The position numbers and the translations under genes are program-made. Below are positions 1-64,000 of a stretch of DNA of 64,000 nt, in pieces; the stretch's first letter is position 1; the number at the start of each line of letters is the position of its first letter. Under the pieces are notes generated by a model. That model saw only the letters and a program-made list of their open reading frames with translations. It had not been told where the DNA came from and did no database searches. Where the stretch lies: assembly GCA_947034895.1 (NCBI GenBank), contig OX344762.1:37862760-37926759 (forward strand), in the 5' to 3' direction. Source of the stretch: Rhytidiadelphus loreus (taxonomy: Eukaryota; Streptophyta; Bryopsida; Hypnales; Hylocomiaceae).

Positions 1-7
1 TTTGCAG

Positions 8-124
8 GAAATCAAGCTTGACGAGTACATAACTCACAAGTTTCCCTTGGATAAGATCAACGATGCATTTGGCTTGTTGGAGGCTGGGAAATGCTTACGA
101 GCTGTCATTAACATGGAGCAATAG
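8..124 (+). CDS. Alcohol dehydrogenase-like protein, last exon (partial)
   Basis: Terminal exon of a zinc-dependent medium-chain alcohol dehydrogenase; the rest lies left of the window. Seen: an intron end (TTTGCAG) at 1-7, then an open frame of 38 codons ending in TAG at 122-124. The peptide has the typical ADH C-terminus: a 'KLDEYITHKFPLDKINDAF' segment followed by 'LLEAGKCLRAVI'. The family has an 'ITH..(P/L)...INKAF' helix and a final beta strand here. Known for the family: NAD-dependent alcohol or S-hydroxymethylglutathione oxidation, cytosolic. The zinc and NAD sites are outside the window, so the ADH subclass (class P, class III or ADH-like) cannot be settled. Open frames from 125 to 480 read through probable 3' UTR and look meaningless. 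Confidence 0.8.
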   Translation, partial: EIKLDEYITHKFPLDKINDAFGLLEAGKCLRAVINMEQ

Positions 125-1285
125 GAACATAACACATCGTAGATTGAATCTTTTTTTTCCTGCAGTTGAAGCTTTCATCAAAATGGAGCCAGAATGTCAG
201 ATTTGTATTCGCTTCGTATTCCTGGAAACAAGTGACTTGGCAGGGAATGAGCAGTGATTTTTGTAAAAAATGTGATGTATCAGTTGCAAATAAAATATGC
301 GCTGTGGTTTTACTCATTGCAAAGATTCTTCTCAAAGAATTGGAAGGCAGACTTCTTCTCGTATTTTCCTTCTTCGGAAGCCAGCTCTTTGTCCTGGATA
401 TCGGTAGCGTGCAAACTTGCTCAGTATTTTTGCAGTGCATCTTGTAATCAAGTGATAAACTGGTTCATAATACTAAGGTAAGAACACCTAAGTCCCAAAT
501 AAGTTCAGTAGCACTTTGGTCATGAATGTGAAGATGGAAAGAGAAGAAACACTTAGTCTTGATATTCTTCCTAGATTCCTCTCAATAGATAATTTAGCTT
601 ATAATCTACATTCCCCCTTGAACCACACTTACTTTAACCCTTGAATGCCGGGCCAGTTACCATGGAAATCATCTGTTTTGTCACGATGTGAACTGCTTTG
701 TCACCATGTGAAATGTTGGCTGAAAAAATGAAAAAGTAATCATTGGAAGACAAACTACTATAGATAATCTTCCCTTTCCACACAAATTTTGGAAGATGAA
801 TAGTTGCATTTCTGTCATACATTGAGAGATTCTTTGTCATTCTTTGACTTAAAAACGTCCTCCGTGTCATTTATGGGTTAAGGGATAATATAGGACATCT
901 TATATGTCCCATCAATTCAACTGACTATTTGTGCCAATATGTAGTGGGGTAATGCACATTTTGAAATGTAACTCTTACATAGTGGCACACACAGGTTCAA
1001 TTGAATTAGTGGCGCAAATAGGATGGCTTAGCTTGTGACAGGCAGGAATTAAGAATCCGTTTATTCTAGACTCCATACCAAAATACACAGCATAGTGGGT
1101 TTGTGGGAACAAGCCATATTCCTGTCATGATAGGCACAATACAAAATTGTTCGTGGCCATTCACACTCTTACATGATCTCAATTTGTTTGACTGCTTCTC
1201 CTGCAGATTGTGATTCCCAACTCTAACCTGAGACCTCCAAAGTTACAAGAGCGTATGATTAAACTAAACTAAACCGGGTAACCTG
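125..1285. other. 3' region and intergenic DNA
   Basis: Probable 3' UTR of the ADH-like gene, then non-coding DNA. Positions 633-888 are related to one arm of the foldback repeat at 13,799-14,462: both share the 'attctttgtcatt' and 'tttatgggttaa' segments. I see no other gene between the two stop codons. Confidence 0.5.
633..888. repeat. Single-arm copy of the foldback repeat
   Basis: About 250 bp that match the right arm of the 13.8-14.5 kb foldback element in the same orientation. Matching blocks include the 'cattggaag' stretch, 'agatgaatag(g)ttgca', and 'attctttgtcatt', and the copy ends in the same 'tttatgggttaa' terminus. The left arm is absent or too diverged to see, so this is a truncated copy. 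Confidence 0.55.
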
Positions 1286-2820
1286 TCATACTATGACCGT
1301 GTATGCTGGCGTCACGTACGTGACAAAGCAGATAGAAGCCAGAACCGAGCCAAAGCCCTTGGTCACATCCGCCTCCTCGATGGTGAAGTCTTCCTCAAAG
1401 CACTCATAGTCGTTCTCGTCGAAACGTCTTTTGAAAATCTCAGTCAAGTCGGTCTTGAGAATCGTTTTTGCAACTTCCGCAGTTGCATGACCCTCGTATT
1501 CTGCCGCATACCCTCCGATGTGGAATTTGTCCTTCTTCCTCCGGATCTGCCAATTATACACCAAGATTATCAAATTATTATGAGCACCATCATGAATGTG
1601 CACTTTTCAACGTCGTTTCAGAAGCCAGCATATTCTAGATCATAAATGCAGACAGTCAGTCTCCTCGACAGATACCCGAACAAAACAATATCTCCCACGT
1701 CATAAAGCTGGCGTTTAAGAGGGAGGGGTGTCCAACTTTTCAGCATATTAAGTTTTTGGTGATACGACGGGCACGACCGAAACCTTCAAACTATCACACT
1801 TTAAAACAGAGCCGATGGAACGAAAAACACCAATATACCTGCATACGGCCAACCCCGGCAGTAATCCGGTCACCATTCGAACCATGCATGACGGCCATTA
1901 TTGATTCCTGTACAGCCCCATGTCTTAAGAATGGCTTTGCCTCCTCTATTGAAACTGGCTCGGCCTCTGGCGGAATAACAGATGTATACTTGACGATATT
2001 AAGGTCTTGGATACCTGCACTCCAGATGCACCTTGCTTAGACGAGCTTCTAGTCTCCATAAGTTCAGTTTCTCTTGAATTTCCAAAAATGAGTTACACCT
2101 GGCTGCGATGAGGTACTGTGTGTGTACGTGCACAAATTGAACTGAAACGGATTAGTTACTTAAAAACTATCACGAAGAGTGTGGAAGAATTTGACTAATG
2201 TGTCAAGAGATTACAGTATGCTTCAACGAAGCATACAAAAGAGTTCGACGAAAGCATACAAAAGAAGAGAATTTGAATGTACTACGATTGTCATATTCGT
2301 TAGTACCTGCTGACTGTCAGAATTCAGTTGCAACACATCGAAGACTAAGCAAGCAAGACACGAGAAAGGGAGGTAAAGTACCGGCATCTTCCAAAGCTAG
2401 GTCGTAGGAGCCTGTCTCCCAAGGATCGGATCCAGCCCCTTGATCCGTCTGACCAAATCCCTTCACCATAAAATAGTGCTTGGGAATGCGAGAGCCGAAC
2501 AGAACGCCATGGCCACCGCAAACCAGCTCCTCCATCTTCAATCCGGTCAATTCATTCCCGTTCTCCAACCACTTCAATCCCAACTTCGGTGGAAGCGTCG
2601 GCTTGGAATCACCTTCCCGGAGATGCTGCACTCCAACCTTTGTTTTCTTCTTACTACCCGCAACGACCACCACGAGACTACTGGTCTCCGATATTTCCGT
2701 TCCGCTAGATTGCTGTGCGGTCAGCGCCAGGTCGACGTCTCGCAATGCCGAATGGCAAGAATACGAGGAGGAGGACGAGAGAGACAATGAACCGCACAAT
2801 GTAGCGGTAGCGAGCGCCAT
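1286..2820 (-). CDS. Pyruvoyl-dependent arginine decarboxylase, predicted plastid-targeted
   Basis: Three coding exons, 2382-2820, 1839-2014 and 1286-1546, join in frame to 291 residues with canonical splice sites. Known for the family (PvlArgDC, Pfam PF01862): a proenzyme self-cleaves before a serine, which becomes the pyruvoyl cofactor, and the enzyme makes agmatine from arginine for polyamine synthesis. Seen: an N-terminal serine-rich, acid-poor sequence starting MALATATLCGSL that looks like a chloroplast transit peptide; 'IPKHYFMVKGFGQTD' (about 112-126), the family's first strand; 'GIQDLNIVKYTSVIPP' (147-162) around predicted cleavage residue Ser158; and 'GYAAEYEGH' (217-225). Spacing from Asn152 to Ser158 equals Asn47 to Ser53 of the Methanocaldococcus enzyme, and Glu221 is the likely catalytic acid. 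The residue before the cleavage serine is Thr, not Ser. The start is the first in-frame ATG; the longer open frame upstream begins with GTG. Plastid location is inferred. Confidence 0.8.
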
Positions 2821-3398
2821 GACGACCCAACGGAATGTTACCAACTCGGTCACCAAGGAATAATTGGACAAACCATGCACAAAGAGGCGCGCGGCTGAAT
2901 ATTGGTAGAAACTCTCACCTGTCCCTTTACCGTAACTCGATCAAGACTACTGCTCAATGAACTCTGAAAGGACATAGAAAATCTACTACCAATGCCAAAT
3001 CTCACCAATTCCGCACACGAAAGTCTCGTTCAAGATCCCCGAGCGAGCAGAAGCAGAATGGATGCGTCACAACAACCACCAAGTAGTCTACAGTCACAAC
3101 AAGTCACAAGGAGAGAGATGAAGTGAAGAAATTCAAGTGCAAATCGTACGAGTTCTTCGAAGCTTTACATGATCTGGACAAGCCAGCATTGCATTTGTGC
3201 TGCACTTGGAAAGGATTTCAGACACTACTGCGGCGACTGGGGAGTGTGATCTTCTGCATGGGATAAGCTCGCTCGAGTACAGTGCGTGGAAGAGAGCACC
3301 GGTGCATGCGAATCGGCATGTGGACTTACCAGATGGCAACTGCAACTGCAGGGTACGGGTTAGCCTGTCAAAGTACGGGTGTTCCCAATAAGGACTAA
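2821..3398. other. Upstream region of the arginine decarboxylase gene
   Basis: Moderately GC-rich, probably promoter and 5' leader of the minus-strand decarboxylase gene. Small open frames on both strands (for example 3197-3391 and 3133-3480) overlap each other, have no recognisable family and run into a transposon, so I do not call genes here. Confidence 0.4.
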
Positions 3399-3684
3399 AG
3401 GTAACTACACCTAAAATCGCACAAATAAGAAATTCAGCATGGTTCCCATTATTATATTGGAATTTTTTTTTGTGGGTCATGTTGGTAGTGAAAAGGGGAT
3501 TCTAGATTCTCTTTGAATGCATTTTTTGGACACCGTATGAATAAACTACAAATTTTCAAAGTGCTGAAAATAGGTGTTTTTTAAAAGCAATCATAGAGTG
3601 TCTCATAAATAGTGGGAGTACATTTTAGGCAAGAATCTCTAGTGTGCGATTTTAGGAAGTGTGTGATTTTAGGTGTAGTTACCT
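3399..3684. mobile_element. Tourist/Harbinger-like MITE, copy 1
   Basis: A 286-bp element with terminal inverted repeats of about 25 bp (AGGTAACTACACCTAAAAT... and its complement) and a 3-bp TAA duplication at 3396-3398 and 3685-3687. No coding capacity. A second copy lies at 28,477-28,770. The TWA-type 3-bp target duplication is what PIF/Harbinger-derived MITEs leave; that assignment is inference. Confidence 0.8.
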
Positions 3685-3687
3685 TAA

Positions 3688-5150
3688 GAGCATAGCCACG
3701 GTTTCATATCCAACTTGGCACGCTCAAATTTTCCATCTAATTTTGAAGGATTGTTAGTTTCCTTGTCCTTCAACCCTTGCTCACCAAACATGACCCCTAA
3801 ATAGTCAAATGGACACTCATCAAGAAGAATAAAGGAAAAAGCAATTAAAACTAGGATGAATAATAATTTCAAGGGCAATTCTTTAACACGCTAAGATCAA
3901 GTGTCAAAAGAATATTGTGAAAGGGCCCACAATGCTTTTCATCCACATTTGAAGAGTGTCGAATTCAAAGCATATACAGTAATGGTGGCCATGCTCTAAG
4001 CTTGGCCTTGTAAGAACAACCGCCTGTGACCATTGAATTTCTAGCCTCACTGTCTATCACTATGTTTGAATGAAAAAAAATTATATTTATTTTCAGAGAT
4101 AAAATCACATGTTTGCTATAAGTTGTAAAAATTTTAACCTATTTGGGGAAAACTTTGAAATTAATGTCAATTTCTTAAGAAAAAATGGAGAAATTTGTAT
4201 CAAATATAAAATCTATTCAAAAAATTTGAAATTTTCACTTTGGATGTATAATGTAGTGTATAACATCATGGTATAAACCAAAGTTACTATGTCATTCTAT
4301 AATTAGAAAATAAGTGAAATTTGATTATAGGCCTAATATTCATATTACTATAAAATATTAATATTTCTTAAAAATTCAAAATTTCCAATTGGAGCAAGAA
4401 ATGGCCCAAATACACTACAAAGGTGATCCACAAATTAAGCATCTTCTTCTTTAAAAAAGTCAATAAGATTATGATGAGGGACTTTGCAATACTATTCACT
4501 AAAAATGTACTCAACTACTTTCCAAATAAATAAATTGGATGAAAAAACATTTTTTTCATATATGGAGACTTGGCAAGTGCAATCAACAAAGAGAATTGTG
4601 GATTTCTGTCATGAAACATTTGGTGAGTCACATTTTCTGTGTCACCGTGGCAATGTTCTAATGCACTTAACATGAATTATTTCAACTTTGTATGAATAAG
4701 TTATGAATTTCCAAACTATTGTCTTTAGGTGTACTAAAAACCAACACTAGACTTTGACTCATTGATTTTCATTTTCAAATTGTGTACATCTTGCCTAATC
4801 AATATCTAGGAAAAAATGACTCTTTTGGATCCAAATGCAAGGTGTTGCATTTTGGGTAAGGGCAGTTGTAGATGTACAAGACCTTAACACAAATCCCACC
4901 CACAAAAAACCTAACTGATCTCAAACAATTAAAAAAACATTGCAGAATGAACCTACAACAATTAAAGAAGAAGATGCTATTGAATCAAAGACTCAACTAA
5001 AAAAATTAATTGAGAAAAAAATTAAAACTAAAATTAAAATCTAATTAATTAAAAAATCAAAAATCAAAACATTTATATAAGGGAACCACTCCCATTCTCC
5101 CCATTTCTAGCCACCCCTGTCATCCATGTGTTCTTGTGTTATAGTAACTA
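3688..5150. other. AT-rich intergenic DNA
   Basis: Very AT-rich sequence with homopolymer runs. The short open frames at 3684-3878 and 4484-4675 have no recognisable product. I see no gene. Confidence 0.4.
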
Positions 5151-5154
5151 GTAT

Positions 5155-6500
5155 ATTCACAATTAAGGCGAAATCAAGTATATCCAAAAGTCACACAACA
5201 ATGTATGCAAGTAAAAAAAGGGTTTTGGAACCAATAGAGTCTACAATTACTACAAACAACATACAAGATGTTCATGTTTAGTTAGTTGCCACTCTATCAC
5301 TTTGCCATTCAATCTAGGATTCAAGAATCAACAATTGCATACACTAGAAAATCTAGCCAATTTGCCAACTTGCCAACATCAAATAGCACACACAAAATCA
5401 AAACTTTCAAGGAGTTTGTACAATGACAATTAATAGAAGTACTATACAATGACACAAAATTAAGTTTTTTCCATAGTCATGCAAGAGCAAAATAAAGAAG
5501 TAAAAATATTTAAAAACCGAACAACTCTACAATCTTTTCTAACAATATAGTAGCTTCTAATACTTAAAAATCTTCAAACATTCCATCCTAGGTTGAAAAA
5601 CCCACAAGAGACAAAAAATCCTCAAACCTCCCTAGGCAACCTACCCACATCAAACAATGCATGCTTCATAAACGTCTCCTTCCTCAACCTTTGGGGCACA
5701 ATTACCACCCAATCTTGTATCCGCCCCTCTACTTCCCACTCGCTTTGCATCACCTATCCAATCCACAACAAGTGCTTTGCCAATGCACTCGTCCTCACCA
5801 ACCTCTTTCCTTGATCCCCCTCCAATGCAGCCCTCACTTTCTCTCCTTCTAAGGTTTATTCCTACAAATTTTGAGTGTAAAAGATTGGCAATCAAGGTGA
5901 CTTTAGATTAGGACACGGGCCTAATTCTAAATTGGCCCAGTTCAAAAACGTAGAGCCAAGTCAAATCAGGCTCAAGTTGTAGAATTGGGTCAAGGATAAT
6001 GGCAAATCAATTATTAGCACCTAACTCAACTTTTTGGCACCATAACATTGTTACATGAACAAATGTGATGTAAAAAAATTGAGTTGGCTTTTAATATAAA
6101 GCCTTTGGGCCAAATAATGGTCCAATTTAAAGATCTAAACAATCCTATTGGTTGATTTTGGTGGTTTTGAAATTTGGTTAATAATTAAACCCCTAAGGAC
6201 CAAGTGTCCATTTAATGAATTTTTAATGAATTTTTTCAAAATTTTGACACAAGATGGGAACATTCACCTCTTTGATAGGAATTTTTAAAAATTTGATCAA
6301 ATGCTTAGATCAAAAGTTATACTAACTAAAAAATTGGGGCAATTCAAGAAATTTGTGCATCTTCGGGGTATCTTTTGTTAATCTCCTCATCAACTTTCGA
6401 AATTTGATATGTATGTAACTAATAAAATATAATATAATTTTTTTTTAAGCAAAACAAATTTTAGTTTTCAAATTACAATTCAGAAAAATTCAAACTTTGT
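5155..6500. repeat. Third, partial copy of the duplicated unit
   Basis: Sequence matching the 3' end of the monooxygenase gene units at about 6,740-8,000 and 18,950-20,300. It includes the same 'tatccaaaagtca(t/c)a' start, a degenerate last exon, and the beginning of intron 6 ('gaattgggtcaaggataatggcaaa'). It stops near 6,500, before any other exon. It is more diverged than the two full units are from each other, so it probably comes from an older duplication. Confidence 0.65.
5612..5862 (-). pseudogene. Degenerate last exon of an FAD monooxygenase
   Basis: Aligns by eye with exon 7 of the two downstream monooxygenase genes: same flanks, same 'catcaaacaatgcatgcttcataaa' order, and the same surrounding intron sequence. 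Small indels break the reading frame, so the conserved end 'KHALFDVGRLPRE' cannot be read through. No other exons accompany it. It is a fossil fragment, not a gene. Confidence 0.65.
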
Positions 6501-7225
6501 TTTCCAGATGGGGAGGTTTTAATGACTAAAGGACTAAGGCCATTTTTCTGTCAAAAAGCACTCAAAATCACCATTTTGGTAGTGTTCATCCAAGGGAAAA
6601 AAACATAAAACACTTAGAATCTAATTGTAGAATCTTGTACTTTACTTGTCTAATATCATGTGGTAAACATTTCATGAAGTTTAATTGTATAGATTGGAAG
6701 ATTATACAAATCATACAAATCAAAGTTTGCGAGGAATTGTGCTATAGTGTCTAATATATTTAGAATTCAAAAAAATCAAGTTTATCCAAAAGTCATATAG
6801 TAATGCATGCAAGTTAAAAAAGAATTTTGGAATTGATCGGCTCTACAATCACTATGAACAACATAATTACAAGCTACTCACATTTAATTAGCTACCACTC
6901 TATCACTCAATTCACTGAACAAAAAACAACAATTGCATACACAAGACAACCTAGACAACTTGCAAAGTAACCCACCAACACCAAACTTCTCAAATAAAAT
7001 CAAAACTTTCTAAGAGTCTGTACAATAGAAATTAATATATGTATTGTACAATGACACAAAATCAAGTTCTTTCCATTGTCATGCAAAAACAAAATTATAA
7101 AACTAAAAAAAGTCAAAACTAAAAAACTTCTATATTTTTTTCTAACAACAAAGTAGCCTCTAACAATTATAAAATCTCCAATCATTCCATCTTGCCTCCA
7201 AAAATCCACAAGAACCAAAAAATCC

Positions 7226-10200
7226 TTAAACCTCCCTTGGCAACCTACCTACATCAAACAATGCATGCTTCATAAATGTCTCCTTCCTCATCCCCCATGG
7301 CACTAGCACCCAATCCCGTAGCCACGTCACCACCGCCCACTCGCTTTGCATCAAACGCCCAATCCCAAGCGACTGCTCTGCCAACGCACCTGTCCTTGCC
7401 CGCCTCTCCGCTTGATATCCCTCCAATGCCTCCTTCACTCTCTCTCCCACGGAGGTTTTTACCTACAAAATTTTTTTAATGTAAAAGAGTGGCAATTGCA
7501 ATGATTTTATATTAAGACATAGGCCCAATTCCTAAGTTCATAGGCCCAATTCACTTAGGGCCAAGTCAAATTGGGCCCAAGTTGTAGAATTGGGTCAAGG
7601 ATAATGGCAAACCAATTATTAGTACTCCCCCCAACTTTTGGGTGCTAAAACATTGCTACGTAAGCAAATGTGATATAAAGAAAATTAGATCGGCTTTCAA
7701 TATAAAGCCTTTGGGTCCAATTGAAGTCCAATTTAAAGGTCTAAACACTCCTATTGGTTGATTTTGGTGGTTTTAAAATCAAGTTAACAGTTAATCTTTT
7801 AAGAACTAAGTGAGTGTCTATTTAATGAACTCTTGAAAACTCGGGTAGGATCATACAAAGTCCATTTTTAATGAATGTTCTCAAATTTTTGATATGAGAT
7901 GGAAACATTCACCCCTTCTATAGGAATTTTAGAAAAATCTGATTGGATGCCTAGATCAAAAGTTATGCTACTCATAAAAATTGGGCAATTCCATGATCTT
8001 TTTATATTTCACTAAACCCCTCGTCAACTTTTGAAATTTGAAATGTACATAACTACTCAAATATGGCATAAAATTTTGAAAAGCAAAACAAATTTTAGTT
8101 CTCAAATTTCATTTTAGAAGGATTCAAACTTTATATTGCTATGTCAAGGTAGTTTCGAAAAAAAAACAATTTCTTCTAACTTCAACTAAGACCCATTATC
8201 TTGCAATCTATGAAGTCAAAGTTCTTGAATTTTTTTCCCACATATTCCAAATGTTTGTCTCTACCTTTTCAATATTTGGATTTCAAATAAATTTTTTTGT
8301 CATTGCACAAGAAATCATCAAGAAATGACTAGTGTATTGCTAGTGCACTTAACCTCCTTGCAATACATATTGATTTAGAGTAAGCTAGATTCTATATTTG
8401 TTTTTAAAAATTTGCATGAGTGTACCTTATAAGATTTAAAACTCCATGGTAGAGAGACACAAAGACATTAAAAGCAAAAAATTTACTGACCCCATCTCAC
8501 AAAATATATTTTTTTTTCTCCTTTAAACGTTGTAATTTTTCAATCCCCGTAGTCAAATGGATTGAAATTTTCGGAACACATTTTCATAGTAGTCTACTAT
8601 GCTTTTATATACTTGAATTTCAAATAATTGTTTCTATTTTCAATGTTGAGCAATGCACTTTAAAATGACAATTTTTTACTCTCAGAGGGTGCACTTAGTT
8701 CTACTACAACAAACCACGTGCAAACAAGTGGTTTCTAATAAACTATAATTTCAACCTAAATTTTTTAGAATTTTTTAATAATGACTAGGTTTCTATTGCC
8801 AAAATTTCCAACTCAAGTAAAATATGAAATGATTTCTAGAAGAGGTTGAAGATGAACTAAAATGACATGTTTTTGAACTCAAATAATTATAGAGAACACA
8901 TTTAGATGACCATTGAATCAATATTCAACTCAAAATGAGCTTTCACTAAAGAATTATTTTTAGGAATTTTTTGTTCGTTTTTTAAACAATTTTTTCTTAC
9001 ATAATATAGGGATGTGAAAGTTATTTTTTAGTTCTACAATGTATCTTTTTACTTCAAAAATTTGTACCTAATTATTATTAACAAATAAAAATATCAATAA
9101 TTTAAAACATAAACTTTCAAAGTAGGAAAATTTATTCATATTTTTTTAATTTTGTTTTATTTAAAATTCAAAAAGTATATAGGGGTCCAAAGTTTTGTTC
9201 GCACGTGGTTTCTAATGGACATTCTAAGTGACCCCCTCGAGTTTTTACCATTTCTCTTGAAAAACACCGAGCCTCATTCCTCAAGATTCATCCCAAATAT
9301 AAAGTAGTCTTCAAAGATATTTTTGAAAGAGTTTAAAATTGATGAAGGCAGTGAATTGGATACTATATCACTTCAATATGGATGAAAAATAATCAAATGG
9401 ATGAAAATATTAACAATTAAAAAAAATTGAGTCCAAATTTAGAATTTCTACAAATAGATTTTGCAATTTTTCCACTCACCTCTTGCTCACCACCCGCTAT
9501 TCCAAATGCACCGTACAAATGTCGTGTGAGGACGATGGCATCTTCCATCGCCATGCACCCGCCTTGGCCATGGTCCCACCCTATACTGGGCATCATGGGG
9601 TGGCAAGCATCCCCGGCAACGGTAACGTTGCCGACAACAAGGGTTTGGTTTAGGTAGTGCTCATTAAGTCGTTGTCGAATGGCGCCCTTCCAAATATGCT
9701 CAGGGGGAGTATTGGTGATGATATGATGGATGATGGGTGGAGAAAATGGTTTTGATATTTGGAGGGCCTCAGATTTGAGTTGCTCGGGAGTCATGGTTTG
9801 CCAACCTGGTCGCAAAGTCATGTGATTAAGAATCATCAATATCATTACATTGGCATGATTCTAGGCAAGAATATTTGTCAAATTTGTCTACAAAAGACTC
9901 AAAAAAGATCAAGGTTCTAAAATGCAATGGATTTAGGTCCGTAGCAAGAGAATGAAGAAAGAAAATTAGGAGATTTACCTTGGGCCCAAGTGTTCCACAC
10001 CAAGAACCAATACACTTGGGTGGCACTCATAGGGAGGTAAGCAACGCGCATTCCTTTGCCCATGAAATATTGTGCTTTGGGAGCAAGTTGGTGGCCGTCA
10101 GGAAAGATTGCCATTCCTCGAATACCACAATATCCAACCATTTGAGGCTTTGCAAGCCCCATCAAAGAGCCTATGGTGGAATTCACGCCATCATAGCCAA

Positions 10201-12545
10201 TTACCACCTAATTCAATGCACACAAATCATTGATACATGAACTTGAAAGTGCTTGGAAATTTTATATTCTAGATGACAAACAAAGTCCTTCACCCCGATG
10301 TTTTGTCCAAATCGATTACTTTTTATTCATCCAAAGTAATGTTTGAATCTTTAGAAACCCAAGCTAGCTTTCTTCATGACCAATTAGATGAAATTGAGGT
10401 ACATAATACAACAATACAAATATAAGCTAATACATCCAAAGGATCATATTAAATAGATTTGGATGTCAAATGAGTGAAATAAGATGGCATTCAAGAGTTT
10501 ATATGAACCTCCAAATCTATATATAATCCATGTATTCTATGAGGACAACTTTGTTCAACAAATTCATCATTTTTAACAATTAGAATTTTGATGAAATTAA
10601 AAAGAGAGATTAAATTCTTGAATGATTGGCAATGAAGTTAGTACCTTTGCTGAGTAGGTAGTGTCATCTTGAAGTTGTACTTGGGTGGTGCCATTTGGGC
10701 TTGTTTCCGACATTTTTAATCCAATCACATGGGAGTTGAATCGGATGGCTCCTTTTGGTAATGCCCTTGCAAGAGCTTCTAGGAGACACTTTCGTTCCAC
10801 TGGCCGTACATCATGAGGCCTGATCCACCATTTCCAATCCACTTCTAATGTTGAGCTTTAATTTAGGATCGTTAATTTTGCCAAAATATCAACACCAAAA
10901 ATGTGCCTAAAATATGTGCATGAATATAGGAAGGAAGGTATGTTGAACTCTTAGTAATAGAAGTTGTTGAGAGATTCATTGAATAGTTGCCACTATTAGA
11001 ATCCATCATTTGGATACTTGTTGCATTATTTTGTTTTAGCATGTGTCATTAGAAAAGAAATGGGGCCTCATTTGAGTTGCCTCCTTTTGAACTAAATTCA
11101 CTGATGAACAGTGTTAGATAGAGTAAAATTATATCATTATTATAGGTATGAAAACATACAATATTCCTTCATCCAAATTCCATTCAGGTTTTGTTATATT
11201 GCAATAAGTGGCGATTATGGATACTCATATCTTAAAAAGTCTAACACAGGATTAGCAGCACCATTTGTCCATCTTGGTATCTAACCTAGTCTCTCATGTT
11301 TAAGCCTTCAGGAGCCTTTGCTTTTGGTGTGAAGATCTTACCCTCCTTCACACTCAGCGATCACTACTTTGGCTAAAGATTTCCCTCGGACGTCAAGGAC
11401 CTCCCATCTGCAAAACAATCAATGCAAACTAACCCTGTTAGAGCACTCAGGGCAAACAATGGAATGAGTTACATTCATTTCTCAAGCATGAAGCAAGTTT
11501 AAGTGACAATTCTTACACAGACTAGCTATTCATGAACACTTGAGAACTGCAATTTAACCCTTCCTCGATCCTAAGCACTCTGAAATCCAGACTCTCAATG
11601 ATGAACAGAGTGCTTCCAGGTGGTGTTTCGTCCAGGCATGTGAATTCTCTTGAATCATTCAAAGCATTTCTTTCAGAATGTTTTCAAAACAACCTCTGAT
11701 CGAGTTTACTGTGACTAATTTGATGTAATATGATGAAATTGAGGTAAGGAATATCTTTGTACACAGAGATAAGCAAAAAATCAGAAAAAGGGACTTGAGC
11801 ATTAACGGGAAGTGGAGATCCTACTCGGCAAGGTTGGTGAACATGTTTCGAAGCTGGTCACCCACACCCAGATCATCCAGGACTCGAAATCCATTGTCCC
11901 AGAGAGTGATGGCACATCCCTCCGCCGTCAGTGTCTCTGCTTGCTCCAGCACCAGCGACTTCAGCCCAACTCTGATCAAATGGACTCACAATTCAGCATA
12001 GGTTAATTTGAGATGGTCAAATTTTGTTAAGTTGACGTGATTCTGGGACCGGAACCAAGAATTATGACATTCATCTGCACAGTCCTCTAAAACTAGGACT
12101 ATCTAGGACAGATTTACTTATGTTCCAAACAGCGTACCCTGAAAGTGCTAAAGTCACGGAATTTCCACTAGTGTTTATAAAACTCTCAAAACTAGGACTG
12201 GTAGAGATGTATTTTCAATCGACTCAAGTCCCTTGCACAGCTGATGAAACTGGTTTCGATCAGGCATACCCAGCTGGTACTATAAAAAGTTGAGGAAAGG
12301 AGAAGTACAATATATTACTTGAACACCATGGAAATTTAATCAATGTGCAACTCAAGCTCAATGCAAACTGTAACTCAGTTTTAATTCCAAGTGATGCTCG
12401 GATATATTCAGTGTATGCATGAGCAGTCACGGTTGAACCTGTGAAGCGCAAGGGCACAAGCGAGGCCTCCAACACCACCGCCCACAATTATGATATTCTC
12501 CTCCAGTACCTCCCGTGGAGACTCATCTCTGTTTTCGCTCTCCAT
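7226..12545 (-). CDS. FAD-dependent monooxygenase, tandem copy A
   Basis: Seven exons, 12439-12545, 11825-11971, 11342-11407, 10645-10855, 9979-10207, 9480-9805 and 7226-7462, join in phase to 440 residues, a normal length for the family. Seen: the dinucleotide-binding VGGGVGG at residues 21-27, 'TLWDNGFRVLDDLGVGDQLR', the GYDGVNS motif at 181-187 (DG motif) and GDACHP at 318-323 (GD motif). The last exon encodes a helix ending in 'ALFDVGRLPRE'. These place it in the PHBH-type FAD hydroxylases, closest to the plant CTF2/MO1 group and related to zeaxanthin epoxidase and salicylate hydroxylases. The substrate is unknown. No transit peptide is evident. Odd: relative to copy B, four extra residues sit just after the GD motif (PSIGWDHGQGG). 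Intron 6 is about 2 kb and contains a 562-bp insertion. The exon 4 acceptor (ATTAAAG at 10,856-10,862) has a poor pyrimidine tract but is the only one that keeps the frame. Confidence 0.8.
8680..9241. mobile_element. 562-bp non-autonomous DNA transposon in intron 6 of copy A
   Basis: Inverted termini (TCTCAGAGGGTGCACTTAG on the left, CTCGAGGGGGTCACTTAG on the complement of the right) are flanked by TTTTTAC at 8673-8679 and 9242-9248. The matching position in unit B (about 20,845-20,860) has one uninterrupted copy of this target word and no insertion. Further inside, 'ccacgtgcaaacaa' and 'ttgttcgcacgtgg' form a second inverted pair. A 7-9 bp target duplication suggests a hAT- or Mutator-like origin. 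Confidence 0.7.
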
Positions 12546-13798
12546 TCTCACACTTGGTCTCCAATCAAGAGTGCGTACCGACAACCTGCATGCATGAATA
12601 CGAAGAGGAAACGCTGTAGGTAACGGAAAGAAATAACCGATCAAATTACCTTAACACACTAGAAACAAATTAATGTACGCAATGAATCAAATACAAAACA
12701 TAAAGCCAATTTCGTTATAATAAATGATCTCATTAATTACTGATTGACAGGTGCATTCTTCGTCTATACACTAATCTTGAAAGCCATTCACAGATTGGAC
12801 CCAAAACGTCCGCAGCGTCCTTCCAGAGCGAAAAAGGCGGAATTCCACAACTTTGTCACTTTTCAGGGCGCAGCGTCAAAACATATTCCATTCCTCTCCT
12901 TGTATTTTAGAGTTTCGAGCAGTCAAATGTTCCCATTTGTGTCACTCATGCAAAAGTGACGCTAGAAGAACAAAAGTGACAAGTCTTTGTTCGATTCAAT
13001 CATTGAAAGCACTCTTTCTATTAGTTTCAACTCAGTTTGGCATTTGTTTTAACGCAACTTCAGCATTCAATCATTGGAGACATTGAGTAGTTTTCTTCCA
13101 GTGACAACCCAACATATATATACACGGATACAGAAACAACCAATCGGTGAGCTAGTGCTTTTTCCAAACATAGCGCGCATCCATACCAAGACGACTGACT
13201 TCTCCTCTATCGATCATTCCGTTTCCACACAACAGTAGAAAACCTCAGAGTGACATGCACGACCACCCGATTAAGTTAGTGTGTCCCTTATTCACGTACC
13301 AAATGTGCAGATCACCAAACCTGTCAAATATGCAAAGCCTGCCACTCCCCAAATGAATCCTGTCACTGAGAAAATCTTACCGCAGATCGACACTGCAAAA
13401 CACAGAGACCCTCGGTTACTTGCGGGAGCCTAAATAGAGACAGAAGGTGTCAATCGGAAGGTGGGCATTGATGTAGCTTCGTTGCTAGCTAGCTTATCAA
13501 CTATGTGTTAGTCCAATCCAACACGGTCTGCATCTCTGCAAGGAAAGGTGAGATTCTCCAAAAGTTACGGCATGCATGAAAGTCTTGGAAATGATTTGCT
13601 CCCCCAAAGAAAAGCTCCCCCAAACTTCCACTTGGAATCCAGGCCAGCTTTCATGTGGATTCGGGAACCGGTGAAGGTCACTGATGATCGGTAAGATGGG
13701 GACTCCAGAATAACAGACTCCCATTTCACCGTTGATTGGTGGATTTCACTTGTGTACAACTCTACATGGAAGCCTGCCCTAAGACATTTCTATGAAAG
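12546..13798. other. 5' region of monooxygenase copy A
   Basis: Upstream DNA of the minus-strand gene, conserved with 24,586-25,500 upstream of copy B. A short run of alternating TA lies near 13,115-13,125. The overlapping short open frames in this stretch are not conserved between the copies, so I call no gene. Confidence 0.4.
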
Positions 13799-14462
13799 TA
13801 ACCCAAAAACGACACTGAGGAATGACAAAGAATCTTTTCATGTGGGACAGAAGTGCAACTATTCATCCTCCAAATTTTGGGTGAAAAGGGAACATCTTCT
13901 ACAGTAGTATGTCTTCCAATGAGTGCTTTTGCATTTCTTTAAGCCAACAATTCACAAGTTGGGTTCCAAAACAACCAATTTCTACAGTGATCAACTTGTC
14001 ATTCAACCCTTGAACGTCGACACGGATGCCAGACATTTGATGGATGACAAGGAATCTTTGAGTGTAGGACGAAAGTGCAACTATTCATCCTTGGAATTGG
14101 ATTTGGAAAGGAAAGATTTCCTACAATACTTTGACTTCCAATAGGTGCTTTTGCTCTTTCTTCAACCAACGATTCAAATGGTAATACAAAGGGATGATTT
14201 TGAGCATCATCCCTTCGACGTTCAAGGATTAAGAGTTAATCGACAAGCTGGTCACTGTGGAAATCAGATATTTTGGAACCGACTATGAATTGTTGACTTA
14301 AAGAAATGCAAAAGCACTCATTGGAAGTCAAACTATTGTAGAAGATGTTCCCTTTTCACACAAAATTTGGAGGATGAATAGGTTGCACTTCTGTCTTAGA
14401 TTGAGAGAGATTCTTTGTCATTCATTAGACAGAAAATGCCCTCAACGTCGTTTATGGGTTAA
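13799..14462. repeat. Foldback (inverted-repeat) element
   Basis: Two arms of about 180 bp, near 13,799-13,980 and 14,280-14,462, are inverted copies of each other. Termini are TAACCCAAAAACGAC on the left and its near-complement GTCGTTTATGGGTTA on the right. A third related block, about 14,010-14,190, lies between them in the orientation of the left arm. It is absent from the matching place in unit B. Non-coding. Confidence 0.65.
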
Positions 14463-15337
14463 CCCTTAAGCGCTTCGACATCCATATTCTGGACAATAAA
14501 TAGAGGGCTTTGAGGCACTATTCTGTCCAACTAACTTTTCATTCATCCAATGTAAAACTTGAATCTTGAAAAGACAACCTTTCTTAATCATGATCAATTT
14601 CATGAAATTGCGATAAATGATATTTTTGTAGAAAGATATAAGCAAAAATATGCCAAAATTAGAAAAAAAATCAAGATGTTAAAGGGTTAAGGGTTAAGAC
14701 ACAAAAATATCTCAAAGGAGATGATATCCAAGATGAAATATGGAAAAGAATGTGGGCCTAGAGATACTATGGAGAATAGACTATTCTTCTTGAAGACTAG
14801 AAAAGGTGATGTAACTTCAACTTGATTTTCCAAGTGTCCAAGGCTTGAGGACTACATCCTTTGAGGAAAGGGAAAGGATACTCTAAACTGATCAGACCTA
14901 TGGGAGACAACCCACTTAAGCAATTGTGCATATTTGGAGCGTAGTTTTTTTGAGTGCCAATTTTTTTCCATGTACAGTACAGAAATAGAATTTGGAAGGA
15001 TTGCATATTTTATTGAGAATTTTATTACACAAAATGAAATTACTATGAAATTTTTAGTGGAAGATTATCTTTGACCTACAATGGTGACATAGACCTTTTT
15101 ATTTTTGACCATAGGCTGATTGCCAAATCGACCAAGGGCTAGTTGCAATATTGATAGCGTTGCAACCAATCATAATGCGTTAGAATCGCTCCTCAAACTA
15201 CACGATAACTTCACAAACATAAAATGGTCTATAGATTGGAAATGGGAGATTAGGAATGGGTCTGCTACCATAATCTCATCTTCTACACTAGAACAATTCA
15301 TGTATTTTAACTCTAAGGGAACTTGGGAAGTGGAGTA

Positions 15338-15714
15338 AGGTAGCAACACCCATAACCGTCAATTTAAGCAATTCAGCATAGTTGGAAGCACTTTTTTCTA
15401 GAAAAAATACTTTTTTAGTATTAGCAACTAAAAATCATGAATTTTCAAAAAAAAAACTAGAATTTTTGGATAAGGCATCTAATTTTTGTGAATTTTCAAA
15501 GCAGAACTCACTAGGGCACCCTAAAACACACTCTACTAAAGTTGCCTTGATTGTAGCACCAAAATCTTAAAAAATCAGAGCCTACCAACCACAATTAAGC
15601 ATTGGCACGGTTTCAAGGTACATTTGGAGACACTTAAAGGTATTTTTAAAGACACTTTAAGGGAACTCTACTATCGAAGTATGGGTACACTAATGGTTAT
15701 GGGTGTTGCTACCT
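15338..15714. mobile_element. MITE with 20-bp inverted termini
   Basis: A 377-bp element beginning AGGTAGCAACACCCATAACC and ending with the complement, flanked by TA dinucleotides. Unit B near 26,110-26,125 lacks it, and flanking sequence resumes on both sides ('acttggaaagtg', then '(t)gtcacaaatct'). Its interior ('aagcaattcagca', 'atcatgaatt') recurs at about 15,800-15,960 and 26,190-26,350. Confidence 0.65.
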
Positions 15715-16244
15715 TACACAATAGTGGGCTAAATGTCTGTGGTCACAAATCTATAAATGAAAAGTTTGAGAATTTTCTATAGACACTTACTAAAAGTGAA
15801 AACACTCAGAACCATCAAAATAAGCAATTCAGTATTAATAGTTGGAGGCACCATTTTCTAAGGGAAAACAAACAAACAATTTTGGTAGTATTTGTATGTA
15901 AAAATTATGAATTTAAAAAAAAAATAGAATTTTTAGATGAGACATATAATTACTATGAATTTTCAAAGTGAAACTCCCTAGGCCACTAAAACTGTCACAT
16001 AGCTTGGTCATATATAATACCAAAATTTAGATAATCAACAATCAATCAATCACAATTAAGTATGGAAATGATTTAATTTCAATTCAAGGGACACTTCTAA
16101 GTATATCAATCTCTAAATCCACACAATTCCCATTGACAAAAAAACTTAAACTCAAATAATTAAAAACAAAAAATAAAATAATGAATCCACAATAATTACT
16201 ATTTCTAAAAACCACTCCATAAACCACTCCATAGTACTCAAACT

Positions 16245-16980
16245 TCCAGTCTTTTTAGGAGAAATTCTTACATTCTTTGCCAACTCCCCACAAATTTCAT
16301 ACACCATTAAGTTCCCTTTGATCTTAAACCACTCCTCCGCTCAATCACAAGGATCCAACACCAAGTCTTGTTTACAAGCACATCTTAAGATGATGTTTTT
16401 GTTGTTGGCGGAGCACTAAATATGCTCTAAAAGCGCCCATATTCTAAAAGCAATCATAATATAGAGGTACATTTTGCTTTCTTCAATGTACCAACAATGT
16501 ACATTTTAGGAGGCGGTAGCTTTTAGTGACCACTACGTTTCAACTTCAAAAATTTGTAACTAATTCCTTGCAAGTCTAAAAAATATGAAATAACTTGGGT
16601 TACATGTCAATTCCTTTTTTCTTTTTAAAAAATTTACTAAATATTGTTTCAACGAATTTAGCTTCTCTAAAAAGACAATCAGCTCTTAGATGGTCACTTT
16701 AAGAGCAAACTACTTTTAGTAGAAATTTGGTCTCTTACAACTCAATTGTTCTTAATAACTTGTCCATAACCACTAATAATTTGTCTATAACAACTAAAAT
16801 TGAGATGTTTAGGGATGTTGTTTGGAATAACTTGTCCCAATTTTTTTTGTTTTGAAAGAGCAAGTTGTTTTGAGACAAAATGAGTTATTTGTTTGTGTTG
16901 GTAGCAAAAGGATAGATTTTCTACTAGTGGAGGTTAAGCCCAATTGGCAAACACAACAAATACTCTCTCCGTTTGTAATG
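16245..16980 (-). pseudogene. RING-CH (RINGv) gene remnant in unit A
   Basis: Read on the minus strand, about 16,930-16,975 encodes 'ESICCVCQLGLTS', the first CxxC pair of a RING-CH finger. About 16,250-16,380 encodes a decayed 'PCD*AEEWFKIKGN' through 'EICGELAKNVRIS', the last part of the same finger. There is an in-frame stop, and the central Cys/His segment is missing. Living relatives (plant MARCH-like RING-CH proteins) have 'C.AETWFKIRGN..CEICG'. Non-functional here. Confidence 0.55.
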
Positions 16981-16991
16981 TCGTCCTTGGA

Positions 16992-18270
16992 CACTAGAAG
17001 AAAATGAGGGGTTTTGCAACTACAAAAAAGAACTAGTTTTTAGTTGCACTAAACATTTGCGATTGGTGAGAATTTGGAGGGCTCCAGTTACTTAGGAGAA
17101 GTATTCTAGGTGTATTGTAGTTGCAAGGCAAAACGGTTTAGTTCTCATTCTATAGCTTATTTGGAACTTCATCAAATCAATGCGCTTTATGACATGGTTG
17201 CTTACGTGGTATTTGCTACTCTGTGAGGTTGGTCACTCAATCAATGAGTTGTACAACTTATCGGCAACTCATTTGTGACTGTAGTATGACTTGTTTGTGA
17301 CTCATTTGTTACTTCATTGCAACTCATTTGTGACTTGTTTGCAACTTGTCTATGATTTGTAGATCTCAAAATCTACAAAATGTAGAATCTATAAGCTATA
17401 GAAATCTTAGAATTCTATTAATTAACAGAATTCATTATATAAAGATATATAGCTACTTACAAGTCTTACATGTCCAACCTAATGGCACTATTGACAATTG
17501 ATATGGGGCAATTGATATAAGACAATTAGAAAATGATTTGGAAACAACTACAAAACAACTAGGAAACGACTACTGTCATTTTACAGTTGCAGTTGTTTCC
17601 TACGTATTTCCTAGTTGTTTTTTGTGATTGCAAATCAACACGGTGGATATCATAGATTGTGGACTAGTCCACATTGGCAACTATGATGAATTTTGGATGG
17701 CGAAGAACTCAAATTCATTCTAAATTTGAACTGTGTTCCAACTCTCATAATCCTACACTTCATTCTATGAATACTTTGCGACTAAAACAATGTATCAACT
17801 TCATTCTACAACTACTTTGCAACTAAACATTGTTTTAATGATGTGAAGCAATGACATCAAATAGTGACCTAAGAATTTGGTGCAAATAGCATTAGGGGAG
17901 ATTTAAGGGGTCCGAGAGTCTAGTCCTAGGGAGTTTCTGGACTATGAACTCTCTTTGTGAACTGTAATCTGAAGTAGCCGAGATGCTGCCACGTCAAATA
18001 TCAATCTTTTTTTCAAAAATAAATAAAGTATTATTTTTATTTTTAAAATTATTTAAAATTATTTAAATAATTTAAGAATAATTAATTATTTTTTTTAGTA
18101 TTTTTCAATTCTGACTATATTTTGTTGTTCACAGCAAGGGAAACAACTCCGAAACAAGCTTCCATACCCCTCAAATCTCCCCTAATGAGAGGGCAACAAT
18201 TGTAGGATAGTTGTATAGGACACTTAATTACATTTTAGCCAATTGTGGCGGACATGTTTTTCTTCTAGTA
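16992..18270. mobile_element. Non-autonomous CACTA element (1.28 kb)
   Basis: Termini CACTAGAAGAAAA and TTTTTCTTCTAGTA (last base mutated), with a 3-bp duplication GGA at 16,989-16,991 and 18,271-18,273. CACTA elements make 3-bp duplications. Unit B near 28,375-28,395 is uninterrupted ('gtcatcctcagaagaactgg'), which matches the joined flanks of unit A. The interior holds 'caactcatttgtgact'-like short repeats and no usable open frame. Confidence 0.75.
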
Positions 18271-18369
18271 GGAAGTTAAAACTAGAAATGTGTTAGGGGT
18301 GAATTGGTTGGGTTTATTGTGGATGAGAGATTCTATCTATATTATGCTTGGATTAAGGGTTTGAATGAG

Positions 18370-18950
18370 TATCTTGTACCTTTGGGAACCTTAATTCATC
18401 CTTTATTACTTCTAATGTGCCTCTTCACCCTTCTACTCTTTTATTCTTTGACCTTTGAATGCGTTGGTTCTTGTACCATATTGAATTATTTATATATAAC
18501 ATTTGAAGGTAGTTGAAATGTTTGTTTGTTTTGTTCATTTTGAGTATCAAATAAAATAAAAAAACAATAAAGCCTACATTTGTATAGAAACAAATTTTAT
18601 AATTTAATTTGTCATATTCATCTACCAACCCAGGCAACTTACACCTAAACTATGATTACAATGTATGTGATTAGTAACTTGTTACATGTGTCCAATGATA
18701 TTTGGAGGTGTTATAAGTAGAAAATGTGTCAACATTGTATACCATTTGGCACCAAATTGAATGTTTGTACAATGCAAAGCCTTGCATGAAGGAATTCAAA
18801 GATCCTGAAAAATCGATATAGCAATAATTATCATAAACTTTGAAATTGTCTAGAATTTAGGCCATACAAAAAGTGCACTTAGCCAAGTGCAAAAAATAAC
18901 AAAATTTGGTATCATACATCCTCTAAATCATCCAAATCACCCAAATTGAA
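18370..18950. other. Junction between duplicated units
   Basis: Short AT-rich spacer between the recognisable ends of unit A and unit B. The open frame 18,304-18,516 is hydrophobic but lies partly in duplicated sequence that is not conserved as protein. No gene called. Confidence 0.4.
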
Positions 18951-19449
18951 GTTTGCCAAAAGTTGTACTATAGTGACTAGTACATTTAGAATTGGGCAAA
19001 ATCAAATTTATCCAAAAGTCATATGGTAATGTATGCAAGTATGAATAGAATTTTGGAACCAAATCAATCCACTCTACAATTACTACAAACAATATAATTA
19101 CAGGCTACTCACATTTAGTTAGCTACCATTGTACTACTCAATCCAAGGATCAAATATCAACAATTGCATGCATAAGATAATCTAGAAAACTTACAAACCC
19201 ACCAACATCAAACACCTCACATAAAATCAAAACTTTATAGGAGTTTGTACAATGGATATTAATATATGTACTATACAATGATGCAAAATAAAGTTTTTTT
19301 CATAGTCATGCAAGAACAAATCAAAGAACTAAAATCATTCAAAAATCAAACATTTCTATAATTTTTTTAACGACAAAGTACCCTCTAACACTTATAGAAT
19401 CTCCAATCATTCCATCCTAGGTCCAAGAAAAACAAGAGCCAAAAAATCC

Positions 19450-22400
19450 TCAACCCTCTCTTGGCAACCTACCTACATCAAACAACGCATGCTTCATAAA
19501 TGTCTCCTTCCTCATCCCCCATGGCACCAACAACCAATCCCGTAGCCACCTCACCACCATCCACTCATTCTGCATCAACTGCCCAATCCCAAACGATTGC
19601 TCTGCCAATGCACTTGTCCTTGCCTGTCTCTCCGCTTGATATCCCTCCAATGCCTCCTTCACTCTCTCTCCCACAGAGGTTTTTACCTGCAAATTTTTGA
19701 ATGTAAAATAGTAGCAATTGTGGTGACTTTATATTAAGACACATGCCCAATTCCTAAGTTGATCCAATTCACATAGGACCAAGTCAAATCAGGCCCAAGT
19801 TGTAGAATTGGGTCAAAGATAATGGCAAACCAATTATTAGTATTTGACCCAACTTTTAGGTGCCAAAACATTGCTACATATCCAAATGTGATATAATAAG
19901 AAATTCAATTGGTTTTCAATATAAAGCCTATGGATCCAATTGATGGCCTAATTTCAAGATTCAAACACTCCTATTGGTTGATTTTGGTGGTTATAAAATA
20001 AAGTTAACAACTAATATTTCTTAAGGACCGAGTGAGTGTTCGTTTAATGAACTCTTGAAAACTCGGGTAGGATCATACAAAGTCCATTTTTAATGAATGT
20101 TCTCAAATTTTGACATGAGATGGGAACATTCACCCCTTCTATAGGAATTGTAGAAAATTCCGATTGGATGCCTAGATCAAAAGTTATGCTACTCAAAAAA
20201 AAATTGGGCAATTCTGGACAGCATCTTTAAAGCATACTTCACTAAAAAACAAGTTTTAATTCTCAAATTACATTTTAGAAGGAATCATACTTTATATTTC
20301 TATGTCAAGGTAGTTTAAAAAAAAACAATTTTTTCTAACTTCAAGATCCATTATCTTACAGTCTATGAAGACAAAGTTCTTGAAATTTGTCCCACGTATT
20401 CCAAATGTTTGTCTCTACCTTTCCAATATTTGGATTTCAAATAAAAAATTCCGTCATTGGACAAGAAATCATCAAGAAATCACTAGCGTATTGCTAATGC
20501 ACTTAACCTCCTTGCAATACAAGGTGATTTAGAGTAAGCTAGATTCCATATTTTTTTTATAAATTGTGGATGAATATACCTGATTAGATTTAAAACTCTA
20601 TGGGGGAGAGACACAAAGTCATTAAGACCAAAAAGATTACTCCAAAAAGGCTCAAATTCAACTAACCCCACCTTATAAGAATTATTTTATATTTTATTTA
20701 TTTTAGACGTTATTAGCTTGCAATCCCTCGAGTCAAATGGACTATAATTTTTATATTAGTCTACTACGCTTCTGTGTATTTGAAGTTCAAAAATTGTTTC
20801 TATTTTCAATTTTGGGCAATGCACTAAAAAATGACAAATTTTTACCATTTCTCTTAAAAAACACCCTCATTCCTTGAGATTATAATCTAACATATAGTAG
20901 CCTTTAAAGATATTTTTGAAAGAGTTTAAAATTGATGAAAGGTAGTAAATTGCATACTACATGAAAAATGGCCAAATGGATGAAAATATTAACAATTAAA
21001 AAAATAAAATTTGAATCCAAATGTAGAACTTTTACAAATAGATTTTGCAATTCTTCCACTCACCTCTTGCTCACCATCCGCCATTCCCAATGCACCGTAC
21101 AAATGTTGTGTGAGGACGATGGCATCTTCCATGGCCATGCTCCCACCTTGGCCCATGTTAGGTGTCATGGGGTGGCAAGCGTCCCCGGCAACAGTGACGT
21201 TGCCGACAACGAGGGTTTGACTTGGGTGGTGCTTGTGAAGGCGTTGCCGGATGGTGTTCTTCCAAAAATGGTCAAGGGGAGTGTTGTTGATGATATGATG
21301 GATGATAGGTGGGGAAAATGGTTTTGATATTTGGAGGGCCTCAGATTTGAGTTGCTCGGGAGTCATGGTTTGCCAACCTGGTCACAAAGTCATGTGACTA
21401 GGAATCATCAATATCATTACATTGGCATGATTCTAGGCAACAATATTTGTCAAATTTGCCTATAAAAGACTAAAAAAAGATCAAGGTTAAAAAATGCAAT
21501 GGATTTAAGTCCGTAGCAAGAGGAAGAAGAAAGGAAATTAGGAGATTTACCTTGGACCCAAGTGTTCCACACGAAGAACCAATACACTTGGGTGGCGCTC
21601 ATAGGGAGGTAAGCAACGCGCATTCCTTTGCCCATGAAATATTGTGCTTTGGGAGCAAGTTGGTGGCCGTCGGGAAGGATTGCCATTCCTCGAATGCCAC
21701 AATATCCGACCATCTGTGGTTTCGCAAGCCCCATCCAAGAGCCTATGGTGGAATTCACGCCATCATAGCCAATTACCACCTAGTCCAATACACACAAATC
21801 ATTGATACATGAACCCGGAAGTGCTTGTGGATTTCATATTTTTGATGAGGAACATAGTGCTTCCACTCAATATTTTGTCCAAATCAATTACTTTTTATTC
21901 ATCCAAAGTAATGTTTGAATCTTTAGAAACCCAAGCTAGCTTTCTTCATGACCAATCAAATGACATTGAGGTACATAATACATTAATTCAAATATATGCT
22001 AATACATCCAAAGGATCATATTAAATAGATTTGGATGTCAAATGAGTGAAATAAGATGGCATTCAAGAGTTTATATGAACCTCCAAATCTATATATAATC
22101 CATGTATTCTATGAGGACAACTTTGTTCAACAAATTCATCATTTTTAACAATTAGAATTTTGATGAAATTAAAAAGAGAGATTAAATTCTTGAATGATTG
22201 GCAATGAAGTTAGTACCTTTGCTGAGTAGGTAGTGCCATCTTGAAGTTGTACTTGGGTGGTGCCATTTGGGCTTGTTTCCGACATTTTTAATCCAATCAC
22301 ATGGGAGTTGAATCGGATGGCTTCTTTTGGTAATGCCCTTGCAAGAGCTTCTAGGAGACACTTTCGTTCCACTGGCCGTACATCATGAGGCCTGATCCAC

Positions 22401-24585
22401 CATTTCCAATCCACTTCTAATGTTGAGCATTAACTTAGGAATGTTAATTTTGCCAAAATATCAACACCAAAAATGTGCCTGAAATATGTGCATGAGTGAA
22501 GGAAGGAAGGTATGTTGAACTTTTAGTAATGAAAGTTGTTGGGAGACTCATTGAATAGGTGCCACTATAGAAATCCATCATTTGGATACTTGTTGCATTG
22601 TTTTGTTTTAGTATGGGTCATTAGAAAAGAAATGGGGTATCATTTGGGTTGCCTCTCTTTGAGTTGAATTCACCAATGAACATTGCTAGCTAGAATAAAA
22701 TATATTAAGAAAATGAATAAATAAAAATACATAAATAATTTTTTATTATTTAAAGAAAAAATAAAAATCTAACTTGGTCAAATTTTGGCAAAGGCAAATT
22801 ATAGTTTGGGATGCATTTTCATTTCATTTTTTTTCACTTTTTAAATGTCCATCTATTTATTTATTTAAGTTGTCCTGCACAATTTAGTCACCTTGCCATG
22901 ATCAGGAACAAAGAAAAAGTTCTCTCCATTTTTGGCCAATGGAGTAGGTTGTCCCACTACTCGTGGCCTTCCTCAAGTCTCATTCTTTTTCTAATGACGT
23001 GTTTGCATTTTAGATGATCTTACTATCAGAAATTGGTGTTAGACCTACTAAAACAAACTTTGGAAGTTTGCATGATAGGTGGACCAAAATTTTCTACTTA
23101 CACTTCAACTTGGATTCTCTTTTAATTGGCAAGAAAACATACATTATTCCTTCATCCAAATTCCATTCAGGTTTTGTTATATTTCAATAAGTGGCGATTA
23201 TGCATACTCGGATTACCAGCACCATTTGTCCATCTTGGTATCTAACCTAATCTCTCATGTTCAAGCCTTCAGGAGCCTTTGCTTTGGGTGTGAAGATCTT
23301 ACCCTCCTTCACACTCAGCGATCACTACTTTGGCTAAAGAATTCCCTCGGACGTCAAGGACCTCCCATCTGCAAAACAATCAATGCAAACTAACCCTGTT
23401 AGAGCACTCAGGGCAAACAATGGAATGAGTTACATTCATTTCTCAAGCATGAAGCAGGTTTAAGACAATCCTTACACTGGCTATTCATGAACACTTGAGA
23501 ATTGCAATTTAACCCTACCTCGATCCTAAGCACTCTGAAATCCAGACTCTCAATGATGAACAGAGTGCTTCCAGGTGGGGTTTCGTCCAGGCATGTGATT
23601 TCTCTTGAATCATTCAAAGCATTTCTTTCAGAATGTTTTCAAAACAACCTCTGATCGAGTTTGCTGTGACTAATTTGATGAAATTGAGGTACTAAGGAAT
23701 ATCTTTGTACACAGAGAGAAGCAAAAATTGAGAAAAAGGGACTTGAGCATTAAAGGGAAGTGGAGATCCTACTCGGCAAGATTGGTGAACATGTTTCGGA
23801 GTTGGTCACCCACACCCAGATCATCCAGGACTCGGAATCCATTGTCCCAGAGAGTGATGGCACTTCCCCCCGACCTCAGTGTCTCTGATTGCTCTAAAAC
23901 CAGCGACTTCAGCCCAACTCTGATGAAATGGACTCACAATTCAGCAGCATAGGTTAATTTTGAGATAGTCAATTTTTGTTAAATTGACGTGATTCCGGGA
24001 CCGGAACCAAGAATTATGACATTCATATACACAAAGCTCGAAAAACTAGGTCTAGGATAGATTTATTTATGTTCCAAACAGCGTACCCTGAAAGTGCTGA
24101 AGTCACGGAATTTCCATCAATTTAAAAAAAAAACTCTCACGACTAGGACTGGTAGAGACGTATTTTCGAGATGAAGTGCTAGCTCTTCAAACTGCCAAAG
24201 TCGGAATTCCACCAATTCATCAAAATTTTACGTTTTCAGCCGACTGAAGTTTCTTGCACAGCTGACGAAACAGGTTTCGAACAGGCCGCATACCCAGCTA
24301 GCTGTTGCTGGTACTATAAAAAAACCGAGGAAAGGAGAAAGTACAACAAATTACTTGAACACCATGAATTTTTTTATTAACTCAAGCTCAATGCAAACTG
24401 TAACTCAGTTTTAGTTCCAAGTGATACTCGGATAATTATATTCAGTGTATGCATGAGCAGTCACGGTTGAACCTGTGAAGTGCAAGGGCACAAGCGAGGC
24501 CTCCAACACCACCGCCCACAATTATGATATTCTCCTCCATGCCCAGTACCTCCCGTGGAGACTCATCTTTGTCTTCGCTCTCCAT
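19450..24585 (-). CDS. FAD-dependent monooxygenase, tandem copy B
   Basis: Seven exons parallel to copy A: 24473-24585, 23773-23919, 23303-23368, 22217-22427, 21551-21779, 21064-21377 and 19450-19686; 438 residues if all are joined. Seen: VGGGVGG at residues 23-29, GYDGVNS, and 'GDACHPMTPNMGQGG', the usual form of the GD region, without the extra residues of copy A. Exon 5 differs from copy A at only about four residues. The two copies are direct tandem duplicates, and both would be expected to act as FAD/NAD(P)H aromatic or isoprenoid hydroxylases of unknown substrate. Odd: the intron 3 acceptor used in copy A (AAAG before CTC) reads AATG here. The nearby AG choices give a stop or a frameshift, so copy B may be mis-spliced or inactive. 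Otherwise all exons are open. Confidence 0.7.
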
Positions 24586-26169
24586 TCTGACAATTGGTCT
24601 CCAGTCAAGAGTGCGTACCGACAACCTGCACGCATGCGAAGAGGGAACGCTGTAGGTAACGGAAGGAAAGAATCGATTGCCCTAATTAACACACTAGAAA
24701 CAAATTAATGAACACAATGACTCAACTAGAAAACGCGAAGTCAATTTCGAAACAAAATAAAATAAATGATCTCATTACTGATTGGATAGGTTCATTCTTC
24801 GTCTCTACACTAATCCTGAAAGTCATCCACATATTGGACCCAAAACGTCCGCAGCGTCCATCCAGAGTGTAAAAGGCGGAATTCCACAACTTTGTCACTT
24901 CTCAGGGCGCAGCGTCAAAACATATTCCCCCCTCTCCTTGTATTTTAGAGTTTCGACCAGTCGAATGTTCCAATTTTTGTCACTCATGCAAAAGTCACGC
25001 TAGAAGAACAAAAGTGACAAGTCTTTGTTCGATTCAATCATTGAAAGCACACTTTCTGTTAGTTTCAACCCAGTTTGGCATTTGTTTTAACGCAACTTCA
25101 GCATTCAATCATTTGAGACATTGAGTAGTTTCTTCCAGTAACAACCCAACATACACTTATACAGAAGCAATCAATCGGTGAGTTGGTGCTTTTTCCAAAC
25201 AAAGCATCCAGACCAAGTCCACTTCCTCCTAAAAATTTAATCATTCCGTTTCAACTCAACAGTAGAAAACCTCAGAGTGACATGCACGACCACCCAATGA
25301 AGTTAATGTGTCCATATTCATATACCACATGTGCAGATCACCAAACCTCTCAAATATGCAAAGCCTGCCTCTAGCTCCCCAATTCTCTGAGAAAATCTTA
25401 CCGCAGATCGCCACTGCAAAACACAGAGACTCTCGGTTACTTGAGGAAGCTTAAATACAGATAGAAGGTGTCGATCAATCAGAAGGAGGGCATGTAGCTT
25501 CGTTGAGCACTTATGTGTCCGTCCAACACATCCTCCATCTCTGCAAGAAATAGGCGAGATTCCCCATACATGAAAGTCTTGAAAAAAATCTACTCGGGCC
25601 CAAAGAAAATGTCTGCAAACTAAGATATGACACTTGTTGTGTAGGAGATTCGATCAGACACAAATGTCGTGCACGTCTCGTAGACCTGTGATGATTTCCA
25701 AGATGAAATGCCGAAAAGAATGTGGGTCTCGAGGTACTATGGAGGGTTATAGAGTATTCTGTTTGAAGGTGATGTACCTTCGACTTGATTTTCCAAGTGT
25801 CCAAGGCGTGAGGAACACATCCTAACGTGCATCCATGGCCACTTCCTTTCCTTCGTGCACCCTGCTCTGCTTAATATCACATTGAGCCTCCAGCTATCCA
25901 CTTACTAGCTACAGTAGTGATGAAGCACTGTTGGCTGTGGAATTTTCCACACCATCTACTGTAGAGACAAGGCAACTAGAGTGCATGCTACTGAATGTTA
26001 TGATTTTTTGAGGAAAGAGAAAGGATACTATAAATTGTTTGGGATTGCTAATCCCATCTCCTATATTAGAAGCAACTCATGTATTCTGACACTCAAGGGG
26101 ACTTGGAAAGTGGTGTGCACAGTACTTGGCAAATGTCACAAATCTTTGAATGGAAAGGAAACTTTCTAC

Positions 26170-27340
26170 TATTGCTTCTTAAGGTGAAATCATTCAAAAT
26201 CATCAAAAGAAGCAATTCAACATAATTGGAGGTACCTTTTCTAGAAAAATAAATAAATAAATAGTAGTATATTAGCAATTGAAAATCATGAATTATAAAA
26301 AAATATATATAATTTTTGGATGAGACATGTAATTACTATGATATTTCAAAGTGAAACTCCCTTGGCCACTAAAACTGTCACCTAGCTTGGTTATAATACT
26401 AGAATTTAGAAAATCAACAATCAATCAATGACAATTAAGTATGGGAACGGTTTTTATTGATTGCACTTTGGGGGACCCTGTTAGTAGAAGTCTACTTGTC
26501 AAGAATGAGAACATAGACGTTTATTGGATGTTTTCACCTTAATTGTGGTCTAAAACCTCCCTCCTTGAAAGCGTATAGTACTTGGTTCATACCTTCTAGC
26601 TACATCATATTTTCAAAGCTTTTAACGTCATTTTTTTTAAATTGACAATATTCCATTACTTTGGTGTACAGTAGTACGTTCAAGACGTGCTACTTGAACC
26701 CAAATCTATAATTACTTGTCCTAGTTAGTGGCCAAAAATTAAACCTTTGTGAAGATATAATGTAATTATTGGAATTTGTATAAACAACCTTTTAATACCT
26801 ACAATCTATATAAAAAGAAGTTAATTTGGAATTCATTTTGAATTTTTTTTTAAATTGATACAAAATTTCAAATCAATCTCTAAAACAATGCAAATCCCAT
26901 GGACAAGAAAGCCTAAAACTCACATAATTCAAAAAAACAAAAGAAACATTGCAAAATAAAACCACACACTAGTGGAGAAATGAAGCCTCTAAGAGATTGT
27001 CTGGCTATGGTTCCCTATACTGCAAACCATGGCCGGACAATTAGAATATTTAATAATAAATTTAAGAAATAAAAAAAATTTAATTTAATTTTAATTTTTT
27101 TTTAAATAATAATAATAATATTTTTAAAATATCAAAAAATTAATTAATGCAGTCCAATGTGGCAGTCTCTGTGCCACATCGGACTGCTATGTCAAATTGC
27201 TTCTTTAGCAACGTTCCCACAATCCAGGAACGTTAGGGAACTTAAGGTCTCTCAATGGCCTGAAAATTTCTCTAATGATAATTACTATTACTATATTTAA
27301 AAACTATTGAATCAAAAAGTTGAACCTAGAAAATTATCAA
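26170..27340. other. Non-coding part of unit B
   Basis: AT-rich repeat-derived DNA between the end of the monooxygenase upstream region and the RING-CH remnant. Around 26,190-26,350 it matches the interior of the 15.3-15.7 kb MITE family. Around 27,040-27,130 it is nearly pure A/T. No gene. Confidence 0.4.
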
Positions 27341-28400
27341 GAATTAATTACATACAAAGTATTCATACTCCCAATCTTCCCAAAGGAAATTCTTACATTC
27401 TTCGTTGTCTCCCCACAAATCTCACACACTGTGTTCCCTTCAATCTTGAACCACTCCTTTGCACAATCACAAGGACCCAACATTAATAAAATTTGGTCTT
27501 TTACAACTATGTTGTCCAGAATAACGCTTCCATAACCACTTATAACTTCACTATAAGAAATCCACGTTTTTGGTGACATTTTGAAATTTTCAGACAAATT
27601 TTAGATGACATTGGAAAAAACAATTTCTTTTTTCCATTTAATCACGTTCAATATAACATGTAGATGTTATATTAGACGTGATTATTGACAAAAAAAATAC
27701 AAGTTATTTTTTCCAACGTCACCTAAAATCCGTCTGGAAAAATTACAAAACGTCACCTAAAACACAGGTTTCTTATAGTGCTTGTCCATATTAACTATAA
27801 TTATAAATGAGTTGTTTAGGGATGGCATCTAAAATAACTTGTCCAAAATGACTTGTGTTTGGATAAAAATGAGTTGTTTGTTCGTAACCGGTACCATAAG
27901 GAGTTAAGGACTAGGTAATTGCAAAGCAACCAAGTTAATTATCAAGATTGCCTATTAGTACCTACAAAGGTTGGTGTTGATCTACAATTATTCTTGATGA
28001 CTTGGCCTACTTTGCAATTATTGAACATAATGTCAATGTAGGAGAGTTGAACCATTTGATTTCTTTGATTGCCTAACCAATCAAACAACCCATAATGATG
28101 AAAGTCTTGTGCATTTAGATTATGTTAGATGAATCCACACTCACTAAATTAATATTGGTGGTAGTAGTAGAGATTTCTCTCATTTCAAAACAAGAATCTA
28201 GGAAGGTACGTGATATCTTATCACGTAGCTCAAAAGAGATAAGAGATCATGCACTCTCCTATATTCTCGTGTTGAAATGAATGTTGGGACTTCATTTGGC
28301 TGGGATTGGGCCAAAGGACAAAATAAGGTGTAGCTACCTTAGTGGAAGTTAAGCCAAGTGACAGATGCAAACTTGCAGTGTCATCCTCAGAAGAACTGGA
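27337..28400 (-). pseudogene. RING-CH (RINGv) gene remnant in unit B
   Basis: The minus strand at about 27,355-27,500 encodes 'LGPCDCAKEWFKIEGN' and 'CEICGETTKNVRIS', the C-terminal part of a RING-CH finger with several zinc ligands missing between the two blocks. At about 28,340-28,375 a 'CICHL' block in another frame is the first CxxC part, shifted and followed by a stop. This is better preserved than the unit A counterpart but still broken, and a CACTA MITE sits between the parts. Relatives are plant RING-CH E3 ligases, which are usually membrane proteins. Confidence 0.55.
27549..27780. mobile_element. CACTA-type MITE, 232 bp
   Basis: Termini CACTATAAGAAA...TTTCTTATAGTG, followed inward by 'ggtgac'/'gtcacc' on the two sides, with a 3-bp duplication CTT at 27,546-27,548 and 27,781-27,783. 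Unit A near 16,770-16,790 has the corresponding empty site ('ccactaataatttgtctataac'). Confidence 0.8.
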
Positions 28401-28476
28401 AATGTGTTGGGGTGGGTTGATGGGTTGGTTGGGTTTCTTGTGGATGGAAGAGTCTATCTGATTTATGCTTGGATAA

Positions 28477-28770
28477 AGATAACTACGTGTACCTAAAACT
28501 TCACAAATAAGCAATTCAGCATGGTTCCCATTTTTGTATTGGAATTTTTTTGTGGGGTCTTGTTGGTAGTGAAAAGGGGATTTTAGATTCTTTTAGAATT
28601 CCTTTTTTGGACCCCGTATGAACAAACTACTAATTTTCAAAGTGCTGAAAATAGGTGTTCCTAAAAGCGATCATAGACTCAGTCCCATGAATAGTGGAAG
28701 TACGTTTTAGACAAGAATCTCTAGTGTGCCATTTTAAGAAGCGTGTGAATTTAGGTGTACATAGTTACCT
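28477..28770. mobile_element. Tourist/Harbinger-like MITE, copy 2
   Basis: Second copy of the element at 3,399-3,684, in the same orientation, with the same interior ('agtgctgaaaataggtgtt'). The TAA target duplication is at 28,474-28,476 and 28,771-28,773. Unit A at about 18,355 retains the single, unfilled TAA. Confidence 0.8.
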
Positions 28771-28773
28771 TAA

Positions 28774-28817
28774 AACCCAGATCTCACAAACCCAGATCTC
28801 ACAAACCCAGATCTCGT
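28774..28817. repeat. Three tandem copies of a 15-bp unit
   Basis: The unit AAACCCAGATCTCAC occurs three times head to tail, with the last copy ending CTCGTGG. It is a short tandem repeat immediately right of the MITE. Confidence 0.7.
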
Positions 28818-31176
28818 GGGTTGTGAGTCGTCTACCAAATGAATGGATGCTCAGTCAACCCGCAGTGAGCTTTTTTACATCAGATTCCTGAACAATTCAA
28901 ATGCAAAATGACCAGTTCGGTCTTTGTTGCCACTGTGTCTGTGATCCTCAGTTTATTTCCTGGCAGACCACACTTGTGGCTACCGGTCATGTATGATATC
29001 TCACTTTTGCAATGAAATTTTGTTTCATTTGTTCCCCCCCACCACCACCAAAATAAAAATGCAAAAGCAAAATGATGGGTGCAATGAAATTCTGTTTCAT
29101 TTGTGTCAAAAAAAAAGAAAAAAAAAGAAAAATGATTTTCCACCAACCACAAGTACAAGTGCGTACACTCCCAGCCTGGGATCACAGCTTAACGTAATAT
29201 TCGAGCCCTGCCCTGGCTTGCTGCTCTCATAGGAGTGAGAGGACCCACTGACCACTTTTCAACTTCTAAGCTTAATCAGTTGATGTTTACTTCTGACAGA
29301 CAGACAGACATCAACGTCCCAACAGCTTCTCATGTCAATCCAATGCCCATCAAACTAAGCTGAAAAACTGGTGCTCATACCTGAACTCTGAAGCCCACTC
29401 GAAAAGCAGAACATCAACTTACAGGAAGTACTGTACTACGTACTGCCTGAGGATGCTCATTGCTCAAATAGTGAGGCTTCAATGTGCACACATAATCATA
29501 CTAACAGTACTAAGCCTAACTGCAGAAAGTCTCAGGTGTACAATCAAGCTCTCACTTCTCACTTCTCAGTGTGCAGAGAATTAAGTTACATTAGGTTAAG
29601 CTTATGAGCTTACCTTACCTTACAAGATAGGGATCCAAAACTGGCATCCCACTCATTAGCAACAGTAAGCTTATGTATTCTTGGTGCAGTAACGGCCTCC
29701 CTGAAAGATATTTTAACAGTTGTACATACACGTAAGATATTGTTCAAAATTGGGGGTACTTAGCAGTTAGCAGCTCTTTTAGAAATCAAGTAAGTAAATG
29801 CTTGCTTATGGTAAGAGAGTTTTTTCAAGAGATTTTGCAATTTCCAGTCATCACTAAATTTAGGTCATAATGGGGTTAATCGCAAACTGTGTGCAACAAG
29901 GGACCGGGAGCCAAAGTTTGGAAAACACACTTCCTGAAGCACCCAAACTGATGTCCGATGGAGTCTCGTGGGAGTTCAGTGGTGTGTTTTCTTCTGTACT
30001 ATTCTTAGTTAACCCTTTTTGTGACACCCCTATTTCAAACCGGGGTTTCGTTTATGATTCACTCTAATTTGATGACAGAGAAGTGTTGAATCACTGTCCG
30101 GTTTCGAAGACCACACCCTATTATACCTAAACCTTTTCGAGCCTGAGCGGGCCAGTTGTGCCCCAAACTCATTCAGTGAATGACGCAGAAATACGGAACT
30201 CCAGAGGCAGAGCATAACTTATGGGCACTTGGGCAGTTTGTGAGCAGTTTGTGAGGAGTCGGTTACTCGGTTGTGCCTGTCTCCTCTCAGACTCAGTCAT
30301 GTCAGACCTGGCTGACATGGGGCATTCAAGCCATTCAACATGGGAAAATTTGAATGCAGGCATTAGCGGCATTAGCGGCAGGGATTGGGCACACGTTGTA
30401 GGAAGACCTATTAATTCATGCCTGTGGCCTCGGCACCTAGGGGCTAGCGCCAACATGGCATTGTCTGTACACTAGAGGCCTTAGGGCCGCTTCACACTGA
30501 GAGACCGGGCCAATTCCCCTTGAATGAGGCCAATTGCAGAAAAATTCAAGACTCCTTTGGAGCTTAAGGCTGTCTTCAACTATTCATTAAAATAAGATTA
30601 TAAGAGGGGCCAATTCTTCTATGTATAAAGGTCTTGAGGCCAAGAAGCTGGGTCAATTTGATAGAACTTAGAAAAATTTGCAACCCTCTCTCTCTCTTTC
30701 AAAGTTGCTTTGTACTTAGAAGTTGGGCCAATTCCCCATGACGCCAATTGCACAAAATCCAACAAATGTGATTTGTCGAAAAAATCAATATATTATTAAA
30801 TAAAAAGTTTTTTTTAATTGAAATTTGACATTGGTCTTAAGGCCAAGAATTGGCCTCCCATTCTTGGTGCACTCCAATTCATTGAGCTTGTGCCATGTCA
30901 AATCATGTCTTTTTTTCCATAAGAAATTCATTCCACCAATTTGACTTAGCCTCTAGGTGTAAAGGGGTTAGGACCAATTTCAACATTTTGTCCAATCACA
31001 GGTGAGGATTTCAAGCTTCTTATACAACACATTGGCCCAACTTCTAGATGTAAAGCAATCTTTAGAGCATCCCCACACCCGCTTCTAGGGCACCTAGGGC
31101 CGGGGCCAGGAGCCAAAACACCTATGTCTTAGAAAAGGGGTATTTCAACATTTTGATTTTTTATAAATCATCAATA

Positions 31177-31306
31177 CACTAGTAGAAAACCCAGGAATTT
31201 TGACAGAATCGAGGACAAAATTCTGTTGATTTGGTTACGTTGTCTCGGTCACTATTCTGTTGATTCCAATAGAAATCTGTTGAAAATTCCTGCGTATTCT
31301 ACTAGT
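31177..31306. mobile_element. CACTA-type MITE, 130 bp
   Basis: Begins CACTAGTAGAAAACCCAGGAA and ends TTCCTGCGTATTCTACTAGTG, so the ends are inverted repeats with a one-base gap. Flanking triplets ATA and ATG match imperfectly. It is inserted just ahead of the dispersed repeat at 31,318. Confidence 0.65.
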
Positions 31307-31317
31307 GATGGTGAAAT

Positions 31318-31900
31318 TTTTTAAAAACTAAAAATTGGCCATCGGTGAACACTTGTTGGCAATGAGATTTCACCCAAAGAATGAACTTGAAACCGTCTTC
31401 AATGTTCAAAAGTGTGCACGCCAAGGAGCTTCATTAAATTTTTTTTTAGCCTTTAAAAGACTGTGAGTTCCCCATAGTTCTTGAATCGTGGGAACAGTGC
31501 TACAACAATAGTCTAACATTGCAAAGAAATTGTCACATTGGATAATATTAATTTTATATTTTTAATTTTTAATATGTAAATCTTTTTTAAATTCTTAATT
31601 TTTTTTTTAATTATTTAATAATTTGACTACCTTGCTATGGTTCACAACATGGGGAACTAGTCAAAACAATCTCTTAGAGGCTTGAAAAAACATGTAATGT
31701 TTTTGGCCCAATTGCAAAAATGTGGAGGATATAATTTATGTATTTTTTGATGCCCCTCATATAGAACATGCTTGACTAGTGTGGAAATAGACCTCCAAAA
31801 TTTTAGCTCTAGATCATTAAATTTGGATACTCCCCAATATTAAAAATTTCAAAAAATCCAAAAATGTGACAAATTAGAAAAAATTGAATTTTAAACATAA
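31318..31900. repeat. Diverged copy of the 61.2/62.5 kb dispersed repeat
   Basis: Shares 'actaaaaattggccat', 'gaacttgaaacc(g/a)tc', and the final 'tgtgacaaattag' with the two copies near 61.2 and 62.5 kb. It has an extra AT-rich block in the middle (about 31,440-31,690). Non-coding. Confidence 0.5.
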
Positions 31901-33390
31901 AATAATGGATACAATTACAATCAAGACATATACAAACACAAAAAATAGAAGGAGCCTGCCTATTGCAAGTGTACTTAGTAATGGTGCACTAAAATTTGCA
32001 AGAGTTTAAATTGGTCATGGGAATTAGTAGGCCTAAACAACTCCAATGCATAAGATATTGTGGATAAAACCATAATCAATGGTGGTTTATATTTCACAAC
32101 TTGATATATATATATATATAATAGATATTTGTCCACAATGTCCTTGCTCTCATTTGTGTCCACAATTGATCCATCCTCAATAAATTAATTTTAACCCCTA
32201 AAGTCTCCAAAGTTCATTTTCTCACATGATTAAGCGTCTTAAGAACATGCTTTGTCCAAATGATATCTCATTCATCAAAAATAATATTTGAATCTTTAAA
32301 AGACAACCTTTCTTTAGGACTAATTTGATGAAACCAAGACAAATAATATATTTACACAACAATATAAGAAAAAATGTGTAATTTTCTACAAAATAATTCA
32401 AGTGTTAAAAGGGATATTATAATTAACTTAGCATAGCCAATGACATTGTGAATAGCCAATGACATAGAACAATCCATGCAAAAACCAAGCTTTATTATTA
32501 TTTTTCCTAATTTTTGGAAATAAACATTTAGAATTTTCTAATCTCTCATACTAATTGCCTAATATGCATGTAATTGTATAAAGTTTTGTAACAAGGTGAT
32601 ATGTGATTAAAGAAGTTTGGATGTACTTCAAAATCCAATACATTTAAAACTCTACATTATCATGTCCTAAGCAATCAAAATGCACATAGTTGAGAAGAAA
32701 TTTGATAGTATTCAGATGTAAGTTATGTGCTATACTATGATGCAATGCTTTGTTTGAAAATACTAACTAAAGTGAGAGATGCTCTCACTGCACTGTCACA
32801 AATTTAGAGGGACAAAATTTGACAAGCCAAAAATGTTGATACTATGGTGTTAGCAAATGAATGTGATAATATTGAAATTGAAATAGGGCTATGCAAACCC
32901 TTTTGTTTAGTAATGTACTTGATGTGTACATTTTCGTTCCGAAATGCACATTGGATTCATAAGGGCGGAATTGAGATGAGAATAGTCAGGTTTTACCTTA
33001 CGTGGTAACAGTAACATTGATTGTGTCACATTGACTTGAATTTTCAGGTCATTACATTTATTCACTGAGCTTAAGTAAGCTTACTCCGTAATAATTAAGC
33101 AAGTTAAAGTGTGATAATAAGAAGTATTTCAGAGTGTGCAGTAACAGGGGCATTCAAATATTCAAACCTGCAAGTTTGAATGCACCAAGCAGACAGTGCT
33201 ACCTATCCCCGTGGCCCGCGGCCCGCCCATGCTGCGAGCCCTACAAGCGCGGACCCGGGGTCTCCACCAATTTTGAACCAAAGAGAACGTTGGCGCACCC
33301 GCCCGTCCTGATGGCGACCAGTTGCCCCCTACCCGTGCGCCAGCACGGGTGCCGGTGCCGGTACCCGTTCCAGCATCAGTAGAGCCCTCC

Positions 33391-35499
33391 CCTTGATTTA
33401 CCGCGAGGGCCTTCCGTCGTCGCAAAGCTCCCCGGCCTGCCGAAGTTCGGAATTGATTCTCGTCGATTCTTGTCCTCGCGATGCTCACGGATCGCCTCAT
33501 GATTGCTGCTCGTCTCTTCTGCGTTTCCTTGGGTACAACTTTTTGTACCAATCCGTCTTCTACAGCCACAGATATACCCTATTCCTTGAAATGGTCGTCA
33601 GGTTATCATCAATTCGTTGTCTCCGGGGTCGGAATGTGTGTCTGATTGTTCGCGTATAGGAGGTGTCTCAGGAAGTGGTGGTATGAGGTATTGTTGCGGA
33701 TTTTTTCTTGCTGCGAGGTTGTTCAGGACGGGGGTTCTGTTGTGGTGAGAAACGGAGCTGTGATCGAGGATTGGTTTTTGTCCGTTATCTCGATCTTCGT
33801 GTACGATTGTGGCGCATTTTAAGCGCGGGCGTGGATTTGGTTCACGTTTTTTTTCTTTTTTTCTTTTTTTGTGTTTCTCTTGTGTGTGTGTGTGTGTTGA
33901 GATTTTGAGCTTCTGTTGCTTACGTATTGATGGAATTTTACCAGGTGAAGCTTCGACGCGGAACGGAGTCTCGGTTAGGAGCTAACTAGGTGGCGAGTAG
34001 GTGGCGAGTAGGTGGCGAGTAGGTGAGCTTGGATCATCGGCATTTCGGTCTTCTGGCTTATTGTGTTTTGGAAACCGGTATAAGGAAAGCTCTGATGGTT
34101 TGAATTTCTCTGGAAGTGCAGTCTTTGAGGAGTGGAACTAGACTTCAGCGCAACAGAGACAGTCGCGTTTAGTGCCTGCATTTTTTTGGCGCAAGTGCAC
34201 TGATCTCCGATCCGGCTCTGAAGAAGTGCGTGTTTTATTTTCCTTCACTCTTGTTCGTGATCACTTCACGGCCGCAAACAGTTGTTAAGGTGTTTCAGTT
34301 GAAGGGAAGATTTACAGACGACACGACTTGGGGTGGTGTTTCGGTGATTGCGTCAGCTCAGGTGTCCTTTCTTGCCCCCGAAATCTTGTGAATTTTTCCT
34401 TCACTGTTGTAGTCATGGAAATGCAGATTATAATTACCTTAAGATGGCTTTTATATTTGAGGGAGGCGTCTCCTTATCCAATTCCCTCAAATTGCTGTTG
34501 TGCACGACACCAGGTCATAATGTCTGGAGAATTAAAGAACAGAGTCGATCTTTTCTGAAAGTAGGACATTTTTTCATAGGCGTACAAGAACGCAATGTCT
34601 TAGCCTCCATTTCAACATGAAGGAATGGCACTTCTCTCGTTGTTCGATTTATCCCGACCAATGAGAAACTGATCTGGTAATGCCGACAGAATAATGTTGG
34701 TAATCCTTCTTGTATGCTCTGTTTTTATTAGATCACGCAAATCTTGGAAATGTAGACGCTCCTATGGTTTAGAGCATTAAATGATAATAAATCTTCGATG
34801 TTGGACCGCGTTATTCATTCAGGACTTCATTTCGAAGCCTCCTGACTTTGCAGTGGAAACAATGTCCCTACACCCTTCTGAATTTATTAGAGCATTTGAA
34901 AGACGGGCGTTCAGTTGCATCGGATATTCTCTTCACTTCTCGCCTGGTGTTCACGTTGATAACGAAGCGATTTGACGACCGTGTTCTTATCTCTTCGGAC
35001 TTAGAAGCCTATTCTCTAACCTAACTGATGTTCTGTCTGAGATCCTTCCTTAGGTCTTCGTATGGTGTGCTCTGGATGTGAGCTCCTTAGTTTACCCGAC
35101 CAGAAGTTCGTTGTTGAACTACTCATTAGTTGTTTGTGGGGGCACTTTGAATTTGTGTACCATCACCTTCACCTGCATCTTCTGGCACAATTATCGCTGT
35201 AAGTCAAGAGTAGACGCTAAGCTGTACTTCCTGAACCTTGTTCTGGTACTATCACATCGTGAAAGTTGCTCCGTGATTACTAAGTAAATTAATTAGTGAA
35301 CTTAGTGATGATCGTAGCGATATTTTTAGCATTTGTGAAGATTGTTCCACCTGCGATGTCTACTTCTATCTTTTAACTTGTACTCTTTGATTCTTGCTTG
35401 ATCCCCGTGCTTGCAGTTCGTATAAGATACGTGCCGGCGAAGCTTGTGACTTTTCTTCATCATTTGGAGTGATTGAGCATTAAAGAGGCAGTGGCATCC
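33391..35499 (+). promoter_or_regulatory. Promoter and 5' leader region of the SSX2IP/ADIP-like gene
   Basis: GC content rises sharply at about 33,190-33,900, in contrast to the AT-rich DNA to the left, as at a plant promoter/first exon. A probable intron acceptor (CTTGCAG, ending 35,418) precedes the exon that holds the start codon, so the 5' UTR is likely spliced. Also here: an 11-bp unit (GTGGCGAGTAG) repeated about three times at 33,990-34,024, and a GT microsatellite at 33,879-33,898. Exact transcription start not determined. Confidence 0.45.
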
Positions 35500-38400
35500 A
35501 TGGGGATGAGCGATGGTGACGGTGGTTACATGGTACGTTCTTCCATTTCAGGAAGCTAATTGAGGGTCTAATGAATTTCTTCTAGTAACTGGTCTTTGGT
35601 CATCAGCATGAAAGAAGAAAGAGAGGTTCCTTCTTAATTCTTGTCATAAGATGAACTAGGTTCTGTCCTGAGCATTATACTGAATGCCGTACTACAATTG
35701 TCCTCAATAAGAATGTTCGTCATTCATTTTGTTGTATGCGGCAACGGTTTGGCCGCTAACCTGTTAAAGAATCGTCCGCCATCGTCCAGAGATGTAATGT
35801 ATGTTGACTATTGATGCCAATGTAAAGTTCATTGTGTCTACCACATTGCAACAGTGCACCAAATCACCAGCGTAATGGGATCCTTCTAGAACTGATACAC
35901 CAATTTTACTTCGATCAATCCCATGAAATTTTGGGTCTGTTTTCATTTTGTGGTGTAACGAGATATTTTTGACCGATGTTTTAACACTTTTCTCTTCAGA
36001 CTTCATACGATACCAGCTACACTTCTGGGTAAGTCTTCTCAGCTTGGTGTTTAACTCTTCCTCTTATATCTTTGTAACTCGTGATCAACGTTTAAAAAAA
36101 TATTTTCGTTAAGAATATGGTAATCATTTCAGATATAATTTCTAGTCTAATCAAATACTAGCTTTATCACGCTTTGCTTATCTCATCAAGGAACAGTGTC
36201 GTCAGTTGGAGGTAGCGTCATGCATCATTATTTGGTTTAAATTTTTGATTCTGATATGTTCTAAATTTATTATATGACGTGGATTGTGCTGATCTTGTAT
36301 CGTCAATTTTCAGGGATGATACTTTTGCTGATGTTCACAACTTGGACCACTGCATCAAGTACCTTAACCAGTCTTTAGTCACATTTGGCTTCCCTTCAGG
36401 ACTTAATTTGTACTCCAGTGAACCTGTAAGTTCTGTCAATTATTTTGGAGCTTCATGATTCGTAGTTTTTATACCTTCGGGAGTTTTGGGGTAAATCTTC
36501 CTCAATTCTCAAGTTCTTAGTAAGTCCTTTGATAAATTGTGCAAATGATGGTGTTCTGCAGGGTTCAATTGTGCGAACATGTAACTGCATATATGCCATG
36601 ATTCAGCAGCGGCAACGGGACATTGAGTACCGTGAAACAGCCAATGAGACCAGGCAAAGGTGCGAGTACAGCTGATATATTCACGGTCTGCTAAAGATGG
36701 AAGGAGTCTCATGAATGCGCTCCGCCCGTCTTGCTTCCGAAGTGCACAGATTTGGCTACTTCAACTAGAAAGCCTCTATGAAGTAGGTTTCAACTGAAGG
36801 AAAACACCCCGTGAAGCTTGCTAACAATCTTGAGTGTTGTGTGCAGGCTAATGTCAGATATGTCGAGGTTCGAAGCCAAAGTTGAAAGACTGACTGACCA
36901 ACTGGCCAGCAAGGAACGTGAACTGCAAGCAATTACTAGCAAGGTATTTCCAGCTCTAAAGAGATATTTCACCTTGATCTGGTATACCGGTATCACAGAG
37001 AATACTATGGTAGTCCGTATTTGCAATCAGTGCCGAACTGTTTTAAATCAGATGTGTTAGATTTCCTGAGTTAAGTTATTCACAGTGACTCTTAAGTGGT
37101 AAAATTCTCATTGCAGGAATGGTATATGTGCATTCATGATGCTTGACTGCTCATGACCTACTGTTTTTTTGTGAGGCGTAACGAGTGCTTAGTGAAGGAT
37201 TAGCTTGTCCGCATACAATTGTCAAGCCACAGGTGTTTTCAATAAGCAGCTCTTGGGTTCTACTGGTTCAGTGGTTTTCTGAGCCAGCAATCCATCTCTG
37301 AGTTGCCTTGTTCAGAAGTCGATATTACTTTTCAAAGAAATTAGTCGAAGCCTCTATGTCTTGATTACCTTACCTAGTACCTTCAATTTTATTGACTGAT
37401 TCAGGAATCTCCATGATTTCTGATCATATGTGCTAGATACTCTCGTTGACATTCATACTGAATTCATACATGTATAATTTTTCTCCTGGGTCTAATCTTC
37501 CAAGGTTTGCTGGTGTCCTGACTATACTATATCACTTTTGGAAACAGGAGCAGAAGGCAGCAGCTGCTAGCAGGGCGCAGATTGAGAAGCTTCAGCATGA
37601 GAAGGATGAGTTTCAAAGAATGGTGATTAGTACACAGGTGAGCAGCCAAGTTGTAACTATTTTGGTTTGAATATAAGGTTTCCTCAATTTAGTTGCGTCT
37701 TGTGGCAATGCTTACCCATTTGACTGCTCTATGTTTCTGCTTACTTGGATTTGTCTAATCTATAATGGGGAATGGGTTTTGTCAGCAAGTGAAAGTTCAG
37801 CAGATGCATGAATTGAAGAAGAAAGAGAAAGAATATATCAAGCTTCAGGTAAAGTACTAGTACTTGTTGCTCTTACTGACGTATCTGTGAGAATGAGAAC
37901 TTCTTTGTCGATTTTAGTTGCCTCCCAAATTTTTCTGAGTATCAGCTTGTTGGCACAGGAACGCTTGAACCAAGTTATGATGGAAAAGAAGAAAGAATCC
38001 AAGACTGGTATTGAGATTATGAATTTGTTGCAGGTATTGTTTTTTATCTTCTTTAGTTAGTGAACAGGTCTTCGTATGGCAGTTTTATGCATATTCACAA
38101 TGTTTTATTTTTATTTTCAATAATTTACTGAAACGAAATTATTGTGATAATAAACTGGGAATGAATGCAACTGAATGAAAGCTACCGTATGCGTTTCTCT
38201 CATAGAGATACCAGGCCATGGATGTTTCAGTAACTGTGTATCTTGACTTAACTCTGAGCAGAAGGAGGGAAGACAACGGGGCACTTGGAATACCAAGAAA
38301 GCGGATGGTGATTTTTATAAGATGATTGTAAGAGACTCCTTTCACGATCCTTGAGCAGAATCTAACGCTTAGACAGCTCATCTCCCAATTAGTTTTATTA

Positions 38401-40821
38401 TCAAAGTCTGCTATTGTAGGCTTCACCAGAGCTTTCCAGAGAAGATATATTTGGCCTTAAGTGATCTAGTGTTCTTCTGCAGGTGGATGCATATGAAACA
38501 AAGAAGCAAGAGCTCGTGGCTGAAAATTCTGATTTGCGAGCATTGCTTCGATCCATGCAGGTATTGCAGTATTCTCTCCTCTAAGCAAATAGCATGTTTA
38601 CTTGTTGACCCAGAACAACCACCTACCTATTTGATACAGATGCTGCAACGATCAAATTATACTAGGTTTATTATTTGGGTGTTCGAGCTAATGCATGTTT
38701 TTTAATGCAGGGTGACATGCGTGATTTTCTGAATACCCCAAGTGGTCTATTGAGACCAGGTACTGGAGCAAGTTCCCATGAACTTGAACCGCCTCCCACT
38801 CCACTTGGAGGCCGCACGGTATACATATACTAGTTAGTGCATTGCTTTCGAACTCATTTATTTGGCATTTCTGACTTTTATCTAGTAATCACTCTAGGAC
38901 ATGGCTTGATTTAGGGTGAAGGTTCTGAATGCTATATAACGTGCAACATGTGAAAGTTCTTTTTATCAGATGTTCGGTCATCCCTGAATGCTGTGCTCTT
39001 TGTGCAGGATGTTTTTGACCTACCCTTTCATATGGCAAGGGATCAAATTGAACACAGCTTGCGTGCTAAAATGTCTACAATTAAGGTAAAACTCTCATGT
39101 ATATTCATCGTTCAGTAGCTTTGTTTTAGTCTACGACTATTATACTCTTTCAGCCGTTTGTGACATAATTATTGGTTCTATTTTTCAGTTCTAACGTTTT
39201 TTCACACGCCTTACATGTTGTTCTATTTTCCTCACAGGAACGTATGATGCAGCTGCAAGAAAGTCAGAATGGACTTAATGCAGGAAGAGACACTACTGAG
39301 CGTGAGCAAGCTCTTGAAGCACAGCTTGTAGAGGCCCGAAGTATTATTTCTGAGCAGGTAACCGATTATTTTTCCAGGCTGATTCTTACCCTGGACAGTT
39401 CTTTGTAACCACAGCATGGTTTGATATCTTATTACTAACACCAAAATTTAAATATTTAGATTGATGACAATGCTGATTGAATTTTGAAAAATGAGAAGAA
39501 ATATGAAAGACCTCAGTTGTGTCAAAATGTTACGGAACCCCAGATGTTTTAACGATTCTTGCATCACGAACTGAATGGAAGTGGCGGAGACTTTCAAGCT
39601 GTGCCATCATTCTAAATAAATGACTGATAAATGAAAGGTTCATGTGGAATAAGTTTTCGCCACATGTGCGTGCTAAGTTTCTTGGTTATGGTCTTGTCGA
39701 CGGTGTTGCAGGCGAGTTTAATGAACAAGCATATGTCTGAAGACGATGACAGCAGGTACGATGATTTTTTGCTTGTACCTAAAAGGTGACCTCTGTAAAC
39801 CTCAGGAATTTAGGATTCCTAATCTTAAGGTTGGTTTGCATCGATTTAATTGGTCGGGTTGGCGGTGTGAGTGAATTTATATGGAAAATCAACTGCCTGT
39901 GCAACCATGATTACTTTTCCACCCACTCAGCAATTTACTGGATGAACGAGGAAATCTTATCATCTCTGATAGAATTGGAGATTGAAATTTTCATTTTTCA
40001 CAGAAAAGTCATTGCTGAGAAAATGGATTCAGAGAATAGAGCAAGCGTTACACAGCACGTAAGTCTCCATTTTTCCATCGACTTGTTCATCGTGATTTTA
40101 TTATAATTGACTTGGGATAACCTTCAATTCACCCTGAGAATATTCAACGAGGGTTCAACATGGAGACTGCTTCTCAGTGTCTTCCGAATTGTTGGACCAG
40201 ATTGTTTGGCGGTGGCTCTCAAGTAATACCTGTTTAGAATTACTTGTCTGCTCAGTGTGATACTTCGTAATTTCCTGATTATTTGGACCTAATCTGACTT
40301 CTATGTTCCACTCACCTTGCTGGTCACAGGAGGCGCAACGATTACCAAAGGTGAAGACGTTCCAGCAGCCAAATTTATCCAAGGTATTATTACTAATATT
40401 CTTTTCAACGTTGCACCTAGGTATGGAGCAGTCTGGGATCTGGTCTATTTATGTCATGTCTGGATATGTTGAGATTGGTGAAATCTAATTTATGATTGGA
40501 TCATCCACCAGTGGGTCTTTGCTAGTATATCTGTCTAAATCTCCAGAATTCATGGTACAGTACCTCTCTGAAGTGCCTTGCTCTTCGACAATTTCGCAGC
40601 ATTGACTTGGTTCTTGCAGAAATTCGGAGACGTTGAATCTCATGCACTAGAGTTGTCTTTTGCAGAACAACAGTGGAGATTATGGGAACACTAAAGTAAC
40701 TAGCAATGAACCATCCGGCGCTGAAGGAGACTTCTTTTTTCAGAGGAAGGGAATTTCACATGACGGTCTTGGATCTCTTCGACCTCATCGGGTACCACTT
40801 GTACCCACAGGCTTCCAGTAG
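35500..40821 (+). CDS. SSX2IP/ADIP (Msd1-like) coiled-coil protein
   Basis: Seventeen coding exons join in phase to 451 residues: 35500-35532, 36000-36028, 36314-36425, 36562-36659, 36847-36943, 37548-37637, 37786-37848, 37959-38033, 38262-38327, 38483-38560, 38711-38818, 39008-39085, 39238-39357, 39712-39755, 40004-40058, 40330-40383 and 40666-40821. All boundaries are GT-AG. Seen: 'NLDHCIKYLNQSLVTFGFPSG' (about residues 28-48) and 'CIYAMIQQRQRDIEYRE' (about 65-81), the signature of the afadin/alpha-actinin-binding (ADIP, Pfam PF11559) family. Long heptad-rich coiled coils follow (about 90-230 and 295-350), and the tail is basic and proline-containing. Known: animal SSX2IP and fission yeast Msd1 anchor microtubules at centrosomes or spindle poles. 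A microtubule role in this plant is inference. The gene is intact and shows no sign of transposition. Confidence 0.85.
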
Positions 40822-42219
40822 AATTGCTGTTATTGAGGGATCATTTTGAATTCTTGAAGACTGGTTTTCCCCTAATAAACAGTCGGACATTTTGGAATTA
40901 ATTTACTCGCTAATGGAGATAGACGAGTTGCTACTGCATTTTGTAGTGAAAAAACGTTCTCGGTACATCTGTGTTGATTGCCCTCTCTGTAGGGCATGTA
41001 AATTTAAAGGTATTCAGTACAGGTGACATTTGAAGCACATTGGGAACGCTCTGGCACGACTGGTAATCAGAGTGCGCCTAGGCCTTCACGTCTTTGATAT
41101 TTTGTAAACGATTACATCACCTGTCTAGCAATGAGTATAGCTGCATCCTAGGAAAGTCTTGCAATATCCAAAGCTGATCATCAGCAAGTGTCCTATTTCT
41201 GGAACACAAAATTTTCAATTCAAGGGACAGTTGTAAACTTTACTTTAATAGTTCGACGATGGGGGATTGTCCCCCTTGTTAACCGCCTGGTGAATATTAA
41301 GAATTGACCCCTATTTTGTGGCACGGTAATTTGGTATTTCATCACCTCTCCAGCCGAATTTGGGGCCTGCTGATTGCAAATATGGACCTAAAATTTCCAA
41401 ACTTTATCATGGCTGGCAAATAAAAAATTCCAGTGTTTTCCTGGGGTAAATCGTAGGGCAGTGAGGGACAACAAGGGGGTCAATGTCCCCTTAACCCCCA
41501 AATGTCTTACAGCTGGTTTATAGGCCAAAACTCTCTAAGTTTGAACCAATAGGATCACTCTATTTTTCCAGATTTGGCCCAAGAGCTTTATACTAAGGTT
41601 GGATTGAAATCACAACTCATCCTATGTGTTACCTTAGTTGGCGTGGTTTTGGTGCCAAACCATCCAACCCCAAGGGAGCAATTGGGACAAGGTTTTGGGT
41701 GCCCCAATTTCCCATCTAGGATTGGATAGGGGTTAGATTGGGTTCCTCTGTTGGATCATACAAATCTACATTGTCAATGAAGAGAAGTTTATTTTTATTT
41801 TTTTACAAGCTCCTTCATCTCTCATTTCCACTTCTTCTTTGTCTGCATTTAAGTTGTACAATATCTAAGCTGAACAATATTTGGTTAATGAAATTCTACT
41901 ATATCTTAATAAAATAAAAATGGATTGCTATTGATTTCATGTAGACTACATTCACTTCATCAATGACCCTAATGAGCTATTAAGTTACATATGTTTGTTT
42001 TTGTTTTTGTAACTAAGTTACTTGATAGCAAGAGTTATTATTAGTGGTTTTTTCATAATTCTTTATTTTATTGTTGGCTTTTGAAAGGAAGTTCCAATGC
42101 ATCAAAGAATGCGGCATTTGAATACCATTGTATATTTTTATCAAGTGGAAAACTTTTTCTTCCTTCATGTTCTAAAATATTCTTTTCAACATAAGGTAGA
42201 TTTATGTTTAAATGACCAT
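40822..42219. other. Intergenic DNA with repeats
   Basis: 3' flank of the SSX2IP-like gene, then non-coding sequence. Positions 41,250-41,500 contain inverted words such as 'gtcccccttgtt' and 'aacaagggggt', suggesting a further small foldback element. No gene. Confidence 0.4.
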
Positions 42220-42876
42220 TTAACCCCTAAATGCCTAAGGCACCAGATTTTGGTGTTGACAATACTTTGAAGTTTAATAAAACCTAACAAGTGTTTTATT
42301 TTTAGTAGTGTATATTTTTGAAAAGTTATTTTTGAAGTCTAGTTTTAGCATCATAAATCCAATTTTGAAAATGAATGATTATGATAGTTCTATTCAAGAT
42401 TTGAATGTTAGGGTGTCCATTGCAAATCTTGATTCACTAGTGTTGAGGATTCATGGAAATGAGCTTCAAATACACTAGATCTTGAAGAAAAAATCACATT
42501 AGAAATTCATCTAAGAAAATTGTAGAGTAGATTATGAGAAGTTGTAAATTGATTGGGATTATGCATGTTATTCCCTTTAACCTCATATTAAATTAGTGGC
42601 CAAATTTATGGATTTGATGTGTGAAAGGAAGATTGAATGACTTTGAATCACTTTCATAGTTTCAACACCCTCGTGATCAAACATTATAGTCTTTCAATCT
42701 ATAAGTGGCATTATTGTGTTTTCTTTTTCCTATGTAATCTCTAAAATGTCTAGTTTAACTTTGTATGGTTACGATTCAATTCTTTTTATAAAACTTATCA
42801 AAATGTTGGAATTTGGTTCAATTTGGAGCAAATTCCAAGAAGTTCAAAAATAAATTGTTAGGCATTTAGGGGTTAA
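42220..42876. mobile_element. MITE with perfect 19-bp inverted termini
   Basis: Starts TTAACCCCTAAATGCCTAA and ends with the exact complement; 657 bp. The outer TTAA could be the target duplication of a piggyBac- or Kolobok-like element, or part of the palindromic terminus. A diverged relative without clear termini lies in the same orientation at 43,900-44,420. Non-coding. Confidence 0.7.
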
Positions 42877-45800
42877 GAGTTGATTGCCTTATGCATTCAT
42901 TGATTTTAGGTGCATTTTTTATATTTTTTGAAATTGGGTAGTACTAGACCCTCATTGATACAAGTATAGAAGTGAACCTTATAGAGGTCACCAACAAACT
43001 ATCATTAGATGAGATCTGGGGGGCTGGGGGGCTAGAGGGCTGTTTTAAGCTTGTTCCCACTAGAAGAAAATTGTGTTAAAAAACCTGAAAACACGTCACC
43101 TTGTTTTTGTTAAGTTCCTGTTTCAAAACGTAGTGAAAACACAAAAAAACGCAGAAAAAGCAAAGTGTCTAGCTCCGTGTCTCATCGAACACCAGTGCCA
43201 ATTTTTTTTTTTCAAAAAAGAAAAAAGAAAAAAGAATTTTTTTAAAAATCCTTAAAATGAAGAACAAATTTTTTTTATTTTTTTTATTTTTTCAAAAAAA
43301 GTGACCATGCAGTCTCTTAGCCAGGTTAGCACAGCTTGTGAACGGCAGGTTTCGAGATGGGAACTCGCAGCCCTCTAGAGCAGTAAAAAAACATGTAATG
43401 CCAAATGTTTAAGAAGCATTATCATCTATGTGATTGCAATAAGTTACCTAAGTGTTAATATGAAACATGTTGTTTACAAATTTAGCTCTGTATAATCAAC
43501 AAACTAAAAATGAAAATGGCCATCAACGTATACTAAATCATGTGTGCTACAAAATAAACTGTCTTTTTTTGTATTTGAAATAAAATAAATAAGAAGAAAA
43601 ACAAAACAAAACAACTCTCTTTTATTTTTTTGAAATAGAAAAAATAGGAAGAGAAAGGAAAAAATGTATATTTTTTATTTTTTGTAATTGAGTATTAAAA
43701 AAAATCCAAGAACACAATAATTGGTAATTTGCCCCTAGAATCAAGTCTCAATACTTTACATTACCTAAGGCCGGAGAGATAATTGGAATTTGGCCCTAAA
43801 ATTTGGCCTTGACACTTTACATTATCTTGGGCCAAAGTGGTGAATTGAGGCTGGGTTAAGGGCTAAGTTGGAGGCAAAATGGTCTTGCCTTAGAGCGTGT
43901 TTAAACCAGGCCTTAAGTACCAAATTTTTGTGTCAATAATAATTTGAATTTAAATAAAATCTTATCAAGTTACTAATTGTAGTAGTTTTTATTTTTTAAA
44001 TTTCTTTTTAAAGTTTAGTTTCAGCATCAAAAATTCAATTTAGAAAATGAATGATTATGATTTTTCTATTAAAGATTTTGTATAAGGGTGTCCACTGCAA
44101 ACCTTGATTTTCTAGTATTGAGGACTCTTGAAAATGAGCCTCAAATATGCTAGAACTTGGAGGAAAAATCACATTAGAAATTTACTTAATAAAATTGTAG
44201 AATAGATATTGAAAAGTTATAAATTGATTGGAGGTATACGTGGTATGCCTTTTAACCTCATATTTTTTTGGTGACCAATTTTTTAGTTTTGACATGTGAA
44301 AAAAGGATTGAAAGCCTTCAAATCACTTTCATAGTTTTAAAACCCTCTTGTTGAAACATTATAATCTTTCAATCCATAAGTAATGTTGTGTTTTCTTTTT
44401 CCATGTGATCTCTAATATGTCTGAGGTAAACTATCCCATTACGAATAGAAATCAATGGGAGCAAGCCCATTGTGGGATGAATGATGTTAGTGGTGTACAT
44501 TTCAGAACTTGAATGTAACATTTTGGTTTTGGGTTTTAATTTCTTAGAGGTACAATCACATATCTTTTACAAGTTATAAAAATTTCAATTTTTGCTTTGT
44601 AGAGATTTGACATTATTGTGTATTTTTATAGATAAAGTGAAGACTAAAATTCATATCAAATATGAAATTAATCTAGCTCATTAAATCTGAAAATTTCACT
44701 ATAAGTGAATATAAAAGTGAAAAATATTCTAATATTATTCTTTGTATCATTCTACAAATAGAAAATGTGAGTACATTGTGGTAAGTTGTGAATGTGAGTA
44801 AGAAGCTTAAGGGCCATTCTTACCTAGTGTTAGGCAAGATTAAGAAGCGGTGGTTATTGGCGACTAACTTGTGTTTGTTCACACTATGTGGAGGTGTTAG
44901 GCCCCAAACCGAGGTGGAGGCCTTACTGATAGGTTTGAAAGCACGATGTTAGCTGAAAAATAGTTTGATGACTTTCTATAACTTTGACTTTGGTACCTAA
45001 CTTTACATACTGCTGCAATCTAAAAAAACTGAACATCTGAGATAATCTTGGAAATGTAGTTCCGGTGTTTTATAGTTGCTACCATCACATTCTATTACCA
45101 AATATTGTTGTTGCATATTAAACCCAATTTTGCGCTCTACCTTCCATTTTGGCTTCACCAAAAATAGACAACACAACCAAAATGTTCGATTGTAGGAGGC
45201 TTGGGGCGGCGGAGAATATAATAGGATGTAGGATTATTTCACATACATGTAATGTGTCTTCATTGACACCCTCCGAAGTTGTTCTGGTACGTTGTCCACC
45301 TTTATATTTTTGTTTTGAAGACCTCCTATCATTTCCTTCAAACTGCACGGTGCTTTTTAAATGCACTCATTGTAAATTAGTATTTTTTTCTATGCTTGAA
45401 TTTCATAACATTTTGCATTGCACTTTGCCTATGGATTATTAGAACTGTAGTTACACTTGAATTGAGATGTATAACTAGCACATTTAGGTCTACAATGCAC
45501 TCGAAAATCAATGATAGTAACTTACTAGGGTGGACTGTGCTTGTGAATATGATGGACTCATAATGTGCTTGAATGGGTTTCTTAAATTCCAAAAAATGTG
45601 TTCTTACTTCGAATCCACTCCATTGAACCTGTCGTAAATCTTGAGAACTAGTATTTTCATCGCCTGCATTCCATTTTGGTGTTTATTTTTTTGAGTTCCA
45701 CAACTACATTGGTATGAAACCACAACATGGAGAATTGCCTAAACGCTAAAGTCTACAACGCTCCACTGCAACTTGCACCAATCACAATGAACGATTAGTT

Positions 45801-46442
45801 TCCTCTTCATACACAACATTGCTATCATAGAAAGAATACATTTAATTTTCAAAGACAATTATTACACAACTTCTCTTCCAATATGTCTCTTCATTTGTCG
45901 TAGCTCATCTCTAAGTATGCATTAGACATCATCGAATTGTCTTATCTAGTTGTGAAAAGTTTTGTCTTCGGCATCCTGGACTACAAAATTGCATTGTACT
46001 TACAAAGCACGATCCATGGATATGAAACAATAGCATATCTCAAAGTAAATGCAATGCTGATGTTTCCTTTAGAATTTTAGCTTAAATCTTTAACAATATG
46101 GTGGTTACGGTCCATGCGATTGGCATGATGTTATGGAAATTACACCTGTATAACACAAACACACCTTCCACTACCAAAATAAGTAAAATGTCCACTTGAA
46201 GTTCCACGTTGTAATTGTGGTTTAGTACTTCACCTTTCTTGGTTTCTAGTGTCATCTTCAATAGTCATGCATTGTCGACGATGTACTAGTATACCTACAC
46301 ATATAATCCACATTCTCTTATGTTGTTTTCTAAAAGTAATGAATAATATGACTAATGCATATATTGACAATAGGTACTCAATCCGCCTATACTGCTTCAA
46401 CCAAATCAAGGGTGGATGCAAGAAACACCGAACGATTTAGGG
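42877..46442. other. Repeat-rich intergenic DNA left of the large transposon
   Basis: Holds a possible small element with CTAGAGGGCTG/CAGCCCTCTAG inverted ends (about 43,032-43,380), the diverged repeat copy at 43,900-44,420, and AT-rich sequence. Overlapping short open frames at 45,118-45,592 and 46,230-46,440 match nothing I recognise. Confidence 0.4.
43900..44420. repeat. Diverged second copy of the 42.2-42.9 kb element
   Basis: Shares with 42,220-42,876 the blocks 'gaaaatgaatgattatga', 'gggtgtcca(t/c)tgcaaa' and 'gaaaatgagc(t/c)tcaaata', in the same order. The terminal repeats are no longer recognisable. Confidence 0.6.
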
Positions 46443-46490
46443 AGCGTTCAGTGAAAAAACTGATTTTTGCCGTCGAGTACTATGAGTACT
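46443..46490. repeat. Left inverted terminus of the large element
   Basis: AGCGTTCAGTG, then A6CTGATTTTTGCC, then GAGTACTATGAGTACTAC. It aligns base by base in the same orientation with the left end of the miniature element at 62,289 (AGCGTTTGGTCAAAAACTG...AGTACTAGGAGTACTAC) and, inverted, with 61,100-61,174. Confidence 0.6.
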
Positions 46491-46799
46491 ACGAGGAAGA
46501 AAATTGGTGCACTGTGGACCGTTGATCGTTTAGGTGATTCACTGTGTTCTTGCCATGTGTCCTGCAGTACTAGGCGTGGTAATGAATGTGACCACCCAAC
46601 TGTATTTCTTCAACTTCGATGTTGTTGTCTAGTGCTGACACGTGTCAACTTAGGGGATGGATGACTCTACGGATTGTCCAATGGAATGTTCATTCATCCA
46701 GATTGGAATGGATGGAGTTTAGGCTTTCTCTGAAAATTGTTCATTCGTCCTTTTGAATGTCGTCTCTCTCGATTTTGGGCTCCTGTTTGTGCTTGCAGT

Positions 46800-47400
46800 A
46801 GAAGTTAGGGTTTTAGGGTTGCATATTTTTGTGCAGGATTCTTGCTATTTGTAATCTGTGGATGAGCTCTTCTCAGTTTGCTTCCACTGTGTATGGTGTA
46901 TAGTTGTTCAAGGAAGAGGATGAGAGAAGTATTGGAGTTGATGCTCAGTTGCACGTATGCTAGGGTTTAAAGTTTGCCATTGTTGTAGAAAGGTGCAAGT
47001 AACATGGCAGCTTTGACAAGCCACTCGCTAGGAGCGCTAGTGACATTTGCTAGTTCGGAAGCTGCGGTTTAGATGGGTTCGACGTCTGGAAGTGCTTGGT
47101 GCGGCGGTGACGAGTCATTGGCGCGACGTCCGGGAGTCATCGGTGCGGCATTGAAGAGGTGCGGGAATCATCGGTGAGTGAGGTGCAGCAGCCAGTGGTG
47201 CGGTGTTCGGGTCGTCGGGGTTTGCGGTTCTGGGTACTTCTCAACGTGTGACGTGAAGACAAGTCAAATTCGGTGAGTCCTTGCATCCTCTGCCATATTC
47301 TTTCCTGTCACTACTCCTGGACTCAGGCACTTGTTCTCTGCTTATAATTAGAGAAGTACCGAACTACAAGATTTTTGTGCGGTTTAGGGTTTAGGATTCT
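46800..47400 (+). promoter_or_regulatory. Telo-box motifs in the leader of the RING-SET gene
   Basis: TTAGGGTTTTAGGGTT at 46,805-46,820, TAGGGTTTAA at 46,971-46,980, and GGTTTAGGGTTTAGG at 47,382-47,396 lie in the GC-richer leader (about 47,020-47,220). These are the plant telo-box word (AAACCCTA) that is common in promoters of growth and chromatin genes. Confidence 0.5.
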
Positions 47401-47908
47401 AGTTATTTTTCAAATGTGCTGCATATGTCGCCGACTGAGTGCAACGTCCTCTGTGGTCATTTTCTCCAATAGCAGTTACGATTTGAGCACTTCAGACATG
47501 ACGGTCTTTGTACTCACCCATCCCTAGAATTTTGGTAATCCTTCCATGCTTGGCTTTTTCGCTTTATATTTTTTTGAATGTCGTGGACATCTCCTGTGCT
47601 ACCGTTGTGTTTCTATACTAAGTCAGTTGTCATTCAATCCTCTCATGTCTAGTTTTTAAAGATAACTGCACTTTGCTAGTTGGAGTTGGAGTTCTAATAG
47701 TTTGTTGTACTTGTAGTACATGTGATAGTACTAGGAGTACCTTTGGAGGTTTTCACATGCCATCTTTAGTACTGTCCAATACTACGTCCTCTGCATTGTT
47801 TGATGTATTAGACAGGACTTCTATTTGCACTACTGCCATCCGTTTGTGGAATGCCCCACTGATCTAATTTTTTCCCCCAGCTTGGGCGATTGTCTTCCAT
47901 TTTGGGGG

Positions 47909-50294
47909 ATGGGGAAAATGAAGAAAACTGTTGTGCGTCCACAACCTTCTTCAGAAAATACAAGCCACAGTCTTCAGGGTTCGGATGAAAGTGGAGGCGA
48001 TATGCACAATACTGCAGCTACTTATGTCAAGCGGAGCACTGCAACGAAGGACAGCTCATCAAAAGACATGTCCAGGATGCTGCCTCTGCCAACATCAAAA
48101 GTGCCATTGGAGAAAAGAAAAAGAAAAGTCGTGCAATCCACCTCCTCTGCCTTGACTGGTGTTGCTAGATTGGCAAAAGAAAAGCAGCCCACTGCACGGA
48201 AGAAGAAGTCTACATCTGCTCCTGGTACTCCGAGTTCCTCGTCTGGGACCTCCGGTGCTGCTGCTGACGACGCCACGCCAAAGGAGGGCAATTCAGACAT
48301 TGACGGTGACAGCGATGACTACCTTGATACCAGCGCAGTGGCTTCCAAACGACGTGCGCAAATCAAGAAGATGAAGCGAGAATTCAGTGAATCTGAATGC
48401 AAGAAGCAACTGGCGTCCTTGAAATCGGAAGAGAAGCGCCCCCCTCCGTCCATCACTGCAGAGGTTTTTGCCTCCAAATTTGGACTTACAAGTGAAGGAA
48501 TCAACAGCCACAAATTCAAGATTGGGAGACAAATCACCCTTGAGGAAGTGGAAGATGTCTTCGGGGAAGAGAGAGCCAGAAATGGCTTCTTTTTGGCAGA
48601 GAAATTGAGTTTCGATCTCCGCAGACAAGCCGAGGCGCTTTATTGTTTGTGCTATCAAAGGCCTCATGTACCTACGCATGTGGCTAAAGAGTTTGCCATA
48701 GGGTTTGTATTGGATTGTGTCCAACACAAGAGTGTGAACTGGGCGGAATTTGCAGCTAGAACTAATGTAGCACAGTGGAAGTCCTACTCTCGACGTGTGA
48801 GGCTATGGATCCAGCGCTTGGCTACTTTGTTGAAGCTGCCAGTGAGTGATGTCTTCGAGAAGGAAGGCTTCAACCGAAATGGAAGACTTGAAGTTGATCC
48901 GGGCGTTGCAGGAACTTTGGAATCTCCTATCCCTATGCATGGTGGATTGAAGAAGGGCGTGCACAGTGAGAGTTATGTTCAACATGCTAAAAGCACTGAC
49001 CCTGAAAACCTACTTGCCAGGTATTTGTCCACTTCCCAACTTCTTTGTTTCTTGTCTGTCTTGCAAGTCAGTACGACTACTTCCCGTTGTAACACTAAGT
49101 AGTGCCATTCAGTCTCTCTGTGTATAAGGGTGGTCATGCGATTGAGTACTGTACTACAACAATTTTGTAGTACTTCGCTTCTATGCCTTTAACACTAGCG
49201 TTCCAACATGTGTAGTTCCTACAAATAATAGTACATGTTGCTAATGGTACAACACATCCGATGGAAACTAATTGTATGTACTTGCAGTACTATATTGCTT
49301 TATGTACATTTTGGAACATAACTTGTACTGTTGGGTCATGGCTATTGTATTTTACTGGAGCATTCTTTGCTGTAGGTGTACTATTCTTTATTTGTATGTG
49401 TTACATGTGCCACATCCAATAGTCTTATGTACTAGACATTGTCATTTTTTGCAGAAGTTTGACTGTACTATTAATACTTTGATGTACTTCATATATTTCG
49501 TGCTGGAGCCAGTACTGTCGTAGTACTAGTAAAGGTCGACTTCAGTCATATTCGGCTTCATACAGTACTTTGCTAGATTACTACTCCCTCCGTCCCAAAA
49601 TGATCTTTTTGTTGGCCATCAAAATTTGTCCCAAAATGATCTTTTTTCTATGACGTGGAGGAAGAGCCCGCCAAAATGAAACACATGTGGCTGTACAAAA
49701 ATTGCACCCTGATGAGCAAGGATGCTTTTTTCCTCAAATTAGAAATAGTCATTGTGGGACCAGTCACTAACTCACTGTACACTTTCCATATACTCCAGTT
49801 ATAACAATTATAGCACAACGGGTAATGTGCTTGGGCTTGAATAGTGCATGCATCTTAACTAAATTACTGTACAAACCACTCGAAATTATTGCCACGGTAT
49901 ATTCAACCATCCTCTGTCAGTGACAAGTGTATGTCGTGAAGCGCATACACTGCAACTCACACCACGGGAATTCCAACTCACACCGCGGGAACTCCAACTC
50001 ACACTGCGGGAACTCCAACTCACAGCGCATGAAGATAAATAGGTTCAACAGACACGCAGGAACTGTAAAATTGAATGGCTAGCGGTGCTCCTCAAGAAAG
50101 GTCTCCAAAACTCACATTTTGAATCAGGATTGTCACTGTCACGTCCTGTCCGTCCGTCAGGATGTCCGGATGGACGTCAGGATTCAACCCTGGCGTCCGT
50201 CGGGATTACAAAAAAAAAAAAAAAAAAAATTTTTTTTTTTTTTTTGACGACTTGGCTGTTCACTGGTTTGCTCCAGGGTGCCAAACTGGCTGTC

Positions 50295-50332
<38 letters not shown>

Positions 50333-53300
50333 TTTATTTTTTTTTATTTATTTTTATTTTTTGGGTTGACGGCAATACCGACGCGTCATGACGCGTCAGG
50401 ACGGACGCGTCATGACATCCGGACGTGAAAAGCCCACGTCACGTCCGGATAGACAACCCTGTTTTGAATCTGTAGAACTTTAATTTCATAATGAATTTGA
50501 AGCTCAAATTTTGAGTATTGTACAAGAGCATCACATTTTATTTATACCTCAAAACCAAATTAAAAAATATTTATTTTTGACCTTAATCTAGAACATTTTA
50601 GCAAACAGGAAGATCATTTTGGGACGGAGGGAGTAGTAGTTTATACTAGTACTACACATGAATGGTAATACACTTAGTCATTTGATGGGTCTTTCCGTTT
50701 TTTACTCATATGCAGTCTTTGTAGCTACAATTGTATTGAGTACTATTAGAAGGTATTACATGTATGTAGCATGGAATTAGTTGTATTCACATCTTACCAT
50801 CCATCTATGGTACAGGGAAATGGAAATCAGGATTCTTGTGCAGAAGTTAGAAGCGAAATTGAAACGCTATGAAGAAGAAGTTAATGAAAAGAAGGTGAAG
50901 GTTGTACAAGTTGGTGTGCAGTGGGAGGCTTGCTTTCAACTTGTTGACCAATTCAAGTCTTCATTGACTGAAGCGGGCCAACAATGCAGTGTCTCTGCAA
51001 GAGAAGAAGAAATCGCAGCAGCTACTCAACTACCAGGAATTGGACCCATCTTCAAAATGTACTACTCCAATGTCAAGAAACTCAGAGTCTTTGGTGACAC
51101 AAAGGCTAGTTTGGAATTGGAGCTCCAGAAATCATTAACCGCCGTGGAAGGCCACAACAAGCGTCTTGCGGCATTACAAGCTTATTTGGTGGAGGTAGTA
51201 GCAGGGAAGGATGCTGTATCAATGCGGCCTTTGCCTTCAAGCTACAACAACGACTTACTGGTGGACAACACCAGTGGCCCAGTGCTACCCTCCCTTCTTC
51301 AATGCTGCATTTGTTGTTCTGGATTTCCCTTGTGGGATGTTATTGTGTGCTCTTGCCAGCATGTTTATCATCCTTGGTGTGCTGCGCAATGGTTCAAAAA
51401 CAATGTCTTCTGTTCAGTGCCGCAGTGTGGACCCGTGCCTGAGCAGTGGTACAATAGTTGGGGATTTGGACAGTATGGCAAACTACTTGAAGGAAGTATT
51501 GGCGACCAACTAACAAGTGGCATACCGGCTGATACTACTGCGGAATTGATGCCAGCATCTGTGCAAAATGATTTAGGTAATGCTGGCATAGGTCTTTTGG
51601 CCATTTTGAAATGGTGTCGTCTTTAAATTTTTTTTCCCATAGGTCATGTTCCCTTCCTATTTTTTGTGTGACCCAAAGGTTTTGTTTTAATACAATGTTA
51701 TCCTCACCATGTGACATTATGACTTGGAATCTGCTTTTCCCTCATGTGTTTCCTTTGGGTTTGCTTTCATATTCTCCTTGCAATTTCAGTAGTAGATTCA
51801 ACTGCCAACATGTATTTTTATCAATATTGCATGCATTCCTAGTACTACATGATACAAGTGTTTTACATCTGGTACTGGGTTTTTATGCAATGCCTTATGT
51901 AGGAGTTATTATTGTATGTGGTTAGTGTCTGGTCTTGCATACACGGGATTCTTAGAACTCCACTATTGGAGAGTGCTCTTTATTAATGGCTCAAGTCATA
52001 TCTTCGTTGCCACTTTCATCGTATCCACTCGCTATGGCAATCTCAGTGACTGCTGCATTTGGGTAAACCATAAGTCTAATAACAAGTACCTCTAGTACTA
52101 TTCACATGCAACTTAGTACTACATTCAGTCTGAGTTAGTGTGCATCTTCTATGTGAGTCACTTGTCTAGCATTTTTCAGAACAATTTTCACAATAGCCAT
52201 ATCTAGGGATATGGCTTGTTCTACTTTTCTTATGATACATGGTGGCAGCTATATGAAAGTCTGCTTTTGTTGCTACAATTTCTTATACCACTGACTTTCA
52301 AATGTGCAAGGTTCTCTATAATACCCGAAGGTGCTCCCAGTATGTCTGCTTGTGACAGCACCGTGTCTAAGTGTTTAGAGGAAGATAGAGATGTCATCAT
52401 CCCTAAATTATCGAAGGTTGGCATGGAGGGTTCTGATGTTGCTGCAATACCATCTCTTACGGAGATAGAGGGGTCGTACACTCCATTTGGGTCCCACCTG
52501 TCTACCCCGTCCACCAAATTGAAGGAAAAAGGCACTTTCACATCTATTGTGGAAACTTCCCCTCCAGCAATTGAGGATCCTAAGAGTACTGAGGCGTCCC
52601 ATGTAGTACTCGAATTTCCTGTGGCAGCAACTGTACCTGACTTGTCAGAGAATAGCGCGGTCCATAGGTCTTCTCTTGTACAGATTGCAGGAGTGGAAGA
52701 TGTCCATACGGTTCATGACCATCCGGCATTAGAAGCTTCTGACTTCTTTGATTTAGAGAAGAACGACCCACTTGTACAACCCGCAGTTCAAGCTCCGAAA
52801 TTGCTCGATTCATTGCATATTGGACCGGATAGGGACATCATTATACCGTTAGTGGTCCGTGCCAAGAAAGTGAGTTTCAATTTTTAATTTTTTTTCCCAC
52901 AAAAATGCTTCCTAAACACTTTTTGCAATCTAAATTGTCTCAAGTTTTGAAGTGTTATTGTAGGATGTGGATTACTCTACAGTGCTACATGACTTCATTG
53001 ATAGCATTTTTCTCTACTTGCCTTATACTCTTGGTCTTGCAGTCTATGGAGGCACAAACTAGTATATTACTAGTGTCTCTTTCAAACAAAGCTTCTCCTC
53101 TTTCCGAGAAAGCTTCTCCTCCTTCCGAAAAAGCTTCTCCTCTTCAAAACAAACTAGGTGCTGCCAGTCCTGAAGACCCGTACTCTTTAGCGTTTCCACG
53201 GGTATCGAAGCGTCTGAAGAAAATAGTGGACACGTCGTTGATTTTGACATCCCGCACTAGAGAGCAAAAAAGTGACAACAATTGTGCTAGTGAATTGCCC

Positions 53301-55939
53301 AACGTATCAAGCCCAACGAAGTCTATTGTGAAAGGCAGTTCTGGGTCTCCTACTGGTATGAAGCCTGACGACCTTCAATGCTTTTTTTCCAATATCCGTG
53401 GCTTTTCTTGGTTTGTAATTATAGCAGAAACTCGTAGTATACATTGATGGCATTGTTAAAAATACTAGAGACTGAAATCCTTGTACTAAGTTTTCCTAAT
53501 CGTATGTGAATGTAGTATTGTACCTTATGAAGCTGGATTCGTTTCAGGAAAGGGAGCAAAGAAAGACACTGTTATAGAGGACGAATCTCCTACAAATACG
53601 TCTACACGAGTTTTGCGAATTCGGCATACTGTAGGCGAGATTGCTTCATCAAGTCCAATTGTAGGTTCAGGGTCCAAGAACAACAAGGTGTGTACCAAAA
53701 AATAAATGATGCCTACATTCCAATGCTCTCATCCGTGTGGACACAGTTTTGTGGTTGTAGTTTGGATAGCTGTCCTCTATGTCTACTTCTCTTCATGTAA
53801 CTAAAGAGAACACTTAGAATCCATCATGGGGCCCGCGGGTCTGATTAGGGCCCACGGGACTCCCATGGGCCTAAGCTATGACTGGTGGCGTCAGCTCACC
53901 GAAGTGGCCCCAAATAAGTACTTGTAGTCGTGGAGGGCAGTGACGTTTTCTTGGATATGATTGTGGGCCAAGGGAGTGCTTCGAGTTCCATGGCAAAACC
54001 GTGGGACCAAGCCGGGATTTCTGTCTTGACTCTTGAGGAAGCCATTCCGGCCCATGGCCTCAACATTAGTCATGCGTCTTCATAGAGGAGCCCGGTTAAA
54101 GAACCGGCTTCTAGGATCCCTAGTTGTCCTGCACAATTTGGCAACAGGGTATGTTTTATTAACCTAGTAGTACAAGTACATGTTCACAATCTCTGTTTCT
54201 TTGAATCTTGAGTATCTACTCACAAGCAACTACAGCTGAATTTACCGAAAAGAAATTGGCGACTTTGTATACTACATGGTGGCCTGTGTATGATATGTTG
54301 TTGTGAACAGGGACTTCTACATTCCAGTCACATTGACGTCTCTAGAGGTCTAGAAAGCATCCCCATCCTCGTGTCTAACGGTGATGCCTCACACGTTGTC
54401 AATTTTTTTGATAACTCATACACATATGTCCGTTCTCTTCAAATCCACCCTTCTGTAAGGCTTGAAACTCTGCCTGTAACTACTCTGAGGAGCACGGCAG
54501 TGGGTGGCCAAAGGGATGGCACATGCACAGAGGTGATTAGTGATTGTTCATATCAGCTTCAAGGAGAAGACAGACATTATGTCCAAGATGGCCTTCTGCA
54601 TCCTCGATACATACTTCAGGTATGTGTCAATAAATGTGTCATAGTGGATTTCCATTTGTTTGCAAATGATTTTTTTTTCATATCCATAGAGTACTGGCAG
54701 TGCTTAGAGCACTACGTGAATTCCCCCCCTTCCAACTGTAGCCTGCCCTTAAGCAAGAATGATATGTGTAGCATTGAAAATTCTTGTTTTAATAGTATAG
54801 ATCTTAAATGCTATACTTCTACTTCTAATACTACATGTAGTACTTTTTAGAGTAGTACTTGTAGCACTGTTAGTACTTCTTATAGTGTTACTTGTATTAC
54901 TGCTTGTACTACAGAACTCCTTCTAGTAATGCTTCTAGTACTACGTCATAGTACTAAATGGCTAGAAATTGTGAATCTCTACAGTTTCTACGAAGACGAA
55001 GTGGCTATTCATCAAGATTAATTTATTACACTACCCAGTCCAAGTGCACGGAGCAGGAAAATGGACGGTGTGTCGGACATGTTCCACTGGACTACATAAA
55101 TGAGTGCAATACTAATTGTCTTTGTGCAACACACTGTGACAACCGGGTAGTGCAGAAAGGAGTGACTATAAAATTGGAGGTGAGGGCATGACAGTACAAG
55201 TTGAAGTTACCTTGTAGTGTAGTACTAGAAGTCACAAATGTGGAATTTTTGACTCACTGCCATTTTGCATGTGTGTACAGGTATTTTACGTGAACAAGTG
55301 TAAAGGATGGGATGTTCGTACATTGGAAGCTGTACGGTGTGGGTCTTTTGTTTTTGAATATGCAGGAGAAGTGGTCAGTAATGCAGAATTACTGAAAAGA
55401 GGAGATAGGACAAAGTATGCTCTTGCTTTGGACGCAGACTGGGAATCAGAGCTAGAAAAAGACGATGATTCCCTACTGTGTATTGATGCAACGGAGAAGG
55501 CGAATGTTTCCCGATTTTTGAATCACAGGTATGATTCTCGGGAAAGACATACACTGTATTCTATTCGTTTTCTCTTTTCAAGTCATTGGTCTTCAATAGC
55601 TACAGTAATGAATTTGCATGGACTGCGGATGCAGATGTGGAGACGCAAATTTGATGGACATGCCAGTGTGGGTTGAGAACAGAAGCCCTACTTTGTATCA
55701 TGCAAGTTCTGGAACCCACTGTTGAATACTGTCACTTTTTCTTGCATAAACATTTTGATGTATAGGAACTTTTGAAACAGTATTGACTCTCTTGAATTGT
55801 GCTTGTTCAGGTTGTTGTTTTTGCAAATCGTGCTATTCAAGCAGGGGAAGAACTGACTTGGGACTATGGCATAGATTTTGATGAAGAATGTTCCACGTTC
55901 AAATGCAATTGCGACAGCATGATCTGTAGAAGAGCATGA
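47909..55939 (+). CDS. RING-H2-like finger fused to a SUVR-type SET histone lysine methyltransferase
   Basis: Ten exons join in phase to 1,270 residues: 47909-49020, 50816-51576, 52331-52869, 53043-53355, 53548-53687, 54311-54619, 54985-55179, 55281-55528, 55635-55701, 55811-55939. The start is the first in-frame ATG after a probable leader-intron acceptor (47,880). Order: Lys/Ser-rich N-terminus with a KRKRK nuclear signal; a helical region of unknown family (about 185-335); a coiled coil (about 371-410); a RING-H2-like finger at 534-575 (C-x2-C, C-x-H, H-x2-C, then C-x4-C); a low-complexity Ser/Pro region with short ASP-EK repeats; the second half of a pre-SET zinc cluster ('ECNTNCLCATHC'); SET (about 1127-1254) with GWDVR, FEYAGE, FLNHRC and ELTWDYG; post-SET CxCx4C. 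The NHRC form is typical of SUVR1/2/4-type H3K9 enzymes. Missing: the canonical first pre-SET cysteine cluster and the WIYLD domain. Intron 9 starts GCAAGT (GC-AG). E3 ligase and methyltransferase activities are inferred. Confidence 0.75.
49584..50633. mobile_element. Stowaway-type MITE in intron 1 of the RING-SET gene
   Basis: Termini CTCCCTCCGTCCCAAAATGA and the exact complement, with TA at 49,582-49,583 and 50,634-50,635, the signature of Stowaway (Tc1/mariner-derived) elements. At 1,050 bp it is long for the class because another element is nested inside it. Confidence 0.85.
50125..50461. mobile_element. hAT-type MITE nested inside the Stowaway element
   Basis: Termini CAGGATTGTC and the complement of CAGGGTTGTC, flanked by an 8-bp duplication TTTTGAAT at 50,117-50,124 and 50,462-50,469, as hAT elements leave. 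The interior is unusual: CpG-rich GACGCGTCATGACGCGTC palindromes separated by long poly-A/poly-T and TA tracts (50,210-50,360). Confidence 0.75.
53688..54310. other. Intron 5 of the RING-SET gene, GC-rich insert
   Basis: Positions 53,825-54,120 are markedly more GC-rich than the surrounding introns ('ggggcccgcgggtctg', 'gggcccacgggactcccatggg') and lack GTACT words except one. It may be an inserted repeat or gene fragment. A 60-codon open frame on the minus strand matches nothing I recognise. Confidence 0.4.
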
Positions 55940-56454
55940 TGTCCGGAAGTCTACGAGTCTAAGAAATTTACAGTTTCAAGGAAGAATTGGTGCTAAGTAT
56001 GTTAAATGGCTTTGGTACTTGTATACTTGAAGGACACACTGTATAATAAGTGTAATATATTTACTACACATGAAGATAGCAAAAAATTCAGAAGTGTAGA
56101 AAGTGTAGAAATTCAGAAGCAAGAAAATTATATGTAAATTGTGTTCAAATATTTTTGCAGTACTATGAAAGTGTTTTTGCAGTATTATGAAAATGTTTTT
56201 ACAGTACTTTGAAAATATTCTCTGAGTATTATGAAAATACTCTTGCAGTATTAGTAGTATTGTCTAATACTATTTAGTACTTCTAGTACTATACGTACAA
56301 AGGATGTTTGCTGACCGAGTATTGCCGTTGAAGAAATGCACGTTAATATTAGCATCTTCGTTTTCCTTTGTCCTATTAAAACATGTGCGCTGATTGAAGG
56401 CCGTTTTGTATATTTTTGTCGTGAATGCTGAAAGGAAATACATATCAAGATTAT

Positions 56455-59400
56455 TTACAAACTATCTAGGGTACTGTTGATTACATCTACAGTTTCATCA
56501 GGTAGTGTGTATACACGATGGCTGCCTTTGACACGATGCTGTCGAGGCAACATTTGAAATTTGCAGGCAAGGACTATGGTTGCATCGACGTGTGCAATTT
56601 GAGAATTAGCCAAGTACACATAGTTCTGAAGATTTGGACGACCCCATTTTTGGTAGTATGTTCCAGATATGATGGAGTCTCCAACTTGAAAGTGACCTCC
56701 CCAAGTGCAGGTGAAAGCTTCTGTTACTACTTGTTTTGGAGCCTGGCACTGTAGTATGTAGAAAGATACACCTTCATCATTGCCAGCAGCTGCTGGAACA
56801 GCGAAATTATCCCCTACTTGTACCAAGTCAGCCATTCCATCTTCACTATATTCCCAATCCCAAATGTCATCCCCTTCCTCAACTTCAATTGTGGGAAGAA
56901 TAAAGCCCGCAGTATAGGGTTGAATCTTCAAAACTTTCCAAGCTTTCACGTACTCATCATTTTCACAATGGGTGAAATCTTCTTCTAAGCATGGACCACA
57001 AAAGCAAGATAGTTCTCTGACAAGAAGCTTGGTTGGGTCATTTTGATCTGGGGCAAACACAAAATGTAGTTTAGACGAGCCAGGTAGTTTGTTGCAAGAA
57101 TGGAGGTTTGTGCGGTCAACTTCGGCAGTCCCTATGTAATGGAAGTATCGGAACGACCTGCACACAAAACATACGCAAACATGGAGGGGCTTGTCAGTGG
57201 GAGACTATGAGTGATTCATACATTGAACATATACCCAAAAATAGGAATGCTTCCAGAATTCGAAGAACATTTGACAGCACAATTTGCAAGGGTGAGGCAA
57301 CTAAGTGGAATACATAGAAGTAATGAAGGATGCATGATAACCTAACCCGGTCTCCAGTGTTGGAAAATTCTCCACTTAATGCTGCATCTAGAAATGTCAC
57401 ACAATCACGAGCATTTTGCAACGTTGTAAGTGGATGAAGGAGTTGTTCTGATCGCAATGTTCTCTTGACCACTGCACCAGCACCATCCCATTCACCTTTT
57501 CCATGGCTCGAGCCAAAGAAATTCCACAGCATTTTACAGCCGCCTGTCAGTGATGGATATCTGGAACAAAAAAACATGAGGAACAACACTAGTCATAACA
57601 AGCAGTAGAAGTATTGTGTTAGTACAGATAGCTGAAGGAATGCAAAGAGGCATACTCCACATTCAATACTATATGAAGACTCCTCAGTACCTGCAGTACT
57701 ATGTGAGGTGTGTTTAATACAGTCCCAGTTGTTAATGTAAGAGCACTTTTCTTAAAGAAGAGGTTGTAGGATTTCTTGCCTTGCAGCAAAGTAAAGAGCT
57801 CGACTCCCTTTGAATTGACCTGCACAGCCATCACTGAAAACGCAATGCATGTGAGGTATGAACTTGTTTGATGTGAACCAACGCCAATGCAACAATGCAA
57901 CATCAAGCAGTGTTGCACGAAAAGTGTGTCATGACTCCTGTCATCTGAGATGTAATAGTGTGTCTCCTTGACGAGGCTAGCCATAGCATCACTATCCTCA
58001 GGTACTGATGTCATGTAATATGTAACTTGAACCAGAATAGTGATTTGTGTTGAGTTGAAATACATCAATTGAATTTCATTCTGGACTTGGAAAGTGTTGT
58101 TCTCAGCAAAGTTGATGTGAGAAAGAATGGTATGCTGTTGCAGACACACACGAAGTAGCTTTGCTTGGTTTGATTGCCAACGGGCCTCAAAATTGTGTCG
58201 TATGAAACGTTGCACAGTGGGTTTGTAGAAATTGAGAAACTCTGAGAATGGAGTCGTCTTGGAAATCTCTGTGATGCGTTTCTTCGGTATACCCTCGACA
58301 ATGGAACCGACAACCTCGTACTGGAATTGCTTCCAGTTGATGTTGATGCCAGGAACATCCACCATCTCATATGGGCAAAGCTTCATGGATGCAACACCAC
58401 AATCGGTACATGCTCCTAGTAGGCATCCTGGGCGATGGAATTCTGCATCATCTACTTTTGGACAGAGTAGAGACTCCCACATTGCTGTAACGCCACAGAA
58501 GCGACTGTCTCCCACCTTACAATGGCCGCCGTTGTCAATACCACAAACCACACATTCACAATTGCAGTGGAGAATGAAGTGGGCACCAGTCAATGGATGT
58601 CTGAATGCATTCAACACCTCTAAAAGAAACAGTACCTCCACATGATACCGACAGCAACATACGTTACGTTCTTTGCATTTGATAACAAAGAAAGGGCGTA
58701 GACGGTCGAAAGATCGGTACATGATTACGCATTATGGATGAGCTACAATGAAACGGTCGTACAAGCCCTTCTGCAAAATAGCACTTCGTCCATCAGTAGA
58801 AGCACAAATGATAATGTTGTAACATGCAACGTAACAAGAACTAGAATTAAATGAAAATGAAGAATGCATTTATCATCAGTGTTGAATACTAACAGTGTAG
58901 AATCAATATTCAGTATACGAATGTGGAGGCACACTAAGTAATATGAAGTATAGACAACTGTTTATAGTGCACAAAGATGCTATTATTTGGTACTACAAGA
59001 TAATAAATAGTATTAGAAGATGTGAGTGAGTACTGTGAAGTATTAGATACTTATTGAGTACTATACAATATTAATACTGAGTAGTACCTCTACTTCTTGC
59101 AATCTAAAGTACTGCAAACGGTGAACCCCATGCACACAGGTGGAAGGTTCCAAGGCTCTAGTCCTACGTAGAACAGGATATGAGTATCGTCTCTTATAAT
59201 TATCCGCTAACGAGCATAAATACTGACAACATGTGCCCTTAGTACTGTACAACGAGTACCAAATATACATGAGTCTTACTAAAAAATATGAACAGGACTA
59301 CTGAATATAGTGTTCATATTAGTACAGTAGTAAGACATACATGAGCACGGATTGTAAATACCATGAATGAACATCAGTACTGTGCAATACTGTGCAGTAC

Positions 59401-60784
59401 TATGCAATACATGGAAATCCTAAGACAACAGAGAAGGTACTATGAGAACAAAAGATAAGGACTAAGGAAGAAGACATGTATTATTGTACTGAAAAGTACC
59501 AGTTCCGCAGGACCCTGAATAGCTACAACGCAAATGCAATGTAATGAAGTACGGACTGTACTACGGGATTGTAGGTAATATTGTTGATATTATCCTTCAG
59601 AAGTTTCTGGGTGCTCCTAGTGCTTGAAGTACACAAGACATATTTAAAATGCACTACTACAATTCGGTTGCTGACTGGTAAGAACACTTTTAATACTAAA
59701 GACAGAAGGAAACACTTGTAGTACTTGAGCAGGAACTAAGGCAATACTGATGAGGTTACCAGTACTACAGAATACTTGTAATGAACTATAGAGCAAAAAA
59801 GTAGGAACTACAGCAGTAGCATGTAAGTACATAGAAAGTTCGGAACATAGTTGGGCACATGATCTGCTTATGAGACATTGCTTACCAAGGTAAATGTACA
59901 ATATGTTTTGACAAACGCAATGGAAAACATAACCAAATTTCAAAGTATTAGCAAGCAAGCACACATGTAAAATTCAAAATAGCAACGTGTGAGTAAACTT
60001 GAGTCTCCATTAGAAGATGTGCAGGATGTGTGTCATACACATTGCAACCTAGGCGCTTCCGGTGGATGTCCTTCCTGTTCGAGCTGACTCGACTCTCTTC
60101 AGTCCACCAAGTCGTGACTAGAAACTTAACAACATCAGAAATGCCTCCTTCTCTTTGTTTTCTGTGTGGAACATTAAATCTGGCACTTGATGTCGCATCG
60201 GCGTTGCGCAGGCATTCAACAGCATCTTCCAAATTAGCTTTCTTCATACCTAAAATTCTGTGAAATCGACTGAAATCTGCATCAATCTCCGAAACAATCG
60301 CTTCCAAGATCGAACGCTTTCTAGCCAATTTACCTGAGCTATGTGGAAGTTTCATTCGCTGTAATTCTGCTCTTAGGTTCAACAGGATCTGACGTTCAGA
60401 TCTAGCATCCTCCAACAGCGGAAAATACGCGGGTAGGAGCGGGCGCACCTGTACGTTCCTGAACACCCTTCGCAAAATAGCAGCGCGCAGGTCTACGTTG
60501 TCTAAGAGAAGAAGGTCATGAATCAAGCCATTGGAGATGCGGTCTGCATGGCGCTTCACTGTGCTTTGATATACACGACGTTCATGACTTCCATCACTGT
60601 CTTCTAAAGCGTCCGCCACGAAATCCCGCCTGGCACGACAATTTCGCTGTTGCTGTGAAGCTCTACGGCGCTGATCCTCCAGTCGTAAGTTTCTTTCTGC
60701 TGCCCGTGTGCGTGGACCTGCTCGAACTTCTACAGGGCTACTTTTATGGCGCCTGCGCACCGATGGATTGACGGGATCGTCCAT
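56455..60784 (-). pseudogene. Transposase-like (DDE/RNase H-type) gene, disabled
   Basis: Four exons, 59999-60784, 57780-58770, 57342-57560 and 56455-57157, would give about 896 residues. Seen: a basic N-terminus; a 'VVKFLVTTWW..ES..SSNRKD' helix region; cysteine pairs around 'CLLGACTDCG'; 'NFAENNTFQVQNEIQ' (about 58,090-58,115); 'YISDDRSHD' (57,941-57,960); 'SDGCAGQFK'; 'GSSHGKGEWDGAGAVVKR' (57,481-57,530); and a C-terminal 'LSCFCGPCLEEDFTHC'. From memory, (D)FAEN, ISDD, SDGCAGQ(F/Y)K and GS.HGKG..DG.GA..KR in this order mark an uncharacterised transposase-like family frequent in animal genomes. Lesions: in-frame TAA at 58,732-58,734, and an 8-bp tandem duplication at 57,885-57,900 that shifts the frame before SDGC. 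The Asp of DFAEN is Asn here. Intron 2 starts GCAAGA (GC-AG). Alternative: a shorter protein from ATG 58,722 would still hit the frameshift. Confidence 0.65.
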
Positions 60785-60940
60785 AACACGGTTCTGAAGT
60801 ATTGTTCAACTATAGACAGCTGACACGATCCTCATTGGTAGACAATACAAACTACAAAGGCCATCATCTCACAGAAGGAGTCGACCAGCAAGCGCAACGT
60901 CGACATCTCTCAGAATTCATGGATTTGCGACACTGAGCTC

Positions 60941-61174
60941 CGAACCCTAAGCCGCCGAACCACGCCTGAACCGCAAGTTCAAAAGCGCCGTCGATCACAG
61001 GAAAAGTCGCCACTGTCAATTGCAAGCTTAACTGCTAGTCCTAATTAAGGACCCGTGCAGGCCACGTGGAAACTAGTTTGCAGAGGTGGGCCCCGGAGAC
61101 AGTACTACATGGTACTATGAGTACTATACAATCCTACACTAGGCCAGCACCTCAGTTTTCCACTGGAAAAGGCT
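60941..61174. repeat. Leader of the transposase-like gene and right inverted terminus
   Basis: A telo-box (CGAACCCTAA at 60,941-60,950) lies about 150 bp upstream of the minus-strand start, mirroring the left side. GTACTATGAGTACTA at 61,111-61,126 and CTCAGTTTTCCACTGGAAAA at 61,151-61,170 match the complement of the left terminus, spaced further apart. Confidence 0.5.
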
Positions 61175-61189
61175 TTTTTTAGTTTTTCA

Positions 61190-61705
61190 TTTTAAAAAAC
61201 AAAACAAAGCAAAACTAAAAAAAACTAAAAATTGGCCATTTCTGTAATTTGAGTGGGGATCACAAAATAGTACCTTTCCAAGTCCTAAACTATGTAGGAT
61301 GTCCAGAAAACTAGAGGCAACACACCTCTGTTTGCACGCAGGTGGACGACACAAGAATATGTGAAATGAACTTTCCTTTGGTGGGCACATGCCCTTCTAT
61401 TGTGTCAATAGCCCACAACAATCCTAGACGTACATCATAATTTTTGGATGCTCCACAGTACTAAAAACCCCTAAAACGCAAAGTGTGACAAATTAGGTAA
61501 ATTACAATTTAATTAAAGGTTATTTTTTCAAAATTTCTCAAAAATAAGGAATCTGAGGACTTCCAAGTTAGCCATCTCCAATAAAAATTTCAAGTACATG
61601 GACTTCATTTCCCAAAAGATATGGCGAATGGCAACTCCGTCATTCCAGTTGTGATGCCAAATAGTACCAGTGTTTCTTGCATCCACCCTCAACCCCTATT
61701 TCAAT
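61190..61705. repeat. Dispersed repeat, copy 1
   Basis: About 515 bp, repeated in the same orientation at 62,490-62,975. Shared blocks: 'actaaaaattggccattt', 'cctttggtgggca(c/t)atgcc', 'gcaaagtgtgacaaattag', 'ccaactccgtcac/a...', 'tttcttgcaatcacc'. A third, diverged copy lies at 31,318-31,900. The large transposon ends immediately left of this copy. Non-coding. Confidence 0.65.
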
Positions 61706-61781
61706 GACGCGTTCCTGCAGGCGTACCTTAACGTGCATTAACTACTGCAGCCCAAGGCAACAATAGCCAATCAAAGCGCCC

Positions 61782-62288
61782 TTGCAAGGACCGAAGAATG
61801 AATTGGAGTCCCAAAAAATCTTCACACTCATGACTGCAAAGCATGAGATGTTTTTAGAGGATTTGGATATTATAGATGGTAGGGACCTCATGACGCCGGA
61901 CAACAATAAGTGGATTAGGATTTTAGAGGAAGTAATGCGTGTTGGCTTTTCACCCTATGTTTGTGATGGACCTGCATGCAAGATAAAATGGAACCAACTC
62001 ATACCAGATTACAAAAAAATTGCAAAATATTTTTGTATAATGGAGAGAAGTAAACCTAAATACTGAGATTTGAGTTCAAATGAGCGGAAGGCCAAGGGTC
62101 TTCCTAACCATTTTGCTTAAGACATTTTTCCTACCATCCATGAGTGGTAGTGGCACTTGTCCAACAATCCAACCCCCTCATATATGTGATTCGTTTGCAC
62201 CAGATGACTTCAACTACGAACTACATGGATATGACAAAGATCATAGAGATGAAGAGGGTGATTGCAAGAAAGACCAAACAATTTTCGT
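61782..62288 (+). pseudogene. Decayed Myb/trihelix-like transposon ORF
   Basis: Reads 'DNNKWIRILEEVMRVGFSPYV' (about 61,900-61,962), then 'CKIKWNQLIPDYKKIAKYF', a trihelix/Myb-like DNA-binding pattern often found in plant transposon ORFs. After a TGA (62,064-62,066) the same frame continues 'DLSSNERKAKGLPNHF', hits further stops, and a shifted frame gives 'TIQPPHICDSFAPDDFNYE'. It is cut off at the miniature element at 62,289. Non-functional. Confidence 0.5.
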
Positions 62289-62454
62289 AGCGTTTGGTCA
62301 AAAACTGTGTTTTTTTTGCTCAGTACTAGGAGTACTACAAAATGGAGCAATCTCAGCCATTGATCTGAAAAATCAACGGCCAATAGTATTTTTTAGTACT
62401 TTATAATACTGAAACTGTACTACTTAAAAAAAATGACAGTTTGTCACAAAAAGT
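62289..62454. mobile_element. Miniature relative of the 14.7-kb transposon
   Basis: 166 bp with inverted ends AGCGTTTGGTCAAAAACTGT and the complement of ACTTTTTGTGACAAACTGT, followed inward by GTACT words on both sides (AGTACTAGGAGTACTAC; AGTACTTTATAATACTG). The centre 'cagccattgatctgaaaaatcaacgg' is itself an imperfect palindrome. The left 50 bp align with 46,443-46,490. Target duplication not recognisable. Confidence 0.6.
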
Positions 62455-62489
62455 AGATAAAATTAAGTATAAATTAATAAAAATTAGAA

Positions 62490-62975
62490 ATCATGAATAA
62501 AAAAACTAAAAATTGGCCATTTATAAAGACTTGATAGTGATTACATTTCACCAAAAACTAGAAGTTGAAACCATCATGAAAGTTTGGAGTGCTATGCACA
62601 AAGGACTCCTATTTGCATGCATGTTGAAGACAAATAATTGTGTTTTTTTTAATTCCCTTTGGTGGGCATATGCCTATCTAGTGTGAGAATAGGCCACAAA
62701 AAAGTCAAGTGAACATCATGTTTTTTGGATACTGCATAGTACTAAAAAACCCTAAACCGCAAAGTGTGACAAATTAGCTAAATTGATATTTAATTATAAA
62801 ATTATTTTTGAAAATTTTTGAAAAATAATAAATCTCATGTTTTCTGAGTTAGCAATCTTCCATAAAAAGTTCAAGTCCATTGGCTTCAATTTCCAAAAGT
62901 TATGGCCAAAACCAACTCCGTCACTCCAATTTGTGACGCCTCATAGGACCGGTCTTTCTTGCAATCACCCAAGAC
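62490..62975. repeat. Dispersed repeat, copy 2
   Basis: Second copy of the repeat at 61,190-61,705, same orientation. Sequence to its right up to 63,475 has an open frame (62,959-63,294) without any recognisable family and is probably transposon-derived. Confidence 0.65.
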
Positions 62976-63475
62976 AGTAGTGAACCAACCACAAAGTACC
63001 CCATGGACCTTCCCTACTAGATTAACAAAGGCTATCGTAGACAATTCACTCCTTTGGTTCCCGCATCAAATGTCAAAGACACCAACTTTGAGGCCAATGC
63101 GTGGTAGATCTGCCTCCAGGTGTGAACCCCCCAATTATCACTTTGTCCGACACTACTCAATACCAAGTGAAGAAATGTCCAAAATACATTGCTATCAAGC
63201 GCAAGAATCTCTCAAGACATGCCATAATAGTGGAGGCAATAAAATCCACAAGAGTCATCATAGCACAACATATGTAAGATATAGTAGAATCTAGTCAGAA
63301 CTTGGAATGTTCTAAGATTGAGGTACAATTGAAGTTGTTCAGTGAGTAGATGTCATATCAATGAGAGAAGGACCTCAGACTTTACGAGAATGCAATGGTA
63401 GCTAATGAGAATGCCCACCTATCCATTTTGAAGCAAGGAGAGATGGTGAATTGCTTAGAACAACTTTTGAATGTT

Positions 63476-64000
63476 CACTACAACAAAAGCAGTGTTTTAT
63501 GATTGCAAAGTATGACTACAATGAGTCATAAAATCAAAAAATATGACTCATGCAAAAATCATTGTAGATGATTTGGAGCATGACTGGGTCTAGTCATTAC
63601 CGACAAGTCACTTTGGACATCAGTTATATTTTGAATCATATAGGTTGGGGGTATAATTAGCTATAATTAACATTTTTTTGCCAATGTAGCGTATACGTTG
63701 ATTATCCTTGGGGGCTTGAGTTTTTCTTGAGCTACTTGGGCAAAGAAAAAATATCCAATATGGCATATGACTCCGTTTAGTCATATTTTTGGCTGACATG
63801 GAATATGATTATGGTGAGTCATGTTTTGGTTGATATGAAATATGACTACAATGAGTCATATTTTGGCTAACGTGAAATATAACTACAATGAGTCATATTT
63901 TTGTTCATGTGGAATATGACTGTGACAAATCACTTTTTTTGTTGATGTGAATTGTGGAATATTACTCTTGCAAGTCATATTTTTTGCTATGTGGAAAATA
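63476..64000. mobile_element. Left end of a CACTA element with tandem subterminal repeats (runs off window)
   Basis: Begins CACTACAACAAAA at 63,476, a standard CACTA terminus. Inside are repeated copies of a TATGACT(A)CAATGAGTCATA-type palindromic word (63,510-63,555). From about 63,755 to the window end there are about five imperfect units of 45-50 bp, each containing 'aatatgact...gagtcatatttt'. The right end and any transposase lie outside the window. Confidence 0.65.

What the first reader, a model, noticed from the sequence alone, without database searches (positions are those of the whole stretch)
46443..61174. A large DNA transposon that appears to carry its own histone methyltransferase gene
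Two convergent genes sit between related inverted termini: an intact RING-SET protein and a transposase-like gene. A 166-bp element 1.1 kb away has the same termini. Seen: terminal sequences, gene structures, motif content. Known: SUVR-type SET domains act on histone H3K9, and SETMAR shows SET genes and transposons can become linked. Inference: the methyltransferase is cargo or a helper that lets the element control chromatin at its own copies or at host genes.
Basis: partly seen in the sequence, partly recalled or inferred. Interest (0 to 1): 0.92.

Follow-up and report, generated by a model that had tools for sequence, protein, structure and literature searches.

The report
Plant transposons carrying histone methyltransferase genes
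This stretch is a 15-kb jumping gene, apparently from a plant genome, that carries beside its own transposase a gene for a chromatin-marking enzyme of the plant SUVR type; many related copies in the same genome carry the same pair, so the enzyme looks like a long-standing working part of the element rather than a chance passenger.

Summary
Confirmed and extended. Nine copies with both ends found all hold transposase, RING and SET; 7 of 9 TSDs are perfect. Genome-wide, 55 of 110 transposase loci found have a SUVR-type SET exon within 15 kb, all convergent; chance gives about 1. Transposase and SET trees share the same families, and SET dN/dS between families and subfamilies is 0.14-0.32, so the methyltransferase is an old, selected component. 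It is part of a larger protein (novel N-domain, coiled coil, weak RING match, SET); some relatives keep RING without a detected SET. The transposase core is integrase-like; Sola membership is unproven. The window copy looks dead (frameshifted transposase, GWD in the SAM motif). New here: AGTACT accumulates in this family's non-coding DNA (42 versus 4.6 expected, first-order; 40 versus 11 in non-coding, second-order) and stays dense in a sister subfamily although positions turn over, recalling the VANC/VANDAL address motif. Self-targeted chromatin writing is inferred, not shown. Prior art: SET genes in Phytophthora HarbingerS/MuDR.

The parts
46406..46409 (.). left target-site duplication TCAA
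   Evidence: same 4 bp at 61689-61692
46410..46428 (+). left terminal inverted repeat GGGTGGATGCAAGAAACAC
   Evidence: perfect inverted copy at 61670-61688; found in 10 of 10 other 5' ends fetched, one with 1 mismatch (two of the ten, C1_67 and contig C445, look like one locus)
46410..61688 (+). whole element, 15,279 bp
47918..49020 (+). RING-SET gene exon 1: basic leader and N-terminal domain of unknown function (domain about 48425-48880)
   Evidence: homologous N-domain in L135 and L140, 28-29% identity
50816..51576 (+). RING-SET gene exon 2: coiled coil and RING finger
   Evidence: RING matches below Pfam cut-off; coiled coil judged by eye; 148 genome matches
52310..54619 (+). RING-SET gene exons 3-6 (52310-52869, 53043-53355, 53548-53686, 54310-54619): linker without Pfam match
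   Evidence: gene model
54985..55179 (+). exon 7: pre-SET cysteines
55281..55528 (+). exon 8: SET core; SAM motif reads GWD in this copy
   Evidence: Pfam SET E 1.6e-6 on this exon; GWG in 38 of 41 element SET exons
55635..55940 (+). exons 9-10 (55635-55701 with a GC donor; 55811 to stop): end of SET, ELTWDY, post-SET CxCx4C
56460..60782 (-). transposase gene; exons about 60782-60000, 58617-57780, 57560-57347, 57157-56460, plus a possible small exon at about 58770
   Evidence: boundaries read by eye; relatives
57885..57900 (-). 8-bp tandem duplication (TTGCATTG x2) that shifts the transposase frame
   Evidence: present here, absent in the 9 other close loci
61670..61688 (-). right terminal inverted repeat
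61689..61692 (.). right target-site duplication TCAA
62256..62970 (+). 715-bp non-autonomous relative (MITE), 20-bp TIRs GGGTGATTGCAAGAAAGACC, TSD AAGA; its last 362 bp are 77% identical to the element's 3' end
49584..50633 (.). later Stowaway-like insertion (CTCCCTCCGTCCCA termini, TA duplication) in intron 1 of the RING-SET gene; not part of the element
   Evidence: inverted repeat I1; boundaries read by eye; the name Stowaway is recalled

Best explanation
The window holds one decayed copy of an autonomous DNA transposon that encodes two proteins: a transposase with an integrase-like core, and a convergently transcribed accessory protein made of an N-terminal domain, a coiled coil, a RING finger and a SUVR1/2/4-type SET methyltransferase. 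SHOWN by sequence: the element moves as a unit with 19-bp TIRs and 4-bp TSDs; the accessory gene is inside it; the SET domain has descended with the transposase through several families and bears purifying selection. INFERRED: the accessory protein is addressed to the element's own non-coding DNA (candidate site AGTACT/TAGTACTA, reader domain unknown) and writes H3K9 methylation there, with the RING finger supplying ubiquitylation that may stimulate the SUVR-type catalytic domain. Net direction is open: I lean slightly to moving element chromatin out of the host's H3K9me2-DNA methylation loop (for example by pushing to H3K9me3), about 0.35, over self-restraint of transposition, about 0.30. For 'element-encoded chromatin writer acting mainly on its own copies' I give 0.6.
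Against: No expression, chromatin or biochemical data. The window copy itself is probably dead. 16 of 41 fetched SET exons hold a stop. SUVR1 and SUVR2 showed no activity in vitro (PMC7218100 passages), so the SET may be structural. With only 8 representatives more than 20% apart the distance correlation falls to r 0.37 (128 of 5000 permutations as high). Branching within families, and the deep order of families, is not the same or not resolved in the two trees. 55 of 110 transposase loci have no SET found within 15 kb, and 15 of those keep a convergent RING, so SET is dispensable in some relatives; at 60 kb 4 of 64 nearest SETs are not convergent. The motif is confined to the window's family among loci tested; F6 and L140 show none comparable, and one of two 15-kb flank controls also had a hexamer above its simulations (ACGCTG, 8 versus 1.1, z 6.6). 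With a second-order model the L012 count (10) is reached in simulations (maximum 11). What binds the motif is unknown; it could be the transposase. RING matches are below Pfam cut-offs.
Confidence: 0.6

Rival explanations
1. SET is cargo that serves the host or nothing: a plant SUVR gene was swept into a transposon and is carried passively.
For: 16 of 41 fetched SET exons hold a stop; the window copy has a damaged SAM motif; half of the transposase loci lack a detected SET.
Against: Co-descent with the transposase across families, dN/dS well below 1 between families, the same convergent order in 55 of 55 paired loci at 15 kb, and fusion into a conserved RING protein. Two host SUVR genes exist separately.
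Confidence: 0.12
2. The RING-SET protein is a self-repressor: it lays H3K9 methylation on the element's own copies to limit transposition, lower the host's cost or steer integration into heterochromatin.
For: SU(VAR)3-9-like enzymes usually write repressive H3K9 marks (PMC4260354, start of abstract in the listing; PMC7218100 passages); dispersed non-coding motif.
Against: Self-restraint is hard to keep by selection among copies (argument, not data); no insertion-site or copy-number test was made here.
Confidence: 0.3
3. The protein is anti-silencing: it pushes element nucleosomes beyond H3K9me2, or ubiquitylates host silencing factors, and so breaks the H3K9me2-DNA methylation loop, a histone counterpart of VANC and of transposon-borne TET/JBP enzymes.
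For: SUVR4 turns H3K9me1 into me2/me3 and binds ubiquitin in vitro (PMC7218100 passages); VANC21 localises to a non-coding motif, YAGTATTAY, in its own elements (PMC5735166 passages), and the window family has a similarly dispersed AGTACT/TAGTACTA motif; TET/JBP genes are carried by many fungal DNA transposons (PMC12730594, abstract and sections).
Against: No data on which methylation state is made; the WIYLD domain that binds ubiquitin in SUVR4 was not found here.
Confidence: 0.35
4. Assembly or search artefact: convergent SET and transposase genes are neighbouring host genes in segmental duplications, not a transposon.
For: Some small contigs repeat large ones (C430 has the same match scores as C3:46902k; C445 shares its 5' flank with the C1_67 copy).
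Against: Different flanks, co-terminal ends and per-copy 4-bp TSDs, plus a MITE with kindred TIRs and its own TSD. Segmental duplication gives none of these.
Confidence: 0.02

Closest known systems
HarbingerS and MuDR elements of Phytophthora encoding a SET histone lysine methyltransferase (Kojima and Jurka 2014, Repbase Reports)
   Same: DNA transposons that incorporated a SET methyltransferase gene
   Different: Oomycete hosts and Harbinger/MuDR transposases; here a plant-like genome, a transposase without Pfam match, 4-bp TSDs, and a SUVR-type SET fused to a RING protein. The original entries were not seen; known only from the citing passage in PMC12730594.
Sola superfamily
   Same: 4-bp TSDs, DDD transposase expected, some elements over 15 kb, reported in the moss Physcomitrella (PMC10741241 passages)
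   Different: No Sola transposase sequence could be compared here; the Sola passages read mention no SET or RING gene.
SETMAR/Metnase
   Same: a SET domain linked to a DNA transposon; Metnase's transposase domain is among the fold matches
   Different: SETMAR arose when one Hsmar1 transposon inserted downstream of a SET gene (PMC6326780, start of abstract in the listing); here SET and transposase are separate convergent genes in multi-copy mobile elements.
Plant SUVR1/2/4 methyltransferases
   Same: pre-SET, SET and post-SET; 43-50% identity to the 120 relatives listed; with SUVRs against SUVH at 100/100
   Different: No WIYLD domain found; N-domain, coiled coil and RING instead; element SETs lie outside the host and angiosperm SUVRs (88/85).
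VANC/VANDAL21 anti-silencing
   Same: a short motif in the element's introns and terminal non-coding regions (PMC5735166 passages)
   Different: VANDALs are MuDR-type (PMC12730594 passage); binding of the motif by an element protein is shown there and only inferred here.
TET/JBP-carrying fungal DNA transposons (KDZ, hAT, EnSpm and others)
   Same: epigenetic enzymes as transposon components (PMC12730594, abstract and section 4.2)
   Different: Dioxygenase acting on methylcytosine instead of a histone methylation writer; other transposases.

Membership tests
Class II TIR DNA transposon | TIRs and fixed-length TSD at independent insertions | tested here: met
   19-bp TIRs; 4-bp TSD perfect in 7 of 9, one mismatch in 2 of 9
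Class II TIR DNA transposon | DDD/E transposase with RNase H-like core | tested here: met
Sola superfamily | 4-bp TSD | tested here: met
   definition from PMC10741241 passage
Sola superfamily | sequence homology to Sola1/2/3 transposases | not testable with these tools
   no Repbase protein at hand; no Pfam match at E<=10
Sola superfamily | DDD catalytic triad | tested here: inconclusive
   three conserved D fit, but no Sola alignment was available
PIF/Harbinger (HarbingerS) | 3-bp TSD | tested here: not met
   4-bp TSDs; 3 bp stated in the abstract of PMC2213677 (listing)
MuDR (including Phytophthora SET+ MuDR, VANDAL) | 7-12 bp TSD | tested here: not met
   4-bp TSDs; 7-12 bp stated in PMC10741241 passage
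SETMAR | SET and transposase fused in one protein | tested here: not met
   two convergent genes
SUVR1/2/4 methyltransferases | SET domain in the SUVR clade, not SUVH | tested here: met
   element plus SUVR against SUVH 100/100 (L002 has an SRA domain); drawn with midpoint root
SUVR1/2/4 methyltransferases | WIYLD domain | tested here: not met
   no PF10440 match at E<=10 in the spliced 1274-aa protein; 119 of the 120 listed SUVR relatives carry it
Active H3K9 methyltransferase | intact SAM motif and catalytic residues | tested here: inconclusive
   GWG in 38 of 41 element SET exons but GWD in the window; ELTWDY and post-SET cysteines present in the window; no assay
RING E3 ligase | RING zinc-binding pattern | tested here: inconclusive
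   zf-RING_2 E 0.0019 on exon 2, below cut-off; zf-RING_16 E 0.027 on the whole protein; F6 RING also sub-threshold

The most novel reading that the evidence does not exclude
A lineage of plant DNA transposons carries a sequence-addressed chromatin-writing system: a fused RING-SUVR methyltransferase that recognises a short palindrome (AGTACT in this family, other sites in other families) accumulated by the element in its own introns and termini, and marks its own copies. It would be a histone-writing counterpart of the VANC/VANDAL system, maintained through the diversification of about seven families.
Probability: 0.33. Interest if true: 0.93.

Novelty: new variant of a known kind. Interest (0 to 1): 0.82.

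Why it matters
Transposons are usually the targets of H3K9 methylation. Here several families of one transposon lineage bring their own H3K9-type writer, fused to a RING protein, and selection has kept it. That reverses the usual picture and makes a question testable: can a transposon gain by writing the mark that normally silences it, either to restrain itself or to leave the DNA-methylation loop? The family-specific AGTACT accumulation gives a concrete candidate address, so binding and targeting can be tested directly. If it holds, it would also be a compact natural system for sequence-guided histone modification.

Tried and rejected

KDZ (my first thought, from memory): not pursued. Pfam gave no family for the transposase frames or the full protein at E<=10. 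Distant relatives show only sub-threshold DUF7869 in the scan (2 of 10 proteins), and no paper in the library holds the word DUF7869.

N-domain structure: the model from a 3-row alignment was poor (pLDDT 51) and was not used.

TIRs of the F6 family: not found in 15.5 kb with a TSD-constrained search, nor by comparing copies (a 5' boundary is seen, no convincing 3' partner). Only the architecture of F6 is claimed.

Single versus repeated capture of SET: the tree splits the 12 element SETs into two groups unresolved against SUVR; one clade is not rejected (p-AU 0.18). The shared N-domain-RING part in the window, F6 and L140 argues for one ancestral accessory protein, not for when SET joined it. 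Three long-branch rows (L001, L004, P0006), present in the tree, were left out of the tree.

Foldseek gave no confident match over the whole transposase model (best E 5.5e-4, NurA, TM-score about 0.1); the fold statement rests on the VIA second look.

Empty site, TIR pattern count and N-domain survey did not complete.

Literature: no paper on a plant transposon with a SET gene was among the rows listed (15 of 22; 15 of 70; 6 of 6; 8 of 8; 10 of 12), PMC open subset only. Bao et al. 2009 and Yuan and Wessler 2011 are not held; Repbase Reports were not seen.

The random control was rerun on the larger SET list and the full protein was scanned for WIYLD.
Full report
WHAT IS THERE. The window lies at C2:37862760-37926759 of an unnamed 407-Mb genome in 489 contigs, five of them of 51 to 94 Mb. 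Host SUVR and SUVH genes and named transposase kin in the moss Ceratodon, the liverwort Calypogeia and the alga Klebsormidium point to a bryophyte-like plant; the species is not known. The right part of the window holds two convergent genes. On + is a ten-exon gene with a reading frame of 1274 aa: a lysine-rich leader, an N-terminal domain without Pfam match, a coiled coil (by eye) with a RING finger (sub-threshold), a long linker, then pre-SET, SET (complete, E 1.5e-17) and post-SET. On - is a transposase gene of about 850 aa over at least four exons.

TRUE ENDS. Comparing twenty end regions showed that similarity runs on past 46443 and 61174. Perfect 19-bp inverted repeats, GGGTGGATGCAAGAAACAC, sit at 46410-46428 and 61670-61688. 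In nine copies both ends were found, the window included. Seven have identical 4-bp flanking duplications (window TCAA, C1_18 TTTC, C1_41 ATCT, C1_92 AAAT, C2_57 AGTG, C4_128 CCTG, C4_49 CTAA) and two differ at one base (C1_67 TGTA/TGCA, C3_114 AGTG/AATG). All nine hold a transposase, a SET and a RING match between the ends. Spans run from about 14 to 69 kb; in C4_128 another family's transposase and RING match lies inside, so nested insertion explains at least that one.

STATE OF THIS COPY. The transposase frame is broken by an 8-bp tandem duplication absent from the nine other close loci. The SET frame is open, but the SAM-binding GWG reads GWD; 38 of 41 element SET exons hold GWG, one has a stop there and one fragment does not cover it. 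A Stowaway-like insert sits in intron 1. The window copy is therefore probably inactive. 25 of the 41 SET exons have no stop.

A GENOME-WIDE PARTNERSHIP. The transposase exon has 112 matches. I used 111 rows; the row left out and two others belong to one locus, C4:2999k, so these are 110 loci. Pfam SET has 101 matches. 48 of 111 transposase rows have SET within 15 kb, all convergent; random placement gives mean 0.9, maximum 3 of 200. An element-specific SET query gave 162 matches, the listing cut; 92 rows chosen from it (mostly the SET-core exon) merged make 115 SET places. Against these, 56 of 111 rows, 55 of 110 loci, have SET within 15 kb, all convergent; at 60 kb 64 rows have one, 60 of them convergent. 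Random placement against the same 115 places gives mean 0.9, maximum 5 of 1000. The RING exon has 148 matches. Of 110 transposase loci, 37 have both SET and convergent RING, 18 SET only, 15 RING only and 40 neither within 15 kb; three nearest RING matches are not convergent. Some small contigs duplicate large ones (C430, C445), so counts are slightly inflated; searches score only the best candidates, so they are also lower bounds.

ONE OLD UNIT. I fetched SET exons for 40 paired loci and used, with the window, 40 of the 55 paired loci that had both SET and transposase exons, plus transposase exons of 10 of the 55 unpaired ones. Distances correlate (Mantel r 0.895, n=40, largest of 2000 permutations 0.23), although with only 8 representatives more than 20% apart r falls to 0.37 (128 of 5000 as high). 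Maximum-likelihood trees recover the same groups in both proteins: the window's 13-row family; groups of 4, 2, 8, 6, 3 and 4; and the 7-row and 21-row unions; branching inside families and the deepest order are not the same or not resolved. The ten SET-minus rows form one group (93/84); gain and loss of SET cannot be told apart without a root. SET dN/dS is 0.14-0.32 in the 20 of 55 comparisons of families or subfamilies that had dS under 2 and over 60 codons (six of them among subgroups of F4, one within F1). Within nine groups it is 0.13-0.74, near 0.5 in six, as expected if copies decay after insertion while active lineages are selected (crude counting method, near-saturated dS in part). Transposase values are 0.06-0.23 in the 7 of 21 usable comparisons. 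A distant family member (F6, L135+L136) has the same N-domain, coiled coil and RING (24% over 494 aa, E 3e-26, filters off), a SET and a 664-aa stop-free transposase frame. A SET-minus element (L140) has a 548-aa stop-free frame with N-domain, coiled coil and RING but no SET found in its 9 kb; its RING is by eye and by the match, not by Pfam.

ORIGIN OF THE SET. The SET region's best relatives are plant SUVR1/2/4 proteins, 43-50% identical; 119 of the 120 listed (of 448) carry the WIYLD domain. The element protein shows none. The host has two separate SUVR genes (L143, L144). In a tree with host SUVH genes as the other side (L002 has SRA), host and angiosperm SUVRs group together (88/85) and the 12 element SETs used lie outside, in two groups (98/98 and 81/71); one element clade is not rejected (p-AU 0.18). 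This argues for an ancient capture, not a recent one from this host.

A POSSIBLE ADDRESS. The most enriched hexamer of the element against the left flank is AGTACT: 42 copies in 14,228 bp against 4.6 expected by a first-order model (maximum 10 of 60), 40 of them outside modelled exons; the 46-kb left flank has 11 against 9.4. With a second-order model on the 7,859 non-coding bases, GTACTA (59 versus 16.6, z 10.4) and AGTACT (40 versus 11.0, z 8.7) stand above the best simulated z of 4.7; of the controls, one 15-kb flank piece had a hexamer at z 6.6 (8 copies), F6, L140 and the host SUVR loci had none above their simulations. In sister locus L018 only 1 of 9 sites is kept where non-coding identity is 55%, yet it has 11 sites (expected 1.6 first-order, 3.1 second-order, maximum 8 of 200): density persists while positions turn over. 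L010 and L012 have 10 each; for L012 the second-order simulations reach 11. The MITE has 4 in 715 bp (0 of 500 simulations reach it, both models). Loci of F3, F5, F6, F7, one SET-minus element and host genes have 0-0.7 per kb against 2.6-2.9; F2 and F4 were not tested. VANC21, an anti-silencing protein of VANDAL21, localises to YAGTATTAY in that element's non-coding regions (PMC5735166, passages). The parallel is in layout; which protein reads AGTACT here is unknown.

MECHANISM. Shown: a mobile element whose SET gene descends with it and bears purifying selection. Inferred: the RING-SET protein is brought to the element's own copies and writes H3K9 methylation; SUVR4 makes H3K9me2/me3 from me1 and binds ubiquitin in vitro (PMC7218100, passages), so the RING could feed the SET. 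Direction, self-restraint or escape from the H3K9me2-DNA methylation loop, is undecided. SUVR1 and SUVR2 showed no activity in vitro (same passages), so a non-catalytic role is possible.

NOVELTY. SET genes in HarbingerS and MuDR transposons of Phytophthora are prior art (cited in PMC12730594, passage; originals not seen). The present lineage differs in host, transposase, TSD, SUVR origin, RING fusion and demonstrated age of the partnership. I file it as a new variant of a known kind.

Noticed in passing
46410-61688 and 62256-62970: AGTACT/TAGTACTA accumulates in the non-coding parts of the element and in the MITE, but not in the left flank or in the other families tested.
   Followed up: yes
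L140 (C2:9337600-9346600): A relative whose accessory gene keeps N-domain, coiled coil and RING but has no detected SET: SET has been gained or lost relative to RING within the lineage.
   Followed up: partly
49584-50633: Stowaway-like insertion (CTCCCTCCGTCCCA ends, TA duplication) in intron 1 of the RING-SET gene, with long A and T runs inside.
   Followed up: no
2320-2940, minus strand: Lone 207-aa open frame with a sub-threshold match to pyruvoyl-dependent arginine decarboxylase (E 5.5e-4).
   Followed up: no
L136 6010-6999, minus strand: 330-aa open frame with a weak SWIM zinc-finger match (E 0.063) near the F6 element; it may be another element.
   Followed up: no
L143 (C2:48967000-48972500) and L144 (C2:50716500-50721500): Two host SUVR genes, SET exons about 66% identical to Amborella SUVR2, with no transposase row nearby.
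   Followed up: partly
window 55702 and about 57779: A GC-AG intron donor (GCAAGT) in the SET gene and a likely GC donor in the transposase gene.
   Followed up: no
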